From an uncultured Coriobacteriaceae bacterium (GTDB lineage Bacteria > Actinomycetota > Coriobacteriia > Coriobacteriales > Atopobiaceae): a DNA stretch of 64,000 nucleotides. The notes beneath the pieces are model-generated. The model was not told the DNA's origin, ran no database searches, and saw only the letters and a program-made list of their open reading frames with translations. The stretch lies in contig CADAQM010000002.1 in the NCBI GenBank assembly GCA_902790135.1, positions 1 through 64,000 on the forward strand. Reading direction: 5' to 3'. How positions within the stretch are numbered: the first letter of the stretch is position 1; the number at the start of each line of letters is the position of its first letter. Shown piece by piece: positions 1 to 64,000 of this stretch. The translations under genes and the position numbers were made by a program.

Positions 1-1
1 T

Positions 2-97
2 AAGCCGGACTCCTTCAAGACCGAGCCTAACCCACGCCGCCACTCGATGGCCACTGCTTCACAGAGTGAGGTCCCGATCACTCTACATATCGTCTAG
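2..97 (+). CDS. C-terminal end of an unidentified gene (partial)
   Basis: An open frame runs from the left edge to a TAG stop at 95-97 and encodes about 31 residues ending in ITLHIV. It is followed by a strong hairpin at 151-184 and faces a minus-strand gene, which fits a real gene end. There are too few residues to assign a family, and short open frames are common in GC-rich DNA, so this is a tentative call. Confidence 0.3.
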   Translation, partial: KPDSFKTEPNPRRHSMATASQSEVPITLHIV

Positions 98-150
98 CCT
101 CAGTTTTACGGATGGGGGATACACCCTTATCCGCAAAGTGTTCAAAACAT

Positions 151-184
151 GAGAAGGGCCCACTCACGTGAGCGGGCCCTTCTC
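151..184. terminator. Long inverted-repeat terminator between convergent genes
   Basis: An 11-bp perfect stem GAGAAGGGCCC / GGGCCCTTCTC encloses a second palindrome CTCACGTGAG, so the whole 34 bp folds almost end to end. A short T run follows only on the minus side. It sits between a plus-strand gene end (97) and a minus-strand gene end (231), so it probably serves both. Confidence 0.65.
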
Positions 185-230
185 ATCTGCCTAAAGAGGA
201 GTCCGTCTCCTCATGTCTGAGCGAGATTGA

Positions 231-761
231 CTAGGAGAGGCGAGATTCGACAAAGGCGATGCCGGCATCGCTCAGGCGGAAGGTCTTGCGGCTCTGCATG
301 GAATCGCCGGACTTCTCGAGCACGACGATGAGCGGAAGCTCCTTCTTGCTCTCGATTGCGAGGGTGCCGGAGACGGAGCTGATCTTGACGCCCAGGGACT
401 TGAGGAGCTTGTTGGTCTGGAAGGACGTCCAAGACTCCTGGTCATCGCGTGTCTCCAGCCAATATGCGGAAGTCACAATCTTCTGGATGGCCGTCTTGGG
501 ATTCACTCGCTCGTAGAGGCTCCCGAAGGTCTCTGGGACAAGCTCCTCCTCTGCAGGTAACTCCTCTGCAGCATCAACGCACCCCTCGGGCTCTCCTGAG
601 ACCTCTACGAAGGTCGCCTCGCCGAGGTCGAAGTCATCCTCGTAGACGTCAAGGTAATCGGCGAGCCAGTCGATAATGCGGCGGCACTCATCCTTCGTCA
701 ACGGCTGCAGGATCTTTGCGACGTCGTTCATAACTACGAGTTCATTGAGAATAGCGGTCAT
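231..761 (-). CDS. Hypothetical acidic protein, 176 aa
   Basis: I do not recognise this family. The protein has no signal peptide or membrane segment. It is acidic in the first half (an Asp/Glu-rich stretch around residues 38-72) and more basic in the second half, with a helical N-terminus (LTKDECRRIIDWLADYLDVY) and a C-terminal portion that looks like a winged or beta-rich fold ending in RLSDAGIAFVESRLS. The start is supported by GGAGGGGCA just upstream of ATG at 761. The gene stands alone, divergent from the GH1 gene across a 438-bp AT-rich gap. Codon use matches the GC-rich neighbours. Confidence 0.7.
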   Translation of the reverse strand: MTAILNELVVMNDVAKILQPLTKDECRRIIDWLADYLDVYEDDFDLGEATFVEVSGEPEGCVDAAEELPAEEELVPETFGSLYERVNPKTAIQKIVTSAYWLETRDDQESWTSFQTNKLLKSLGVKISSVSGTLAIESKKELPLIVVLEKSGDSMQSRKTFRLSDAGIAFVESRLS

Positions 762-1199
762 TGCCCCTCCAAACTAATGCTTTGTAGATGCATAGCACTT
801 TCAAATCAAAGATAACAATAGGAATACTAGTTCGTGAGGAAGATGTTCTTCTTCACATTCTCTTTACTGCAGAAAGCTTCAAGTCAACTTTGATGCAAAC
901 TCTTTATATACCTATTCATACAACACGCAAGACAATCCAAGCATTGTGTTAGCGCTATAGGCAGCTCCTTTACCCATCTCACACGTAATGCAACAATCTT
1001 ACAGCATTAGATAACTTGTCGCACTGGAGAAAGAGCAAACTAGAACAATCTTTCTCTCTATCAGAATTTCCATCGACAATTTGACACGCTGACACATCCG
1101 ACTTTGCGATGTGTAATTCAGCGACACGTTCTTCTGATAACCTCGGAATTGTGTAGAGGCACTAAGCACTCTGCGCGGAGGCAGACGAGAGGAGTGGCA
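762..1199. other. 438-bp AT-rich divergent intergenic region
   Basis: No convincing gene. The region is clearly AT-richer than the flanking coding DNA and must hold the promoters of the divergent minus-strand hypothetical gene and the plus-strand GH1 gene. The best promoter candidate is at 1089-1117. Near 892-897 the minus strand reads TTGACT, a possible -35, but its -10 partner is only 15 bp away and weak. Confidence 0.6.
1089..1117 (+). promoter_or_regulatory. Putative promoter of the GH1 gene with overlapping inverted repeat
   Basis: CTGACA (1089-1094), a 17-bp spacer and TGTAAT (1112-1117) form a reasonable sigma-A-type promoter about 83 bp before the GH1 start. An exact inverted repeat ACACATC-N9-GATGTGT (1092-1114) fills the spacer and touches both elements, which is the geometry of a repressor operator. 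The regulator is unknown. Confidence 0.4.
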
Positions 1200-2630
1200 A
1201 TGGATTACAAAAAGCTCAAGGCTTTTCCTGACGGGTTCCTTTGGGGAGCCTCGTCGAGCGCCTACCAGTGCGAAGGTGCCTATCTAGACGAGGGACGCAC
1301 GCTCTGCGTTTCGGACACAGCTCCCGTCCCGGAGGGAACCACCAACTTCAATGATGGCGTTGGCCACTACTATCACTTCCGCGATGACATCGCTTTGATG
1401 GCCGAGATGGGCTTCTCCGAGTTCCGTTTCTCCATCGGCTGGCCGCGAATCCTTCCCAAGGGCAGGGGAGAGGTAAACCAGCTCGGCGTGCAGCATTATC
1501 ATGACGTCATCGACGAGTGCCATGCCCACGGGATCGAGCCGGTCGTCACGCTATACCACTTTGACCTGCCGCAATGCCTGCAGGACGAGTACGGCGGCTG
1601 GGCAAGCCGCCAGTGCATCGACGACTTCGTGGAGTACTGCCGCATCTGCTTTGCCGAGTATGGCGATAAGGTCAAGTACTTCCTCACCATCAACGAGCAG
1701 AACATGATGGCCCTTTTCCAGGGCGCACAGTACGGTGGCCCCAAGGGGCAGTGGCAAGCCAACCACCACATGCTGGTCGCCCAGGCAAAGGCTATGATCC
1801 TCTGCCATGAGATGTGCCCCGACGCCTGGATCGCTCCTGCGCCGAACATCACGGCCATCTATCCCGCAAGCTCCAGCCCCGAGGACAACCTCGCCGCAAT
1901 GGACTGGGACCAGTTGCGCAACCGCCTGTTCCTCGACACCGCAGTCTTCGGCGAGTACCCAGAGGCTCTTTGGAACCGCTGGGTCGACCAGGGCATCGAG
2001 CCCGAGGTTGAGGACGAGGACTGGTATGTGCTCAAGGAGGCCAAGCCCGACTTCATCGCCTTCAACTACTACGGAGCCGGGTGCGCCAAGTACGTCAACG
2101 ACGAGGAGGGCGAGAGGCTCATTGCGGAGGCCAAGGCCGCTGGTGGACGCATCGCCTTCATGACCGGCCTTATGACCTACCCCGGTATCGCCGCCAACGT
2201 GAGCAACCCCCTTCAGAAGACCACGAGCTACGGCATGGGCATCGATCCAGTGGGCCTGCGCATCACGCTGCGCCAGCTTTGGGAGCGCTACCAGCTGCCG
2301 CTTCTCATCACCGAGAACGGCTGTGGCGTCCGCGACGAGCTGGTCTTCGAGGACGGCGAGCCGCGAATCCACGACGACTACCGCATCGACTACCTGCGTC
2401 AGCACATCGTGGCTTGCCAGCAGGCTATCACCGACGGTGTCGACCTCATGGGATACAGCCCGTGGAGCGCCTTCGACCTGATCTCCACGCATGAGGGCAT
2501 CACCAAGCGCTACGGTCTCATCTACGTGGACCGCGACGAGTTTGACCTCAAGGAGATGAAACGCTATCGCAAGGACTCCTTCTTCTGGTACAAGAAGGTC
2601 TGCGAGTCCAACGGAGCCGATCTGGACTAG
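1200..2630 (+). CDS. Glycoside hydrolase family 1, probable 6-phospho-beta-glucosidase
   Basis: A cytoplasmic enzyme of 476 residues, the usual GH1 length, that hydrolyses beta-glucosides, probably after phosphorylation during PTS uptake. The N-terminus FPDGFLWGASSSAYQCEGA is the GH1 signature. The acid/base Glu is in TINEQN (E166) and the nucleophile in ITENGCG (E372). The C-terminal KRYGLIYVDRDE segment is typical of the phospho-beta-glucosidase branch, which is why phospho-sugar is preferred over free cellobiose; that choice is inference. ATG 1200 is preferred over an upstream in-frame start because GAGGAG lies 5-10 bases ahead and homology begins there. No PTS genes adjoin it, so the permease must lie elsewhere. 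A terminator follows at 2645. Confidence 0.9.
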   Translation: MDYKKLKAFPDGFLWGASSSAYQCEGAYLDEGRTLCVSDTAPVPEGTTNFNDGVGHYYHFRDDIALMAEMGFSEFRFSIGWPRILPKGRGEVNQLGVQHYHDVIDECHAHGIEPVVTLYHFDLPQCLQDEYGGWASRQCIDDFVEYCRICFAEYGDKVKYFLTINEQNMMALFQGAQYGGPKGQWQANHHMLVAQAKAMILCHEMCPDAWIAPAPNITAIYPASSSPEDNLAAMDWDQLRNRLFLDTAVFGEYPEALWNRWVDQGIEPEVEDEDWYVLKEAKPDFIAFNYYGAGCAKYVNDEEGERLIAEAKAAGGRIAFMTGLMTYPGIAANVSNPLQKTTSYGMGIDPVGLRITLRQLWERYQLPLLITENGCGVRDELVFEDGEPRIHDDYRIDYLRQHIVACQQAITDGVDLMGYSPWSAFDLISTHEGITKRYGLIYVDRDEFDLKEMKRYRKDSFFWYKKVCESNGADLD

Positions 2631-2644
2631 GTCCAAACGCTATG

Positions 2645-2690
2645 AAGGGCCGTGGTACAAGGATTCTCCTGGGCGCCACGGCCCTTTTCA
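2645..2690 (+). terminator. Rho-independent terminator after the GH1 gene
   Basis: Perfect 11-bp stem AAGGGCCGTGG / CCACGGCCCTT followed by TTT, 14 bases after the GH1 stop codon. Confidence 0.8.
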
Positions 2691-2703
2691 TGGAGGGGTA
2701 TGC

Positions 2704-3141
2704 ATGATACGCAGGATGGAAGTGACGGACGCCCCCGCCGTCTGGCAGATCATCACTAGGTCGCTTGGGTACGACTGTAGCCTCGAAACGGTCGAGCGGC
2801 GCATCGGAACGCTCGCACCTGACACGCATTACCTGAGCCTCGTCTGGGTAAACGAGGGCAGCCAGAAGGTCGAGGGCTTCCTGCATGCCTGTCGCTATGA
2901 GACGTTGCATCGTCCTGGTGGTTGGGATGTGATTTCCCTTGCGGTGCTGCCCGAAGCCCAAGGTTCGGGCGTTGGCACCGAGCTTCTCGCGCACTTCGAA
3001 GACGAGGCAAGGCGCTTGGGTGGCACCTACGTACGCCTCAACTCGCGCGTGGAACGGACGTCTGCCCACGCGTTCTACGAGCATCGAGGCTACCTTTGTG
3101 ACAAGACGCAGAAACGCTTCATCAAACAGTTCGACCTGTAA
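2704..3141 (+). CDS. GNAT family N-acetyltransferase
   Basis: A 145-residue single-domain acetyl-CoA-dependent N-acetyltransferase. The acetyl-CoA-binding motif A is visible as ISLAVLPEAQGSGVGTELLAHFE (V-x-P-x-x-Q-G-x-G-x-G/A), followed by the C-terminal SAHAFYEHRGYL segment that closes the GNAT fold. The start ATG at 2704 follows GGAGGGG. The acceptor cannot be predicted; small free-standing GNATs act on metabolites, peptides or proteins. The gene stands alone after a terminator. Confidence 0.85.
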   Translation: MIRRMEVTDAPAVWQIITRSLGYDCSLETVERRIGTLAPDTHYLSLVWVNEGSQKVEGFLHACRYETLHRPGGWDVISLAVLPEAQGSGVGTELLAHFEDEARRLGGTYVRLNSRVERTSAHAFYEHRGYLCDKTQKRFIKQFDL

Positions 3142-3234
3142 GGCTGGGTTTCTCAGCATTTCTTAGCTTGCAGCTGAGGTACGTCCACGGGCTCGCCCCT
3201 AGAATCGTCAACGATGGCGAGGGGAGTGAGGACA

Positions 3235-3549
3235 ATGCCAGCCACAGCAGAGAGCTATGCGAAGTCGTTCGTGCGCACCTTCATCGTGAGGGCGATACGG
3301 GATGCCCATGACTGGGAGGATAACCTCAGGGTCGTACCAGACGAGGGCTGCTGGCATGTCGAGACGGACATCCCCACGTCCGCACAGAGTTGTTGGCTTT
3401 ACTTTGATGTCATCGAAAGCCAAGATGGCTTCTCGATCGATAGCCTTCAGGCCCTGCGCAGCGGCACGGGACTGGACGCGAGCAGCGTCTACGTGTGGGA
3501 CGAGGGCAAAGGCGCATGGCAGCTCTCCGCTGGTGAAGCCTCGATGTAA
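3235..3549 (+). CDS. Hypothetical protein, about 104 aa
   Basis: A small soluble protein I cannot place in a family. It reads as a compact alpha/beta domain with no cysteine pair, signal peptide or membrane segment; a helical N-terminus (ESYAKSFVRTFIVRAIRDAHDW) precedes a beta-rich, acidic rest. ATG 3235 is chosen because GAGGGGAGTGAGG directly precedes it; an in-frame ATG at 3214 would add seven residues but puts the start inside the Shine-Dalgarno stretch. It lies 77 bp before a DMT transporter gene on the same strand. Confidence 0.6.
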   Translation: MPATAESYAKSFVRTFIVRAIRDAHDWEDNLRVVPDEGCWHVETDIPTSAQSCWLYFDVIESQDGFSIDSLQALRSGTGLDASSVYVWDEGKGAWQLSAGEASM

Positions 3550-3625
3550 TGAGTGGCGAGCCTGTTCGGCATGGTCTATAACTACTCAGGTCTCTTGTCC
3601 TTCCATGACCCGAAATGGATGTCTC

Positions 3626-4051
3626 ATGTATGACATGCTCTGGCCCGTGCTTCTGATCGTCGCCTCCAACACGCTCTACCAGATCTGCGCCAAGAGCGTG
3701 CCTGCGGAGATACATCCGCTCGCATCCGTCTCGGTCACCTACGTCGTCGGTGCGATGCTGTCGATTGCCCTGTATTTCATGCTGGGTAAGTCGCCGAATC
3801 TGGCGCGCGAGTATACGCACGTCAACTGGGCGCCGCTCGTGCTTGGCATTGCCATCGTGGGCCTCGAGCTCGGCAATATCTACAGCTACAAGGCAGGTTG
3901 GACCATCAGCACGCTGAGCATCGTGCAGGGCGGAATCCTGGCAGTAGTGCTAGTGGCCGTAGGAGCACTCATCTACCACGAGCAGATCACTGCAACCAAG
4001 CTGCTCGGCATTGCCGCCAGCCTCGTCGGGCTATACCTGATCAACCGCTAA
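3626..4051 (+). CDS. Small DMT/EamA-type membrane transporter
   Basis: A 141-residue integral membrane protein with four hydrophobic segments (about residues 3-20, 31-50, 66-85 and 95-140), the size of a single EamA/EmrE-like half transporter that works as a dimer. The C-terminal helix ends in a short basic tail (GLYLINR), typical of the family. The substrate is unknown; small DMT proteins export drugs, polyamines or metabolites. ATG 3626 is picked because the hydrophobic segment begins immediately after it; in-frame ATGs at 3605 and 3635 are alternatives and no Shine-Dalgarno is strong. A decayed copy of the same C-terminus lies 1 kb downstream (4975-5061). Confidence 0.75.
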   Translation: MYDMLWPVLLIVASNTLYQICAKSVPAEIHPLASVSVTYVVGAMLSIALYFMLGKSPNLAREYTHVNWAPLVLGIAIVGLELGNIYSYKAGWTISTLSIVQGGILAVVLVAVGALIYHEQITATKLLGIAASLVGLYLINR

Positions 4052-4249
4052 GGTTATATGGGTGGCGTTGGCGCCTGCATTCTAACACCAAACGTATGAT
4101 GACTCGCTATGCGGGCCTATTAGTACTCAATTAGGTCTTACCCTTGCGAGTATCAAGGTGGAGACTGATAATGTGAGTTAGTCGCCGATTGCTAATATAC
4201 GTTGAGTCAAATACATACATCACGCAATAAGTCGCGAAGAGGCATCAAG

Positions 4250-4693
4250 ATGAAACGAATCTATCTGAACGATATACTATTTGATTCTCTCTTCAAATGG
4301 TCAAGAAATATGCGTATTATTGGTGGCATATTTGCACGTCGCTATGGATGCGACATTCCTAGAGAAGTCGAGTTTGGCAAAGATGTCCACTTCCCCCACA
4401 GAGCAATGGGCGTTGTGATTCATCCACTCTGTAAAATTGGCAACAATGTGTGTATTCAGCACCACGTGCTACTCGGCGAGAAGAATGGCACTGATGCACC
4501 GACGATATGCGACAACGTGGTCATCAATCCATATTCGATCATCATTGGCGATGTCACCATTGGCGAGAATAGCGTCATTGGCGCAGGAAGCATCGTTACA
4601 AAAGATGTTCCCGCCAACTGCGTGTACTACAACCAGATCAGTCCTGTCATCCGCAGCATTACCCCAGAAGAGCGCGAAAGGCTGATTCAGTAA
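4250..4693 (+). CDS. Hexapeptide-repeat acyltransferase, serine O-acetyltransferase-like
   Basis: A 147-residue left-handed beta-helix (LbH) acyltransferase. The isoleucine-rich hexapeptide pattern runs from VVIHPLCKIGNNVCIQHHVLLG through VVINPYSIIIGDVTIGENSVIGAGSIVTKDV, the arrangement of CysE-like serine acetyltransferases; the His in IQHHVLLG sits where the family catalytic His lies. The short N-terminus lacks the full helical CysE domain, so the substrate could also be a polysaccharide sugar. ATG 4250 follows GAAGAGG by about 7 bases; a TTG at 4202 has no such site. The gene is noticeably AT-richer than its neighbours (many AAT, ATA and ATT codons), a sign of lateral acquisition. Confidence 0.8.
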   Translation: MKRIYLNDILFDSLFKWSRNMRIIGGIFARRYGCDIPREVEFGKDVHFPHRAMGVVIHPLCKIGNNVCIQHHVLLGEKNGTDAPTICDNVVINPYSIIIGDVTIGENSVIGAGSIVTKDVPANCVYYNQISPVIRSITPEERERLIQ

Positions 4694-4698
4694 CGTTC

Positions 4699-4725
4699 CT
4701 TAAGGTGCTGTCCGCAGGACTTAAG
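4699..4725 (+). terminator. Weak hairpin after the acyltransferase gene
   Basis: CTTAAG at both ends with an inner GTCC-GCA-GGAC helix lies 5 bases after the acyltransferase stop. It has a bulge and no T run, so its termination strength is doubtful. Confidence 0.35.
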
Positions 4726-4760
4726 AGCCTCCCGCGTGAGTTTGCGTGTCCACAGACCGA

Positions 4761-4922
4761 GAATCGTTCAAGAAACCGCGCTGCTGTGTAACGTCAGGAA
4801 GTAATCGATTCGCTCTGACCGGCTTCAGGCTAGAAAACCCCAGTTGGGTCCTTCCGCTTGGCGCCTAGATTCTGGTTACGTCACAGCGAGTCTACACACT
4901 AACGCAGTTTCTTGAACGATTC
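4761..4922. mobile_element. MITE-like element with 30-bp terminal inverted repeats
   Basis: The first 16 bp, GAATCGTTCAAGAAAC, recur exactly inverted at the right end (4907-4922). The match continues inward to about 30 bp per arm (4761-4790 and 4893-4922) with four mismatches and then stops abruptly; outside the arms the flanks do not match. The 102-bp centre has no coding potential. This is the form of a miniature inverted-repeat transposable element or an IS remnant. I see no clear target-site duplication and no second copy in the window, so mobility is inferred. Confidence 0.5.
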
Positions 4923-4974
4923 AGCCTCTGCCACCACGCTAACGGAGGGCGGCACGCTATCTCGTTCGAGTTTG

Positions 4975-5061
4975 TGAGCCTGGACCAGTGTGCACACCGT
5001 CCGCATCAGCCTCGTCACCTACCTCGTAAGTGCGGCAAGGCCATACTTGATCAACCACTAG
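4975..5061 (+). pseudogene. Relic of a second DMT transporter C-terminus
   Basis: In the frame starting at 4978 the translation reads AWTSVHTV, RISLVTYLV and RPYLINH before a stop at 5059. This recalls the intact DMT protein (GWTISTLSI, SVTYVVGAM, ASLVGLYLINR), as if parts of a paralogue had been joined by deletions. The reading frame has no start and opens right after a stop. It overlaps the 3' end of the PAP2 gene on the other strand by 4 bp. Confidence 0.35.
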
Positions 5062-6092
5062 GATTGAGGTGCCTTATCATTGGCGGCACTTTCAGTTGGC
5101 CTCTCGCTAAGCATGGCTATAGCCAGCGGGAACGCGAACACCACGTAGAACACCTGCAGGAAGCAGGTCACCACAGTTCCCAAAAAGCCGACAAGAGCAG
5201 CCTTTAGCAGCGGGTTTATCACCAGCGAGATGACGTAGTAGCCTAAAAGCCCACAGACGAGACGGTAAAAGCGTTCACTCATGGGAATCTCGGTCGAGAA
5301 CCCCACGTATCGCTTTTCCAGAATCCAACCAACCAGAAACGCACTCAGCCATCCCACGGCCTTGAAGGTGTCGTTCGCCATCTTCACGCCGTCCACCAGC
5401 AGCTCCCCGTTGGCGTCATAGTCCATCGGATACGGTTTGTTTGCGGCATAGATAGCTGCCACGAGCGCTATGGTCACATCTATACCCATGACCAGGACAT
5501 CCTTGTCCTGATGCTCTTCCAGCCACAGAAGCAACCTTCCCGTCAGAAGCATCACCAACACGCCGACAGTTGCACCCACAACAATGTCCTGCGGCGTGTG
5601 CACTCCCAAAAAGATCCTGCTGAGGGCTATCAGACAGAGGAAGAGTCACATGAATGCCCTGAAGTCCCACCGCAAGTCACGTCGGACGGCTATCCCGCCA
5701 AACAGCGAGGCCGCATTCATCGTATGCCCGCTGGGAAACGAGTAGCCGGTGGCAGTTACCATGGCCGCTGGGTCAGGAGCGATTTGGGGATCTCGTATCC
5801 ACGGTCGATACGCACAAGCCGTCACCTTCAGCACGCCATTGACGATCCGGTTTCCCGACCAGCCCATGAGAAGATAGGTGCCAATACGCTTGTCAACGCA
5901 CCAGTAGATTGTAGCCATGATGGCAAGCGTGGTGCCCATCTCGCCAAACCAGGTCATCTTTGAGAAGAACTCCGTCAGGCATCCGCCCATGCCCTCACGA
6001 AACGCCTGCAACGCAGGCAGAATGTCAATATCCTTCCTCGATGCCTGCTTCGGGGACCGTGAGGCGCTGATGTACGCCTTCGGTGATGACAT
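5058..6092 (-). pseudogene. PAP2-family phosphatase gene interrupted by one in-frame TGA
   Basis: Two same-frame halves (6092-5646 and 5645-5058) together encode a 344-residue membrane PAP2 phosphatase, separated only by a TGA at 5648-5646. All three catalytic motifs exist: KVTACAYRP (K-x6-RP) and SFPSGHTMN (PSGH) before the stop, and SRIFLGVHTPQD (SR-x5-H) after it, followed by membrane helices. A product ending at the TGA would lack motif 3 and be inactive. The codons between TGA and the next ATG (5609) still read as normal PAP2 sequence, so this is a very recent nonsense mutation, a sequencing error, or readthrough. The intact family dephosphorylates undecaprenyl or other lipid phosphates. 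Confidence 0.75.
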
Positions 6093-6131
6093 CGTTGAGT
6101 GGCTGTAGGCAACCTGTCGGACCGTGTCACG

Positions 6132-6791
6132 TCAAAACACTTCGTCAAACAGAACTGAAATGGACCCTTCGCTGCAAAACTCCCTGATCGTATAGCCAAG
6201 ATTCGGAGCTATATAAGAGACATTTGCCCCAGCGTCTCTAAGTGCCTGCAGCACATTCCTAAGGTCCTCGTGCAGTTCTTCGGTGAAGACTCTATCTGTC
6301 TTTTCACGCTGCTCCACGTGACTGTATGTCGGTAGGATCTGCTTCGCTTGGAGTGCAAATCGGTTCAATCCTGAGTTGCCATATGAATCCAGCGCATTTG
6401 CGTCCGCTCCCATATCAAGCATCCTTTTCAGAACACCGAGAGCCTCAACAGCCCTTTCCTTTGTTGAGAAGACGCGAAAGCCCATATACTGATCGTTCGT
6501 ATTCCATCTGCAGGACATCACAGCGCAGTTAATCGCGTCATGAAGCACTGGAGCCCGCCAAGCATTGCAACAAGATTCGTCTTCGATAAAAGATACGTCC
6601 GCACCCATGTCCAACAGGTAGTTTTCGAGCGCGCAGTTTCCCGTCTTTAGCGCGACCTGCAACGGGGACTGTCCATCGTCCTTCTTTGGCGGCTGCTTTG
6701 CCACGCAGTTAACCAGCGCTGGCGTCTTCTCGATAATCTGTCGCACTGTTTCAAGGTCAGATGCCTTAATTGCCGTGAACAGCTTCTTCAT
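6132..6791 (-). CDS. Ankyrin-repeat protein, 219 aa
   Basis: A soluble protein with ankyrin-type repeats: LFTAIKASDLETVRQIIEKTPALVN, then QSPLQVALKTGNCALENYLLDMGADVSF, then a diverged unit (APVLHDAINCAV) and VLKRMLDMGADANALDSYGNSGLNRFA; a final RNVLQALRDAGANVSYI unit is near the C-terminus. The start at 6791 (MKKLF) is favoured by GAGG 5-8 bases ahead; an upstream in-frame ATG at 6836 lacks a site. Ankyrin repeats mediate protein binding; no partner is known. It is divergent from an acidic helical protein of exactly the same length (219 aa), and such pairs occur in immunity-gene arrays of polymorphic toxin loci, but no toxin is visible here. Confidence 0.75.
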   Translation of the reverse strand: MKKLFTAIKASDLETVRQIIEKTPALVNCVAKQPPKKDDGQSPLQVALKTGNCALENYLLDMGADVSFIEDESCCNAWRAPVLHDAINCAVMSCRWNTNDQYMGFRVFSTKERAVEALGVLKRMLDMGADANALDSYGNSGLNRFALQAKQILPTYSHVEQREKTDRVFTEELHEDLRNVLQALRDAGANVSYIAPNLGYTIREFCSEGSISVLFDEVF

Positions 6792-6920
6792 GCGCCTCAC
6801 TTCCAGAAAGAAGGTTATGTTGCTCCTTGCATTCATATTGATTCTACAACTGTTGAAGGATCGACTTTCGTTCGGGCAATCTGTCGCATTCAGTCCAGTC
6901 AGGGCGTAGGAGCATAATGA

Positions 6921-7580
6921 GTGCAGTTGACAACAATTCTTGACGCTGAAGAGAGTACGGAAGCCCCAAAGGCCTTCCTAAGAGGGAGCGTAGGGATGGA
7001 TCTAGCCGCAAGAGACTATATCGACAGCTTGGAAATCAATAGCATCCCGTGGAACAGGATGTTTACCGCTTACGGCACCGCAGACCGATACCCTCAACTG
7101 CTTTCAGAGATGGAAGAATCTATCGATATCGATCATTGGAAAAGGGCTTTCTTCGAAATCTCGGACTTCGAACATCAGGGCACACTGTTTCTCCCGGCAC
7201 CTTTTGTCCTTGTCTTCCTTGGCAGGCTTTTGAGAAAACTGCTTGAGGAGGGGAGAGGGGAAGACATTGTAAAGTGGATGCTCGATCAGTTTGCGTACTA
7301 CGTCGACATATGCGTTGAAGCCGAGAATTCGGAACACGCCCATCAGCTCGAGCGCCTTTCTGACCTTCTTGAAGACAGGAATCTCCTACCGGAGGAATGT
7401 ACTTTTGACACCCTCCAGGATTTCTTCGAGGATCCCGAGGCGGTTTCCGACGCTCTGTTTTACAGCTTCTATTTCTATTCGTTGGTTGTTTTGTCCCAAG
7501 TGCCTGAAATCCTTGACCAATACGAGGCGTTCTCAGAGGAAAGCAATGAGCTCAAGGGCAAGATGATGACTCTGGCATAG
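6921..7580 (+). CDS. Acidic helical protein, possible immunity-type protein, 219 aa
   Basis: Not assigned to a named family. It is acidic and predicted mostly helical with no signal peptide or membrane helix. The segment NSIPWNRMFTAYGTADRYPQLLSEME resembles, from memory, a motif seen in HEAT-like proteins often encoded among toxin-immunity genes; this is inference. The start is GTG 6921 with GGAG at 6909-6912; the ATG at 6917 leads to a stop after eight codons. The last 29 bp overlap an antisense coding-like fragment (7552-7713). Divergent to the ankyrin gene across 129 bp. Confidence 0.65.
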   Translation: MQLTTILDAEESTEAPKAFLRGSVGMDLAARDYIDSLEINSIPWNRMFTAYGTADRYPQLLSEMEESIDIDHWKRAFFEISDFEHQGTLFLPAPFVLVFLGRLLRKLLEEGRGEDIVKWMLDQFAYYVDICVEAENSEHAHQLERLSDLLEDRNLLPEECTFDTLQDFFEDPEAVSDALFYSFYFYSLVVLSQVPEILDQYEAFSEESNELKGKMMTLA

Positions 7581-8007
7581 TCTCAAACGGAAGCGCTGCT
7601 TTCACACTTGGCTGCAAGCCAGCCATGCGTATGGCCTTATCCGCCGCCTCGCGAACAGCCTGCTCGCCAATCGGCAGAACGAATGCGTTGGGTGGCGGTC
7701 GCAGAAGTGACCGTCACCCAACAGTGAGGGTACGCGAATCGGTGTTTCTCGTGCTTAGGCATGCTTATTGAAACTAGCGATAGATTAGCTCGCCATATCT
7801 ATTTGATACTGAGTTATAGCAGTAGCTTGATCATTAGTTGAAGGGTTTGTCATCCCATAGTACATACCCTCAACCCAAACTTGGTCAGCTGGGTGCCCGA
7901 CGCCCAACGGCTGGCCGCCCGTGCGTCGCAGTGGGGGAGGGCATGACGCAACCCAGATTGATTGCTACCATGAGTGAACAAGGAACGTCTTTCTGAATGG
8001 AGCAGAC
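7581..8007. other. 427-bp gap with a short decayed coding fragment
   Basis: No intact gene. On the minus strand, 7713 to 7552 stays open for about 53 codons and reads like protein (PNAFVLPIGEQAVREAAD then KAIRMAGLQP), but it opens straight after a TGA and has no start, so it is probably a gene relic. The remainder (7740-7990) is AT-rich near 7740-7850 and shows nothing I can name beyond the ribosome-binding site of the next gene (GGAG near 7999). Confidence 0.5.
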
Positions 8008-8304
8008 ATGGCAGTTGATGGAACGTACAAGATCTCTGGCGAGGCAATGGGTACCAGGCTTGAGGGCACGCTTGAGCTTGCAACCGAGGGAAGCAAGCTT
8101 ACGGGCACCTCTCGCATTGGCAGCCAGGTCGTACAGCTCAAGAACGGCAAGGCAGACGGCGACAGCTTTTCCGCTGACGTAACCGCACCAACCCCGATGG
8201 GCAAGGTCAAGTTCAAGATGACCGGCAAGGTGTCGGGCGATAAGATCTCTGGCACGCTCAAGACGATGGTGATCAACGCCACGTACGAGGGTACGCGCAT
8301 CTAG
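8008..8304 (+). CDS. Small beta-rich hypothetical protein, 98 aa
   Basis: A 98-residue cytoplasmic protein with alternating Gly, Thr, Ser and charged residues in a repeating beta-strand pattern (DGTYKISGEAMGTRLEGTLEL, KLTGTSRIGSQVVQLKNG, GKVKFKMTGKVSGDKISGTL). This reads as a small up-and-down beta-barrel or lipocalin-like domain. The ligand is unknown. ATG 8008 follows GGAG by about 5 bases. It stands alone, upstream of tRNA-Pro. Confidence 0.7.
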   Translation: MAVDGTYKISGEAMGTRLEGTLELATEGSKLTGTSRIGSQVVQLKNGKADGDSFSADVTAPTPMGKVKFKMTGKVSGDKISGTLKTMVINATYEGTRI

Positions 8305-8380
8305 CGTTGGCAGTGGGGCCGTCTTTGCGGCTAATGATCGGTGCTTGTCGCAAACTCCTTGAAATTGTTTGAAGTTGGAC

Positions 8381-8408
8381 TTGCACGACGGTCGCGTTGT
8401 GGTAAAGT
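8381..8408 (+). promoter_or_regulatory. Putative tRNA-Pro promoter
   Basis: TTGCAC (8381-8386), a 16-bp spacer and TAAAGT (8403-8408), placing transcription start roughly 20-25 bp before the mature tRNA 5' end. Confidence 0.4.
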
Positions 8409-8437
8409 ACCTACTTGCGCAAGCGCAAGCTTGTTAA

Positions 8438-8514
<77 letters not shown>

Positions 8515-8523
8515 GAGCTTTCG

Positions 8524-8560
8524 CAGGTCAACGGCAATGTCCGTTGGCCTGTTTTCTTTT
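8524..8560 (+). terminator. Rho-independent terminator of tRNA-Pro
   Basis: CAGGTCAACGG / CCGTTGGCCTG stem (one mismatch), six-base loop, then TTTTCTTTT, 10 bases after the tRNA CCA end. Confidence 0.85.
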
Positions 8561-8707
8561 AGTAGGTACCTTGCTTTCGCCTAAAGGTGGCTAAACACCC
8601 ACTCCGTGGGAGTTTGCGTGCCACTACCGCGCTCGCTCACTGCGCAGTTTTCATCTAATGGCACGTCCTTCGCGCGCAATGGGGTAGCATACATTCTGTT
8701 ACACATC

Positions 8708-8724
8708 ATCCGCATCATGCGGAT
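8708..8724 (+). terminator. Small hairpin in the ugd leader
   Basis: Perfect 7-bp stem ATCCGCA-TCA-TGCGGAT followed by TCGCCTTTATT, just upstream of the ugd ribosome-binding site. It could be a weak terminator or attenuator. Confidence 0.35.
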
Positions 8725-8750
8725 TCGCCTTTATTCTCAGGGAGTTTGTC

Positions 8751-9938
8751 ATGAACATCGCTGTTGCCGGAATGGGATACGTCGGCCTTTCCATCGCCTG
8801 CCTCCTGGCCCAGCATCACGACGTCTGTGCCGTTGACGTCGTCAAGGAGAAGGTCGACCTGGTCAATGCCGGCAAGACCCCCATCCGCGACAAGGAGATC
8901 GAGGATGCCCTCGCCTCCGGGAAGCTGTCGCTCACTGCGACGCTCGACGGTCAGGCAGCCTACGAGAAGGCTGACCTCATCGTCATCGCGACGCCGACCA
9001 ACTATGATACCGCCCGAAACTACTTTGACACCAGCTCCATCGAGCAGGTGCTTGACCTTCTCACCTTCATCTCCTTTGACGGGACGGTCGTCATCAAGTC
9101 CACCGTCCCGGTTGGCTACACCGAGGCCACCTCCCGCAGCTATCCCAACCTCAAGCTGCTCTTCTCACCGGAGTTTCTGCGCGAGGGCCACGCCTTGTAC
9201 GACAACATGCATCCCACGCGCATCGTGGTGGGCGTACCCTTCCACCGCGAGCAGCTCAAGCCCGCAGCCGAGTCGTTCGCGGCGCTTCTCGCCGAGGGAG
9301 CCATGGACGAGGATGTGGAGAAACTGATCGTGGGCTCCACCGAGGCCGAGGCCATCAAGCTCTTTGCCAACACCTACCTTGCACTGCGCGTATCCTACTT
9401 CAACGAACTCGACACCTACGCCGAGTCGCGCGGGCTCAACGCGGACGAGATCATCCACGGCGTGGGCCTGGACCCTCGCATCGGCCTGCACTACAACAAC
9501 CCCTCCTTCGGCTATGGCGGATACTGCCTGCCCAAGGACTCCAAGCAGTTGCTCGCTAACTTCAACCACGTGCCGCAGAACCTGATTCGCGCCATCGTGG
9601 ACTCCAACTCCACGCGCAAGGACTTCATCGCCTCGCAGGTTGCCGCACGTCATCCGCGTCTTGTGGGTGTATACCGCCTCGCCATGAAGAAGGGCTCCGA
9701 CAACTTCAGGCAAAGCTCCATCCTGGGCGTCATGGAGCGCCTGGGAGAGCGCGGCGTGGATATGATCGTCTACGAGCCCACCCTCCATGCCGACGAGATC
9801 GTCGGTGCGCGCGTGGTCAACGACCTCGACGAGTTCAAGCGTCTGAGTGACGTCATCATCTGCAACCGCTATGATGTGGAGCTTAACGACGTCCAGGACA
9901 AGGTCTACACGCGCGACCTCTGGAAGACCGACGAGTAG
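8751..9938 (+). CDS. ugd: UDP-glucose 6-dehydrogenase
   Basis: A 395-residue cytoplasmic NAD-dependent enzyme that oxidises UDP-glucose twice to UDP-glucuronate for capsule, exopolysaccharide or teichuronic-type polymers. The N-terminal Rossmann motif is [20 protein letters not shown]. The central helix connects to the C-terminal domain bearing the catalytic-Cys motif [15 protein letters not shown]. Other family marks include [10 protein letters not shown] and FSPEFLREG. Length matches the short bacterial Ugd form. ATG 8751 has GGGAG upstream. Followed 51 bp later by a GT2 glycosyltransferase on the same strand, suggesting a glycan role. Confidence 0.95.
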
Positions 9939-9989
9939 GCCCACCTGATAGAATTACGTTTATTGAAGACAGAAGCATAGGAGCTGTTT

Positions 9990-10916
9990 ATGACAAAGTC
10001 AGTTGCCGTTTTGGTGCCATGCTACAACGAGGCACTCACCATCGCGAAGGTGGTCGATGACTTCCATCGGGTCCTGCCTGATGCCACCGTCTATGTTTAC
10101 GACAACAACTCCTCTGACGGCACTGCCCAAATTGCGGCAGACCATGGTGCCACAGTTGTGCACGAGCCTCGTCAGGGAAAGGGAAATGTCGTACGCCAGA
10201 TGCTGCGCGACATCGATGCCGACTGCTACCTTATGGTCGACGGTGACGACACCTATCCGGCCGAGTATGCACCCCAACTTGTCGAGCCCATCCTCAATGG
10301 AACGGCAGACCACGTGGTCGGCGATCGACTCTCCAATGGCACGTATGGCGAAGAGAACAAGCGTGCCGGGCATGCTTTTGGCAATGATCTTGTACGGTGG
10401 CTCATCCAAGTGCTGTATGGCTACTCCTACAACGACGTAATGACCGGATACCGCGCGTTCAGCAAGCCGTTCGCCAAGACCTATCCGGTACTCTCCGAAG
10501 GTTTCCAGATCGAGACCGAGCTGTCGATTCATGCGATTGACAAACGATGGCGCATCGCACAGGTTCCCATTGAGTATCGTGACCGACCTGCCGGGTCGGA
10601 AAGCAAGCTCGACACCATTCCCGATGGCATACGCGTGCTGCGCATGATCGCAAGTCTGGCCAAAGACTATAAGCCCATGCCGTTCTTCAACATTCTTGCG
10701 CTTGTATCGCTGGTCCTGTGCCTGATTCTCGGCATCCCCATCATTAGCGAGTTCAGGGCAACGGGCTTGGTCGAGCGCTTCCCAACGGCAATTCTTGCGC
10801 TTGGCCTAGGAATCCTTACTGTTCTCTTCTTCGTCAGCGGTCTCATTCTTGATACTGTCGTCAAGGGCAACCGCAGGCAATGGGAGATCGAGGCCATGCG
10901 CGTCTGGCATCAATAG
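9990..10916 (+). CDS. Membrane-linked family 2 glycosyltransferase (dolichyl-phosphate mannosyltransferase type)
   Basis: A 308-residue protein with an N-terminal GT-A glycosyltransferase domain (VLVPCYNEALTIAKVVDDF, YVYDNNSSDGTAQIA, the DXD-like LMVDGDDTYPAEY) and two C-terminal membrane helices (about 230-255 and 270-290). This architecture belongs to polyprenyl-phosphate sugar transferases that load sugars onto undecaprenyl phosphate for transfer outside the membrane. The sugar is unknown. AGGAGC precedes ATG 9990. Probably cotranscribed with ugd; a strong terminator follows at 10983. Confidence 0.85.
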   Translation: MTKSVAVLVPCYNEALTIAKVVDDFHRVLPDATVYVYDNNSSDGTAQIAADHGATVVHEPRQGKGNVVRQMLRDIDADCYLMVDGDDTYPAEYAPQLVEPILNGTADHVVGDRLSNGTYGEENKRAGHAFGNDLVRWLIQVLYGYSYNDVMTGYRAFSKPFAKTYPVLSEGFQIETELSIHAIDKRWRIAQVPIEYRDRPAGSESKLDTIPDGIRVLRMIASLAKDYKPMPFFNILALVSLVLCLILGIPIISEFRATGLVERFPTAILALGLGILTVLFFVSGLILDTVVKGNRRQWEIEAMRVWHQ

Positions 10917-10982
10917 GCACCTGCAGCATCTATTTCTACAGACACCCATCCTCATGTAGGACAGCGTCTGACAAACATCACG

Positions 10983-11032
10983 GTCGGGGAGCCACGAGCA
11001 GCGTCTTTCGCATATGCTCGTGGCTCCCCGAC
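10983..11032 (+). terminator. Strong 18-bp stem terminator after the GT2 gene
   Basis: Perfect 18-bp inverted repeat beginning GTCGGGGAGCCACGAGCA, 14-base loop, closing with the exact complement. The T run after it is short (ATTTG), so efficiency without factors is uncertain. Confidence 0.7.
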
Positions 11033-11070
11033 ATTTGACCGCATTTACGTCCGCCTCCCCTGCGATAATG

Positions 11071-11089
11071 CAAACACATGTTCTATAAT
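11071..11089 (+). promoter_or_regulatory. dinB promoter -10 with LexA box
   Basis: CAAACACATGTTCT (11071-11084) matches the Gram-positive LexA consensus CGAAC-N4-GTTCG at most fixed positions and abuts a perfect TATAAT -10 (11084-11089). The -35 region is poor, as expected for a damage-inducible promoter. Confidence 0.65.
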
Positions 11090-11119
11090 GGAGCCATTCG
11101 CACGGGAGGCAAGGGGCAT

Positions 11120-12397
11120 ATGGACACCACGCGGGCCATACTACATGTCGACATGAACTGCTTCTACGCGAGCGTCGAGATGGCAGAGCGTCCCGAGCTG
11201 CGTGGTCGCCCCGTCATAGTCGGGGGAGACGAGGAGAGCCGTCATGGCATCGTGCTCACGGCCAGCTATCCCGCCAAGCGCCGCGGGGTCAAGACGGGCT
11301 CTGCTTTGTGGCAGGCACGTCAGGCCTGCCCGGACGCCATCATCGTCCCGCCACGCTACTGGCTCTATATGCGCTATTCCCGCCTCGCGCGCGACATCTA
11401 CTACCAGTACACCGACCTCGTGGAACCCTTTGGCCTTGATGAGGCCTGGCTCGACGTCACCGCCTCCGCGCACCTGCAGGGAGGGGATGCCCTGCTCATT
11501 GCCCGCGACATCTCGGAGCGCGTGCTCATGGAGCTGGGGGTCACCGTGTCGGTTGGGGTCAGCTGGAACAAGATCTTCGCCAAGTTTGGCAGCGACTACG
11601 ACAAGCCCAACGGTCTCACGGTCATCACACCCTACAACGCCCAGGAGGTGGTGTGGCCGGCAAAGGTAAAGGACCTGCTCTATATTGGCCCTGCCACGGC
11701 GCGCAAGCTCAACCAGCTGGGCATCTTCACCATAGGGGATCTCGCCTGCGCAGATGACGAGCTCATCCGGCGCAGGCTGGGCAAGATGGGGGCAGTGGTG
11801 CAGGGCTTCGCACGCGGGCAGGACGACTCTCCCGTGCGCCCGCTCTGTCCCGCGTCCCATGACATCGCCCACGAGGTGAAGGGGGTGGGCAACGGGATAA
11901 CCTGTCCCTTCGACCTCGAGGACGAGACTAGCGCCCGCCAGGTGATATGGCTGATGGGGGAGTCGGTTGCCCAGCGCCTGCGCGCACAAGGTCTGGCCGC
12001 GCGCACGATCGCCGCCTCCGGACGCGACTTTAACACGCTGGCCTCGCGCAGTCGGCAGACGACGCTCCCGCGGCCCACCCAACTCACCAGCGAGATCTGC
12101 TCCACGGCTGCCGAGCTGCTCATATCCGACTGGGACTTTGCCCATGGCGAGAAGCTGCGTGGCCTTGGGGTGCATGCGTCCAACCTCTCACCCGCACAAA
12201 GCGCCGTGCAGCTTGACCTCTGGGGCGTCGAGAGCCGCCGCCAGCGCATGCTCGCGCTGGACAAGACCATCGACGAGCTGCGCTTTCGCTACGGAAACCA
12301 TGCCGTGAGACGCCTGTCTGAGCTCTGCGACCCACGCCTGTCAACGCTTGACCCACAGCGCGACAACGTGGTGCACCCGGTAAGCTTCTTCGCATGA
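11120..12397 (+). CDS. dinB: DNA polymerase IV (Y-family translesion polymerase)
   Basis: A 425-residue error-prone polymerase that copies across damaged templates. The catalytic carboxylates appear in ILHVDMNCFYASVE (motif I) and in EPFGLDEAWLD (motif III, adjacent D and E). The steric-gate/finger region SYPAKRRGV, the palm VSVGVSWNKIFAKFGSDYDKP and the HhH thumb (KVKDLLYIGPATARKLNQLGI) follow in the usual order, with a little-finger domain at about 250-370. The final 50 residues are less conserved and no clear beta-clamp motif was identified. ATG 11120 has AAGGGG upstream; an in-frame ATG at 11078 lies inside the LexA/-10 element and is rejected. Likely SOS-induced. Confidence 0.95.
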   Translation: MDTTRAILHVDMNCFYASVEMAERPELRGRPVIVGGDEESRHGIVLTASYPAKRRGVKTGSALWQARQACPDAIIVPPRYWLYMRYSRLARDIYYQYTDLVEPFGLDEAWLDVTASAHLQGGDALLIARDISERVLMELGVTVSVGVSWNKIFAKFGSDYDKPNGLTVITPYNAQEVVWPAKVKDLLYIGPATARKLNQLGIFTIGDLACADDELIRRRLGKMGAVVQGFARGQDDSPVRPLCPASHDIAHEVKGVGNGITCPFDLEDETSARQVIWLMGESVAQRLRAQGLAARTIAASGRDFNTLASRSRQTTLPRPTQLTSEICSTAAELLISDWDFAHGEKLRGLGVHASNLSPAQSAVQLDLWGVESRRQRMLALDKTIDELRFRYGNHAVRRLSELCDPRLSTLDPQRDNVVHPVSFFA

Positions 12398-12407
12398 GGG
12401 GGTTGGC

Positions 12408-12680
12408 ATGAGAGGGATAGCAGGCAGGGAGAAGCGCTATGTGGAGGTGGTCTCCGACACCTCGTCCGAGGGGACGGTCACGCCCCTGTCAATCATTTGG
12501 GACACTGGCGTGCGCTATCAGATAGACCAGGTGCTCGACCGCCGTCAGGCCCACTCGCTCAAGACGGGCGGTACGGGCATCCGCTATACCGTGCGCGTGG
12601 GCTCGACCACCACGCACCTATGGTACGAGGGACCGCGGTGGTTCGTGGAGGCAAAGGTCGCAGCCATGCCCGAATGGTAG
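12408..12680 (+). CDS. Small hypothetical protein following dinB, 90 aa
   Basis: A soluble 90-residue protein, probably beta-rich (RYVEVVSDTSSEGTVTPLSIIWDTGVRY, IRYTVRVGSTTTHLWYEGPRWFVE). I recall similar short ORFs directly after Y-family polymerase genes in Gram-positives, but I cannot name the family. ATG 12408 follows the dinB stop by 10 bp with GAGGGG close ahead, so it is almost certainly translated from the dinB mRNA and would share SOS control. Function unknown. Confidence 0.75.
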   Translation: MRGIAGREKRYVEVVSDTSSEGTVTPLSIIWDTGVRYQIDQVLDRRQAHSLKTGGTGIRYTVRVGSTTTHLWYEGPRWFVEAKVAAMPEW

Positions 12681-12715
12681 AGTAGACCCACGCGCCAACC
12701 CGAGAGGAAGCCTCC

Positions 12716-13543
12716 ATGTTCTACCTGATTGCCCTATGCGTCATCCTGTTTGCCTTCCTATGGGCAAGCTGGCGCGTCGTGGGATGGGTGGCGCAGCGTC
12801 GAGAGCATGGCCTTTCCAAGATCGCTCGCGTTCTTCTCACGTCCTGCCTCGCAACGTCTTTGATGGTAGGCGTTGCGTTCTTATGGCTCACGCGCTCCTA
12901 TCATGGCGACGCAACCGCCAAGCGGGCTCTTTTGAGCGACGATCAGGTGGCGGTATCGCCAGAGGAGGGCGGCTATCTCTTTGATGGACCAGGAGAGGAT
13001 ACCGTCCTGGTGTTTCTCCCTGGTGCAAAGGTGCAGGCAGAAGCCTATGCGCCGCTGATGCACGACCTGGCGGCAGGCGGCATCGACTGTCTGCTCGTCG
13101 ACCCTACCTTCAATATCGCCTTCCTTGCCGCCTCGTCATTGGAGGACACGGTCGGCAGGCTTTCCTACGATCATCTCATGATGGCGGGACACTCCATGGG
13201 AGGGGTCGTGGCGGCGTCGTACGCTGCCGAGCACCCAAAGGTCACGGATGCGCTCGTGCTTCTTGCAGCCTATCCCACTGACAAAGTGCCCGATGGCATC
13301 GCATTCCTTTCGGTTTACGGCACGCAGGACACGGTGCTCAATCCCGATGCATATGACAACGCACGAAATCTCTGGCCGTCTGATGCGCGCCAGTTGGTCA
13401 TCGCCGGTGGCAACCATGCGGGCTTTGGGTGCTATGGCAGACAGACGCGCGACGGGGAGGCCCTCATTACCCAAGATGACCAGCGTGAGCAGACGGTCAC
13501 TGCCATTATCGAGTTGGCCCGGCATATCGAGGGGGACTCATGA
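12716..13543 (+). CDS. Membrane-anchored alpha/beta hydrolase
   Basis: A 275-residue protein with two N-terminal hydrophobic segments (residues about 2-23 and 40-60) and an outward-facing alpha/beta-hydrolase domain. The nucleophile elbow is MAGHSMGGVVAASYA (Ser in G-x-S-x-G). The catalytic Asp is probably in FLSVYGTQDTVLN and the His in VIAGGNHAGFG. Related proteins act as esterases on short acyl or lipid substrates; the substrate here is unknown. GAGAGGA precedes ATG 12716. The stop overlaps the next start (ATGA, 13540-13543), so it is translationally coupled to a PP2C phosphatase. Confidence 0.85.
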   Translation: MFYLIALCVILFAFLWASWRVVGWVAQRREHGLSKIARVLLTSCLATSLMVGVAFLWLTRSYHGDATAKRALLSDDQVAVSPEEGGYLFDGPGEDTVLVFLPGAKVQAEAYAPLMHDLAAGGIDCLLVDPTFNIAFLAASSLEDTVGRLSYDHLMMAGHSMGGVVAASYAAEHPKVTDALVLLAAYPTDKVPDGIAFLSVYGTQDTVLNPDAYDNARNLWPSDARQLVIAGGNHAGFGCYGRQTRDGEALITQDDQREQTVTAIIELARHIEGDS

Positions 13544-14442
13544 GCAGCCGGCACACCAGCGAGCTTCCGACCGACGTCTCGGTAGAGACAAACACCTGGA
13601 CGGGTTCCGGCAAAGGACGCTTCAACGAGGACTATGCCCTCGCAACACCCGAGCATGGCTGCGCCGTCCTTGTCGACGGGGCGACGGGGCTCACCAAGGT
13701 CAATCTGGTGGCAGGGGAGAGCGACGCGTCCTGGTATGCACGCCACCTCAGCAGGTCCATCCTGGCCCACCTCGACACCTCTCCAGGACTCGACCACGCA
13801 CGTGTCACCGAGGCACTTGTTGCGGCGGGGGCGGAGGTGGCTGACGCATACCGTCGCTTTCCTGGTGCCCGCGACCTCGAGCGCATCGACGATCCGAGCG
13901 GCAGCGTGGTGGTACTGAGCTGGGATGCCGCCAACATGCTGGTCACGCTCCTGGGCGACTGCACGGCGGTCGTCGGCCTCAGGGACCAGACCTGCCACAA
14001 GCTGCACGACAACACGCTCACGCTGCTCGATGACGAGAACTACGAGCGCATGTACGCCTCTGCCACCGAGAACGGGACCACGATGGCCCAGGCACGCCGA
14101 GCCCTCAATCCGCGCTTCATCGAGAACCGCCTCAAGATGAACGAGCCCGGCGGCTACTGGGCGGCCGACATCTCCTGTCGTGGCATGATGCATGCCACTA
14201 CCAGCGTCTTTCCTGTAGAGGACGTGAGCTGGGTCTTTGCCTGCAGCGACGGGTATGCGGCGGCCGTCGACATGGGGGTCGTGCCAGACGCCTCCGAGCT
14301 TGGCCGCCAGGTTGCAGCTGGACAGGGTCAAAAAATCGGAGAGCTCCTGCGCGTTGCCGAACGAGAAGACGCAGGCTGCTGGCGAGTACATCGCTCAAAG
14401 ACAAGCGACGATGCCACATACCTGCTACTCAGCCTCGCATAA
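13540..14442 (+). CDS. PP2C-like (PPM-type) serine/threonine phosphatase
   Basis: A cytoplasmic 300-residue metal-dependent phosphatase-like protein. Signatures include SGKGRFNEDYALA (the R-x-N-E-D motif I), AVLVDGATGL (metal-binding DG-x-x-G), MLVTLLGDCTAVV and SWVFACSDGYAAAVDMG (the late SDG motif). Ala replaces the usual Asp before NEDY-type segments in places, so activity is likely but not certain. It overlaps the preceding hydrolase by 4 bp; no kinase gene is in the window. The substrate could be a protein kinase target or a small molecule. Confidence 0.75.
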   Translation: MSSRHTSELPTDVSVETNTWTGSGKGRFNEDYALATPEHGCAVLVDGATGLTKVNLVAGESDASWYARHLSRSILAHLDTSPGLDHARVTEALVAAGAEVADAYRRFPGARDLERIDDPSGSVVVLSWDAANMLVTLLGDCTAVVGLRDQTCHKLHDNTLTLLDDENYERMYASATENGTTMAQARRALNPRFIENRLKMNEPGGYWAADISCRGMMHATTSVFPVEDVSWVFACSDGYAAAVDMGVVPDASELGRQVAAGQGQKIGELLRVAEREDAGCWRVHRSKTSDDATYLLLSLA

Positions 14443-14510
14443 CACCACCTTTGCCTTGCGGCGTGCCCAGAAGGCGCTCCATCTCCACCGTTCATCGTCT
14501 CTAACGGGTT

Positions 14511-14528
14511 TGTGAAATCGGTTCCACA
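14511..14528 (+). promoter_or_regulatory. LacI-family type operator upstream of the GH32 gene
   Basis: TGTGAAATC-GGTTCCACA is an 18-bp imperfect palindrome with the central CG and TGTGAAA arms typical of LacI/GalR-family sucrose repressors. It lies 66 bp before the GH32 start. No LacI-family gene occurs in the window, so the regulator must be encoded elsewhere. Confidence 0.55.
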
Positions 14529-14594
14529 TATCATGGAAGTAGTCTGTGCCCACCGAAGGTGGGGAAGCTCCGCTTCGCGATTAAGGAGAGTTCT

Positions 14595-16064
14595 ATGAGC
14601 AACGAGTCTTGGCGTCCCAAGCTGCATCTCGCCCCGTACAAGGGCTCCATCTCTGACCCCAATGGCATGTGCCAGTTCAAGGGCACCTACAACTTCTTCT
14701 GCCAGAACGCTCCCGAGTATCCGGGCAACTTCGACAGCCCGCACGGCTGGGGCCACTTTGCCTCTCGCGACCTCGTCAACTGGGTCTTCCTCGGTTGCCA
14801 CGTCATGCCCGACTCCCCGGCAGACAAGGACGGCTCCTACTCGGGCGGTGCCTACATCAACGATGACACCGACGAGCTCTGGCTCTACTACACCGGCAAC
14901 GTCCGCGACGGCGAGGGCGACGGCACCACGTCCGGACGCCTGGCCAACCAGACCCTCATGAAGTCCTACAACGGCATCAACCTGGGTGCCAAGGAGGTCG
15001 TGCTCGACAACTCCGGCTATCCCGCCTACTGCAGCTGCCACGTCCGCGACCCCAAGGTCTGGAAGCAGGATGGCAAGTTCCACATGATGCTGGGCGCCCG
15101 CACTCTTGCCGACAGTCGTGGCGCCATCATGATGTATGACTCCGAGGACGGTTACACCTGGGAGATGGCCGGGTCTGTCACCAACCTCGAGGAAAAGCCC
15201 TTTGGCTACATGTGGGAGTGCCCGGACCGCATCGTGCTCGATGGCAAGGAGTACCTGTCCACCTGCCCACAGGGCATGGTCGGCTCCAACGATCCCGACG
15301 ATCCCAACCGCGTGACCGCCCAGAACGTTCACGCCGCTGGCTATTTCCCCATCGAAGGCAAGATCATCGACCTCATGCACAAGGACACCGAGCGCATGGA
15401 CGCCGCCGCCCCGCGCGCGGCCATTGACGAGAAGACCTTCGTCGACTGGGACTACGGCTTCGACTACTACGCCTGCCAGTCCCTCGTTGACGAGAAGGGC
15501 CGCACGATCCTCATCGGCTGGATGAGCCTGCCGCACGACAAGGATGACATCCGCGCCTATGACAACCCCACGGACACCTGGCGTGGCGCCTTGACCACTC
15601 CGCGCGTGCTCACCGTCTGCCCCGAGTGTGGCCGCATCCTGCAGAACCCCGCCGAGGAGTTTGACGCCCTGCGCGGCGAGGCCGTTGCGTGGGATGGCAG
15701 CGTGACCCTGCCCGAGAAGTGCGCCGACGTCGTCATCGACGGTATCGAGGGCGAGGGCGAGCTTCACTTTGGCGACTTCCTCCAGTTCACCTACAAGGAC
15801 GGCAAGGCAGAGCTGCTCTTCACCAACGACGAGCAGGGCCAGGGCCGCGTCGGACGCCGCGCGCTCATCCCGAGCATCAAGAACATCCGCGTGGTCGTCG
15901 ACACCTCGATCCTCGAGATCTTCGTGAACGACGGTGGTTGGGTCTTCTCCACGCGCTTCTTCGACGAGGCTGACGAGCTGACTATTTCCTCTACCTTCAA
16001 GAGCGAGAGCCAGGTCTGGTATCCCATGCAGCCCATCACCATCAACTACCTCGTGGTTCGTTAG
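14595..16064 (+). CDS. Glycoside hydrolase family 32 (sucrose-6-phosphate hydrolase / beta-fructosidase)
   Basis: A cytoplasmic 489-residue enzyme that cleaves the fructosyl bond of sucrose, sucrose phosphate or fructans. The five-blade propeller catalytic residues are visible: nucleophile D21 in SISDPNG, transition-state stabiliser D152 in VRDPKV and acid/base E208 in WECPD. The C-terminal beta-sandwich (GELHFGDFLQF to DTSILEIFVNDGGWVFSTRFF) is complete. ATG 14595 has AAGGAG 7 bases ahead. It lacks a signal peptide, so it acts on imported sugar. No transporter adjoins it. A LacI-type operator (14511-14528) suggests sugar-responsive repression. Confidence 0.92.
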   Translation: MSNESWRPKLHLAPYKGSISDPNGMCQFKGTYNFFCQNAPEYPGNFDSPHGWGHFASRDLVNWVFLGCHVMPDSPADKDGSYSGGAYINDDTDELWLYYTGNVRDGEGDGTTSGRLANQTLMKSYNGINLGAKEVVLDNSGYPAYCSCHVRDPKVWKQDGKFHMMLGARTLADSRGAIMMYDSEDGYTWEMAGSVTNLEEKPFGYMWECPDRIVLDGKEYLSTCPQGMVGSNDPDDPNRVTAQNVHAAGYFPIEGKIIDLMHKDTERMDAAAPRAAIDEKTFVDWDYGFDYYACQSLVDEKGRTILIGWMSLPHDKDDIRAYDNPTDTWRGALTTPRVLTVCPECGRILQNPAEEFDALRGEAVAWDGSVTLPEKCADVVIDGIEGEGELHFGDFLQFTYKDGKAELLFTNDEQGQGRVGRRALIPSIKNIRVVVDTSILEIFVNDGGWVFSTRFFDEADELTISSTFKSESQVWYPMQPITINYLVVR

Positions 16065-16104
16065 GAGCACTTAGCGCCGCAGGATCTGATGGCATATAGG
16101 TATA

Positions 16105-16139
16105 CAGGGGGGCCTCGGATGCGAATCCGGGGCCCCCTG
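16105..16139 (+). terminator. GC-rich hairpin after the GH32 gene
   Basis: A near-perfect inverted repeat CAGGGGGG...CCCCCTG with loop GCGA lies 40 bp after the GH32 stop. It lacks a T run; likely terminator or 3' end stabiliser. Confidence 0.55.
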
Positions 16140-16252
16140 CCATGCCATGACGGCAAGTTGCCCGATATCGTAAGGGGTTCGTAAGCCACAACGTATAACT
16201 ACGGCCTTTTGGGGTACTATTTACCTCTGTATGCTGTTCGGAAAGGGATGCG

Positions 16253-16993
16253 TTGCTCACTGACTCGCTCAAAGATCGCTTCAAGAAGACGCTGAGGGTC
16301 AACTTGGCACCTGATATCGCTCAGGCGCAGGTTGATGGCACCACAACGGCGCCCGTCGGCACCCCGGATAATCCCTCAGACAAGATTCTCACCCTTGCCA
16401 ACTTCATCACGATCTGCCGATTCGTGCTCACGATGGCTTTCTTGGTACTCTACGTTCGAGACGAGAGCCGAAGCATCGCGCTCATCTGCTACATCGTCGC
16501 GGCAGTGACCGACTACCTCGACGGGTGGATTGCCCGCTCCACGCAGACGGTCAGTTGGTTTGGCAAGGTCACTGACCCCATAATGGATCGCGTGTTGCTC
16601 TTTACTGGCGTGTTAGGCCTCGTCATCATCGGTACGCTCCCGCCGTGGGTGGCCATCTTCGTCATCGGCCGAGACCTCGTGCTGCTTGGCGGCAACATCT
16701 ACCTGCGTCAATGGTACAAACGCCCGGTCGATGTCATCTACATCGGTAAGGTCTCAACGGCTCTGTTTATGACCGGCTTCTGCTTCCTGCTGGCCAACCT
16801 CTGCGTAGTCACGGGGCCGGCTATGCTCAACGTCAGCTGGCTTCCTGGCTTCAACGGGCAGCCCGCATCGCTGGGTATCTATATGGTCTATATCGCCATC
16901 GTGCTCTCGACGATCACGGCAGTCATATACTACAAGCAGGGCTTTGCCATAAGGGATGCCATCATCGCCGAACAGGAAGCACAAGGGGAGTAA
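16253..16993 (+). CDS. CDP-alcohol phosphatidyltransferase (PgsA-like paralogue)
   Basis: A 246-residue membrane enzyme with about six hydrophobic segments that transfers a phosphatidyl group from CDP-diacylglycerol to an alcohol such as glycerol 3-phosphate. The family motif D-x2-D-G-x2-A-R-x8-G-x3-D-x3-D is present as TDYLDGWIARSTQTVSWFGKVTDPIMD. It carries an extra hydrophilic N-terminus of about 45 residues compared with the second paralogue at 38823-39425. The start is TTG 16253 with GAAAGGG upstream; nearby ATGs are out of frame. The next gene starts 6 bp after its stop, so they form an operon. Confidence 0.85.
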   Translation: MLTDSLKDRFKKTLRVNLAPDIAQAQVDGTTTAPVGTPDNPSDKILTLANFITICRFVLTMAFLVLYVRDESRSIALICYIVAAVTDYLDGWIARSTQTVSWFGKVTDPIMDRVLLFTGVLGLVIIGTLPPWVAIFVIGRDLVLLGGNIYLRQWYKRPVDVIYIGKVSTALFMTGFCFLLANLCVVTGPAMLNVSWLPGFNGQPASLGIYMVYIAIVLSTITAVIYYKQGFAIRDAIIAEQEAQGE

Positions 16994-16999
16994 CTCGCA

Positions 17000-18133
17000 A
17001 TGCATCGTCTCCGCCAAGCATTGGTGGTCGCACTCTTTACGTGTTTGACCATCCTTGCATCATCCAACTATGCACTTGCCTTCGACACCACTCCTGCCAT
17101 CAAGGAGTGTTCGGGTGCCTTCGTCATGGACAGTCAGGGCAACACCCTCTACGACTTTAATGGGTACGAAGAGATGGCACCTGCCTCCATCACCAAGATC
17201 ATGACGGCGATGGTCGCCTTGGACTCTGGCATCGATCTGGACGAGCCAATAGCCTTCATCGAGACGGGTTTTCAGGAAGATGCCCAGTTGGCAGGCTATG
17301 CGGATGGTGACGTTACGACCATGCGCGAGCTTCTCATGGTCACCTTGGTCTATTCGGGTAACGACGCTGCCCTCAACGTGGCCTATGCGGTGGCTGGCAA
17401 CGAGGCGGACTTTGCCGACCTCATGAATGCCAAGGCCGCAGAGCTGGGCATGGAACATACGCACTTTACGAACCCGCACGGCCTCGAGCAGGACGGGCAC
17501 TACTCGTGCGCAGCAGACCTCTGCGTGATGGGACGCTACGCCCTCGAGAACTACCCCTTCATCCGCGATGCTGTACGCACGCGCTACGTCACGGCCCATC
17601 CTAAGGGGCAGGAGATCACGCTGGAGAGTACCGACGACCTCATGGACAGTTACGATGGCTTGCTCGGCATCAAGACGGGCAATACCGAGAGCGGTGCCTC
17701 CTTCTTGGGTGCCGCGCGGCGCAACCATGTCACGGTGTACAGCTGCGCCCTCTGCTGCGACACAAAGGACGGACGCTTCAGCGACACCCGCGCCATGCTC
17801 GACTGGGGCTTTAGCCTCTATGAAGCCCGAGCGCTGGCCAAGAAGGATGTTGTGATGCGTACCTCCCCTTGGTCCGACGGCTTCTGGCTGAGGTGCCCGG
17901 TCGGCGCCAATCGTGATGTCACGGGCTCGGTCTTCTGCGAGGGCAAGGTGACCTACACCACCAGCAAGTTGCGTCCGAGCATTCTCGTATCGCCAAACGA
18001 CACCTGCGGCACCACCGTGTGGAATCAGGAGGGCCGCCACGTGGAGAGTGTTGCCTATACAGCTAAGCAGCCCGTGCGAGCGCGCTCGTGGAACGCCCTC
18101 GTTCTCCCGGCAGTAAGTGACAAAAACGTATAG
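17000..18133 (+). CDS. D-alanyl-D-alanine carboxypeptidase (low-molecular-weight PBP, DacA/DacF type)
   Basis: A secreted 377-residue penicillin-binding protein that trims the terminal D-Ala of peptidoglycan stems. A signal peptide ends near residue 27 (ASSNYALA). The active-site triad is complete: SITK (S63, K66), SGN (S119-N121) and KTG (K225-G227). The C-terminal 100 residues form the usual beta-rich domain; no amphipathic anchor is obvious. It begins 6 bp after the phosphatidyltransferase stop, and the GcvT-like gene follows 8 bp later, so all three are probably cotranscribed. Confidence 0.92.
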   Translation: MHRLRQALVVALFTCLTILASSNYALAFDTTPAIKECSGAFVMDSQGNTLYDFNGYEEMAPASITKIMTAMVALDSGIDLDEPIAFIETGFQEDAQLAGYADGDVTTMRELLMVTLVYSGNDAALNVAYAVAGNEADFADLMNAKAAELGMEHTHFTNPHGLEQDGHYSCAADLCVMGRYALENYPFIRDAVRTRYVTAHPKGQEITLESTDDLMDSYDGLLGIKTGNTESGASFLGAARRNHVTVYSCALCCDTKDGRFSDTRAMLDWGFSLYEARALAKKDVVMRTSPWSDGFWLRCPVGANRDVTGSVFCEGKVTYTTSKLRPSILVSPNDTCGTTVWNQEGRHVESVAYTAKQPVRARSWNALVLPAVSDKNV

Positions 18134-18141
18134 GAGTGCGC

Positions 18142-19005
18142 ATGAGTGCATCTATGTCTAAGGTGACGGAGGCACTGCTCTATGCCGAGCACCTGCTTCT
18201 TGGTGGAATCTTCGATGACGAGGAGGCGTTGCTTGCGCTTCCCGCGCAATACGGTGCCCTGGAGGAGCTGGCAGAGCTCGAAGCCTTCCGTCGTGGCTGC
18301 GCCTTGTCAGACCTGCAGGGTATGAGTGCGCTTCTCATATCGGATAAAGCTGCCCCGGCCCTCGTCTCGAGCGCATGCGCAAACGAGCAGCTTGCGGTGG
18401 GGGAGTGCCGCTTTGGTGCTGTCATCACGGGAGATGGGTCGCTTGCCAGCGTGCCCCTGGTCGCGCGCACGGGCGACACCGAATACCTCCTCTGGGATCC
18501 CACCGAGCGTGGTATGATGCTCGAGCCGTGGCTTGGTTTTCTAGCTGGCATCGAGCAGGATGGCTTCAGGCCGTTTGAAGGTGTCGTCATCGAGGACGTG
18601 AGCGATGCGCTCGCGCCTCTATTGCTCTGGGGACCTGAGGCACCCACAATTCTCGCTGACTACGTTGCCACCTCTGCCGCACTCCCAGAGCCCGGTCAGG
18701 TGAGAAACGTCACCCTTGACCGCATCGCGTGCCTCGTGGCCAACATCTCCCACATGGAGACAGCATGCTATCTGCTCATGGTCCCACCGGCAGCAGCCCG
18801 CGTTCTCTGGCGCAGCTTGCTCTCCTTCACGCAGGTAGTGCCGGTTGGCCACCACGCACTGGTCCACGAGGCCGAGTCTCAGCTGCCCTGGATGGCACAG
18901 TTGCTCGGAGGGGAGCGTCTCGAGATTCCCGCAAGCCAACTCGTGGCCTGGGGCATTGCGCGGGCGCATGGAGGATATGTGGGCGCACGTGCTCTTGGAG
19001 CCTAA
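18142..19005 (+). CDS. GcvT/YgfZ-like folate-binding fold protein
   Basis: A 287-residue cytoplasmic protein with weak similarity to the aminomethyltransferase (GcvT/YgfZ) fold: LSDLQGMSALLISDKAAPALVSS at the N-terminus, FGAVITGDGSLASVPLVARTGDTEYLLWD in the middle, and the late RVLWRSLLSFTQVVPVGHHAL segment. The aspartate that GcvT uses in catalysis is not evident, and no gcvH or gcvP is nearby, so a glycine-cleavage role is unlikely; a YgfZ-like Fe-S maintenance role is possible. ATG 18142 has AGGAG 6 bases upstream. Confidence 0.5.
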   Translation: MSASMSKVTEALLYAEHLLLGGIFDDEEALLALPAQYGALEELAELEAFRRGCALSDLQGMSALLISDKAAPALVSSACANEQLAVGECRFGAVITGDGSLASVPLVARTGDTEYLLWDPTERGMMLEPWLGFLAGIEQDGFRPFEGVVIEDVSDALAPLLLWGPEAPTILADYVATSAALPEPGQVRNVTLDRIACLVANISHMETACYLLMVPPAAARVLWRSLLSFTQVVPVGHHALVHEAESQLPWMAQLLGGERLEIPASQLVAWGIARAHGGYVGARALGA

Positions 19006-19113
19006 CGCGCCGACGCCCGACTCGCCGCATCTTCACCTTGACGCATCCGCTAAGCTAGATAGAGCTGTGTCTTGTCTCTGAATTATGGTTTGACCCACAC
19101 CTAGGAGCGTTTC

Positions 19114-19494
19114 ATGAAGTACGCCATCAATGCACCCGAGGCTCCTGAGGCCATCGGCCCCTACTCGCAGGGGACGACTGCGGGGCGTCTCGTCTTCGCC
19201 TCCGGTCAGCTACCTATCGACCGTCGCCATCCGCACCATGTCGTGGAGGGCGGCATTCGCGAGCAGACCGAGCTCGTGATCCAGAACTGCCGTGTTCTAC
19301 TCGAGGCGGCTGGTTGCACCCTTGACGATGTGGCACAGACCAATGTGTATCTTAAGGATATCTCGTTGATGCCAGAGATGAACGAGGTCTACGCGGAGTA
19401 CTTTTTTATGCCCGCACCTGCGCGCACGGTGGTGGCGGTCGCTGACCTTCCGATGGGGGCGCTCATCGAGATGGACTGCATAGCCTGCCGTTAG
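19114..19494 (+). CDS. ridA: RidA family reactive intermediate deaminase
   Basis: A 126-residue trimeric Rid (YjgF/YER057c/UK114) protein that hydrolyses reactive enamines/imines formed by PLP enzymes. Typical stretches are APEAIGPYSQG, LVFASGQLPID, TNVYLKDISLMPEMNEVY, PARTVVAVADLPMGALIEMDCIA; the Arg in PART is the substrate-carboxylate binder of active members. ATG 19114 has TAGGAGCG upstream. Monocistronic or read with the FHA gene 41 bp downstream. Confidence 0.92.
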   Translation: MKYAINAPEAPEAIGPYSQGTTAGRLVFASGQLPIDRRHPHHVVEGGIREQTELVIQNCRVLLEAAGCTLDDVAQTNVYLKDISLMPEMNEVYAEYFFMPAPARTVVAVADLPMGALIEMDCIACR

Positions 19495-19535
19495 CGCTAT
19501 CATAGGAGAGTCAAGAATATTGGAGGGGAGCGTAC

Positions 19536-19961
19536 ATGCAGCCCAGCAATAATGCCATGGGTTCGACCGAAATCTTCCGTATGCCTTCGGCCGACTCAAC
19601 CGTCCCAGACCTCATGGGGGGCCGTCGCCCCGTGCACCCCACCCTCGCCATCGTCAAGGGACCTCACACTGGCTCGGTCTTCGAGCTCAGCACCAACATC
19701 ATCACGCTCGGCCGTGAGCCTTCAAACAGCGTCTTCCTCAACGACATGACCGTTTCGCGCCATCATGCACGCATCGACCTCTCTGGCATGTCGTCTGGCT
19801 TCGCCACGATCGAGGACCTCGGCTCGCTCAACGGCACGTGGGTCGACGGTGCCATCGTCAACAAGGCCATGCTCAAGGACGGCTCGACCATCCAGATTGG
19901 CACCTTCCGCATGGTGTTCCACTCCAACCGTCGTCCCATGAGGATCGAGACCGGAGCCTAA
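19536..19961 (+). CDS. FHA-domain protein (GarA-like)
   Basis: A 141-residue cytoplasmic protein that is essentially one forkhead-associated domain, which binds phosphothreonine peptides. The core motif is intact: ITLGREPSNSVFLNDMTVSRHHARI and IEDLGSLNGTWVDG. The short N-terminal tail (about 40 residues) lacks an obvious GarA-type ETTS phosphorylation motif. It is followed after 5 bp by an FtsR-like MerR regulator, an association conserved in actinobacteria around garA, where FHA proteins regulate metabolism under Ser/Thr kinases. GGAGGGG precedes ATG 19536. Confidence 0.88.
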   Translation: MQPSNNAMGSTEIFRMPSADSTVPDLMGGRRPVHPTLAIVKGPHTGSVFELSTNIITLGREPSNSVFLNDMTVSRHHARIDLSGMSSGFATIEDLGSLNGTWVDGAIVNKAMLKDGSTIQIGTFRMVFHSNRRPMRIETGA

Positions 19962-19966
19962 ACACC

Positions 19967-20728
19967 ATGCCCGATGCCGGATACCTCACAATAGGCAAGG
20001 TCGTCAAACGACTTCAGCAGCGCTATCCGGATCTCTCTGTCTCAAAGGTTCGCTACCTTGAGGAGGAGGGACTCATTACCCCTGCGCGCACGCCTGGTGG
20101 GTATCGACTCTACTCGCAGCATGACGTCAACCGTCTCGAGACCATCCTTCACCTGCAGAAGACCCGTTTTCTTCCCCTACAGGTGATCAAGGAGGAGCTT
20201 GAGAAGGGTGAGAGGCCGTCCACAGCCACGGGGTCCTCGGGTCTGCCCGTTGGCCTCACTACGTCCGATGACGACGAGACGGCGAACAGGCTCCATCCTA
20301 TCGACCGGATGCCTGAGGTTGCCGGTGCACCCGTGAGCTTCGTCCGCCAGCTGGCAGACGTAGGAATCATCCCGCTCAAGCGTTCTCCGCAAGGACGCGA
20401 TCTCGTCGACGGACACGACCTCCCGCTCATACGCGTCTGCCACGAGCTCTCGCGCTATGGCATCAACCCACGTAACCTGCGCCAGTATGTCACGGCTGCA
20501 AATCGCGAGAGCGCCATGTTCGAGCAGGCGCTTGTGGTGTATGCACGCAAGGGCGGCGGTGTGGAGGCCGAGCTTACCGACGAGCGCCGCGAGCGCTTTG
20601 CAAATGCATGCGACCAGATGCTCGCACTTACCAATCAGGTACGAGACGCCCTCATCAGGCGTCAGATCAATACCACGTTCAAAGAGATGGGTACCTCGAG
20701 CTCAGCTGAGCGCCCGACCTCAAGCTAA
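19967..20728 (+). CDS. MerR-family regulator, FtsR-like
   Basis: A 253-residue regulator with an N-terminal MerR winged helix-turn-helix (LTIGKVVKRLQQRYPDLSVSKVRYLEEEGLITPARTPGGYRLYSQHDVNRLETI). A flexible linker (residues about 80-105) leads to a second helical domain rather than a metal- or drug-binding motif. The gene order FHA then MerR, and the two-domain layout, match actinobacterial FtsR, an activator of cell-division gene ftsZ. No mercury-type cysteines are present. The start ATG 19967 follows the FHA stop by 5 bp. Confidence 0.8.
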   Translation: MPDAGYLTIGKVVKRLQQRYPDLSVSKVRYLEEEGLITPARTPGGYRLYSQHDVNRLETILHLQKTRFLPLQVIKEELEKGERPSTATGSSGLPVGLTTSDDDETANRLHPIDRMPEVAGAPVSFVRQLADVGIIPLKRSPQGRDLVDGHDLPLIRVCHELSRYGINPRNLRQYVTAANRESAMFEQALVVYARKGGGVEAELTDERRERFANACDQMLALTNQVRDALIRRQINTTFKEMGTSSSAERPTSS

Positions 20729-20742
20729 AGAAAGGACCAGTC

Positions 20743-21276
20743 ATGGCAAATTACGATTACGAGAGCCTCGTCGTCGACATTCCCGACTATCCCGAGCCTG
20801 GTGTCATCTTCAAGGACGTCACTCCGCTGATTGGCCATCCGCAGGGCTTTGCAGCCGCCATCGATGAGATCGCCGAGCACTTTATGGGCAAGGGCATCAC
20901 CAAGGTCGTAGGCGCCGAGGCTCGTGGCTTCTTTGTCGGCGCTCCCGTGGCATATCGCCTGGGTTGTGGCTTCGTTCCCGCTCGCAAGCCGGGCAAGCTT
21001 CCTCGCGAGGTCTACAGCGAGTCCTACGCCCTCGAGTACGGCACCGACGAGCTCCAGATCCACAAGGATGCCATCACCCCGGACGATCGCGTGCTTATCG
21101 TCGACGACCTCGTGGCAACGGGCGGCACGGCAGTCGCTTGCGCCAAGATCATCGAGAAGGTTGGCGCAGAGTTCGTCGGCTTCGCCTTCCTCATGGAGCT
21201 GGCCTTCCTGAACCCGCGCGAGATCATCGGAAAGGACTTCGACCAAGAGATCTTCACGCTGTTCAAGGTCGAGTAG
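20743..21276 (+). CDS. apt: Adenine phosphoribosyltransferase
   Basis: A 177-residue cytoplasmic salvage enzyme making AMP from adenine and PRPP. The N-terminus DIPDYPEPGVIFKDVTPLI is the APRT signature, and the PRPP loop is VLIVDDLVATGGTAVA. GARKPGKLPREV-type flexible loop and EARGFFVGAPVA are present. AAAGGA precedes ATG 20743, 14 bp after the FtsR-like gene. A strong terminator follows at 21294. Confidence 0.96.
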   Translation: MANYDYESLVVDIPDYPEPGVIFKDVTPLIGHPQGFAAAIDEIAEHFMGKGITKVVGAEARGFFVGAPVAYRLGCGFVPARKPGKLPREVYSESYALEYGTDELQIHKDAITPDDRVLIVDDLVATGGTAVACAKIIEKVGAEFVGFAFLMELAFLNPREIIGKDFDQEIFTLFKVE

Positions 21277-21293
21277 CACAGAATCGGATACGC

Positions 21294-21330
21294 GAGGTGA
21301 GACTACATGTGGTCTCACCTCTTTTCTTTT
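21294..21330 (+). terminator. Rho-independent terminator after apt
   Basis: Perfect 10-bp stem GAGGTGAGAC / GTCTCACCTC, 8-base loop, then TTTTCTTTT. Confidence 0.92.
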
Positions 21331-21436
21331 GGGCTTTTCGTACGGCTCGGACATATTGCCATGCTTGGTGGTAGGCTCTCAATGCGAACTTTGATTTCGC
21401 TTGGATACATGAACACTTTCTGAGGAGGAATGTGTC

Positions 21437-22582
21437 TTGAATATAAGAAAGCAGCTGATTGTCAGCGGTCTTGCCGCTGTGATTTCGCTGGGACTCTTAA
21501 CGCCCACCGCGCATGCAGTCCCGCAATCCGATCTGGATTCGGCTGCAGAGCAGCTTTCCACCTTTGGAGCGGAGCTCTCTAGCCTGCAAGATGACCTCGC
21601 CAAGAAGACGAGCGACCTCGAGAAGACCTCCTACAAGATCGGAGAGAAGCAGGCTGCCATCGAGGATACCAAGGAGGAGCTCGCCGCTGCCAAGGCAGTG
21701 CTGAGCGCTCGCATGCGCAGCTCCTACAAGTCTGGTGCCGTCTCTCTGCTCGGTGTCCTACTCGGCGCTGACAGTATCGATGACGTCATCAGTCGCGTCT
21801 ACTACATGGACAAGATCGCATCCAACGATGCCGACGCCATCCAGCAGGTGCACGACCTCGAGGAGCGCCTGAGCGATGAGGTAAGTGACCTCGAGAAGAC
21901 GCGCTCCAGCCAGCAGAAGGCCGTTGACGAGCTCCAGACCCAGGTTGACGAGTACGAGGTCAAGGTTGCCGAGGCGCGCAACTATTATGACGCCCTCGAT
22001 GCACAGGTTCAGGCCGAGCTTGCCGCACAGCAGCAGGCTGAGGAAGAGGCCAACATGAAGGCCGCCATGGAGGCCATCGAGGAGCAGCAGGCAATCGAAC
22101 AGCGCTCGGAAACCAGCCAAAACAACAACGACAACAGCAATTCCAATGCTGGACAGCAGACCGACAACAAGAAGGAGGAGTCCAACCAGCAGCAGGACGA
22201 ACCCGAGGAGGAGACGCCAGCGCCCCAGCAGCCCACCTCCTACGCTCCGGCAGGCAGCGGTCTGGGCACCGCCTACGCCGCCATCGGCAGTCCTTATGTG
22301 TATGGAGCCGCAGGACCGAGCTCCTTCGACTGCTCCGGCCTGGTGTGCTACGCCTACGGCTATGCGCGCGGTCGTACGACCTACGACATGATCTCCTCGC
22401 TTAAGAGCACCGGCAGCTGGAAGAACAGCATGAGCGAGCTCTCTGCTGGCGACCTTATCTTCACGGATCAGGGCCACGTGGGCATATACATAGGTAGCGG
22501 CATGATGATCCATGCGCCCAGGCCTGGCAAGACGGTCTGCGAGCAGGTCGTCTGGTCATGCATCGGTGGTGGAACCTACTAG
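21437..22582 (+). CDS. Secreted coiled-coil NlpC/P60 peptidoglycan hydrolase (RipA/CwlO type)
   Basis: A 381-residue exported cell-wall endopeptidase. The signal peptide runs to about residue 27 (LTPTAHA). Residues 30-210 form a long coiled coil (heptad-rich, Ala/Glu/Lys/Leu) as in CwlO and RipC; 220-275 is a Gln/Asn/Glu/Pro-rich linker. The C-terminal NlpC/P60 domain has catalytic C299 in SSFDCSGLV, H347 in DQGHVGIYIG and H359 in MIHAPRPG. Such coiled-coil hydrolases are activated by FtsEX, not encoded here. The start is TTG 21437 with a strong AGGAGG 8 bases upstream. Confidence 0.92.
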   Translation: MNIRKQLIVSGLAAVISLGLLTPTAHAVPQSDLDSAAEQLSTFGAELSSLQDDLAKKTSDLEKTSYKIGEKQAAIEDTKEELAAAKAVLSARMRSSYKSGAVSLLGVLLGADSIDDVISRVYYMDKIASNDADAIQQVHDLEERLSDEVSDLEKTRSSQQKAVDELQTQVDEYEVKVAEARNYYDALDAQVQAELAAQQQAEEEANMKAAMEAIEEQQAIEQRSETSQNNNDNSNSNAGQQTDNKKEESNQQQDEPEEETPAPQQPTSYAPAGSGLGTAYAAIGSPYVYGAAGPSSFDCSGLVCYAYGYARGRTTYDMISSLKSTGSWKNSMSELSAGDLIFTDQGHVGIYIGSGMMIHAPRPGKTVCEQVVWSCIGGGTY

Positions 22583-22608
22583 GACCGATAGGCTCAGGCG
22601 CATTCCAC

Positions 22609-24273
22609 ATGGAGACGAACCTTGATGTGGGCCCAGTTCAAGAGACTGGGTCCACTAACAATCAAAAGCAATCGATAGAGCGCCACTTCTCCCGTCGTCT
22701 TCAGGTGGCGATGGTGGGGGAGGGCGTCCTCGTTGGTCTCGTAGGTGGCATAGTCATCACGTTCTATCGTCTGGCACTGTCGAAGTCCGAGTCGCTACTC
22801 AGGGGCTTTCTTGCCGCCGGCGATCCAACCCCCGTGCGTCTTGCCATGCTCTTTGGAGGGCTCGTTTGTACCGCGGTTGTCGTAGCACGCCTCATGCAGT
22901 TCGAGCCTGATACGCGTGGCTCGGGCATTCCGCAGGTAGACGCCGAGGTCATGGGGCGCTTGGACATGCGCTGGCCTCGCGTCCTCGTCATAAAGTTCGT
23001 CGAGGGAGTCCTCTGCACGCTCTCTGGACTATCCCTTGGTCGCGAGGGCCCTTCCGTCCTTCTCGGCGCCATGGCTGGCAAGGGCGTCAGCCGTACGCTC
23101 AACAAGGAACAGGGGGAGGAGCACGTTCTGGTTACCTGTGGTGCGGCGGCAGGCATGTCCGCAGCCTTCCATGCACCTCTTACTGGTGTTCTCTTTGCCC
23201 TGGAAGAGATTCACAGGGAGTTCAACGCACCGCTGGTGATCGCCGTCATGGCCTCTGCAGCAATGGCTGACTTCGTTACCTCTCACGTACTGGGCGTGAG
23301 CCCAGTCCTCCACTTTGATGTGGTGGGAGATCTTCCGCACGCGGACTATGCATTTGTCCTGCTCATGGGGGTAATCTGCGGTGTGCTAGGCGCGCTTCAC
23401 AACGTTGGAATGCATGCCTTGCAGTCTGGCCCCTTTGCCTGGATGCGTCAGCGCTGGGGTGATGCCGTGCTGCTGGTGGCATTTCTTGGATCGGGCATCG
23501 TGGCTTTCATTGCACCAGAGCTGCTCTGTGGCGGCGATGCGATTCTCCAGCATCTGGAGCAGGGGACAGGCCTCTCGTTTGCGCTCGTCCTGAGCTTACT
23601 TATCGGAAAGTACGTCTTCACGTCGATCTGCTTTGGCACCGGAGCCCCTGGGGGCACGCTTTTGCCACTTGTCATCATGGGCGCGCTGATTGGCACGCTC
23701 TGTGGCCTTGCGGCAGTGGGTGTGACAGATGTACCGCTTAGGTACTTTAACAATTTCATCGTGCTTGGTGTGGCTGGCATGTTTGCTGGGTCCGTGCGTG
23801 CGCCTGTGACTGCCGTCGTACTTTGCTTTGAGTTGACGGGAACCATGGATACGCTGCTCGCGGCAACGGCCGTCTCACTCGTGGCTTACGTAACGGCGAA
23901 CCTGCTCAAAGTGGAGCCGTTTTACGAGACTCTGCTTACAGCGCTTCTCGCCAAGCTTCCTGAGCCGGAGGGGCATGAGGCTACCGAAGTAGTTGGCTCC
24001 AAGGTATTGCACACGCATGTCGTGGGAGTGGGCAGCCTTGTCGAGGGAAAGACCGTCAGCGAGGTCCCATGGCCTCACAACACGCTTCTGGTCACTATTG
24101 ACCGCGCGGGACAGCGTGTCGTACCCAATGGAAGCACAAAACTCCAAGCACTCGATCGGGTTCTTTTCATCATGGATGCCGACCTCGAGTCAGATACGCA
24201 GCTTCTGCTCCATGGCCTTTGCGGAGGCCTGACCGATGGGTCGGCGATAGGCTCGAAACAGGGGACCGAGTAG
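22609..24273 (+). CDS. ClC family chloride/proton antiporter with C-terminal RCK_C domain
   Basis: A 554-residue membrane protein. The selectivity and gating motifs are intact: GSGIPQ, GREGP with the gating Glu, and GTGAPGGTLLPL. The internal proton Glu in LFALEEIHREF is also present, so a Cl-/H+ exchanger is more likely than a pure channel. After the membrane part (to about residue 440) comes a TrkA-C/RCK_C regulatory domain (VGVGSLVEGKTVSEV, LDRVLFIMD). ATG 22609 lies 26 bp after the NlpC/P60 stop and lacks a strong ribosome-binding site, so coupling to that gene is possible. Confidence 0.9.
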   Translation: METNLDVGPVQETGSTNNQKQSIERHFSRRLQVAMVGEGVLVGLVGGIVITFYRLALSKSESLLRGFLAAGDPTPVRLAMLFGGLVCTAVVVARLMQFEPDTRGSGIPQVDAEVMGRLDMRWPRVLVIKFVEGVLCTLSGLSLGREGPSVLLGAMAGKGVSRTLNKEQGEEHVLVTCGAAAGMSAAFHAPLTGVLFALEEIHREFNAPLVIAVMASAAMADFVTSHVLGVSPVLHFDVVGDLPHADYAFVLLMGVICGVLGALHNVGMHALQSGPFAWMRQRWGDAVLLVAFLGSGIVAFIAPELLCGGDAILQHLEQGTGLSFALVLSLLIGKYVFTSICFGTGAPGGTLLPLVIMGALIGTLCGLAAVGVTDVPLRYFNNFIVLGVAGMFAGSVRAPVTAVVLCFELTGTMDTLLAATAVSLVAYVTANLLKVEPFYETLLTALLAKLPEPEGHEATEVVGSKVLHTHVVGVGSLVEGKTVSEVPWPHNTLLVTIDRAGQRVVPNGSTKLQALDRVLFIMDADLESDTQLLLHGLCGGLTDGSAIGSKQGTE

Positions 24274-24299
24274 GATATCGGGATTTGAGCAGGGATTTC

Positions 24300-24316
24300 T
24301 TTACTTTACATAAGAT
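24300..24316 (+). repeat. 17-bp direct repeat, left copy
   Basis: TTTACTTTACATAAGAT, repeated exactly at 24891-24907 in the same orientation, 591 bp apart start to start. The sequences outside the repeats do not match. Confidence 0.85.
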
Positions 24317-24621
24317 ATATTATCACGGTTTTATATACAGATGTGTTTATGGGGCTTTCTTTAGCAATCTTCTCGGGAGTGCTCTTCAAACGAGACGCCT
24401 TCTCGTTAGGTCAATTCTCACTTACTTTGAGCATTCAAGTCGCATCTATCGCATCGCAACGTTTACGCCGTGCATATCCAGCTTGACGACACACGCTTTG
24501 TCACCTTCTCCAATTCGATGCAGGTAGAACTGATCACACCTTGCGTCTGCGCCGTATCGAGTCATGCATTCTTGTGGCTCAAATATGAGGCCACAGGAAC
24601 CGTTTTAAGGCCCTATCTTTT

Positions 24622-24786
24622 ATGAGTATGAGTCCTAATACCTCATGTTCAGGATTTGCCTCTGGTTCGTCGGACACCAAGCGGACGATCACTGTGTCGA
24701 GCTGTCCGATTGACGGTTTTGTCTCAAACGGGTCCTGGCAGAGCGTTCTGGTGACAAATCTTTCTGTAAAGCCATCGATTTGCTAA
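24622..24786 (+). CDS. Possible small ORF, 54 aa, in the gap
   Basis: ATG 24622 to TAA 24786 encodes a Ser/Thr-rich 54-residue peptide with three cysteines. It overlaps by ATGA the end of another open frame (from GTG 24469 to TGA 24625), so the two could be a coupled pair or one gene split by a frameshift. No ribosome-binding site is clear and I recognise no family. Real coding status is doubtful. Confidence 0.22.
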   Translation: MSMSPNTSCSGFASGSSDTKRTITVSSCPIDGFVSNGSWQSVLVTNLSVKPSIC

Positions 24787-24890
24787 ACGTCATGCCACAC
24801 CCTCGTCGTCCTATAGAGCTTATGAAGAGCCTTTATCGGTTGCTTGTGATTCCAAGCTGAGCGTGTATGTGCGATAAAGCCCTTTACATG

Positions 24891-24907
24891 TTTACTTTAC
24901 ATAAGAT
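24891..24907 (+). repeat. 17-bp direct repeat, right copy
   Basis: Exact second copy of TTTACTTTACATAAGAT (see 24300-24316). Confidence 0.85.
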
Positions 24908-25075
24908 GTCTGTAACGCAGTCTCGAGCGTTTGTGTTTCTTCGACAGCATAATCGACGTTCTCTTGCCTGATGTGCCTAATATGCATGAATTGTGCCATC
25001 TACCTGCGCATTTATGGTTTTATCCATCAAGGTTTCTTCCCGACTTAGGGTACTATAACCCCAAGGTTTCACACA

Positions 25076-25120
25076 AAGGGGCTCGTACGGTAGGCATATC
25101 CCCTACCGTACGAGCCCCTT
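25076..25120 (-). terminator. 19-bp stem terminator after trxB
   Basis: Perfect 19-bp inverted repeat (starts AAGGGGCTCGTACGGTAGG), 7-base loop. On the minus strand it lies 31 bp after the trxB stop and is followed by a TTTGTGTG stretch. Confidence 0.8.
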
Positions 25121-25150
25121 ACTCAGATCATATGGACCGAAAAGGTGTGA

Positions 25151-26101
25151 TTAGCCCTCGACGGGATGGCCAAGATAAGCTGATGCGCTCGTTGCGGCGA
25201 TGGCACCATCGGCAGCGGCCGTGACGATCTGGCGCAGCGGCTTCTGGCGAAGGTCGCCTGCCACAAACAGACCGGGTGTCTTGGTGGCCATGCGCTCGTC
25301 TGCCACCACGTATCCAGCCGCATCGAGCTCGACCATGCCCTCAAGCAGCTGGGTTGCCGGCACGCGGCCGACAAATACGAACACGCCGAAGCCGCCCTCG
25401 TCATAGCTCTCGACGTAGGTCTCACCCGTGCTGTTGTCGCGCAGGGTGACCTCCTTCAGCATCATGCCACCATCGACGGCGGTGATACTTGTGAGGTACC
25501 TGATGGTGACCTTGGGGTTCTCCTCGAGCTCGTTGATCACGGCAGCCTGCGCGCGCATGTGGTCCTTGCGCACGATTACGTCAACCTTGTCGGCAAAGCG
25601 GGTCAGGAACAGGGCCTCCTCGCCAGCAGAGTTGCCTCCACCGATGACGTAGACCTTCTTGCCGCGATAGAACATGCCGTCGCAGGTTGCACAATACGAC
25701 ACGCCATGTCCAGCGAAGGCCTCCTCGCCCTCGAAGCCAGCGTGACGCGGCGTTGCGCCACCGGCCACGATGACCGTCTTGGCCTCCAGGTTGCCAGCAG
25801 GCGTCTGCACGGTAAAGAGACCAGTCTCCTCGTCCTTGACGACCTTCTCCACGTTGGTAATCGAGATCTTGGCACCAAGGTCTTCGGCTTGACGCTGCAT
25901 GGCATCGATGAGCGAGAAGCCATCGGTATGCGGAACGCCCGGATAGTTGTCGATGTCGCTCGTGATGATGACCTGGCCACCGACGGCCTCCTGCTCGATC
26001 ACAACGGTGTCGAGCATGGCGCGCTTTGCGTATATTGCCGCAGAAAGACCAGCGGGACCGGCTCCAATGATGACGAGGTCATAGACGTGCTGATCGGACA
26101 T
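25151..26101 (-). CDS. trxB: Thioredoxin-disulfide reductase
   Basis: A 316-residue FAD/NADPH flavoprotein that reduces thioredoxin. The FAD-binding [13 protein letters not shown] is at residues 13-25, the redox-active CATC at 137-140, the NADPH-binding [10 protein letters not shown] follows, and the C-terminal FAD motif is [32 protein letters not shown] precedes ATG 26101. Monocistronic: a promoter with inverted-repeat operator lies upstream (26116-26165) and a strong terminator downstream. Confidence 0.96.
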
Positions 26102-26115
26102 GACGCTCTCCTTCC

Positions 26116-26165
26116 AGTTAGTTTGTGTACTAACTTATTGTGTCACAGTTAGTATTGTCGTGCAA
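26116..26165 (-). promoter_or_regulatory. trxB promoter with repeated AGTTAGT operator half-sites
   Basis: Reading the minus strand, TTGCAC (26165-26160), a 17-bp spacer and CACAAT (26142-26137) form the promoter. A perfect 7-bp inverted repeat AGTTAGT-N6-ACTAACT (26116-26135) lies just downstream of the -10, and a third half-site AGTTAGT (26147-26153) lies in the spacer. This suggests a dedicated, perhaps redox-sensing, regulator; none is identified. Confidence 0.5.
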
Positions 26166-26171
26166 GAAGAT

Positions 26172-26201
26172 GCGAGCACCCAGAGGTATCCAGGTGCCCG
26201 C
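26172..26201 (-). terminator. Hairpin terminator after dut
   Basis: GCGAGCACC / GGTGCCCGC stem (one mismatch) with a 12-base loop, 16 bp after the dut stop on the minus strand, followed by TCTTCTTGC. Confidence 0.55.
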
Positions 26202-26216
26202 AAGGATTCATCATGT

Positions 26217-26672
26217 CTACTGCGAGACGCCGCTCGAGCCAAAGCCGCCAGCGCCACGATCGGTTTCGTCAAGCTCAGTAACCTCAACCAGCTTGACTAC
26301 GGGAACCTTCTGGATGACAAGCTGTGCGATACGATCCCCGCGCTTGACCTCAATGGTGTGGGTTGGATCGAAGTTGATGGCGCAGATCTTTAGCTCACCC
26401 CGATAATGGGCATCAATGAGGCCGGGAGTGTTGGCCATCGAGAGGCCCTGCTTGAGGGCCAGGCCACTGCGCGGCTGGACGAATCCCGCATAGCCCTCGG
26501 GAATAGCGATCGCTAGCCCCGTCGAGATGAGCCTGCGCTCAAAGGGCTTGAGGCTTACATCCTCGGCCGAGCGAAGATCGAGACCGGCATCCCCCTCATA
26601 TGCGTAGCCTGGAATCTCTACGTCGGGATCGATGCGTTTGATGGGAACGGCTATGGTGTCGGATTCAATCAC
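26217..26672 (-). CDS. dut: dUTP diphosphatase
   Basis: A 151-residue homotrimeric dUTPase that hydrolyses dUTP to dUMP. Conserved motifs appear in order: AGLDLRSAE (motif 1), QPRSGLALKQG (2), GLIDAHYRGELK (3), RGDRIAQLVIQ (4) and the glycine-rich tail RGAGGFGSSG (5). The start at 26672 overlaps the nrdR stop by 4 bp (ATGA), so it is translationally coupled to nrdR; both concern deoxynucleotide supply. Confidence 0.96.
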   Translation of the reverse strand: MIESDTIAVPIKRIDPDVEIPGYAYEGDAGLDLRSAEDVSLKPFERRLISTGLAIAIPEGYAGFVQPRSGLALKQGLSMANTPGLIDAHYRGELKICAINFDPTHTIEVKRGDRIAQLVIQKVPVVKLVEVTELDETDRGAGGFGSSGVSQ

Positions 26673-27115
26673 ATTAGGCTCCGTAGCTCTTCGCTGAACT
26701 CGTCGATATCTTTGAAGTCGCGGTACACGGAGGCAAATCGCACGTAGGCTACCTTGTCCACGTCAATCAATTGTTGGAGAACCATCTTGCCGAGCTCCTC
26801 AGACGAGACCTCTGTGATGCCGCGGTCGCGCAGCTCGCTCTCGATAGAGCTGATCAGCGCCTCGAGCTCGTCGATGTGCATGTTGCGCTTGACGGTAGCG
26901 GTCAGAAGGCCACGCATGATCTTGGACCTGTCGAAGGTCTCCTTGCGCCCATCACGCTTTACGACCATGAGAGGCATGTCCTCGCGCCTCTCATAGGTGG
27001 TAAAGCGACAACCACATCTGATGCACTCACGACGACGCCTGATGGCATCGTTGTTCTCTGAAGGACGAGAATCCACAACCTTTGATTCGTCACATCCACA
27101 TTTTGGGCAGCGCAT
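26669..27115 (-). CDS. nrdR: Transcriptional repressor NrdR
   Basis: A 148-residue zinc-ribbon plus ATP-cone repressor of ribonucleotide reductase operons. The N-terminal zinc ribbon is MRCPKCGCDESKVVDSR to CIRCGCRFTTYERRE. The ATP-cone (VVKRDGRKETFDRSKIMRGLL) senses dATP/ATP. ATG 27115 has GGGAGAG 5-8 bases upstream; an in-frame start at 27148 would extend past the conserved MRCP start and is rejected. First gene of the nrdR-dut pair. No nrd genes lie in the window. Confidence 0.96.
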   Translation of the reverse strand: MRCPKCGCDESKVVDSRPSENNDAIRRRRECIRCGCRFTTYERREDMPLMVVKRDGRKETFDRSKIMRGLLTATVKRNMHIDELEALISSIESELRDRGITEVSSEELGKMVLQQLIDVDKVAYVRFASVYRDFKDIDEFSEELRSLM

Positions 27116-27265
27116 TTCTCTCCCTTGATACCTTGTTTCGCATAGCAATCAGCAGCTGTATGAACATAGCCACTTCCACTCGTTAACACTCGCAAAAAGT
27201 ATAGCTAGTTTAACAACCGTCTAGACACTCTTTAAAACAAATTATCAGCACTTTTGAAAGAAATG

Positions 27266-27673
27266 CTACTTACCAGCCTTGGGCACTACGAGCTTTATGC
27301 CAGTAGCCAAATACGAGCTCTCGAGGTTATTTGACTCGCAGATGTGATTGGCCACCTGCTGCGTGGTGCAGCCACTCACCGGATGGGCCTCAGCGATGCT
27401 CCAGAGGGAGTCGCCGCTGACAACCGTGATCGTCTCATACGAGGAAGCATCGAAGGCGCTCTGCAGGCGAGCCTCGGTTGAGAGGTCGGTATAGAGCCAC
27501 GTTCCAGCAAACACGACAAGCGACACCAGGGCAATGACGACAACACAAAGCACGTCGCAGCGCCGAGCCTGAGGACGATTGAGCCCGCCCTCGATGACCT
27601 TGAACTTGGGGCGATCGTAGGCCAGGGCAACGGAGGCATCGTTGGGCATGGTGCTGCAGGCGTTGGTTTGCAT
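27266..27673 (-). CDS. LysM-domain membrane protein, probable SOS division inhibitor (YneA-like)
   Basis: A 135-residue protein with a cytoplasmic N-terminus of about 40 residues, one membrane helix (VLCVVVIALVSLVVFAGTWLY, near residues 41-61) and an extracellular LysM domain (ETITVVSGDSLWSIAEAHP... LATGIKLVVP). Size, topology and its position divergent to lexA match YneA/DivS-type proteins that delay division during DNA damage; the family link is inference. A LexA box lies in its promoter spacer (27771-27784). GAGAGGAGC precedes ATG 27673. Confidence 0.8.
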   Translation of the reverse strand: MQTNACSTMPNDASVALAYDRPKFKVIEGGLNRPQARRCDVLCVVVIALVSLVVFAGTWLYTDLSTEARLQSAFDASSYETITVVSGDSLWSIAEAHPVSGCTTQQVANHICESNNLESSYLATGIKLVVPKAGK

Positions 27674-27736
27674 GTGTTAGCTCCTCTCGCGTGTGTGCCT
27701 GTTCTAGTTTTAGAGGACGCCAAGGACAATAATTGG

Positions 27737-27766
27737 TTGCCAAATCAGAACGTGCGTACTATACTA
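27737..27766 (+). promoter_or_regulatory. lexA promoter with LexA box
   Basis: TTGCCA (27737-27742), 17-bp spacer, TATACT (27760-27765). GAACGTGCGTAC (27748-27759), one base off GAAC-N4-GTTC, lies inside the spacer, consistent with autoregulation. A further weaker match AGAACATTTGTTTG is at 27798-27811. Confidence 0.6.
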
Positions 27767-27789
27767 ACCTCAAACAATTGTTCGGTCAA
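27761..27789 (-). promoter_or_regulatory. LysM-gene promoter with LexA box
   Basis: On the minus strand TTGACC (27789-27784), a 17-bp spacer and TAGTAT (27766-27761). CGAACAATTGTTTG (27784-27771) fills the spacer and matches GAAC-N4-GTTC at all but one position. Confidence 0.65.
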
Positions 27790-27837
27790 CACTTTTTAGA
27801 ACATTTGTTTGTTCTTTCCAACACCCGAGGAGGGGCA

Positions 27838-28494
27838 ATGGCACGCGACAAGCTCAGCAAGCGCCAAATGGCCATCTACGAGTACATCTGCACGTACACC
27901 AAGGAGAAGGGCTACCCGCCCTCTGTGCGTGAGATTGGCGCAGCGGTTGGTCTCGCGTCACCATCTACGGTTCACATGCATCTCAAGGTGCTGCAGGAGC
28001 GCGGCTTCATCAAGCGCGACTCCAAGAAGCCTCGCACAATCGAGGTCGTCTCTCACGAGTCCTCGGAGTCCCCTGAGCAGCCCAAGGTGGTCTCCCCCAC
28101 CGAGGACGTCGCCTCCAACGAGATGCACTTGCCTTTGGTCGGCCGCGTGGCTGCCGGTATGCCTATCCTTGCCGAGCAGAACGTAGAGGAGACCCTCACG
28201 CTTCCCACCAGCATCGTGGGTGACGCCAGCTCCTTCATCCTTCGCGTGCGTGGCGAGTCCATGATCAACGCTGGCATCTATGACGGCGACTACATCGTCG
28301 TCAAGGAGCAGGACGACGCCCATGACGGCGAGATTGTCGTCGCGCTCATGGATGATTCCGCTACCGTCAAGACCTTCTATCGCGAGCGTGACCGCATTCG
28401 CCTGCAGCCCGAGAACGACACCATGGATCCCATCTACGTCACCAACCCGACCATCCTCGGTCGCGTAACAGCGCTCATCAGGTCCATCTCGTAG
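27838..28494 (+). CDS. lexA: LexA repressor
   Basis: The 218-residue SOS repressor. An N-terminal winged helix (KLSKRQMAIYEYICTYTKEKGYPPSVREIGAAVGLASPSTVHMHL) binds DNA. The C-terminal latent protease has the self-cleavage site A106-G107 in VGRVAAGMP, catalytic S141 in RGESMINAGI and K178 in DSATVKTFY. ATG 27838 has GAGGAGGGG just ahead; upstream in-frame starts would run through the LexA boxes and are rejected. RecA, encoded at 36983-38095, stimulates its cleavage. Confidence 0.97.
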   Translation: MARDKLSKRQMAIYEYICTYTKEKGYPPSVREIGAAVGLASPSTVHMHLKVLQERGFIKRDSKKPRTIEVVSHESSESPEQPKVVSPTEDVASNEMHLPLVGRVAAGMPILAEQNVEETLTLPTSIVGDASSFILRVRGESMINAGIYDGDYIVVKEQDDAHDGEIVVALMDDSATVKTFYRERDRIRLQPENDTMDPIYVTNPTILGRVTALIRSIS

Positions 28495-28497
28495 CCG

Positions 28498-29286
28498 ATG
28501 GTTTGCACGACTTCCCAAACACAACAGTCAGACCTGCCATCCGCTTCTTCTGAGCGGATGGCTGTCTTTGACGTGGTGAGGGGCTTTTCGGTCATATCGA
28601 TGGTCCTCTTCCACTTCTGCTACGACCTGCGCTTCATCTATGGTTATGACCTTGACTTCTTCAAGCCGCCATTCCAAGACGTATGGCGGTCGTCCATCTC
28701 CTGGACGTTCCTGTTCATAGCTGGTTGCATGTGTTCGTTCTCGCGCAACGGCTACAAGAGGGCGTTGCGCTATCTAGCTGCCGCCGCGGCCGTGTTCGTA
28801 GTCACCACCATAGTCGCCGTCGATGTACCCATCAGCTTTGGGATCATCTTCTGCATGGGTGCCAGTACGCTCATCGAGAGTTTTCTCGCCAATCATGGCG
28901 TGGTGCTCAAGGGGCTTCCCGCAGCGGCATTGCTCTTTGTGGCCTTCATCGCGCTTCAGGGAATAACGCGAGGTTACATCGGCATCGGTTCCCTTGTCTT
29001 GCATCTGCCGCGCGAACTCTATGCCACGCCCTACCTTTCTTTTCTGGGCTTTCCCGGTGGTGGATTTGCGTCGGGGGACTACTACCCCATTCTCCCCTAC
29101 ACATTGATGTTCTTGGTAGGCACAAGCGTTGGGCGCTACTGGAAGGAGACGGGCTATCCGTCCTTCTTCTCCAAGGTAGACTGCAAGCCGCTTGCCTTTG
29201 TCGGTCGCCATGCGCTACCGGTGTACCTGGCTCACCAGCCCTTGCTCATAGGGGTTTGTGAGCTCTTGGAGCTACTGGGTAATTAG
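28498..29286 (+). CDS. DUF1624 / heparan-alpha-glucosaminide N-acetyltransferase-like membrane protein
   Basis: A 262-residue integral membrane protein with about seven helices. The opening VFDVVRGFSVISMVLFHFCYDL is the signature of the DUF1624/HGSNAT acyltransferase-like family, including the catalytic-type His. The function in bacteria is presumed acyl transfer to a cell-surface molecule. It starts 3 bp after the lexA stop, so reinitiation is possible; an in-frame ATG at 28558 sits at the edge of a 9-bp hairpin (28537-28561) and is an alternative start. No strong Shine-Dalgarno supports either. Confidence 0.8.
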   Translation: MVCTTSQTQQSDLPSASSERMAVFDVVRGFSVISMVLFHFCYDLRFIYGYDLDFFKPPFQDVWRSSISWTFLFIAGCMCSFSRNGYKRALRYLAAAAAVFVVTTIVAVDVPISFGIIFCMGASTLIESFLANHGVVLKGLPAAALLFVAFIALQGITRGYIGIGSLVLHLPRELYATPYLSFLGFPGGGFASGDYYPILPYTLMFLVGTSVGRYWKETGYPSFFSKVDCKPLAFVGRHALPVYLAHQPLLIGVCELLELLGN

Positions 29287-29296
29287 CCATCCACCA

Positions 29297-29318
29297 GCAG
29301 CCGTTATCACACGGCTGC
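29297..29318. terminator. Hairpin between convergent DUF1624 and hflX genes
   Basis: Perfect 8-bp stem GCAGCCGT-TATCAC-ACGGCTGC in the 51-bp space between a plus-strand and a minus-strand gene end. No T run, so moderate strength. Confidence 0.5.
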
Positions 29319-29337
29319 CCGATAGCGACCCTCTTGC

Positions 29338-30636
29338 CTAAGAGTTGTCTTCCACCTTGTACGGTGCCAAGAAGTCATGCATTCGCTTGGATGCGCGGAC
29401 AGTGGCCAGAAGGCCGTCCTGCACGTATTCCTCGCGAATCACCTGGCAGCGCTCGTGGATCATCTTGATCAGCATGCCCTTGCTATACGGCACGACTACC
29501 GTGATCGTGACGTCGCCATCTGAGGCTTCTTGCGCGATGCGATACAACAAGCCTGCCGCACCCTGGCCCTCAAGGGCTGATATCTGCACGGACTCGGGAT
29601 GTGCCACGGCAAGCGCCTGACGCTCGTCGCTCGTGAGCAGGTCGCACTTGTTGTAGACCACTACCGAGCGAATGTCCGAAGCGCCAATCTCCCTAAGCAC
29701 ATCGTCCACGGCGTCCAGTTGCTTGGGTGCATGCTCGTCTGAGGCATCCACCACCTTGAGCACGAGATCGGCTGCCAAGGTCTCTGCCAACGTCGACTTA
29801 AACGACTCAATCAGCTTGGTTGGGAGCTTCTGAATGAACCCTACCGTGTCGGTGATGGTAATCTTGCGGCCCTCGTCAAGGTCGAGCGAGCGGGTCGTGG
29901 GATCCAAGGTCGCAAAGAGCTCGTCTTGCACATAGACATCAGAGCCCGTCAGGCGGTTGAGCAGCGTGGACTTGCCAGCATTGGTGTATCCGACCAACGC
30001 CACGCGATAGATGCCAGACTCCCAACGCGCCTTACTCTGGACGCCGCGTCGACGCTCGAGACGAGCAAGCTCGTCGGTGAGGGTTGAGATGCGCTTGCGA
30101 ATGAGTCGACGGTCGACCTCGAGCTGACTCTCGCCCTGGCCGAAGCGACTGCCGATACCGCCGCGGGTCTGCTCACCCACAAGGTGGCTCCACATGCCAC
30201 GAAGTCTGGGAAGCACGTATTGCAGCTGCGCTAGCTGTACCTGCAGACGACCCTCACGCGTACGCGCATGCTCGCCAAAGATGTCGAGTATGAGCGCGGT
30301 GCGGTCGATGACCTTTGTTGGCTCCTTGAAGGCCCGCTCGAGGTTGAATTGCTGCGAGGGGCTGAGTTCGTCATCGAAGATCACGACGTCGGCATCGCGT
30401 GCAGCCACAAGATCGGCAACCTCACGCACCTTGCCGCTGCCGATATAGGTCTTAGGGATGGGGTGGTCGAGACGCTGCGTGACGATCTGGACAACCTCGG
30501 CTCCATCGGTCTCGGTGAGACGTGCGAGCTCGGCCAGTGACTCTTCGATGGACCAGTCCCCCTTGCCATAGTCGACGCCCACAAGGATGGCCCGCTCGGG
30601 TACGGGAGCCGTGCTCAGAGGCTTGAAGCGTCCCAT
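29338..30636 (-). CDS. hflX: GTPase HflX
   Basis: A 432-residue ribosome-associated GTPase that splits stalled or hibernating 70S ribosomes. The N-terminal HflX domain (DDELSPSQQFNLE, VIDRTALILDIFGEHARTREGRLQVQLAQL, GIGSRFGQGESQLE) precedes the G domain with P-loop GYTNAGKSTLLNRL, DTVGF and NKCD. The start ATG at 30636 is just past the miaA stop and is preferred to one 18 bp upstream. Last gene of spoVS-miaB-miaA-hflX. Confidence 0.93.
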   Translation of the reverse strand: MGRFKPLSTAPVPERAILVGVDYGKGDWSIEESLAELARLTETDGAEVVQIVTQRLDHPIPKTYIGSGKVREVADLVAARDADVVIFDDELSPSQQFNLERAFKEPTKVIDRTALILDIFGEHARTREGRLQVQLAQLQYVLPRLRGMWSHLVGEQTRGGIGSRFGQGESQLEVDRRLIRKRISTLTDELARLERRRGVQSKARWESGIYRVALVGYTNAGKSTLLNRLTGSDVYVQDELFATLDPTTRSLDLDEGRKITITDTVGFIQKLPTKLIESFKSTLAETLAADLVLKVVDASDEHAPKQLDAVDDVLREIGASDIRSVVVYNKCDLLTSDERQALAVAHPESVQISALEGQGAAGLLYRIAQEASDGDVTITVVVPYSKGMLIKMIHERCQVIREEYVQDGLLATVRASKRMHDFLAPYKVEDNS

Positions 30637-30637
30637 A

Positions 30638-31582
30638 TCAGGCGTTCCCCGCAATGTCGCGCGGCTGGAGAAGATCGACTACGATACGCGTGGCAGCGGC
30701 ATCACGGTCAGCTACGTCTATCCAGCGAACGCGCTTGTCATGCTTGAACCACGAGATCTGACGCTTGGCGTAGCGGCGAGTGCGCGTCTTGATGCGCTCA
30801 CGGGCAGCATCCATGGTGCAGTCACCCTCCAGAGCCTCCAAGACCTCCTTGTAACCGATGGCCTGTGCAGCCGTCTTGGTCTGCGCGAGCCCCTGCTCAC
30901 GCAGACGGGAGACCTCCTCGACCAATCCGCGCTCGAACATCTCGTCCACTCGACGCTCAATGCGGCGATAGAGCACGTCACGATCGCAGGCAACGCCCCA
31001 GATGCGCACGTCGTAGATATCCTTGAGCTCGCTGAGGCCCTCGTGATGCTCAGCATAGGAGACGCCCTCATCGAGCATCTCAAGCGCGCGAATCACGCGC
31101 CGGGCGTTGTTGGCGTGAATGAGCGCAGCACTGGCCGGATCCTTCTGCGCAAGGAGGGCATACAGGGCCTCGGGACCTTCCTTGTCAAGCATGGACTCGT
31201 AGACAAGGCGGTGCGCGCCGCCCACCTCTCCGGCAGGAAAGCGCATGTCACTCACGATGGCATTTAGATAGAGCCCAGTGCCTCCGCAGAGGACGGGCGT
31301 CTTGCGCTGACCCAGCAGCTGTTCCACGCAGATGCGTGCATCACGCTGATAGAGCTTTACGGAGTAGTCCTCGGTGATGTCTGCCACATCCACCATGAGC
31401 AGCGGACACTTGCGGTCGGTGGGTGGAATCTTGTCCGTACCGATGTCCATACCGCGGTACACCTGCATTGCGTCAACGGAGATGACGGAGGTCTTGAGCT
31501 CGCTGGCGATGCGCTCTGAGAGCGCGCTCTTGCCGGATGCGGTCGGTCCGACGATCGCAATGAGCGGACCAGGCAGGCTCAT
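30638..31582 (-). CDS. miaA: tRNA dimethylallyltransferase
   Basis: A 314-residue enzyme that adds dimethylallyl to A37 of tRNAs reading UNN codons. The P-loop IVGPTASGKSALSERIA is at residues 10-26; SVDAMQVYRGMDIGTDK and PVLCGGTGLYLNAI follow. The insertion and C-terminal RRYAKRQISWFKHD (substrate binding) are complete. It overlaps miaB by 4 bp and makes the substrate for MiaB. Confidence 0.97.
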   Translation of the reverse strand: MSLPGPLIAIVGPTASGKSALSERIASELKTSVISVDAMQVYRGMDIGTDKIPPTDRKCPLLMVDVADITEDYSVKLYQRDARICVEQLLGQRKTPVLCGGTGLYLNAIVSDMRFPAGEVGGAHRLVYESMLDKEGPEALYALLAQKDPASAALIHANNARRVIRALEMLDEGVSYAEHHEGLSELKDIYDVRIWGVACDRDVLYRRIERRVDEMFERGLVEEVSRLREQGLAQTKTAAQAIGYKEVLEALEGDCTMDAARERIKTRTRRYAKRQISWFKHDKRVRWIDVADRDAAATRIVVDLLQPRDIAGNA

Positions 31583-32943
31583 CGAGGCTCCCCCTCACAG
31601 GTGCCACGGAGGTACCAGGTGCGCGCTTGATCGACATGCACGTCGACCAGCTTGCCAATCACGTCGTCACTCTGCCATCCGTCGGGCAGGTCGAAGTGCA
31701 CGGTCTGGTTCTTTGCGCTGTGTCCAACCATCACGCGATCGTCGCGCTTGGAGGTGCCCTCGACCAAGACCTCGACCAACGTGCCAAGATCTGCCTGGTT
31801 AGAGTCGTGAGAGAGCTCCGCCACCAACTGGGCAAGGCGCTCGAAGCGCTCCTGAATTACCTCATGAGGTGTGTCATCTACGATCTTTGCCGCTGGGGTG
31901 CCCGGACGCTTGGAGTAGATGAACGTGAAGGCTGAGTCGAAGCCGACCTCGCGCACGAGGGACATGGTGTCCTCGAAGTCCTGCTCGATCTCGCCGGGGA
32001 AGCCCACGATGATGTCGGTCGACAGCGCAAGCCCGGGCATTGCCGCCCTGAGGCGTCGTACGAGGTCAAGGTACTCATCGCGAGTGTAGCTGCGATGCAT
32101 GGCTTTGAGGATGCTTGTCGAGCCGCTCTGCACGGCAAGATGCAGGTGGGGCATGACGGCCGGCGTCTCTGCCATTGCGGCGATCACCTTGTCAGAAAGA
32201 TCCTTGGGGTTGGACGAGGTGAAGCGCAGGCGCTCGATGCCCGTCCTACCCACGGCGCGCAGCAGCTCGTCGAAGCGCGGCTCTCCATAGAGGTCGCGCC
32301 CGTAGGAGTTGACGTTCTGGCCGAGGAGGCAGATCTCGCGCACGCCGTCGGCTACGAGCTGCTCACACTCGGTTACCACACGCTCGAAGACGCGGCTCTT
32401 CTCGCGTCCGCGCACGTAGGGAACGATGCAGTAGGTGCAGAAGTTGTTGCACCCCGTCATGATGGGCACCCAGGCATGAAAGTCCTGGGCGCGGTGGCTC
32501 GGAAGCTCCGTCGAGAAGCCCCTACCTTCTTCGATGGTGTCGACAGCAACGCCCTTCTGGCCGCTCAGGGCCTGCTCCAGCAGGCTTGGAAGCGAGGCGA
32601 GGGCACTTGTTCCAAAGACAACGTCAACGGAGGGAATGTGGGCTCTCAGGGCCTCGCCGTCACGCTGGGCGATGCATCCGCCAACGGCGAGGACGCGCTT
32701 TCCGTGCGGCGCAGGGGCAGCGCTTACCACGGCGGAGGCCTGCCCGTAGAGTCGTGTGTCGGCGTTCTCGCGCACGCAGCAGGTCATGAACACGACAATA
32801 TCGGCCTCATCGATGGTTTCGACCTCGTTGAGGCCACAGTCATCGAGCAGACCACTCACACGCTCGGAGTCGTGCAAGTTCATCTGGCAACCGAACGTCT
32901 TGATGCAATAAGTGCGTCCGGCAAGCAGAGGATTTCGAGGCAT
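31579..32943 (-). CDS. miaB: tRNA-2-methylthio-N6-dimethylallyladenosine synthase
   Basis: A 454-residue radical-SAM methylthiotransferase. The N-terminal UPF0004 cluster has cysteines in KTFGCQMNLHDSE, FMTCCVRENA and VGGCIAQRD; the radical-SAM cluster is GCNNFCTYCIVPYVRGREKSR; the C-terminal TRAM domain ends near residue 447. It acts after MiaA on tRNA A37. The start is immediately after the spoVS stop. Confidence 0.97.
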   Translation of the reverse strand: MPRNPLLAGRTYCIKTFGCQMNLHDSERVSGLLDDCGLNEVETIDEADIVVFMTCCVRENADTRLYGQASAVVSAAPAPHGKRVLAVGGCIAQRDGEALRAHIPSVDVVFGTSALASLPSLLEQALSGQKGVAVDTIEEGRGFSTELPSHRAQDFHAWVPIMTGCNNFCTYCIVPYVRGREKSRVFERVVTECEQLVADGVREICLLGQNVNSYGRDLYGEPRFDELLRAVGRTGIERLRFTSSNPKDLSDKVIAAMAETPAVMPHLHLAVQSGSTSILKAMHRSYTRDEYLDLVRRLRAAMPGLALSTDIIVGFPGEIEQDFEDTMSLVREVGFDSAFTFIYSKRPGTPAAKIVDDTPHEVIQERFERLAQLVAELSHDSNQADLGTLVEVLVEGTSKRDDRVMVGHSAKNQTVHFDLPDGWQSDDVIGKLVDVHVDQARTWYLRGTCEGEPR

Positions 32944-33267
32944 TTAGTACATCAGCTCCTGGACGGCATCGGTATCGGTGTCGCGGGCGGCAGACTGGGG
33001 AACGAGGCGGTGCACGTACACGGCGATGCGAATGGCCGTACGACTCTCGCCATTGATGTTGATGTCAGCAAAGGTGGGCGCGCAGGAGATGTCCACTCCC
33101 GTGGGAATGAGAAAACCGCGCGCAATGGCCACAGCCTTGATGGCCTGATTCACCGCGCCTGCGCCAACGGATTGTATATTTACGGGTACGCCATCCTTCA
33201 CCATGCCGGCGATAGCTCCAGCAACTGAGGCAGGTGATGACTTGCTTGATACTTTCAGGTACTCCAT
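32944..33267 (-). CDS. spoVS: Stage V sporulation protein S homologue
   Basis: A 107-residue Alba-like protein. The signature is nearly complete: MEYLKVSSKSSPASVAGAIAGM, IQSVGAGAVNQAIKAVAIARGFLIPTGVDISCAPTF, INGESRTAIRIAVYVHR. SpoVS proteins are usually about 86 residues; this one has an extra C-terminal tail of about 20. In Bacillus it influences sporulation and division, but here no sporulation gene is visible and it leads a tRNA-modification operon, so a nucleic-acid-binding regulatory role is more likely (inference). Confidence 0.95.
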   Translation of the reverse strand: MEYLKVSSKSSPASVAGAIAGMVKDGVPVNIQSVGAGAVNQAIKAVAIARGFLIPTGVDISCAPTFADININGESRTAIRIAVYVHRLVPQSAARDTDTDAVQELMY

Positions 33268-33318
33268 GCTTTGTCTCCAGGCGCGGTTATGCTGCAGATT
33301 TGCGTCGAACGAGTTTGT

Positions 33319-33354
33319 GTAAACATATTAAGTTTACTCAATTGCACATAACAA
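33319..33354 (-). promoter_or_regulatory. Putative spoVS-operon promoter with inverted repeat
   Basis: On the minus strand TTGTTA (33354-33349), 18-bp spacer, TAATAT (33330-33325). The -10 is enclosed by an exact inverted repeat GTAAAC-N7-GTTTAC (33319-33337), an operator-like site. Confidence 0.4.
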
Positions 33355-33371
33355 TGAAAGAGCTGCTTTTG

Positions 33372-34457
33372 TCAGTCTTCCCCTTCGTATTCGAAAAAGA
33401 CGGATATTCTATTCCCGTGCACCCGAATCTTTGCGGGACCAGAAAGGCTGAGGTAGTAGCGTTCGGCCAGAAACGCGAAATCGCGCTCCATCATGCGGAG
33501 AAACTCCTCCGAGTCGCCCTTTGACAAACGCAGCCCACGCTGGTCCGCGGTGAGGTCGACCTCGCGCTGTTGCTGAGTGCCGCTCTTGTGCGTGAGGCGC
33601 GCGACCACACTTCTGAGGGGCCTAATCTGGCCGGCGATTATGCGGTGTGCGGTCCTCTCTGAGATGTCGAGCCCGAGGGCATGTGCCACCTCTACGAGCT
33701 CGCGCGCATCGGAGGCGAGCCTGAAGCGCTCGAGCGGCGCCACGGTCGAGAGATTATCCAAGAAGAGCAGGTCGGAGTTGCGCAGACTGGTCTTGACGCG
33801 CATGCGTGCCGTGGCAACTATCTCGGCGGGCGAACCAAAGAAGACCTCACATGACCCGCGCTCCTCGAGACCAAACTCGCAACAGGCGCGAATCATGTTA
33901 TGCGGGCCGCGCTCGACGGCAAGGTGACCCTCCTCGTCACGCGCTACGCTAGGCCAAGTGGACTGGTCAGCGCGCTCCGCGAGGCTCGTGGTATCCGTCG
34001 TGATGCGGATTGAGGACCCGCCGCCCACGACGCTGTCGGCCACATGGGCTGAGACGACGTTCTCGCGAATTGAAAACAGCGCCATGCCGCGACCGTGCAC
34101 GCCCCAACGATCCATGTGGACGCTCTCGAGCTTTGATGTCACGCGCGCGTCGAAGATGGCATCCCAGAGGTCGCGCGGAATGCCCGATCCATCGTCGAGC
34201 ATCGTGATGGTGCGCACGTTGCCCTCACGAGCGGTTGCCACGTAGATGCGACGTGCCCCGGCATCACGGGCGTTTCGTAACATCTCGATGATGACGTCCT
34301 CGCTGCAGCGGATGTCATGGGCTGCCTGGCGACGCTCGGCCTCGGCGACCCTCAGACGCACGAAGCCCGAGCCCAAGTTCTCCTCAACACGAAGCGCCCT
34401 GTCGCCTCCCATCTGAGAGACGAAGGACGCTAGGCTGGAACTATTGAGCTCGGGCAT
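33372..34457 (-). CDS. GHKL-type ATPase domain protein of unknown function
   Basis: A 361-residue cytoplasmic protein with a Bergerat-fold ATP site: N-box EMLRNARDAGA (E58, N62), G1 box DDGSGI (D88-G92) and G2 box HGRGMALFSI (G122-G124). There is no histidine-kinase phosphoacceptor domain, no MutL or Hsp90 middle domain that I can recognise, and the second half (about 215-361) carries a helix-turn-helix-looking stretch (ALGLDISERTAHRIIAGQIRPL). It starts 8 bp after the rny stop and so shares its mRNA. Function unknown; its operon points to RNA metabolism. CAUTION: family assignment rests on the motifs only. Confidence 0.75.
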   Translation of the reverse strand: MPELNSSSLASFVSQMGGDRALRVEENLGSGFVRLRVAEAERRQAAHDIRCSEDVIIEMLRNARDAGARRIYVATAREGNVRTITMLDDGSGIPRDLWDAIFDARVTSKLESVHMDRWGVHGRGMALFSIRENVVSAHVADSVVGGGSSIRITTDTTSLAERADQSTWPSVARDEEGHLAVERGPHNMIRACCEFGLEERGSCEVFFGSPAEIVATARMRVKTSLRNSDLLFLDNLSTVAPLERFRLASDARELVEVAHALGLDISERTAHRIIAGQIRPLRSVVARLTHKSGTQQQREVDLTADQRGLRLSKGDSEEFLRMMERDFAFLAERYYLSLSGPAKIRVHGNRISVFFEYEGED

Positions 34458-34465
34458 CGAAGGTC

Positions 34466-36025
34466 CTACTTGGCGATGTCGACGGCGCGGGACTCGCGGA
34501 TGACGACGACACGAACCTGTCCGGGATACTCCATCTCGTCCTCGATCTGTGTCGCTATGTCATGTGCGAGCACGACTGCCTGCGCGTCGGAGATCTTCTC
34601 GGGCTGCACCATGACGTGAAGCTCGCGACCAGCCTGCATGGCGTAGGTGCGCTCGACGCCCTCGTGGGCATTGGAGATCTCTTCGAGCTTCTCAAGGCGC
34701 TTGATGTAGTTCTCGGCGGATTCACGACGGGCGCCGGGGCGTGCCGCAGAGATTGCGTCAGCGGCCTGCACGAGCACGTCGAGGACCGTGTTCGGCTCAA
34801 CGTCCGCATGGTGCGCCTCGACCGCATGGACGATCTCGGGGCGCTCGCCGTAACGGCGGCAGAGGTCGGCGCCAAGGATGGCGTGCGGGCCCTCCACCTC
34901 GTGGTCGATTGCCTTGCCTAGGTCGTGCAGGAGACCGGCACGCTTTGCGGGCTTGGCGTCGAGACCGAGCTCGGAAGCCATGATGCCGCAGAGCGCCGAG
35001 ACCTGGACGGAATGCTGCAGGACGTTCTGACCAAACGAGGTGCGATAGCGCAGGGCGCCGAGGGTCTTGACGAGCTCGGGGTGCAGGTCGTGGATCCCGG
35101 CGTCGTAGGCAGCCTGCTCGCCCGCCTCCTGGACGCGCTCGCTGACGAGGCGCTCTGCCTTCTTGTACATCTCCTCGATGCGCGCGGGATGGATGCGGCC
35201 GTCAGCGATGAGGTTCTCAAGGGCGACGCGGGCGGTCTCGCGACGGACCGGATCGAAGCTCGAGAGCACGACGGTCTCGGGGGTATCGTCGATGACGAGG
35301 GAGACACCAGAGACCTGCTCGAAGGTGCGGATGTTGCGGCCCTCGCGACCGATGATACGGCCCTTGAGGTCGTCAGAGGGGATGTGGACGCTCGTCACCG
35401 TGATCTCACCGGCCTGGTCGGCGGCACAGCGCTGGATGGCCGTAGATACGATCTCGCGGGCAGTCTTGTCAGCCTGGGCGCGGACGCGCTGCTCGGAGTC
35501 GCGCAGAATCTGCGCCTCCTCGCGCACGACGTCGGCGCGCACGTGGTCGAGAAGCTCACGGTGCGCGTCCTCCTTGGTGAGGGCGGAAATGCGCTCAAGC
35601 TCGCTCATCTGCTGGCCATACAGGGCGTCGACCTCGTTCTTGCGACGGTCAAGCTGGCCCTGAAGACTCGAGAGCTGATGCTCCTTGCGATCGAGGGAGT
35701 CGTTGCGCCTGTCGAGGGACTCCTCGCGCTGCAGGATGCGGTTCTCCATGTTCTGGAGCTCGCCCTTGCGCTTCTTGTCCTCAGCCTCCTGCTCCTTGCG
35801 GAGCTGGAGAATCTCCTCGCGCGCCTCGACGAGAGCTGTCTTGCGGGCGCTCTCGGCATCACGCTCGGCATTGGAGGTGATACGCTGCGCACGCGCCTCG
35901 GCATCGGCGACATGGCGGTCAGCCTCGATAACGCGAGCGTTGTTCTTGCTGTTTAGATACAGATAGGCCGCTAATGCTCCTATCGCTAGGCAGACAATGC
36001 CTATGACGATCGTTAAGGTGTCCAT
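34466..36025 (-). CDS. rny: Ribonuclease Y
   Basis: A 519-residue membrane-anchored endoribonuclease that starts mRNA decay. One N-terminal membrane helix (TIVIGIVCLAIGALAAYLYL), a long coiled coil (about 30-200), a KH domain (DLKGRIIGREGRNIRTFEQ) and an HD domain (LLHDLGKAIDHE...HAVEAHH) appear in the classical order. ATG 36025 has GAGGAG 5 bases ahead; a start 27 bp upstream is weaker. First gene of a pair with the GHKL ATPase. Confidence 0.97.
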   Translation of the reverse strand: MDTLTIVIGIVCLAIGALAAYLYLNSKNNARVIEADRHVADAEARAQRITSNAERDAESARKTALVEAREEILQLRKEQEAEDKKRKGELQNMENRILQREESLDRRNDSLDRKEHQLSSLQGQLDRRKNEVDALYGQQMSELERISALTKEDAHRELLDHVRADVVREEAQILRDSEQRVRAQADKTAREIVSTAIQRCAADQAGEITVTSVHIPSDDLKGRIIGREGRNIRTFEQVSGVSLVIDDTPETVVLSSFDPVRRETARVALENLIADGRIHPARIEEMYKKAERLVSERVQEAGEQAAYDAGIHDLHPELVKTLGALRYRTSFGQNVLQHSVQVSALCGIMASELGLDAKPAKRAGLLHDLGKAIDHEVEGPHAILGADLCRRYGERPEIVHAVEAHHADVEPNTVLDVLVQAADAISAARPGARRESAENYIKRLEKLEEISNAHEGVERTYAMQAGRELHVMVQPEKISDAQAVVLAHDIATQIEDEMEYPGQVRVVVIRESRAVDIAK

Positions 36026-36146
36026 GCCGTCTCCTCGAATGAGCGTTTTCACAAATGTGGTTAAGGAAGTCGGTACAGGTACCGACGCCCGCCATCCGAG
36101 GTATGTCTCTATAGCCCCATGAAGGGGCCCTGTCGGCTGCGTGCTA

Positions 36147-36181
36147 GAAAAAGAAAACGTCAGCTGGCGAGCCAGCAGACG
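36147..36181 (-). terminator. Rho-independent terminator of recA-recX
   Basis: On the minus strand a stem CGTC-T-GCTGGC / GCCAGC-T-GACG with a 2-base loop is followed by TTTTCTTTTT, 95 bp after the recX stop. Confidence 0.8.
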
Positions 36182-36275
36182 AGAAATGACTCAAACGGCA
36201 TATAAATCGTATGTTCGATTAGCGAAACTGTCAAATGTTTGAATCCTAGCGTATGTGGGCAAACGTGACTCCACA

Positions 36276-36980
36276 CTAAAAGTCAACAAGGTCTTGATCG
36301 CCATAACTGGCTAACACCTGACCCGCAGCCCGACTTGCGACCGACGTGCTGAACCCACGCGTGCAAAGGTAGCGCACGAGCTTTACGTACGCACGCGGGC
36401 CATTAACGCGCCGAGTGCTAGCCAGCTCCACGGCACGACGCAGCTCGTCCTCTGGATCGAGGTACTCGTATGGCCACCCCGGCACCTCGCCGATGTCGAT
36501 GCCCCTGAGCTTCAACTCGTGCTCTATGCGCTGCATCCCCCATCCAGCGTACACCTTGGAGCGGATGAATGAGTCTGCGTAGCGGACATCGCTGATGAGT
36601 CCGACGTGACAAGCCCTTGCGATGCAGTCATCCACAACCTTGTTTGAGTACCCATCCATGCGGAGCTTGCTACGCACCTCAGACGAGCTGTACTCGCGAC
36701 GGTCGATGAGACGCTCGATGCGTGCACGAGCGCAGTATACTGAGGTCTCCCCTATCACGTAGAGAAGCTCGGCACGAGACCCAGGGTGAATCTCATCAGC
36801 TTTCTGTTTTGATGCGATGATACGACCGACTGCTACAGGGACATTGATTTGCTCGCTGGAGCCATCGGCAGAATGGATCACCACTTGTGCGCGGGGCTTT
36901 GGCCCAAAGCTGCTCGTAGTGCGCTTGTCCGGGAGCACTACCTCCCAGACAAGCGCCCGAGTCTCTGTCTTGCTTGCCAC
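36276..36980 (-). CDS. recX: Regulatory protein RecX
   Basis: A 234-residue modulator that caps or inhibits RecA filaments. The three-helix RecX repeats begin at ARARIERLIDRREYSSSEVRSKLRMDGYS and continue through DDCIARACHVGLISDVRYADSFIRSKVYAGWGMQRIEHELKLRGI to the C-terminus. An N-terminal extension of about 75 residues is longer than in most RecX proteins and of unknown role. It starts 2 bp after the recA stop, so both are on one SOS-controlled transcript. Confidence 0.9.
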   Translation of the reverse strand: MASKTETRALVWEVVLPDKRTTSSFGPKPRAQVVIHSADGSSEQINVPVAVGRIIASKQKADEIHPGSRAELLYVIGETSVYCARARIERLIDRREYSSSEVRSKLRMDGYSNKVVDDCIARACHVGLISDVRYADSFIRSKVYAGWGMQRIEHELKLRGIDIGEVPGWPYEYLDPEDELRRAVELASTRRVNGPRAYVKLVRYLCTRGFSTSVASRAAGQVLASYGDQDLVDF

Positions 36981-36982
36981 GG

Positions 36983-38095
<1,113 letters not shown>

Positions 38096-38124
38096 GGTAC
38101 CCCCAGACGACGTGTTTGACAGAC

Positions 38125-38153
38125 AGCATACAGAACAACCGTTCGTATGTCAA
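38125..38153 (-). promoter_or_regulatory. recA promoter with LexA box
   Basis: On the minus strand TTGACA (38153-38148), a 17-bp spacer and TATGCT (38130-38125). CGAACGGTTGTTCT (38145-38132) inside the spacer is a full GAAC-N4-GTTC match, so LexA binding would block polymerase. Confidence 0.85.
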
Positions 38154-38303
38154 ACGGCATCTCAGACATTAGCGAACGCGTGTCGCAGCAAGCTAGCTCG
38201 ACAGTAGGCCCATACTCGCCGCATTGTCGCACGTCCGCTGCATTCGTGCCTTTTAGCTGCTAGAAGCCCTGCGACCTACCTTGCGCCAACCTTCGGGGTG
38301 GCG

Positions 38304-38819
38304 CTATTTATCGAGGCTCAGCTTCGCGATACCTTCACGCATAAGCCCCAGCGCATGCAAGACGGCCGCTCTGCGGACTTCGTCCCTTCCGCCATCGAAC
38401 AGGCAGCGCTCCGCCCGGCTTTGGCCTCCGGCGCAAAGGCCGAACCAGACGGTCCCCACCGGCTTGCCAGGCTCCTCCCCGCCGGGACCGGCGATTCCCG
38501 TGACGGAAACCGACACGTCGCATCCGAGCACGCGGCAGGCACCCTCGCTCATCTGCAGAGCACAGGGCTCCGAAACCGCTCCGAGCGCAGGATCGTCGAG
38601 AACTGCCCTGCTCACACCCAGGACGGACTCCTTGATTGCGATGGCATAGCTCACCACTGCGCCTCGCATGACTTCAGACGAGCCAGGCACTGCCGTGATT
38701 GCCCCGCTCACGAGTCCGCCGGTACAGGACTCGGCGCATCCGCACGTAAGATGCGCGGCACGCGCCTCGCTCACGAGGTCGCGTGCCACAGCGTAGATCT
38801 GGCTTTCTGTGACGCTCAT
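38304..38819 (-). CDS. cinA: CinA C-terminal domain protein, nicotinamide-nucleotide amidase
   Basis: A 171-residue stand-alone CinA_C/PncC domain that deamidates nicotinamide mononucleotide. Typical segments: TCGCAESCTGGLVSGAITAVPGSSEVMRGAVVSYA (active-site Ser region), VSVTGIAGPGGEEPGKPVGTVWFGL. The N-terminal molybdopterin-like CinA domain is absent. It starts 3 bp after the pgsA stop, and recA lies 209 bp downstream behind its own promoter, an arrangement common in Gram-positives. Confidence 0.92.
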   Translation of the reverse strand: MSVTESQIYAVARDLVSEARAAHLTCGCAESCTGGLVSGAITAVPGSSEVMRGAVVSYAIAIKESVLGVSRAVLDDPALGAVSEPCALQMSEGACRVLGCDVSVSVTGIAGPGGEEPGKPVGTVWFGLCAGGQSRAERCLFDGGRDEVRRAAVLHALGLMREGIAKLSLDK

Positions 38820-38822
38820 CCT

Positions 38823-39425
38823 CTACCTCGTACCAGCCACGGTAGGCCAGGCCTTGACGAGATAGTCGATGCCAGACCAAGCGGTCAGGATCACGGCAGC
38901 CACCATGAGCACATCGGAGATGGTCGTGATGGTAGAAGCAAATGCGCTGGCAGGGAGCGTGACGGCAAACAGGTAACCACCGATGGAGAGCATCGTGACG
39001 GCGGTCTTCCACTTGCCGAGATTGCTAGCGGCAACGACGGTTCCCTCGGAGGCTAGCACCATGCGCAAGCCGGAGACCAGAAACTCGCGGGCCAGAATGA
39101 GCAGTACGTAAGCGCTGGGCACCAGACCGAGCTCAAGCAGGTAGAGCATTGCGCACGTAACGCAGAGCTTGTCGGCAATGGGGTCAAGGAACTTGCCGAA
39201 GTTGGTCACCTCGCCTCGGCTGCGGGCAAGGTAACCGTCGAGCTTGTCGGTAAGGGCGATGGCCGTATATAGGATGAACGACACCCATGCGACCGCGCTG
39301 CCCTGATAGAGCGCGTCATCGACGCGAGCTGCCTCGGCAACCAACAGCCAGACCGGCATGAGCACCACGCGAACCAACGTGACGATGTTTGCAGGCGTCC
39401 AGATACTGCTCGTATGCTTTTCCAT
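38823..39425 (-). CDS. pgsA: CDP-diacylglycerol-glycerol-3-phosphate 3-phosphatidyltransferase
   Basis: A 200-residue membrane enzyme making phosphatidylglycerol phosphate. N-terminal TPANIVTLVRVVLMPVW and the catalytic motif TDKLDGYLARSRGEVTNFGKFLDPIADK are canonical, as are about five hydrophobic segments. Its place between rimO and cinA is the classic pgsA context, so this copy rather than that at 16253-16993 is taken as PgsA. Confidence 0.92.
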   Translation of the reverse strand: MEKHTSSIWTPANIVTLVRVVLMPVWLLVAEAARVDDALYQGSAVAWVSFILYTAIALTDKLDGYLARSRGEVTNFGKFLDPIADKLCVTCAMLYLLELGLVPSAYVLLILAREFLVSGLRMVLASEGTVVAASNLGKWKTAVTMLSIGGYLFAVTLPASAFASTITTISDVLMVAAVILTAWSGIDYLVKAWPTVAGTR

Positions 39426-39437
39426 TCGAAGCCCCTC

Positions 39438-40787
39438 CTAGACCATGACTCCGATAAGCTCGTAACAGAATGAGTCTACAAGGTCGCAGGTGACGATGTC
39501 GCCCACAGCGGCCTCCCCTTCGGCGATATGGATGGCGCCATCGCTGTCTGGTGCCTGGAACCAGGCGTGGCCGATGAACTCCAAGCCATTCTCGCCCTCT
39601 TCGATGCCGTCGATGATGACCTTGACGCGCTCCCCCACGTGCCGCGCCGTTGCGGCAAAGCCAAGGGCCTCGGTCAGGTCGATGAGCCGCTGCGTACGCT
39701 CGAGCTTGGTGGGCTCGTCCACCTGATCTGCCATCTCCGCGGCCATGGTGCCTTCCTCGGGCGAATAGGCGAATACCGAGGTGTAGTCAAACTCCTGCTC
39801 GGAAATGAAGTTGACGAGCTCGTCTGCCTCCTCGTCGGTTTCGCCGGGAAAGCCCGCCATGCCCGTCGTGCGCAGCACCATGCCTGGGATCTCACGACGA
39901 AGGCGGTCGAAGAGCTCTCGCAACTCGTCTGCCGAACCGCTCCGGTTCATGTCGCGCAGGATGCGCTCGTTGCAGTGCTGGATAGGTATGTCGATGTAGG
40001 GCAGCACCTCGTCGACGTCGCGGATCGTGGCGATAAGCTCGTCGGTCATGCCCTCGGGCTGCAGGTAGAGCACGCGGACCCAGCCTCCATAGGGACGCAC
40101 GACCGCTGCGACATCCCGAAGGAGCGACGCAAGCGTGTCATCGGGCCCCAAATCGCAGCCCCAGATGCCCGTATCCTGGCCAATCAGGACAATCTCGCGC
40201 ACACCACCCTCCATGAGGCCACGCACCTCAGCCAGGATATCGCTGGTCGGGCGCGAGAAGTAACGGCCACGGATGTATGGGATGGCGCAGAAGGTGCAGA
40301 AACGGTCGCAGCCGTCGGAGATCTTCACGTAGGCGCTCGTACCCTCGATGGTCCTCAGCACGCGACCATCACCGAGACTGACCTGCTCGCCCTCCATGCC
40401 AAGGACTCCGCGCACGACAGCTACGATACCGTCCTCCTCGTCAGCACGCACGAACGCCGTAACCTCGGGCAGCTCACTGGCGAGCTCGTTGCCGTACCGT
40501 GACGGAACGCAACCACACATGACGATGGGTTTGCTCCGAACGCCACTGGCAACCTGGTCGGCAAGCTCGAGCGTGCACTCGATGGACTCCGATGTCGCCG
40601 AAGCCAAAAAGGAGCAGGTGTTGATGATGATGACGTCAGCCGCATCGACCTCATCGGTCTCGGCAAAGCCCTCGTCGAGCAGAAGCGCGCGCATCCTGTC
40701 CGTGTCGACCTCGTTCTTGGCACAGCCGAGCGTGACGAACAGGCACGAGGGGCTATCGGTAGTTGACAAACTGGAGCGGCTGTCCAT
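39438..40787 (-). CDS. rimO: Ribosomal protein uS12 methylthiotransferase
   Basis: A 449-residue radical-SAM enzyme that methylthiolates an Asp of ribosomal protein S12. Cluster cysteines lie in VTLGCAKNEVDTD, INTCSFLASA and MCGCVPSRYG; the SAM cluster is DGCDRFCTFCAIPYIRGRYFSR; a TRAM domain closes the protein. ATG 40787 has AGGGAGG 6-7 bases ahead, giving a 35-bp overlap with yajQ, so the two are coupled. Confidence 0.96.
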   Translation of the reverse strand: MDSRSSLSTTDSPSCLFVTLGCAKNEVDTDRMRALLLDEGFAETDEVDAADVIIINTCSFLASATSESIECTLELADQVASGVRSKPIVMCGCVPSRYGNELASELPEVTAFVRADEEDGIVAVVRGVLGMEGEQVSLGDGRVLRTIEGTSAYVKISDGCDRFCTFCAIPYIRGRYFSRPTSDILAEVRGLMEGGVREIVLIGQDTGIWGCDLGPDDTLASLLRDVAAVVRPYGGWVRVLYLQPEGMTDELIATIRDVDEVLPYIDIPIQHCNERILRDMNRSGSADELRELFDRLRREIPGMVLRTTGMAGFPGETDEEADELVNFISEQEFDYTSVFAYSPEEGTMAAEMADQVDEPTKLERTQRLIDLTEALGFAATARHVGERVKVIIDGIEEGENGLEFIGHAWFQAPDSDGAIHIAEGEAAVGDIVTCDLVDSFCYELIGVMV

Positions 40788-41250
40788 AGTCGGCCTCCCT
40801 GAGCTTGGCAATCACCTGCTGGAGCACATCCTTTGAGGCCGAGGAGACGCGAAGCTTGTCGCCCTCGACAACCGGCTTGCACTTGAGCTTGAGGTCGCGA
40901 ATGTCCTTTGCGATGCGCTTTGCGGTGTCCTGATCGATGCCCTGCACCACATGTCCCACCTGGCGCACGGAGGAGCCGGCGGCAGCCTGCGGCTTGTCCC
41001 AGCGAATTGCCTTGAGATCGATCTGCCGACGAACAAGCTTGGTACCGAGCACGTCGATCACCTGCCCGGCGACAAACTCCGACGGAGCTGCCACGGTAAA
41101 GGTCTGATCCTTCTTAGAAAAGCTAATCGTGGCGCCGGACTGGCGCAGGTCATAGCGCTGCGTGAGCTCGCGGCTCGTTTGCTGGAAGGCGTTGTCCACC
41201 TCCTGGATGTCTACCGTCGAGACGACATCGAAGCTTGACTCCTTGGCCAT
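40753..41250 (-). CDS. yajQ: YajQ-family nucleotide-binding protein
   Basis: A 165-residue protein of the YajQ (UPF0234) family with two ferredoxin-like domains. Typical segments: SSFDVVSTVDIQEVDNAFQQTSRELTQRYDL, QVIDVLGTKLVRRQIDLKAI, DTAKRIAKDIRDLKLK, QVIAKLREADYGQPLQFVNYR. Some members bind cyclic di-GMP. Part of the rodZ-yajQ-rimO run, 40 bp after the RodZ-like gene. Confidence 0.94.
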   Translation of the reverse strand: MAKESSFDVVSTVDIQEVDNAFQQTSRELTQRYDLRQSGATISFSKKDQTFTVAAPSEFVAGQVIDVLGTKLVRRQIDLKAIRWDKPQAAAGSSVRQVGHVVQGIDQDTAKRIAKDIRDLKLKCKPVVEGDKLRVSSASKDVLQQVIAKLREADYGQPLQFVNYR

Positions 41251-41290
41251 AGCTCCCCCAATCCGCGCTTATGTGCAAGCGCATCACGTT

Positions 41291-43051
41291 TTAGTACGAG
41301 TAGAAGGTTCCGTTGGCGTCGTAATAGCCATCGGCACCGTAGTAATAGCCATCCGAGTCGAGGGTGTAGCCGTCCATGATGACCGTAGACCCGTTCTGGA
41401 TCTGCTGCTGGGCGTTGCCGTCCGACGTCTGCTGCTGAGAGTACTGGTCGGTCGTCTGCTGCGTCTGGTTGCCCGCCGTGCCATCTGCCGGCTGACCCGT
41501 CGTGGTCTGGCCATCCTGCGTCTGCGTCTGAGCCTGCATCTGATCCTGGGTCTGGTCGCCCTCGGTGCTCGCGGATTCGTTGGCAGCGTCACCCTTCTTC
41601 GACACCTGGATGGTGATGGTGCCAATGCCAGAGGCCTTGGACTCGAACTCGAGCTTCTTTCCGTCTTCGGTCACCGTGACCGCAGACGTGCTGTTGACAT
41701 TGATGGAGATGGACTGGCGGACCGTGTACGTGCGGTTCCATGGACCCGTGACCGTCTCTGCCACATCGCTGAAGCCGTCGTACTCGATCTCGAGCCACGT
41801 GACCTCGCCATCGGCCACGGTGACCTCGATGGTACGCTCCTCGGAGGACGACTCGCTCTCGGCAGCCTTGGCGGCAGCAGCCTGCTCACGAGCCTTCTTT
41901 TCCTCCTCGTCGGTCATTTCCGTCTCGGAGCTTTTCTCTTGTGTGGTCTCCTCGCTTGCCTCGTCATTCGCCGTAGTGACGGACACCGTGCGGCCGGTGC
42001 CGGACTGCGCGTTGATGCAGGATCTGACTGAGAGGAACAGAGTGGCCATCAGCACGATGAAGAGCATGAGGATTATAAGGGCGGCTATACGCGAGCGCTC
42101 TTGGAAGAACGATCCAAGCGTGCCCACGATGCCGCCGTTGTTTGATTGGTCGCGCTCGCGACCGCGCATCTGCGCGCGGGTCTGCGAGGAGTTCCTTCGC
42201 CTCACGTTGGGACGCTCGGTGCTTGCGATGTTGCGTGAGGACCTGCGTCCGGCCATGGAGGAGGCGGACTGATAGCTGCTTCCGTCGTTGTCGAGACGCA
42301 TATCGTCGCGATACTGGGACGGCATCACGCGACGCGTGGTCACCTCGTCGCGTGTCGAGTAGGTGTTGGATGTCTGACGTGAGGGGCGCGCCGAGCCGTA
42401 TTGGTCGCGCGAGCCGTAGCCTGCAGCCCCACCCCACGACGACGCGGGGCGCTGGCGCTGTGACTGGCCCAAGGGACTCAGGGTCGTGGAGACCGGCACG
42501 CGCGAGGTATAGGGCCTCCCCTGCGGATAGGCGGAGTACGATGACGAAGCGTCGTAGGGGGACTCATCCTCGTTCTCTGACCTGGACGAGTAGCGCGGGC
42601 GCGGGCGCGAGGTGGTGGCGAAGTCGCTCATGTCACCGGCGAAGCCTCCGGCAGTGGGAAGAAAGCCATGCGATTCCACATAGGTGCGGCTCCCCTGCTG
42701 CGAACGACCGTAAGCAGCAGCCTGCGGCGTCTCGTAGAGCGGACCATCCTCGTTAGATCGGGTCTGGCGGTTGCGCCTCCTCGCCTCATGCGATCCTGCA
42801 CCTCGTTCGTGCTCGAAGAGGTCCTGTGAGAACTGGTTGACAACCGTCTTGGCGTTGAGGCCCAGGTAACGTGCATACGACGAGAGCATGCCCTGGGCGT
42901 ACCCACTCTTGGGGATGCTGTCGAAGTCGCCTTCCTCGAAGGCAATCAGCACCTCCTCTTTGAGCCTCAGCACGTTGGAAGCCTGCTTGATGGACAGGCC
43001 TAGCTGCCGACGCCTGTCCACGAGCATTTCGCTAAACAGCGGCCTATCCAT
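41291..43051 (-). CDS. RodZ-like helix-turn-helix membrane protein with disordered tail
   Basis: A 586-residue bitopic protein. Residues 1-75 are a HTH_25 domain (RQLGLSIKQASNVLRLKEEVLIAFEEGDFDSIPKSGYAQGMLSSYARYLGL); 80-330 is a Ser/Arg/Tyr-rich disordered cytoplasmic linker; a single helix lies near IAALIILMLFIVLMATLFL; the outer part has a DUF4115-like beta domain (RTIEVTVADGEVTWLEIEYDG) and a Gln/Thr-rich tail ending in repeated YY/DG units. RodZ couples MreB to the elongasome; no mreB is here, so a division or envelope role via the adjacent ftsK is possible. The linker is far longer than usual. Confidence 0.82.
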   Translation of the reverse strand: MDRPLFSEMLVDRRRQLGLSIKQASNVLRLKEEVLIAFEEGDFDSIPKSGYAQGMLSSYARYLGLNAKTVVNQFSQDLFEHERGAGSHEARRRNRQTRSNEDGPLYETPQAAAYGRSQQGSRTYVESHGFLPTAGGFAGDMSDFATTSRPRPRYSSRSENEDESPYDASSSYSAYPQGRPYTSRVPVSTTLSPLGQSQRQRPASSWGGAAGYGSRDQYGSARPSRQTSNTYSTRDEVTTRRVMPSQYRDDMRLDNDGSSYQSASSMAGRRSSRNIASTERPNVRRRNSSQTRAQMRGRERDQSNNGGIVGTLGSFFQERSRIAALIILMLFIVLMATLFLSVRSCINAQSGTGRTVSVTTANDEASEETTQEKSSETEMTDEEEKKAREQAAAAKAAESESSSEERTIEVTVADGEVTWLEIEYDGFSDVAETVTGPWNRTYTVRQSISINVNSTSAVTVTEDGKKLEFESKASGIGTITIQVSKKGDAANESASTEGDQTQDQMQAQTQTQDGQTTTGQPADGTAGNQTQQTTDQYSQQQTSDGNAQQQIQNGSTVIMDGYTLDSDGYYYGADGYYDANGTFYSY

Positions 43052-43053
43052 CT

Positions 43054-45705
43054 CTACACCTCCCGGTACTTTTCTTCTTGTACGCGCAGGTCCTCGAGCC
43101 CTTCCTCGTCGAGAAGAACCTCACGAGGCTTTGAGCCCGATGCGGGACCAACCACGCCCTTTGATTCGAGCATGTCCATAATCCTACCAGCCCTAGCGTA
43201 CCCAACCTTGAGCCTGCGCTGCAGCCCAGATGTAGAACCTAGCTGAGATTCCACGACTATTTGCGCAGCCTCCCAAATCAACGGGTCATCTTCGTCACCG
43301 ACACCACCACTTCCGCCGCCTCCGGGCTGACCGGGCACCACTGCGGAGAGGATCTCTTCGTGGTAGTCGGGCTCGCCCTGCTCGCGGATGAAGTCCACGA
43401 CGGACTCGATCTCCGGGTCGGAGGTGTAGCAGCCCAGCACGCGCTTAGGGGCGAGACCGCGGTCCTTGAAGAGCATGTCGCCGTTGCCCAGAAGCCTGTC
43501 AGCACCAGTCTCGTCGAGAATGACGCGACTGTCGATGCCGGAGGAGACCTTGAGGGCGACGCGGCTGTCGATGTTGGATTTGATGAGGCCCGTCACAACG
43601 TTTGCCGAGGGGCGCTGTGTCGCGATGACGAGGTGGATGCCCGCCGCTCGTGCCAGCTGCGCGATGCGCACGATGGACGCCTCGACGTCTTTGCCCGCTA
43701 CCATCATGAGGTCGGAGAGCTCGTCGATCACGATGACGAGGTAGGGCATCGGCTCGGGCGGATGCTCCATCTCGGAGAGCTTGCCGTCGGTGCACATCTT
43801 GTTGTACACGGTGATGTTGCGCGCCCCCGCCTTCTCGAAGACCTTGAGTCGGCGCTCCATCTCGGAGACGGCCCACTGCAAGGCGCTCGCTGCCTGGCGA
43901 GGCTCCGTGACGACCGGCACGTACAGGTGCGGGATGCCGTTGTATCCCTTGAACTCGACGCGCTTGGGGTCAACCATAATCAGGCGCACCTGCTTGGGCG
44001 TGGAGCGCATAAGCAGGCTCATGATCATGGAGTTGATCATGACAGACTTGCCCGAACCGGTGGTACCGGCGACCAGCATGTGCGGCATCTTGGCGATATC
44101 GGCGATGACAGGTTTGCCAGCCGAGTCGCGACCGATTGCGACCTCCAGCGGGCCTCCCTTTGCATAGGGCAGCACGTCGCCCAGGTGCACATTCTGGCGC
44201 GTCTTGTTGGGAATCTCGATGCCCACGAAGGAGGTACCCGCGATGGGCGCGAAGATACGGACCTTCTCTGCTGCCAGCGTCAGGGCGATGTCGTCCTCGA
44301 GGCTGCGGATCTTGCTCACGCGCTCGCCCTCCCCCATCTCGATGCGGAAGGTGGTCACCAGTGGGCCAGAGACGTAGTCAACTACGCGACTGGTCAAGCC
44401 GAACTCGCGCAGCGTTCCCTGCAGCTTGGCCATGGTCTGGTCGATCTCGCTCTTAGAGCTCGCGCTCTGGGCGCTCTGCGGGTTGGAGGATAGCATCGAG
44501 AGCGGCGGCAGGTTGTAGGTCTCGTCATCATCGCCTGGACGCGTGGCCGCGGTTCGAGCGCTCAAGTGCACGTTTGCATCCGCCACCTTCTGCGGCATGG
44601 CCTCAGGAGCAGGCTCGGGACTCGCCGTAGCGACCTTCTTGGGCGTACGCTTCGCGTTGGACCGTCGCGTCGGCTTGCGCTTCTTGGCGGCACTTCGGCC
44701 ACCCTTGGCGAGAAAGTCCGGTACACCCTCGTTAGGCTGCTGCTCGAGCTCGCGATCTTGGCCTTCACCGTCGGCGATATCCCAGGTGAGCTCGCCCTGC
44801 TGCGGCGCGGGTACGGGCTCGACGAGCACGCGCGTGACGTCCTCCGCAGGCCTCTTTCGATTGAGTAGCGAGGTCACCGCCTCGGTGATGCCAGCTCCGC
44901 GCAGCTGCGTGGGAGGCTCGTCGTAGTACTCCTCGTCGGTCTTTGCTGCCGCAGCCATCTGGCCACGCGTGAGCACCGTCGAGGTGCGCGAACCGAGATA
45001 GGTGGTCTTGGGCTCCTCGTAGCCATCCTCTTGATAGTTGTCGTAGTCGTCGTAGGCGCTCATTGTCGCACGCTGGGCACGGCGCTCCTCGCGGCGGGCC
45101 CTGCGACGCTCGTTGGCCTCCTGCAGGGAGACGGCAGCCTCCCCCACTCCGGTACGGACCTTGGTGACGGTGTCCGAGATGGAGAAGCCGCAGATGACGA
45201 CGCCAGCGATGACGGTGCCGATGAGAATGACCAGGCCGACCTCGCGCCCGACCGTCTGCAGCAGAGCCCATGCGATGCCGCCGCCCGCGTACCCGCCGCG
45301 CTCGCGCAGGACCTCGTGGTCGAGCACGATGGCGCTGTTCTGCACTGCACCCGGGCAGGTGATGGACACGATGCTCAAGACGGCAAGTATGACAAGCGCC
45401 AGGCCAAAGGCGACCTTACCCGAAACCGACTCCTGCTCGTCCGTGAAGAAGGTGAGGGCGAAGGCGAGCAGGGCTGCGGGAAAGAGGAGCGCTCCCGAGC
45501 CGAAGCACAGCACCATCACCTCTCCGCAGGTGCGCGTCACGGGAGCCGAGCTGGGCAGCAGCAGGGCAACCATCAGGGCAACCGCGAGCACGACCAGAAG
45601 CAGGCCGACGATGTCGTTGGCCGTGCCGGTGAGCCTCAGGGGCTGCGCCGGCGCCTTCTTGGCGCGCGTGTTGCTCCGCTTGGATGTCGTCTTGCGCTTT
45701 GCCAT
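43054..45705 (-). CDS. ftsK: DNA translocase FtsK/SpoIIIE
   Basis: An 883-residue DNA pump acting at the septum. Four to five N-terminal membrane helices (residues about 30-200), a charged linker, then the alpha/beta motor with Walker A AGTTGSGKSVM and Walker B YLVIVIDELSDLM, and a C-terminal gamma winged helix (LQRRLKVGYARAGRIMDMLESKGVV) that recognises oriented KOPS/SRS sequences. It adjoins the RodZ-like gene by 2 bp and follows rnj by 3 bp. Confidence 0.96.
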   Translation of the reverse strand: MAKRKTTSKRSNTRAKKAPAQPLRLTGTANDIVGLLLVVLAVALMVALLLPSSAPVTRTCGEVMVLCFGSGALLFPAALLAFALTFFTDEQESVSGKVAFGLALVILAVLSIVSITCPGAVQNSAIVLDHEVLRERGGYAGGGIAWALLQTVGREVGLVILIGTVIAGVVICGFSISDTVTKVRTGVGEAAVSLQEANERRRARREERRAQRATMSAYDDYDNYQEDGYEEPKTTYLGSRTSTVLTRGQMAAAAKTDEEYYDEPPTQLRGAGITEAVTSLLNRKRPAEDVTRVLVEPVPAPQQGELTWDIADGEGQDRELEQQPNEGVPDFLAKGGRSAAKKRKPTRRSNAKRTPKKVATASPEPAPEAMPQKVADANVHLSARTAATRPGDDDETYNLPPLSMLSSNPQSAQSASSKSEIDQTMAKLQGTLREFGLTSRVVDYVSGPLVTTFRIEMGEGERVSKIRSLEDDIALTLAAEKVRIFAPIAGTSFVGIEIPNKTRQNVHLGDVLPYAKGGPLEVAIGRDSAGKPVIADIAKMPHMLVAGTTGSGKSVMINSMIMSLLMRSTPKQVRLIMVDPKRVEFKGYNGIPHLYVPVVTEPRQAASALQWAVSEMERRLKVFEKAGARNITVYNKMCTDGKLSEMEHPPEPMPYLVIVIDELSDLMMVAGKDVEASIVRIAQLARAAGIHLVIATQRPSANVVTGLIKSNIDSRVALKVSSGIDSRVILDETGADRLLGNGDMLFKDRGLAPKRVLGCYTSDPEIESVVDFIREQGEPDYHEEILSAVVPGQPGGGGSGGVGDEDDPLIWEAAQIVVESQLGSTSGLQRRLKVGYARAGRIMDMLESKGVVGPASGSKPREVLLDEEGLEDLRVQEEKYREV

Positions 45706-45708
45706 GCG

Positions 45709-47373
45709 CTAGACCTCCATGACAAAGGGGATGACCATGGGGCGCGTGCGCGTGGTGCTCCACAGGTAGCTGGAGAGGGCGCTACGTGCTCCCTTGCGCA
45801 GCTGTTCGATGCTGGGATTGCCGGACTCCTCCAGCTTCTCCAGCGCATCACGCACCGCCTCCTGACCGCTGATGTTGAACTCGTCGTTGGCGGCAAAGGA
45901 CACGCCCCTGCTGGCAATCTCGATCTCGCTCACCTTGGAACGGCGGCGGGAGACCGTGACCACGCATGTGACGATGCCGTCGCTTGCCAGCTTCTTGCGA
46001 TCGCGGAAGACGTACGGATCGGCATCGGTGATGGCCAACCCATCGACGTAGACGACGCCCGAGTCAACCGGCTCGCCCCACGTGACCTTGCCGTTTACCA
46101 TCTCGAGCGTGTCGCCGTTATCGGCGATGAAGATGCGCTCGTCGGGGATGCCCATCTGGCGGGCGAGGTTGGCATGTGCGCGCAGGTGAACCGCCTCGCC
46201 GTGCACCGGCATGAAGTTGCGCGGCTTGGCCATGGCGAACATGAGCTTGAGCTCCTCCTGCGAGCCGTGGCCAGACACGTGCACCAGGGTGTTGGACTTG
46301 TCGTATATGGTGCAGCCGATCTTTGAGAGCGCGTTGATGACGCTACCCACGCTCTTCTCGTTGCCGGGAACGGGCGTTGCGGAGATGATCACCGTGTCGC
46401 TCGAGGTGATGGTAAGCGACTTGTGGGCGCCGTTGGCCATGCGCGACAGCGCCGAGAGGGGCTCGCCCTGGCTGCCCGTGCACAGGACGGTGATCTTCTC
46501 GTCGGGGATGTCGTTCTTCTCGAAAGCGTCGAGGATGTCGTTCTGGTCGATGTGGAGATAGCCAAGCTCGCGGGCGACCTTTGTGTTGGTGACCATGGAA
46601 CGACCCGTGACAAGGACCTTGCGGCCGACGGCGACACTTGCGTCGCAGACCTGCTGAAGGCGGTGGATGTGGCTCGAGAACGAGGCAACGATCACGCGGC
46701 CCGGCGCATTCTTGATGATGTGGCGAAGCTGCGGGCCGACGGCCGCCTCGGAGGGCGTGAAGCCCGGCTCGGTGGCGTTGGTGGAGTCGGAGAGCAGCAG
46801 GTCGACTCCCATGCCAGCGAACTTGTTGATGGCCTGGTAGTTGGGAGTGACCCCGTCAATGGGGGTTTGGTCGAGCTTGAAGTCGCCCGTGTGCATGACC
46901 GATCCCGCGGGGCTGCGCATGTACACGCCGAGCGCTGCGGGGATGGAGTGGGTCATCGCAAAGAAGTCGATGTTGAAGGCCCCCAGCGTGAGGTGCGTCC
47001 CGTCGGAGACCTCCTTGAACTTGGGGGCGATCAGCTTGTGCTCGGCGAGCTTGCCCTCGATGAAGCCGATGGTGAGCTTGCTCGAGTAGATGGTCACCTT
47101 GTGCGTAAGGTCCATGAGGAGGTAGGGCAAGGCGCCCGTGTGATCCTCGTGTCCGTGGGTGATGATGATGCCACGGAGCTTGTCCTCGTTCTCGAGCACG
47201 TAGGTATAGTCGGGCAGCACGAGGTCGATGCCGGGCTGCTCGTCGTCGGGGAACATCAGGCCGGCATCAATCAGGACCATGTCGTTACCATACTCGAACG
47301 CGGTCATGTTCTTGCCGATACCGTCAAGGCCCCCGAGCGGAATAATCCGCAAGGGCGTCGTAGTCTTAGCCAT
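45709..47373 (-). CDS. rnj: Ribonuclease J
   Basis: A 554-residue metallo-beta-lactamase ribonuclease with 5'-exonuclease and endonuclease activity. The metal motif is THGHEDHTGALPYLLMD; the beta-CASP segment carries HVSGHGSQEELKLMFAMAKPRNFMPVHGE. First gene of rnj-ftsK-rodZ-yajQ-rimO-pgsA-cinA. It pairs functionally with RNase Y and PNPase, both in the window. Confidence 0.96.
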   Translation of the reverse strand: MAKTTTPLRIIPLGGLDGIGKNMTAFEYGNDMVLIDAGLMFPDDEQPGIDLVLPDYTYVLENEDKLRGIIITHGHEDHTGALPYLLMDLTHKVTIYSSKLTIGFIEGKLAEHKLIAPKFKEVSDGTHLTLGAFNIDFFAMTHSIPAALGVYMRSPAGSVMHTGDFKLDQTPIDGVTPNYQAINKFAGMGVDLLLSDSTNATEPGFTPSEAAVGPQLRHIIKNAPGRVIVASFSSHIHRLQQVCDASVAVGRKVLVTGRSMVTNTKVARELGYLHIDQNDILDAFEKNDIPDEKITVLCTGSQGEPLSALSRMANGAHKSLTITSSDTVIISATPVPGNEKSVGSVINALSKIGCTIYDKSNTLVHVSGHGSQEELKLMFAMAKPRNFMPVHGEAVHLRAHANLARQMGIPDERIFIADNGDTLEMVNGKVTWGEPVDSGVVYVDGLAITDADPYVFRDRKKLASDGIVTCVVTVSRRRSKVSEIEIASRGVSFAANDEFNISGQEAVRDALEKLEESGNPSIEQLRKGARSALSSYLWSTTRTRPMVIPFVMEV

Positions 47374-47578
47374 GTAGGTAAGGTTCCTTCCGTCGTACGT
47401 TTCAGTTACGTATGTCTGCCGCGATGCACGCGGTCTTCTTTTCTAACGCTTGATTGTACCCAAATGGGCACAAACTTGCATGGTTGGTACGCATCAGCAT
47501 CAAAAGTGTTGTCACGAGGAGCACCAAGGCCGGCCGCAGATAAGGTGGCTGACGTCTCTCCCCCATTCGATATAGCAA

Positions 47579-47607
47579 GCGAGGGGACGCACTCTGCATC
47601 CCCTCGC
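47579..47607 (-). terminator. Hairpin after pnp
   Basis: Perfect 9-bp stem GCGAGGGGA / TCCCCTCGC, 11-base loop, 25 bp after the pnp stop on the minus strand. No clear T run. Confidence 0.5.
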
Positions 47608-47631
47608 TGTTCGGCTATCTAAAGAACGTCT

Positions 47632-49851
47632 CTAGCCCTCGTGGTGACGGCGCGGCTGACGGTTGCCACGCGGGCCATCGCCAGGCTTGCGCGTGCGGGT
47701 GTTGTTGCCGCGCTCGCGCTTGGCGCCGTTGTCGCGGGTACGCGGTGCACCCGCGGGAGCCTCGGGTTTGTCGATACGATCGAGGCTGATCTTGCCCTTC
47801 TCGTCGACCTCGAGCACCTGGACCTTGACCTCGTCGCCGATGGAGAGGACGTCCTCCACCTTGTCGACGCGACCCTGTGCGACGCGGGAGATGTGCAGCA
47901 GACCGTCCTTGCCTGGCAGCAGCTCCACGAAGGCGCCAAAGGCCTGGATGCCGACGACACGACCGGTGTAGATCTCGCCAACCTCGGGAACCTTGACGAT
48001 GGCGCGGATGCGCTCGGCTGCCTCCTCGCCCGCACCGCCGACGCCAGCGATGAAGACGGTGCCGTCCTCCTGGATGTCGATGGTGGCGCCGGTGTCGTCC
48101 TGGATGCCACGGATGACCTTGCCGCCACTGCCGATGACGTCACGGATCTTGTCGGTGGGGATGGTGAGACTGATGATCTGGGGGGCGGTATCCTTGGTGG
48201 ACTCGCGCGGAGCCGGGATGGCATCGATCATCGCGTCAAGAATGTGCATGCGGCCCTCGTGGCTCTGGGCGAACGCCTGACGGAAAATCTCGGGCGTGAG
48301 TCCAGTGGCCTTGTTGTCGAGCTGCATGGCGGTGATGCCCTTGGTGGTGCCGCAGACCTTGAAGTCCATGTCGCCGAGGAAGTCCTCGAGACCCTGGATG
48401 TCGGTCAGCACGACGGTCTTGCCCTCCTCCTGGATGAGGCCCATCGCGACGCCGGAGACCGGGCGCTTGAGGGGCACGCCGGCATCCATGAGAGCGAGCG
48501 TGGAGCCGCAGGTGGAAGCCATCGAGGAGGAGCCGTTGGACTCCATGACCTCGGAGACCACGCGGATGGTATAGGGGAACTCTTCCTCGGAGGGGATCAC
48601 CGGCAGAAGGGCGCGCTCGGCGAGGGCGCCGTGGCCGAGCTCGCGACGCTTGGGAGCACCCATGCGACCGGTCTCGCCCGTGCAGTACGGCGGGAAGTTG
48701 TAGTGATGGATGTAGCGCTTGCCATCGATCGGCTCGATGGTGTCGAGGCGCTGCCACTCGTTGAGCATGCCCAGGGTGGCGATGGAGAGCACCTGGGTCT
48801 GGCCGCGCTGGAACAGGCCGGAGCCGTGGACCAGCGGGAGGTAGTCGGGCTTGACCATCAGCGGGCGCACCTCGGTGGCGGTACGGCCGTCGACGCGCTC
48901 GCCGGTGTTGACGACCATGAGACGCATGGCGTGCTTCTCGAGGGACTTGAGCTCGACGTTGAGCTCGCGGCTCCACTGAGCCTGCTCCTCCTCGGTGAAC
49001 TCGGCGCGGATGGCGAGCTTGAGGTCCTCCACCTTGCCGATGCGAGAGGCCTTGTCAGCGTCACGCAGGGCGGCGGACATGTCGTCCATGTGCGCAAAGA
49101 CGCGGTCGTGGACCTCGGGCACGGACTCGTCGAGCACATACTCGCGCTTGGGGAACTCGCCGTTGGCCTCGCGGACCTTGTCGAAGAAGATCTCCTGCTG
49201 CTCGCAGAAGGCGGCGATGGCCTCCTGGCCAAAGAGCATGGCCTCCAGCATCTCCTCCTCGGAAATCTCCTCGGCGCCCGCCTCAAGCATGCTGATGAAG
49301 GTGGACGAGCCCGCGAGCTCGAGGTCGAGGTCAGAGTTGTCGCGCTCCTCATAAGTGGGGTTGACGAGCAGCTCGTGGGTGTTGCGGTCGCGACCGATGC
49401 GCACGCAGGCAAGCGGACCCTCGAAGGGCACGCCACCGACGGTCAGCGCGGCGGAAGCGGCCATCGTGCAGATGACGTCAATGGGGTTGACCTGGTCGGC
49501 AACGAGCGAGGTTGCGACAACCTGCACCTCGTTGCGGAAGCCCTCGGGGAAGGAGGGACGAAGGGGACGGTCGATCATGCGCGCGGTGAGGGTGCCCTTC
49601 TCGGAGGGACGAGACTCGCGCTTGAGATAGCCACCGGGGATGCGACCCACGGCATACATCTTCTCGACGAAGTCAACCGTCAGGGGGAAGAAGTCGTAGT
49701 CCTTGCGCTCCTTGGACACGACCACCGTCAGCAGGGCCGTAGTGTCACCCTGCTTGACCAGGCATGCGCCCGTGGCCTGCTTCGCGAGCTCGCCCGTCTC
49801 GAGGACATAGTGCTTGCCGTAGAGGTCGAACTCGTGAGTAACCTTTGCCAT
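47632..49851 (-). CDS. pnp: Polyribonucleotide nucleotidyltransferase
   Basis: A 739-residue phosphorolytic 3'-5' exonuclease. Two RNase PH domains are followed by KH (IRDVIGSGGKVIRGIQDDTGATIDIQ) and S1 (GEIYTGRVVGIQAFGAFVELLPGKDGLLHISRV) domains, then a basic Arg/Gly/Asn-rich tail (KRERGNNTRTRKPG). The canonical length is about 700; the tail makes it slightly longer. Follows rpsO, the classical gene pair. Confidence 0.97.
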   Translation of the reverse strand: MAKVTHEFDLYGKHYVLETGELAKQATGACLVKQGDTTALLTVVVSKERKDYDFFPLTVDFVEKMYAVGRIPGGYLKRESRPSEKGTLTARMIDRPLRPSFPEGFRNEVQVVATSLVADQVNPIDVICTMAASAALTVGGVPFEGPLACVRIGRDRNTHELLVNPTYEERDNSDLDLELAGSSTFISMLEAGAEEISEEEMLEAMLFGQEAIAAFCEQQEIFFDKVREANGEFPKREYVLDESVPEVHDRVFAHMDDMSAALRDADKASRIGKVEDLKLAIRAEFTEEEQAQWSRELNVELKSLEKHAMRLMVVNTGERVDGRTATEVRPLMVKPDYLPLVHGSGLFQRGQTQVLSIATLGMLNEWQRLDTIEPIDGKRYIHHYNFPPYCTGETGRMGAPKRRELGHGALAERALLPVIPSEEEFPYTIRVVSEVMESNGSSSMASTCGSTLALMDAGVPLKRPVSGVAMGLIQEEGKTVVLTDIQGLEDFLGDMDFKVCGTTKGITAMQLDNKATGLTPEIFRQAFAQSHEGRMHILDAMIDAIPAPRESTKDTAPQIISLTIPTDKIRDVIGSGGKVIRGIQDDTGATIDIQEDGTVFIAGVGGAGEEAAERIRAIVKVPEVGEIYTGRVVGIQAFGAFVELLPGKDGLLHISRVAQGRVDKVEDVLSIGDEVKVQVLEVDEKGKISLDRIDKPEAPAGAPRTRDNGAKRERGNNTRTRKPGDGPRGNRQPRRHHEG

Positions 49852-49908
49852 AAGTTTTCTTTTCCTCTCATCTCCGCCTGCCCCTTTGCAGGCGGGCCGT
49901 CAATATGA

Positions 49909-49933
49909 GGGGAGCGCCCCAAAGGCGCTCCCC
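49909..49933 (-). terminator. rpsO-pnp intergenic hairpin
   Basis: 10-bp stem GGGGAGCGCC / GGCGCTCCCC with a 5-base loop, 13 bp after the rpsO stop; a second smaller hairpin GCCTGC...GCAGGC lies at 49876-49893. In other bacteria this gap carries processing sites that autoregulate pnp. Confidence 0.55.
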
Positions 49934-49945
49934 CTTAGTGCCTAT

Positions 49946-50221
49946 TTACTGGATGTTGTCGCGGATGCCCAGGCTCTTGATCAGGGTACGGTAAGCCTCG
50001 ATGTCACCCTTCTTGATGTAGGAAAGAAGGCGACGACGCTTGCCGACCAGCATCAGCAGGCCGCGGCGGGTGTGGAAGTCCTTCTTGTGGGTCTTCATGT
50101 GCTCGGTGAGCTCGCGAATGCGGTCGGTCAGGATGGCAACCTGGACGGCGGCGGAACCGCTGTCGTTCTCGTTCTTGCCGTACAGCTTGACAAGCTCGGC
50201 CTTGCGCTCCTTGGTAATCAT
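49946..50221 (-). CDS. rpsO: 30S ribosomal protein S15
   Basis: A 91-residue S15/uS15 protein with the standard sequence [54 protein letters not shown] 50221 has AAAGGTG upstream and fits the normal S15 start (after Met, ITKERKAEL); longer in-frame starts are rejected. Confidence 0.97.
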
Positions 50222-50307
50222 GCCAAAACACCTTTCTACATGGATTCGCCCCGAACTGAGATGGCCGTCTAGGCAAGGCGAGCCTCCAAGTACGGGGTAC
50301 TGACCGA

Positions 50308-50358
50308 GAAAGAATAGCACGTCAGGCTCGTGCACACAAAGGTTACACGAGCCTGACG
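50308..50358 (-). terminator. Terminator of the RICIN-NlpC/P60 gene
   Basis: 13-bp perfect stem CGTCAGGCTCGTG / CACGAGCCTGACG with 13-base loop, 50 bp after the stop at 50408 (minus strand), then TGCTATTCTTTCT. Confidence 0.75.
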
Positions 50359-50407
50359 CACCATTTTCCTCTCAGATTACGGGACCCAGGGCCCCATCAC
50401 GTCCCCA

Positions 50408-53400
50408 TCAGACAAAGGGTCTCTCCACACCGATGATCGTCTGGTATAGGGAGACATACATGTTGTCGATACGCACCTTATTGCCAGAGCCAGCATAGTT
50501 GGTGGAGTGGATGATCTTGCCGTTGCCCAAGTATATGGCCACGTGGTAGACGACAGGTCCATTGTCGCCATGGTAGCCATAGAAGATCAAGTCGCCGCGC
50601 TTCATCGAGCTCTTTGATACGCGCTTGAACGTGCCGCTTTCGTACCAGCGAGCCGAATTGTACGTCTGCCTGGGCACGTAGTAGTGGTTATAGGGGTTGT
50701 ATCCACCAACTTTATTGGTGCCTGCAGCATGCTCGAGGTCCATTCCCGTTGCGTAGAGGCATTGCAGGACGAGACCAGAGCAGTCCACACCCACGCCTCC
50801 GGGCTCGGTCGACCAGGGCTCATTGAAGCTAGTGCCGAGATAGTCGTATGCACGGCTGATGAAGGCCTCGATGCACTCCTCACGCGTGGCGTCCACCCTG
50901 ATGGCCGAGGGGCTCACGTAGGTATGGGTACCCTTTGCATAGGAGGGAAGCACGACCGAGTAGCGAGAGACCTGAGGAAGGCCAGCGGGATTCTGCCAAC
51001 CGATCTTGGCAATCTTGGGGTTGTACCCCGCGGCAACCGTCACAAAGTTCTGGCAGATCGTGGCATTTGTAGATCCCTGCCTGACATTGGTGCTCAGGCG
51101 AAGAGCCTCGCCCGCTATCTCAAGGTACTTCCCCGAGTTAACGTTCTGGAACGAGAGCCCTCCCTGTGGTGCGATTACGATGCGCCAGTACGCCGCCTTT
51201 CCCTGGGTGCCCTTGCCCTGCTCGACGTTGGCACCGTTTGCCTTGGAGGCGTCCTTCACCTGCAGGTATAGTCCAGATTGCTTGTTCTTGATGGTGTACG
51301 TCCCGTCGCTCTGCTTAGTAAAGACGAACTGCTGGGCAGCGGAGCCATTGGCGATGTAGATCTGGACGTTGGCGCCGGCCGCCTTCGAACCGCCGCTCAC
51401 GTCAAGCACGAGCGGCTTGCAGAGCGACCAGGCGATCCCATGGGTCCCGTTCGACACGAGCTGCGTTTCATCCAGATAGAACCGTTGGGCATCCGTACCG
51501 TTGGCGTTATAGACTTGGACGTTGGTCCCACTCGCCTTATTGCGGCCAGCGACATCGAGCGCGAGGCCGCTCTTTGCCGACCTTAGTTCATAGCCCCCAT
51601 TTGTAGCTGCAATGAGGTACCAGTGCTGCGCCAGAGTTCCATTGGAGGCATACTGCTGCACGTTTGCACCAGACTTTGACGAGCCCCCTTTGACGTCGAG
51701 CATGCGCCCCGAGTTGGCAACGCGCAGTGTATAGAGGCCGTTGCCCACAGAGACGAGCTCCCATTTCTGTGCCAGCGTACCGTTGCTCGTATATATCTGA
51801 ACGTTGGCGGAGTTCGTCATCGAGGCATTCTTGATGTCAAGCACCTTTTTCCTGTCAAGCGCGCTGCTCACCGTAGCGATCTTGCCAGGAATGGTGACGC
51901 CGTGGCGCGCCGCGGAAGTCAGAGGTGCGCTGAGCACGAGCCTGTAAGCCTGTGCGTCCGTGTTATTGGAGCTCCAGAGACGCACGTTCGCTCCAGCATT
52001 TGTGCTTCCTCCCACAATGTCGAGAGCGAGGTTGGGCATGCCCAAGGGGCTCAGGACGATTCCGCCATTGAGACCGATGCGAACCGCCCACTTAGAGGCT
52101 GTACCCGCCGCACAACGTACGTTTACAGCCTTGGCGGGGGTGCCATCGATTATCAGAACCTTCCCTGCGAGGTTTTGCAGCGTGAAGTTCTCGTCGCATC
52201 CGCTGACACGCCAGTACTGCCTGAGATAGTTGGCAGCATCACCCAACTCGGCGTTATCGCCATTGGCCACCACGGACAGCGATGGCACGCATTCTGCCCT
52301 GAAGGCATAGACGCCATTGTCCTCGAGCAGGGTAGTCGAGCTTACTACGAGGCTCTGGGCAGAGGAGCCTGTATATTCCCCAAGTTGGACATTGGTTCCA
52401 TTGGCATTGAGCCCCTGCTTGACCTCAAGTGCGAGGCCACTGGCAGCTGAGCGCAGGCTGAGCACGCCGCCATCGTTCACGAAGTACCAGAACTGCGCAA
52501 GCGTGCCGTTAGCCGTATACTGGTCGATGTTGGCACCGCTTATGGTCGAGCCGCCCCAGACATCTAGCACCTTAGCCGAGCAAACCGCACGAAGCATGTA
52601 CAGACCGGAACCCTGGTATGCCAAGTCCCACTTTTGGGCAAGGCTCGAGTTCGATTTATAGATCTGTACGTTTGCCTTGCTTGATTTTGATCCGCCGCTT
52701 ACTTCTACCACCTTGTTGGGCGTTGCCTTCGTTGAAATGCTCACCAGACCTGAACCGACGACCTCGCCGCTCTCGATAGCCTCAGAGAGCCCCTGGTGGC
52801 GTGTGATGGCAAAAGACTGGCTGGCTGACTGCATAGCATAGGCAAGCCGCAGCAGCAACCCTTCTGCTCCCTCAAAGGACTCAAGACGCAGATCGTCATT
52901 TTCGGCAAGTGCAAGCGAGAATAGAGTCTCGCTAAGGGAATGAAGCCTCCAGCGGCAGGTCGAGTCGCTGCGAAGGCCCACAAGGGAGCCCTCCTCTGCC
53001 TTGTCCGCTGCGAGCCATGTGCCCGTCTTTGCGTTGCAATATGAGAACGTCCCGTCGGCATGCTCGAAGACCTGCCAGAACGAGGCAAGCGTATTGGCTT
53101 TGGCGTCCGTCGTTACCTTGTCTGCGGTAGCGGTGAGGCGCTTCCCTCCTGACGTTTCCGGAGCAATAGAGACAACCTCACTCAACCGATCCTCGCCCTC
53201 GGTCTCCTCCCCTTCATCCGGTGCGGAATCAGAGTCGGACTCTTGCGCCTCTTGCGTGGACATCTCCTCGGAGAGCTGCGTATCAACACCGAGGTCGCTC
53301 TGCACAATAGCAGCACTATCCTCGCCTTGCTGCTCTGCAATCTGGCTGTCACCGGTGGAGTCAGCAGGCTCTACGGGAGATGAGGCATCTGTACGCTCGG

Positions 53401-53611
53401 AGCCCTCCTGCTCTCCGCTGTCGCATGGCTCTGCCTGCTGCTCGTAGGCATCTGCTGGCAACGATACGTCTACCTGCTGATCACCGGTCTCTTCCGCTAC
53501 GCTCTCAGCCACATTCGCCGCATCGTTAGATTCCTCGAACGCATATGCCGGCGTCGTCAATCCCACCGCAGCCAGAGCCACGATCATTATGGACACAACC
53601 ACACGTTTCAT
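50408..53611 (-). CDS. Secreted RICIN-repeat protein with C-terminal NlpC/P60 peptidase, 1067 aa
   Basis: A very large exported wall hydrolase. A signal peptide ends at residue 24 (TTPAYA). Residues about 25-160 are a Glu/Asp/Ser-rich disordered linker. From about 165 to 925 roughly 15 RICIN-type units with G-T-x-A-Q-x-W/F endings (for example GTLAQKWELVSVGNGLYTLR) form several beta-trefoils that probably bind wall or host glycans. The C-terminal NlpC/P60 domain has C944 in VDCSGLV, H1023 in VYHVAIYLG and H1035. No LPXTG or SLH anchor is seen. Unit counts are by eye. Paralogues follow directly at 53920 and 57112. Confidence 0.85.
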   Translation of the reverse strand: MKRVVVSIMIVALAAVGLTTPAYAFEESNDAANVAESVAEETGDQQVDVSLPADAYEQQAEPCDSGEQEGSERTDASSPVEPADSTGDSQIAEQQGEDSAAIVQSDLGVDTQLSEEMSTQEAQESDSDSAPDEGEETEGEDRLSEVVSIAPETSGGKRLTATADKVTTDAKANTLASFWQVFEHADGTFSYCNAKTGTWLAADKAEEGSLVGLRSDSTCRWRLHSLSETLFSLALAENDDLRLESFEGAEGLLLRLAYAMQSASQSFAITRHQGLSEAIESGEVVGSGLVSISTKATPNKVVEVSGGSKSSKANVQIYKSNSSLAQKWDLAYQGSGLYMLRAVCSAKVLDVWGGSTISGANIDQYTANGTLAQFWYFVNDGGVLSLRSAASGLALEVKQGLNANGTNVQLGEYTGSSAQSLVVSSTTLLEDNGVYAFRAECVPSLSVVANGDNAELGDAANYLRQYWRVSGCDENFTLQNLAGKVLIIDGTPAKAVNVRCAAGTASKWAVRIGLNGGIVLSPLGMPNLALDIVGGSTNAGANVRLWSSNNTDAQAYRLVLSAPLTSAARHGVTIPGKIATVSSALDRKKVLDIKNASMTNSANVQIYTSNGTLAQKWELVSVGNGLYTLRVANSGRMLDVKGGSSKSGANVQQYASNGTLAQHWYLIAATNGGYELRSAKSGLALDVAGRNKASGTNVQVYNANGTDAQRFYLDETQLVSNGTHGIAWSLCKPLVLDVSGGSKAAGANVQIYIANGSAAQQFVFTKQSDGTYTIKNKQSGLYLQVKDASKANGANVEQGKGTQGKAAYWRIVIAPQGGLSFQNVNSGKYLEIAGEALRLSTNVRQGSTNATICQNFVTVAAGYNPKIAKIGWQNPAGLPQVSRYSVVLPSYAKGTHTYVSPSAIRVDATREECIEAFISRAYDYLGTSFNEPWSTEPGGVGVDCSGLVLQCLYATGMDLEHAAGTNKVGGYNPYNHYYVPRQTYNSARWYESGTFKRVSKSSMKRGDLIFYGYHGDNGPVVYHVAIYLGNGKIIHSTNYAGSGNKVRIDNMYVSLYQTIIGVERPFV

Positions 53612-53919
53612 ATCACAACTTCCCAGTGCACTAGAGTGTTTAGCTTAAGCACAGGTATGGTAGCCCATCTCTGTTGCCTCTTTGAAACGCATTCCTAAAA
53701 CTCGTGGTATTTCACGTTTTCCTTTATGACATCACTCGCCTTGATGCATCACGTAAGCGAGCCTCTGGAAGGTCCCGAAGCTTATCAGGAACAGAAGAGA
53801 ACGTGACCGCGCCAAAAGATAAAACTCGTCCAAGGAGTGCGCCAGCAATATGAAACAAAGAGGCGGCACCTTCGACGAAGATGCCGCCACCTGAATCTCA
53901 AGAAGAAGGGCTATCCAAT
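53612..53919. other. 308-bp intergenic region between RICIN-repeat genes
   Basis: No gene. It holds the promoter and ribosome-binding region of the gene ending at 50408 and, at its right end, the terminator of the upstream gene (53850-53889). The middle shows nothing I can name. Confidence 0.6.
53850..53889 (-). terminator. Terminator of the RICIN-amidase gene
   Basis: GGCGGCA / TGCCGCC with an inner CTTCGACGAAG helix, 31 bp after the stop at 53920, then TTTGTTTCAT on the minus strand. Confidence 0.7.
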
Positions 53920-56900
53920 CTACTTTTTATATCGCAATATGCAGTTCCACCCACCATGCGGATAAACATAAACCTTCTTAATGTTAGTTTCATAACCTGA
54001 CTGATCTCCCGATTTGCCGTAGAACCCGTTTCCATTCTCGTCAATAGACGCCTGCGCAATCAGCGCATTCTTCCCCGTCCCAGAGATGACAGCACACGTA
54101 TGATATTCATAATTGAGCAGTATGTCGCCCGCCTTGACACTGTTGATGTCCCATGGGAGGACACTCCAGCCAAGCGACTTTAGGACACTCTTCATGTTAC
54201 CGGTCCAGGTCGCGCCGTTCTTCTCCGCGTCGAAGCCAGCTTCCTGCAGGCATCTGATCACCAAAGCTGAGCAGTCCGTTTCACCTCCATCGCGGATGTC
54301 CCACCTGTTGCCCATGTCATAGCCCACGTTGACGATGTCGGCGTAGTAGACCATACGACTCACGAACTTCGCCAACTTACTATTGCTAGGCAGCGGATCG
54401 TGATTGGTCTTAATGTGCCAACCCTGCGCCTTGGTGCCGTTTGCGGTGTACTGCTGCACATTGACGCCGTTGTCGCTCTTGCCACCCTTGATGTCGAGCA
54501 CCTTTCCCGAGCCAACGTTCTTGAAGACATAGGAGCCTGAATTGTCAAGAGAGATAGTCCAGCGCTGGAAATCAGAGTTCTCGTTGGTCTTCTGTACGAC
54601 GTTTCCGCCATTCGAACGAGAGGAGCCATCCACGGTCAACAGCAGACCCGAGTTCTTCGAGGCCATCGTGTAGACGCCTTTGCCTTTGTAGGTGAGCACC
54701 CACTTCTGCGCATTTGTTCCATTGGACTGATAGACCTGAACGTTAGCGCCAGAAGCCTTAGAAGCACCCTTGACGTCAAGCACGAGCATTCCATACACCG
54801 TGAGGTCAGAGCTGAAGGCGTAGGTGCCGTTCTTGATCAGTGGCGTATCGACCATAAGCCACCTCTGCGCGGCAGAGCCATTTGGCGTATAGAGTTGCAC
54901 GTTGGAACCGTTGGCTGCCCTACCGCCCTTCACATCAAGTGCCAAGCCGGTCGTAACGTTGCAGATCGCATACCCATCGCCATCTGCCATGAGATACCAG
55001 TACTGCGAGAGCTGGTCGCTGCTCTTGTATTGGGCAACGTTAGAGCCGCTCGTCGATCCATCCCTGCCTAGATACAGCTTGGAGTTCAGCGACTTGATGT
55101 GATACAGGCCAGAGCCAGCGTACTCCAGCTCCCATTTCTGGGCATCGGTGCCGTTGGCACCATATATCTGCACGTTTGCACCATTGCTCTTAGACGCGTT
55201 CTTCACGTCAAGTGCGAGGTTCTTCGATTCCAGTGCACTCTTGATGGTGTACAGACAGCTTGCGAAAGGCTTCCCCGTTGAGGCAGCCTTGGTGAGATTC
55301 CCACTATATGGCGTGAGGAAGCGCTGGGCATTTGTCCCATTGATCTTATAGATCTGCAGGCTCGAGCCGACGCTCACCTTGCCGTTCTTGACGTCAAGCG
55401 CAAGACCGAGGTATCCCTTGGGGCTAAGCGTCAGCGAACCGCCGTCATTGACCCTAACGATCCAAGTGGTACCCGTCCCAGACACGAGAGTGGCACCCGC
55501 ACCAGACACCACACTGCCGCTGACAGCAAGCTTCTTGGCGCCAAACAGGCTTGCAAGCGTAATGGAGTTGCCGCTTGCGCTGTCGACCCTCCACCATCCA
55601 TCGGCCGTGGACCCCGTTTTGGAGAGCACGGCAGCGCTCCCACTCGTAGACACACTCAAGGAAGAATCCCCAAGAGGAGACAGGCGCAGAACCTGATTCT
55701 TGTTTACGAGGTTCACATATTTTACGGAGAAGTCCTGGCACGCATCACCGTTGACGTCTTCCACATCGACATTGGCGCCATTGGAGGACGATGCGCCGGA
55801 TACGCTCAGTGCAAGCCCACTCTTTGCATTGCGCAGAGACCAAAGACCGTCTGCGGTCTTGATGAAGTACCACAGCTGGGCGAGCGTTCCGTTGCCCGTA
55901 TACTGCTGGACGTTTGTGCCACTTACGGCTTTTCCGCCGGCGACATCAAGATACTTGCCAGAGACGGCACTCTGAAGGGTATAGAGACCATTTCCCGCAT
56001 CTGCCAGGAAGAACTTCTGCGCAAGCGATTCGTTTGAAGCATATGTCTGCACATTGGCGCCGTTATCCTTGGATGCGCTCTTGATGTCAATTGCTCTCTT
56101 GCCGGGCAGTGCCGTGTTAACGACAACTACTCCCTCGTCGAGCTTCTCGCCGTTAGCCAAAGCCTCCGTGAGAGCATTGGCTACACCAAGCACAAACCGT
56201 TGCATTGACCGTTGCATTGACGACGCGCTGGCCGTGTAGAGACGCACATTTGCACCAGCATCGGCGCTTTCGCCAGCGATGTCCAGCCTCAGGGAGTCGT
56301 AGCCGAATGGAATGAACGACACGGTGCCGTCATCGTTTTTCTGCACAACCCACTTGGTGCCCTGACCGGATACCACCGTCACGTTCGATCCGGAGGCCGG
56401 TGTCCCATTGACGGTAAGCGCCATATTGGCCCGCATGTTGACAATCGACCACAATCCGTCATCGCGAGAGACGAAGCGCCAATGATTGCCAAGGACGCTA
56501 TTGGGGTTGGAAAGTGCCACATTAGCACCGGAGGAAGCACTGTTATTGGAAACTCCCACCAACGCATCGGAAGGTGCAGAAGGAGCGATGGTGTAAGCCG
56601 TGTTCTCGCTAACCGCATCCGAATCCGAGCCCGTGTCATCTGGCGCATCCATGGGTTCAAGCGCTTGACCTTCTTCTGACGTTGACCCGGATACCGTTTG
56701 ATCAGGCGCCTCTTCGGTCACGACATTGCCATCGCTCGAGTCAACAGCAGCTGTGGGAGACTCGTCTTCCGGGGTCTCATCGACAGCGGCGACACCCTGT
56801 TCATCGACGCTGGTGTCATCAATGCCACTGATAGCTTGGTCGCTGTCGTCTACCACGTCGGTCGATTGGACAATAACCTGCTCCTCAGCCCCCTGAGCCG

Positions 56901-57012
56901 TTTCGAGCTGATCCGTTGCGCTCTGATCTAGGCCCTCCGCCATTGCCGGTACCGTCGGAACGACAATGGCAAGCCCTAGGACAACCGCTGCGACCCATGC
57001 AAATCTCTTCAT
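53920..57012 (-). CDS. Secreted RICIN-repeat protein with C-terminal Cys peptidase/amidase domain, 1030 aa
   Basis: Same plan as its neighbours: signal peptide to residue 25 (VPAMA), acidic Asp/Ser/Thr linker to about 150, about 15 RICIN-type units (NGTDAQKWELEYAGSGLYHIKS and similar), then a C-terminal hydrolase domain starting near VSRMVYYADIVNVGYDMGNR. That domain has C914 in GETDCSALVIRC and H971 in YEYHTCAVISG, resembling phage-type peptidoglycan amidohydrolases (Amidase_5) more than classical NlpC. Bond specificity is unknown. GGAGTGACGG precedes ATG 57012. Confidence 0.82.
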   Translation of the reverse strand: MKRFAWVAAVVLGLAIVVPTVPAMAEGLDQSATDQLETAQGAEEQVIVQSTDVVDDSDQAISGIDDTSVDEQGVAAVDETPEDESPTAAVDSSDGNVVTEEAPDQTVSGSTSEEGQALEPMDAPDDTGSDSDAVSENTAYTIAPSAPSDALVGVSNNSASSGANVALSNPNSVLGNHWRFVSRDDGLWSIVNMRANMALTVNGTPASGSNVTVVSGQGTKWVVQKNDDGTVSFIPFGYDSLRLDIAGESADAGANVRLYTASASSMQRSMQRFVLGVANALTEALANGEKLDEGVVVVNTALPGKRAIDIKSASKDNGANVQTYASNESLAQKFFLADAGNGLYTLQSAVSGKYLDVAGGKAVSGTNVQQYTGNGTLAQLWYFIKTADGLWSLRNAKSGLALSVSGASSSNGANVDVEDVNGDACQDFSVKYVNLVNKNQVLRLSPLGDSSLSVSTSGSAAVLSKTGSTADGWWRVDSASGNSITLASLFGAKKLAVSGSVVSGAGATLVSGTGTTWIVRVNDGGSLTLSPKGYLGLALDVKNGKVSVGSSLQIYKINGTNAQRFLTPYSGNLTKAASTGKPFASCLYTIKSALESKNLALDVKNASKSNGANVQIYGANGTDAQKWELEYAGSGLYHIKSLNSKLYLGRDGSTSGSNVAQYKSSDQLSQYWYLMADGDGYAICNVTTGLALDVKGGRAANGSNVQLYTPNGSAAQRWLMVDTPLIKNGTYAFSSDLTVYGMLVLDVKGASKASGANVQVYQSNGTNAQKWVLTYKGKGVYTMASKNSGLLLTVDGSSRSNGGNVVQKTNENSDFQRWTISLDNSGSYVFKNVGSGKVLDIKGGKSDNGVNVQQYTANGTKAQGWHIKTNHDPLPSNSKLAKFVSRMVYYADIVNVGYDMGNRWDIRDGGETDCSALVIRCLQEAGFDAEKNGATWTGNMKSVLKSLGWSVLPWDINSVKAGDILLNYEYHTCAVISGTGKNALIAQASIDENGNGFYGKSGDQSGYETNIKKVYVYPHGGWNCILRYKK

Positions 57013-57068
57013 CCGTCACTCCAAAACAATCATGAGAACTTGACGCCAATCCACTATATCCGAGTGAC

Positions 57069-57092
57069 GATGCCTAAACCGAGATAGGCATC
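57069..57092 (-). terminator. Hairpin between the second and third RICIN-repeat genes
   Basis: Perfect 8-bp stem GATGCCTA / TAGGCATC, 20 bp after the stop at 57112 on the minus strand. No T run. Confidence 0.4.
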
Positions 57093-57111
57093 ACCTCTCC
57101 CGAGTCAGGCG

Positions 57112-60100
57112 TCAAGCTGCCGTAAGAACAAATGACTGTGCGGCGCTCCCGTTGCTTGCATACTGTTGCACATTGGTGCCATTGGCTTTCTTTGCTCCTG
57201 CCACGTCGAGGACAAGCCCACTAGCAAGGTTACGGATGCAAACGGCACCTGTTGACGTAACAGTAAAGACCCACTTCTGCGAAGCCGTACCTTGGTAATT
57301 CGCCTGCTGGACGTTCGCCTTCGAAGCCTTCGAGGCATTTGCGACCTCCATGGCAAGGCCAGAGTTCACATTGGTGATCGAGTAGACTCCAGATCCAAGA
57401 TGCGTGAGCTTCCACCGCTGGGCAGGGCTGGTGCTTGTCGACCATATCTGGACGTTGCCACCCACGGCTTTTGACGCATTCGTGACAGACAGGCGATAGT
57501 TGCCGAGGGAGGATTTTGCGGTATAGACCCCGTCACTGAAGAGGGGCGCCTGCTGAATCGCAAACTGCTGAGACTCTGCGGCAGCGTTAGCATCCCTCAT
57601 GCAGATGTTGACCCCATTGGCATCCATGTCAGACTGCAGCGATATCGCCTTGCCGTTGAGTGCGGACCGAATCATCCAAACGTCATTCTTCTTCACGAAA
57701 TACCATGCCTGGGCTCGGGTTCCGTTGCTTTGATACTGCTGTACGTTTGCCCCAGAATTCATGTTTGCACTGGCAATGTCCAGCACCTTTCCCGACATAG
57801 CTGACCTGATTGTATAAAGACCGTTGCCTAGATACGACAGCTCGAACTTCTGTGCCAATGTGCCATTCGCGTTATACAGCTGTACATTGGCGCCATTTGC
57901 CTTTGAGGCGTTCTTGATGTCAAGCGCTCTCGTTGGGGCAAAGACGGATGCGAGGGTGTAGATCCCCTCACCGATTGCCTTCCCGCTTGCGTATGATTCC
58001 TCGAGCACGGAATCACGAACGAGCGAGAACCTCTGTGCCTTGTTGTTTTCTCCCCAAGTATAGATCTGCACATTGGTACCATTTGTCGCCTTTGCGCCGT
58101 ACACATCAAGTGCCTTGCCCGACTTTGCCGAAAGGAAGCTGTAGGTGTTATCCCCCACCTTCTTCACATACCAGTACTGTGCAAGGGTTGAGTTTGCCGT
58201 GTACTGTTGCACGTTGGCGCCGTTGGCCGTGGATCCCCCCGAGACATCGAGAACCTTGCCCGACCTGAACGACTCGATCCTGTAAAGGCCGTTGCCTGCG
58301 AAAGAGACTTTGAATCGTTGGGCAAGCGAGTTGTTTGACTTATAGATCTGAACATTGGCGCCACTGGTGACGGAGCCGCCACTGATATCGACTACTGGAG
58401 TGCCGTCAAGGTTCGTTTTGAACATGTAAACACCAGTTTCGAGTGTCTTTTGCAAGCCATAAGCCTGAGTGAGCCCAGTTGACTTCGTGAAAAAGAAGCG
58501 CTGGGCAACTGTGCCATTGCCCGTGTATAGCTGCAGGTTTGCCCCTGAATCAATAATCTTCCCGCCATAAACGTCAACGCGATAAGAGTTGTAGCCATTG
58601 GGAACAAGCGCATATGAGCCATTGCTGCACTTGACAAGATGCCAGGTGTCCACCGTCCCTGTCGTGTTGACATTCATGCCGTTGCTGACCTTGCCAGACG
58701 CAGGGCTGAATGAAAGGTTCTTACCGGTGCCAAAGTTTACAAAGCGATATAGGCCCTCACCCAGATTCTCCACGATCCAATAGCTGGTTCGGTAATTTGA
58801 GCTTCCCAGTATGGCGTTGTTGGAACTAGAGCAAGCGACGTACGTCGGGTTCTTTATGGGCGAGAAGCTGTAAACGGCGTTGTTGGTCAGGAACTTAGCA
58901 GCTTCCGCCGTCGTGGATGAAATCTCGTGGGCAGCCAAGGCGAGCTTCTGCCAGTCGGCCTTAGTACCATAGAACTTGTTGGCGTCGTACCTCTTGTTTC
59001 CATGCAGGTTGCACGCTGGGGTGTACTGATAGATAAGCGGTTGTTTTCCCCATGCACCCCAGCGGTTGTACTCGTCATTGGACAGATACATCTTGGGATT
59101 TGAGACAAAACTTCCTACGCCATAGTAGTACTCGTTTAGATAACGTGCGCCCCAAAGCTCGTAGCCTACTTTTGCAACGCTCGACCAGTCATAGCGATTT
59201 GCGCAGTTGTAGTTCATGTAGATGACCGGCTTGACGCCCGTCTGCTGGTAGACGTAGTCGAGCCACCTTTTAGCACCAGCCACGTCACTCTCAACGCGGC
59301 TATAGACAGTTGAAGAGCCGCTGCTTGTATAGCGCTCGCCATTCTCCCAGTCCAAGACCAAAATGGCTTGGCCTAGGTAAGGTGTGACCGCATTGATAAA
59401 GGCTTGTGCCTGCTGCTCATAGGTCTGTTTGCTGTAGGAATAGCTCGAGACGAAATGATAGAAGCCAATGAGCTTTCCCGCCTTGAGCGCCTCTTCCGCC
59501 TGTCTCTTGTAGCTCAGGGCTTCTGTTTGTCCAGCGTTGCCACCAGAGGTGTAGTACGTATAACCTTTCGAACTCCACTCGGTAGCCTTGATAATTACGA
59601 AGTCGCCCAGCTTCGAGAAATTAACGTTGTCGTTCCAGCCTGATATGTCAACGCCGTTGAGCGTGCTGGTGGTTGCCTGCGTTGCAAGCATCTGCGGGTC
59701 GTCTGCGGTCTCGCTTGCCACACCCTGAGTGGCGTTGGACTCGGTCTCCGTGGCAGCAGCCTCTGCTGCGACGGTGTCCTCCGCACCGTCAGTTGCTTCA
59801 GAATCAGCCTCGGTATCGGTAGCTGCGCCCGCATCTGCGTTGCCATCCAGGGTGACGTCGCCGTCATCTGCCGCATCGTCAGTCACGACCGTCGCATCCT
59901 GGTCGGTATCAGGCAAAGCCGAAGACCCGTCGGCAGCACTCCCCTGCCCACTGACCTGACCTCCATCTGGCGTCTGCACTTGCGATTCGTCGGCAGTTTG
60001 GACAAATGAATCCGGCGAATCAGCGGAATCCGACTCCTCGGCCGATACACCCTCTGCGACAGTCGACTGGACGCTATCCAGTACTGCCGTGTCATCGTCC

Positions 60101-60195
60101 GCATAGGCCTTGGATGTGACAAGAAGTGTGATGGTGACAAGGATTGCAATCAGAACGGACAGATGCGTGAGGTAACGGTGTCGATTGGTTCGCAT
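57112..60195 (-). CDS. Secreted GH25 lysozyme with C-terminal RICIN repeats, 1027 aa
   Basis: An exported muramidase. Signal peptide to about residue 32 (TSKAYA), acidic Asp/Ala/Glu/Thr linker to about 175, GH25 domain about 180-400 (GVDISGWNDNVNFSKLGDF, GFYHFVSS, catalytic DWE with D282 and E284), then about 12 RICIN-type units to the very C-terminus (SAAQSFVLTAA). Repeats thus follow the enzyme here instead of preceding it. ATG 60195 has GAGGAAGAG upstream; the longer in-frame start at 60264 lacks a signal-like N-terminus and is rejected. Likely role: wall remodelling, separation or lysis of other cells. Confidence 0.88.
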   Translation of the reverse strand: MRTNRHRYLTHLSVLIAILVTITLLVTSKAYADDDTAVLDSVQSTVAEGVSAEESDSADSPDSFVQTADESQVQTPDGGQVSGQGSAADGSSALPDTDQDATVVTDDAADDGDVTLDGNADAGAATDTEADSEATDGAEDTVAAEAAATETESNATQGVASETADDPQMLATQATTSTLNGVDISGWNDNVNFSKLGDFVIIKATEWSSKGYTYYTSGGNAGQTEALSYKRQAEEALKAGKLIGFYHFVSSYSYSKQTYEQQAQAFINAVTPYLGQAILVLDWENGERYTSSGSSTVYSRVESDVAGAKRWLDYVYQQTGVKPVIYMNYNCANRYDWSSVAKVGYELWGARYLNEYYYGVGSFVSNPKMYLSNDEYNRWGAWGKQPLIYQYTPACNLHGNKRYDANKFYGTKADWQKLALAAHEISSTTAEAAKFLTNNAVYSFSPIKNPTYVACSSSNNAILGSSNYRTSYWIVENLGEGLYRFVNFGTGKNLSFSPASGKVSNGMNVNTTGTVDTWHLVKCSNGSYALVPNGYNSYRVDVYGGKIIDSGANLQLYTGNGTVAQRFFFTKSTGLTQAYGLQKTLETGVYMFKTNLDGTPVVDISGGSVTSGANVQIYKSNNSLAQRFKVSFAGNGLYRIESFRSGKVLDVSGGSTANGANVQQYTANSTLAQYWYVKKVGDNTYSFLSAKSGKALDVYGAKATNGTNVQIYTWGENNKAQRFSLVRDSVLEESYASGKAIGEGIYTLASVFAPTRALDIKNASKANGANVQLYNANGTLAQKFELSYLGNGLYTIRSAMSGKVLDIASANMNSGANVQQYQSNGTRAQAWYFVKKNDVWMIRSALNGKAISLQSDMDANGVNICMRDANAAAESQQFAIQQAPLFSDGVYTAKSSLGNYRLSVTNASKAVGGNVQIWSTSTSPAQRWKLTHLGSGVYSITNVNSGLAMEVANASKASKANVQQANYQGTASQKWVFTVTSTGAVCIRNLASGLVLDVAGAKKANGTNVQQYASNGSAAQSFVLTAA

Positions 60196-60243
60196 AGCAC
60201 TCTTCCTCGGTATGGGCGCATTTCCACAGCAATAGAGGTCACG

Positions 60244-60275
60244 ATAACAGATAATTATTACCAATTGGCCAATTG
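60244..60275 (-). promoter_or_regulatory. Putative promoter and palindrome before the GH25 gene
   Basis: A perfect 14-bp palindrome CAATTGGCCAATTG (60262-60275) overlaps a minus-strand -35 TTGGCC (60272-60267); after 17 bp comes TGTTAT (60249-60244). Operator-like placement; regulator unknown. Confidence 0.4.
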
Positions 60276-60324
60276 CCCAAAGACGTGCCCGTTTGTGTGG
60301 GCGAAAACAAAAAAACTGAAAATA

Positions 60325-61077
60325 TTAGATGCTGAGCAGGAACTCGAACGCCTTAAGGCGCGCATCGAGGTGCACGGCGCCCCACGAATGCCCAAGCGAG
60401 AGCATCAGAGCGGCCACATCCGCATCGATCGGGGCTGCAAGCAGATCATCAAACCTTTGCACGATGAGGGCGCGCATCCATGCCATCTCGGTGGAGCTGA
60501 GCTCGACGACACCCTCCACGTCCTTGGCGCAGCTCGCACAAAGTAGGCCACCAGCCATTGGCGAGAAGAACGACAGCGCCTCGTCACCGCAGGCGATGCA
60601 AGAGCTCAGCTCGGGGCGCCATCCCGAGTGAGAGAGCACCTTGAAGGTATAGGCTGCCACCACAAGATCGAGATGCGCCTGATCCTGCGCCTGCTCACAA
60701 GCACGAAGGGCGCGCGAGCAGATGGGGTACAGATATGCGTCAGACACGTCCTCATAGCAGGTGAGCCGTGCGATCTCCGCCACTGCCGAGGCTGCGGACA
60801 CCCGCTCGAGGCTGCCTCGAAGGCTTCCGTGCGCATCGATGAGCGTAGCCTCGGTCATGATGCCCAGCGTGCGACCACGCGCCATCAGGAAGTCGACCTC
60901 GCAAAAGAGCTCGGATCGCGAGGCGAGCCTGCCTCCCGGCTTGCGCGCCCCCTTTGCGACCACCCTCAGCTGGCTCCCATCCTCGGAGAGCAGGGTAAGT
61001 ATGAGGTCCTGTTCGGCAAGCTTGGTACGGTCTAGGACGATGGCGCGTTGGCGCGAGGTGCGTCTTCCACCAGCCAT
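60325..61077 (-). CDS. recO: DNA repair protein RecO
   Basis: A 250-residue mediator that loads RecA on SSB-coated DNA with RecF/RecR. An OB-fold N-terminus (RAIVLDRTKLAEQDLILTLLSEDGSQLRVVAKGARKPGGRL) precedes a helical domain and a zinc finger (CIACG...CASC). ATG 61077 lies 8 bp after the era stop. A longer start at 61152 is rejected because it overlaps era. Confidence 0.95.
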   Translation of the reverse strand: MAGGRRTSRQRAIVLDRTKLAEQDLILTLLSEDGSQLRVVAKGARKPGGRLASRSELFCEVDFLMARGRTLGIMTEATLIDAHGSLRGSLERVSAASAVAEIARLTCYEDVSDAYLYPICSRALRACEQAQDQAHLDLVVAAYTFKVLSHSGWRPELSSCIACGDEALSFFSPMAGGLLCASCAKDVEGVVELSSTEMAWMRALIVQRFDDLLAAPIDADVAALMLSLGHSWGAVHLDARLKAFEFLLSI

Positions 61078-61084
61078 TGGGTGG

Positions 61085-62041
61085 CTAGTCCTCTGCCTGG
61101 TAGCCCAAGCGCCTGATCTCGTTGGCATCACGGCGCCACTGCGGCTGGACACGCACCTGGAGGTCGAGATAGACCGTCTTAGCGCCCAGCAGGCGCTCGA
61201 TGTCCGGACGCGCCTCGCTGCCGATGCGCTTGATCATGCGTCCACCCTTGCCGATGACCATGCCCTTCTGGCTCTCGCGCTCGACGAGGATCGTGGCAAC
61301 GATCGAGGCGTGGTTGTGCTTGCTCCACTGGATGTCATCGCAGAAGACGCCCACCGAATGAGGAATCTCCTGGCGCATGTTGAGCAGCACCTTCTCGCGC
61401 ACGAACTCCGCGACGAGCTCCTCCGCCGTCGCGTCGATGTCCATATCGTCAGGAAACCACTTGGGGCCCTCCGGGAGATGCTCGGACACCAGGGAGATGA
61501 AGGCATCTACATTGAAGCCCTCGGTTGCGGAGATGACGAGCTCGCCGTCGAAGTCCGCAAGCTGACGAGCCGCCTCGAGTTGGGCAGACACCTGCTCGGG
61601 CGTGGCAATGTCTGCCTTGGTCACCACCAGCAGCTTGTAGCCAGCCTCGCTCGCCTGAACATGGTTGGCCACCCACTGGTCGCCCCTGCCCACGGGTTTG
61701 GTGGCGTCAATCAGAAACGCGACCGCATCGACGTCGGCGAGCTCTCCCAGTGCCACGCGGTTGAGCTCCTTGCCCAAGGCATCCTTGGGCTTGTGGAGAC
61801 CCGGGGTGTCCACGATCACGAGCTGGGAGTTATCGGTGTTGACGACCGCGCGCAGGCGGCGGCGCGTCGTCTGGGCGACGGGGCTCGTGATGGCCACCTT
61901 CTCGCCCATGCAAGCATTGAGAAGCGTTGACTTACCCACGCTCGGACGACCCACCAACGCCACGAAACCGCTGGTAAACGGGGTGTCGTTCACATCCTCG
62001 ACCATGCCGCTGCTACCGTTTAGCAAACTCGACTCAGACAT
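61085..62041 (-). CDS. era: GTPase Era
   Basis: A 318-residue GTPase for 16S rRNA maturation. G domain: GRPSVGKSTLLNACMG (P-loop), TTRRRLRAVV, DTPGLHKPKDALG, TKAD; C-terminal KH domain GMVIGKGGRMIKRIGSEARPDIERLL. It lies between dgkA and recO in the conserved ybeY-era order. Confidence 0.97.
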   Translation of the reverse strand: MSESSLLNGSSGMVEDVNDTPFTSGFVALVGRPSVGKSTLLNACMGEKVAITSPVAQTTRRRLRAVVNTDNSQLVIVDTPGLHKPKDALGKELNRVALGELADVDAVAFLIDATKPVGRGDQWVANHVQASEAGYKLLVVTKADIATPEQVSAQLEAARQLADFDGELVISATEGFNVDAFISLVSEHLPEGPKWFPDDMDIDATAEELVAEFVREKVLLNMRQEIPHSVGVFCDDIQWSKHNHASIVATILVERESQKGMVIGKGGRMIKRIGSEARPDIERLLGAKTVYLDLQVRVQPQWRRDANEIRRLGYQAED

Positions 62042-62059
62042 GTGCCTGCCTTTCGTACC

Positions 62060-62443
62060 CTATCCGAACAGGGCGACAAGCGCCCGTGCGTACACGATGA
62101 TGCCGGCGACGGCGGCGGTGAGGCTGATGACCCAAGATGCCGCAGCCGCAACGTCCTTGGCGCGGCCCGCCAAGGGGTGGAACTCGGGCGAGACCAAGTC
62201 CACGACCGTCTCGATTGCCGTGTTGATGAGCTCGGTGGCGAGCACCGTCCCCGAGCAGACGACTATCACGGCCCAACCGATGGCGTCGATACGCAGGATG
62301 ATGCCCAGAGTGATGGCAAGAACCATCCCACCGAGCATGATGCGAATGTTGCGCTCGGTCGCAAGGGCGATGCGCATGCCCTGCAGGGCAAACAGGAAGC
62401 TTCGCTTGAGCGAGGGGTGGTTGTGGCTCGTGCCAGGAATCAT
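62060..62443 (-). CDS. dgkA: Diacylglycerol/undecaprenol kinase
   Basis: A 127-residue membrane kinase with three helices. The family motif ELINTAIETVVDLVSPEFHPLAGRAKDVAAAASWV is intact. In Gram-positives it phosphorylates undecaprenol. Its start shares one base with the ybeY stop. Confidence 0.93.
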   Translation of the reverse strand: MIPGTSHNHPSLKRSFLFALQGMRIALATERNIRIMLGGMVLAITLGIILRIDAIGWAVIVVCSGTVLATELINTAIETVVDLVSPEFHPLAGRAKDVAAAASWVISLTAAVAGIIVYARALVALFG

Positions 62444-62949
62444 CAGTCCTCGCCCTCCCTGTGACGCGTCAGCACCACGTGGCTGATGGGGGCGTCGGTA
62501 TGTGCCTTGCGCACCAACTCGTCCTCGCGCGCCTCCATGACCTCGGCCTCGTCATCCTCAAGATGGTCATAGCCGAGCAGATGCAGGAGGCCATGTATGA
62601 GCAGGAGCCTGAACTCGTCGGCAAAGGTGGTGGCGTAGCGTCCGGACTGCGCTTCGATGAATGCGGGCGCCAGAATGATGTCGCCCAGCTCGCAGGGCTC
62701 GCCCTCCGCCAGGTCGGGGTCGTCGGGACGCTCGCACTCGAGCGAGATGACGTCGGTCACGGCATCGATGCCGCGCCACTCCTCGTTGTAGGAACGGATC
62801 TCCTCGTCATCGACGATAGAAAGCGAGAGGTAGCAGGGGCGCGTGACGCCCTCCTCGGCGAGCACCATCTCGCAGATGGCCTGAATCTCGTCCTCGGTGA
62901 TGGGAGCCTGGGCGCGAGCCTCGCAGATCAGGTCGACCGTCAGCAACAT
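62443..62949 (-). CDS. ybeY: Endoribonuclease YbeY (16S rRNA maturation)
   Basis: A 168-residue metalloenzyme needed for 16S rRNA 3'-end maturation and ribosome quality control. The H-G-L-L-H-L-x-G-Y-D-H zinc motif is present (HGLLHLLGYDH). The N-terminus LTVDLICEARAQAP is standard. ATG 62949 follows the phoH stop by 1 bp; longer in-frame starts lie in phoH and are rejected. Confidence 0.95.
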   Translation of the reverse strand: MLLTVDLICEARAQAPITEDEIQAICEMVLAEEGVTRPCYLSLSIVDDEEIRSYNEEWRGIDAVTDVISLECERPDDPDLAEGEPCELGDIILAPAFIEAQSGRYATTFADEFRLLLIHGLLHLLGYDHLEDDEAEVMEAREDELVRKAHTDAPISHVVLTRHREGED

Positions 62950-62950
62950 C

Positions 62951-63907
62951 TCAGCGCGCCCCCTCTGCCTCGTCAGCCTCGTAGGCATCCACGATGCGTG
63001 CCACGAGCGAGTGGCGAACGATGTCGTTGCGGTCGAGGTCGACGAAGGCGATGTCGTCGAGCCCCTCGAGGACGCGGCGCGCCACGTCGAGACCGTTGAC
63101 GCCCAACAGGTCGCGTTGGGTGACGTCTCCCGTGACCACAAACTTGGACGAGAAGCCCAGACGCGTGAGGAACATCTTCATCTGATCGGGCGTGGTGTTC
63201 TGCGCCTCATCGAGAATGACGAAGGCGTTGTTCATCGTGCGGCCGCGCATGAAGGCAAGCGGCGCGATCTCGATGATGCCCTGCTCGATGAGGGCATTGC
63301 CACGCTCCATGTCGGTCATGTCGAAGAGCGCGTCGTAGAGCGGGCGGATGTAGGGGTCAAGCTTCTCCTGCAGCGTGCCGGGAAGGTAGCCCAGAGACTC
63401 CCCCGCCTCGACGACCGGACGCACCAGCACGATGCGCGCCACCTCGCGTCGCTTGAGGGCCGCAACCGCCATCGCCATGGCCAGGTAGGTCTTGCCCGTG
63501 CCGGCGGGACCGATGCCAAAGGTGATGGTGTTGCGCCTGATGGAGTCGATATAGCGCTTCTGACCTGCGGTCTTTGGCTGCAGCGCCTTGCCGCGGTAGG
63601 TGAGCAGGATGTCGTCGTTCAGGTCGGGCAGCTCGCGCGCGCCATGGGTGACCTGTCCGATGATCAGATCGACGTCGGCCTCGCCCGGGGTCTGACCCGC
63701 CTCCACCATGGAGATGAGGCGCGAGAAGACCGTCGTCAGCTGGTTGACGACATCCGCCGGCCCGATGAGGCTGATCTGCGACCCACGCACCGTGACCATG
63801 GCGTCAAAGGCACCTTCGATCTTGCGTAGAAGCGAGTCCGTGGGACCCATGAGTGCCGTAGGATTCACGCTGTCGGGAATCGTCATTCTGACGTGGGTGG
63901 GATTCAT
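62951..63907 (-). CDS. phoH: PhoH-family ATPase (YbeZ-like)
   Basis: A 318-residue cytoplasmic P-loop ATPase linked to RNA metabolism. Walker A GPAGTGKTYLAMA and Walker B FVILDEAQNTTPDQMKMFLTRLG are intact; the N-terminal KH-like domain (about 30-110) is present. First gene of phoH-ybeY-dgkA-era-recO in this window. Start ATG 63907 overlaps a TGA of an upstream frame, but its coding status is unclear. Confidence 0.95.
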   Translation of the reverse strand: MNPTHVRMTIPDSVNPTALMGPTDSLLRKIEGAFDAMVTVRGSQISLIGPADVVNQLTTVFSRLISMVEAGQTPGEADVDLIIGQVTHGARELPDLNDDILLTYRGKALQPKTAGQKRYIDSIRRNTITFGIGPAGTGKTYLAMAMAVAALKRREVARIVLVRPVVEAGESLGYLPGTLQEKLDPYIRPLYDALFDMTDMERGNALIEQGIIEIAPLAFMRGRTMNNAFVILDEAQNTTPDQMKMFLTRLGFSSKFVVTGDVTQRDLLGVNGLDVARRVLEGLDDIAFVDLDRNDIVRHSLVARIVDAYEADEAEGAR

Positions 63908-63950
63908 GTGCCTCCAAGCAAGCGCCTGTACCGTAGTAGAGTTTTACTAC

Positions 63951-64000
63951 TCAGATGATAGTCGATGTGCGCCCGTCGAGGGTGCCGTCTGCCTGGGTGG
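63951..64000 (-). CDS. Possible C-terminal end of the gene upstream of phoH (partial)
   Basis: The minus strand is open from the right edge to a TGA at 63953-63951, reading TQADGTLDGRTSTII. It is too short to assign, and another frame is also open through 63907-64000. Confidence 0.25.
   Translation of the reverse strand, partial: TQADGTLDGRTSTII

Follow-up and report, generated by a model that had tools for sequence, protein, structure and literature searches.

A putative LexA-repressed bidirectional promoter and a candidate membrane-helix division inhibitor divergent from lexA in the Coriobacteriia

How the small proteins of the bacterial SOS response stop cell division is unsettled: YneA of Bacillus subtilis needs its LysM domain, the LysM domain of ChiZ is reported to be dispensable, and SidA consists of 29 residues. 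The locus described here, in which lexA and the gene for a small LysM protein point away from each other, raises the question of whether the small protein is an SOS division inhibitor under the control of LexA and, if so, which of its parts is likely to act. The whole stretch of DNA that was analysed, 64 kb in length, is referred to below as the window. Within it, lexA (27838-28494, plus strand) encodes a protein of 218 residues which scores 221.5 bits against TIGR00498 (cut-off 110.95), matches the Pfam models LexA_DNA_bind and Peptidase_S24 and, when its sequence is read against known LexA, keeps the self-cleavage residues Ala106-Gly107, Ser141 and Lys178. The divergent gene (27266-27673, minus strand) encodes a protein of 135 residues, and its ATG is preceded by a Shine-Dalgarno-like GGAG.

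A consensus scan of positions 26900-28600 detects exactly two sigma-70-type promoters, one for each of these genes. The lexA promoter (27737-27765, plus strand) is composed of TTGCCA at 27737-27742 and TATACT at 27760-27765, separated by 17 bp, while that of the divergent gene (27761-27789, minus strand) is composed of TTGACC at 27789-27784 and TAGTAT at 27766-27761, again separated by 17 bp. Three LexA boxes, each of which departs from GAAC-N4-GTTC at one position, are associated with this pair: box 1, GAACGTGCGTAC (27748-27759, plus strand), lies within the spacer of the lexA promoter; box 2, GAACAATTGTTT (27772-27783, minus strand), lies within the spacer of the divergent-gene promoter and at the predicted lexA start site; and box 3, GAACATTTGTTT (27799-27810, plus strand), lies upstream of the divergent -35 and within the predicted lexA leader. 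A sequence-only reading of this DNA had proposed both promoters, each with a LexA box in its spacer, and the bases are as it claimed; its two boxes stand, but the third, which falls within the range that it described, was not listed. It also overlooked that the -10 region is common to both promoters. The two -10 elements overlap with a 1-bp offset in the string TATACTA, and the promoters are therefore placed face to face on one -10, with predicted start sites at approximately 27772 for lexA and 27754 for the divergent gene, 18 bp apart if 7 bp are assumed between each -10 and its start.

Because one-mismatch boxes are not enriched across the 64-kb window (17 found compared to 22.6 expected), the significance of these boxes was assessed from their clustering and conservation instead of from counts. 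Three boxes within 75 bp were produced in only 1 of 300 simulated 64-kb windows, so the cluster at lexA is unusual. Conservation was evaluated in a sample of 140 lexA loci across the Coriobacteriia, which was assembled from whole-genome searches and fetched regions. Relatives with names assign the window to the Atopobiaceae, in the order Coriobacteriales. At least two boxes are present in the 300 bp upstream of lexA at 137 of the 140 loci and at least three at 117, and at 115 a divergent -35 lies directly beyond a LexA box and is accompanied by a -10 at the proper spacing. The prediction in the sequence-only reading that LexA controls both lexA and the divergent gene is strongly supported by this conservation.

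The layout in which both spacers hold a box and the -10 is shared has a narrower distribution. A first version of the test for it, in which the -35 had to match at four of six positions, detected the layout at merely 4 of the 33 loci of family f2; since the -35 of f2 reads TTGC(G/A)T, the test was rerun with TTG as the requirement, for the background as well as for the loci. Under this rule the layout is found at all 8 loci of the window's clade, at 4 further loci of family f1 and at 25 of the 33 f2 loci, compared to none of 7000 randomised sequences. It is not universal, because most other f1 genera, f3-f10 and the other orders in the 140-locus comparison fail the same test; in many of the other f1 loci, inspection of the sequences suggests a probable lexA promoter downstream of box 3. 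The LexA boxes and the divergent promoter thus extend through the class, and the rule used here detects the shared -10 in two lineages. In a subclade placed in one genus (L034, L036, L039, L041 and L043), a pair of boxes with 22-32 bp spacing is absent and several members carry two boxes just 14 bp apart, an altered spacing which indicates that the promoter architecture has changed within the genus.

Boxes of the same type are found at other genes that an SOS regulon would be expected to contain. One, GAACAACCGTTC (38133-38144), lies upstream of recA (36983-38095, minus strand), whose product scores 545.7 bits against TIGR02012, and its 12 bases are identical in three relatives (G014, G015 and G020). 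Another, AAACACATGTTC (11072-11083), is situated just upstream of dinB (11120-12397, plus strand), the product of which matches DNA polymerase IV models, and a further box of this type occurs outside the window, just upstream of a gene whose sequence reads as uvrA. An ordinary SOS regulon fits these positions. Two additional observations were made in genome G000. A perfect box, GAACAAATGTTC, is present at about position 1556 of L082 (contig 23), approximately 190 bases upstream of the gene for a small protein that looks like a HicA toxin, which raises the possibility of an SOS-linked toxin-antitoxin pair. Counted across the whole of this genome, GAACNNNNGTTY has 29 occurrences per strand, compared to about 190-204 for the reversed control pattern; avoidance of LexA-like sites is possible, and codon usage could explain the scarcity as well.

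The protein encoded opposite lexA can be divided into an N-terminal tail of about 37 residues that is predicted to be cytosolic, one membrane helix (38-76, linker included) and a LysM domain (78-132). The Pfam LysM model (PF01476) matches residues 82-131 with 29.5 bits, above its gathering cut-off of 20.9, and an AlphaFold model (mean pLDDT 85.6) displays the helix at 38-76 followed by the strand-helix-helix-strand layout of a LysM domain at 78-132, so the single membrane helix plus LysM that had been claimed for this protein is confirmed. The best Foldseek matches of the model are LysM domains, none of them below an E-value of 0.001, which the small size of the domain may explain. No catalytic domain was found in the 135 residues with Pfam or NCBIfam.

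The proposed equivalence to YneA holds in part. The top NCBIfam match is YneA (E = 1.2e-12), and the arrangement beside lexA agrees, but the score of 47.6 bits misses the curated cut-off of 60 bits for the equivalog (NF010723), which was exceeded in none of the nine genomes examined. Each of the 32 LysM proteins aligned from f1 and f10 is nonetheless recognised by the YneA model, a coverage that no other family reaches, and the Gly-Asp-Ser/Thr residues of the LysM domain are nearly invariant among the aligned members. The gene also has the features of the class of lexA-linked single-helix division inhibitors of Gram-positives, which comprises YneA, ChiZ, DivS and SosA (PMC6851548): it adjoins lexA divergently, has LexA boxes in its promoter and encodes a single membrane helix. 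Taken together, membership of this class, the matches to the YneA model and the retention of the LysM residues make a YneA-like SOS division inhibitor of this lineage the best reading of the protein.

The LysM domain is not, however, the conserved core of the divergent protein, because sister families lack it. The gene encodes a helix and a LysM domain in f1, f3, f10 and most other orders, while in f2, f4, f6, f8, f9 and part of f5 the protein usually ends at a C-terminal helix, with the gene remaining beneath a LexA-boxed promoter. A search of five LysM-less f2 genomes revealed no YneA-type LysM protein elsewhere, Pfam and NCBIfam gave no credible match to the LysM-less proteins, and confidence in a structural model of this form is low except in the helices (pLDDT 64.9). 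In a quick LexA tree, drawn open, the LysM-less families fall together (47 rows, support 93). LysM is present both in their sister group and among the outgroup orders, which fits a single loss; since some outgroup loci encode helix-only proteins of 36-43 residues, the shrinking has probably happened more than once. Judged from these sequences, LysM is dispensable in the evolution of the gene. At three loci (L140, L169 and L175) no divergent membrane gene was found between lexA and nrdR, and these are apparent complete losses. A motif is common to the cytosolic tails: with a matrix derived from f2 (xG[ST]xAL), 36 of 58 f1 tails reach a score of 8 or more, compared to 1.2 among shuffled tails, and no tail from the other orders does. 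The window protein carries a weakened version, DASVAL.

These truncations bear on the possibility that the protein is mainly a peptidoglycan remodeller, which adjusts the wall on SOS induction and arrests division as a side effect. LysM is a wall-binding module, and ChiZ, which is also encoded beside lexA, has been reported as a wall hydrolase (PMC6851548, PMC3989709). Since the 135 residues hold no detectable catalytic domain, sister families retain a regulated gene that encodes no LysM, and the extreme form described next, a helix of 23 residues, is unlikely to be an enzyme, we judge a primary role in remodelling improbable.

The shortest form is found in g55, a genus of f2, where a single-helix frame of 23 codons (for instance MARYEFPIAFALSTIASFVIFFA) follows AGGAG-type sites and stands under the LexA-boxed divergent promoter at L119, L121, L125, L167 and L257-L265. 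The frame is too short for usual gene calling. Four f2 loci had at one stage appeared to have no divergent gene; this appearance was produced by a 30-codon minimum, and the 23-codon frame was seen when the loci were read. Its length is equal in all nine g55 genomes, and the synonymous share of its codon differences is 0.57, compared to 0.17 for randomly placed changes; because the pairwise counts from which these shares are derived are mutually non-independent, the difference is a strong indication and not a formal test. On this basis the frame appears to be selected as a protein. Its helix scores 13.2 against the f2 helices, compared to 10.5 for shuffled sequences (s.d. 0.6), and with this modest signal common descent with the longer f2 proteins is likely.

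The g55 loci also bear on whether the boxes serve only the autoregulation of lexA, with the divergent gene as a neighbour whose promoter overlaps by chance. Autoregulation of lexA is universal as far as is known, and no box at this locus falls outside the promoter and leader of lexA; a chance overlap is nevertheless very unlikely in view of the 115 of 140 loci that place the divergent -35 immediately past a box, with its -10 properly spaced, and of the persistence of the divergent promoter in g55, where the gene is merely 23 codons long.

The genes further downstream must be considered in the same way. Next after the divergent gene, in the window and in the loci of most relatives, is nrdR (26669-27112, minus strand; TIGR00244, 184 bits), which overlaps dut by 4 bases on the same strand as the divergent gene (26217-27112 for the two together). 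No strong terminator or promoter was found in the window between the divergent gene, nrdR and dut, the only strong terminator of this run being located after dut, and the SOS transcript may extend to dNTP control. That SOS control of nrdR and dut, and hence nucleotide supply, is the conserved purpose of the promoter and the small protein a passenger would accord with this gene order and this lack of internal signals, and is made highly improbable by the protein-level selection indicated for the 23-codon frame, the tail motif and the LysM residues.

The explanation that we consider probable is that a LexA-repressed bidirectional promoter drives lexA together with a membrane protein whose helix is the effector that blocks division. 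In an undamaged cell, LexA dimers would sit on the three boxes and occlude the shared -10 from both sides. DNA damage would give rise to RecA filaments, which would promote the self-cleavage of LexA, so that lexA and the divergent gene would be derepressed together. The small bitopic protein would insert with its N-terminal tail inside and its LysM domain outside, and the membrane helix would bring it to the divisome, where the synthesis of septal wall would be blocked until LexA recovers. Since every form found retains the helix and no other part is shared by all of them, we infer an action inside the membrane on the divisome; the helix would be the effector, as it is with SidA, which targets FtsW in Caulobacter (PMC4211646), and with the YneA helix, which binds FtsW TM7 (PMC13396833). 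The LysM domain, as an amplifier, and the cytosolic tail would be accessories, gained or lost by individual lineages. An effector that consists of the helix alone is not a general rule, because the B. subtilis YneA helix without LysM localises and fails to block division (PMC13396833).

A more extended form of this proposal, which we regard as evenly poised between true and false, is that the Coriobacteriia possess one lineage of SOS inhibitors with an essential membrane helix, of which the LysM form, the tail-anchored G[ST]xAL form and the 23-residue form would be variants, combined with competition at the shared -10. In the window's clade and in f2, where the divergent gene shares its -10 with lexA, resynthesis of the repressor and division arrest would then compete for one polymerase site. 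In the bidirectional promoters of Escherichia coli, polymerases compete only under strong transcription (PMC12825309).

Comparison with known systems indicates which of these features are familiar. The window protein resembles B. subtilis YneA in its divergence from lexA, its LexA boxes, its one helix followed by a LysM domain predicted to be external, and its conserved Gly-Asp-Ser/Thr, within which lie D46 and T47, residues that YneA needs (PMC13396833). It differs in a cytosolic tail of about 37 residues bearing a lineage motif, in its score of 47.6 of the 60 bits and, unlike YneA, which needs LysM, in belonging to a group whose sister families have lost that domain. No literature on LexA sites at yneA was retrieved from the library searched. 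ChiZ (Rv2719c) of mycobacteria and DivS of Corynebacterium are likewise actinobacterial single-helix proteins encoded next to lexA, and both are damage-induced division inhibitors, the LysM of ChiZ being reported as dispensable and DivS having none (PMC3989709, PMC6851548); in a comparison made by description, no domain corresponding to the reported hydrolase activity of ChiZ was found in the 135 residues. SosA of Staphylococcus aureus resembles the sister-family forms in being divergent from lexA, with a single helix and no LysM, but it has 77 residues with an extracellular C-terminal part, (PMC6851548), while in the Coriobacteriia the LysM-less forms stop at the helix. SidA, an SOS-induced microprotein which, like the g55 form, is helix only (PMC4211646), comes from an unrelated bacterial group, and the g55 form, unlike SidA, lies opposite lexA under the kind of promoter that its longer relatives have. 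The shared -10 and the predicted starts 18 bp apart match E. coli bidirectional promoters, for which 18 bp is the commonest start-site distance, with the difference that a repressor box is present in each spacer here; LexA is not mentioned in that study (PMC12825309). This kind of inhibitor is therefore known; new, as far as we have checked, are the -10 shared by two promoters whose spacers each hold a box, the loss of LysM and the 23-residue form.

In the library searched, no paper combined LexA with Eggerthella lenta, and the two that linked LexA, SOS and Coriobacteriia dealt with other topics, which suggests that the SOS response of these gut bacteria has received little study. The conserved shared -10 flanked by repressor boxes provides a clean case for the question of how a bidirectional promoter splits its output, and the natural truncations at this one locus, in which regulation and helix are kept and LysM is dropped, along with almost all the rest in one genus, provide material for testing which part of the protein acts.
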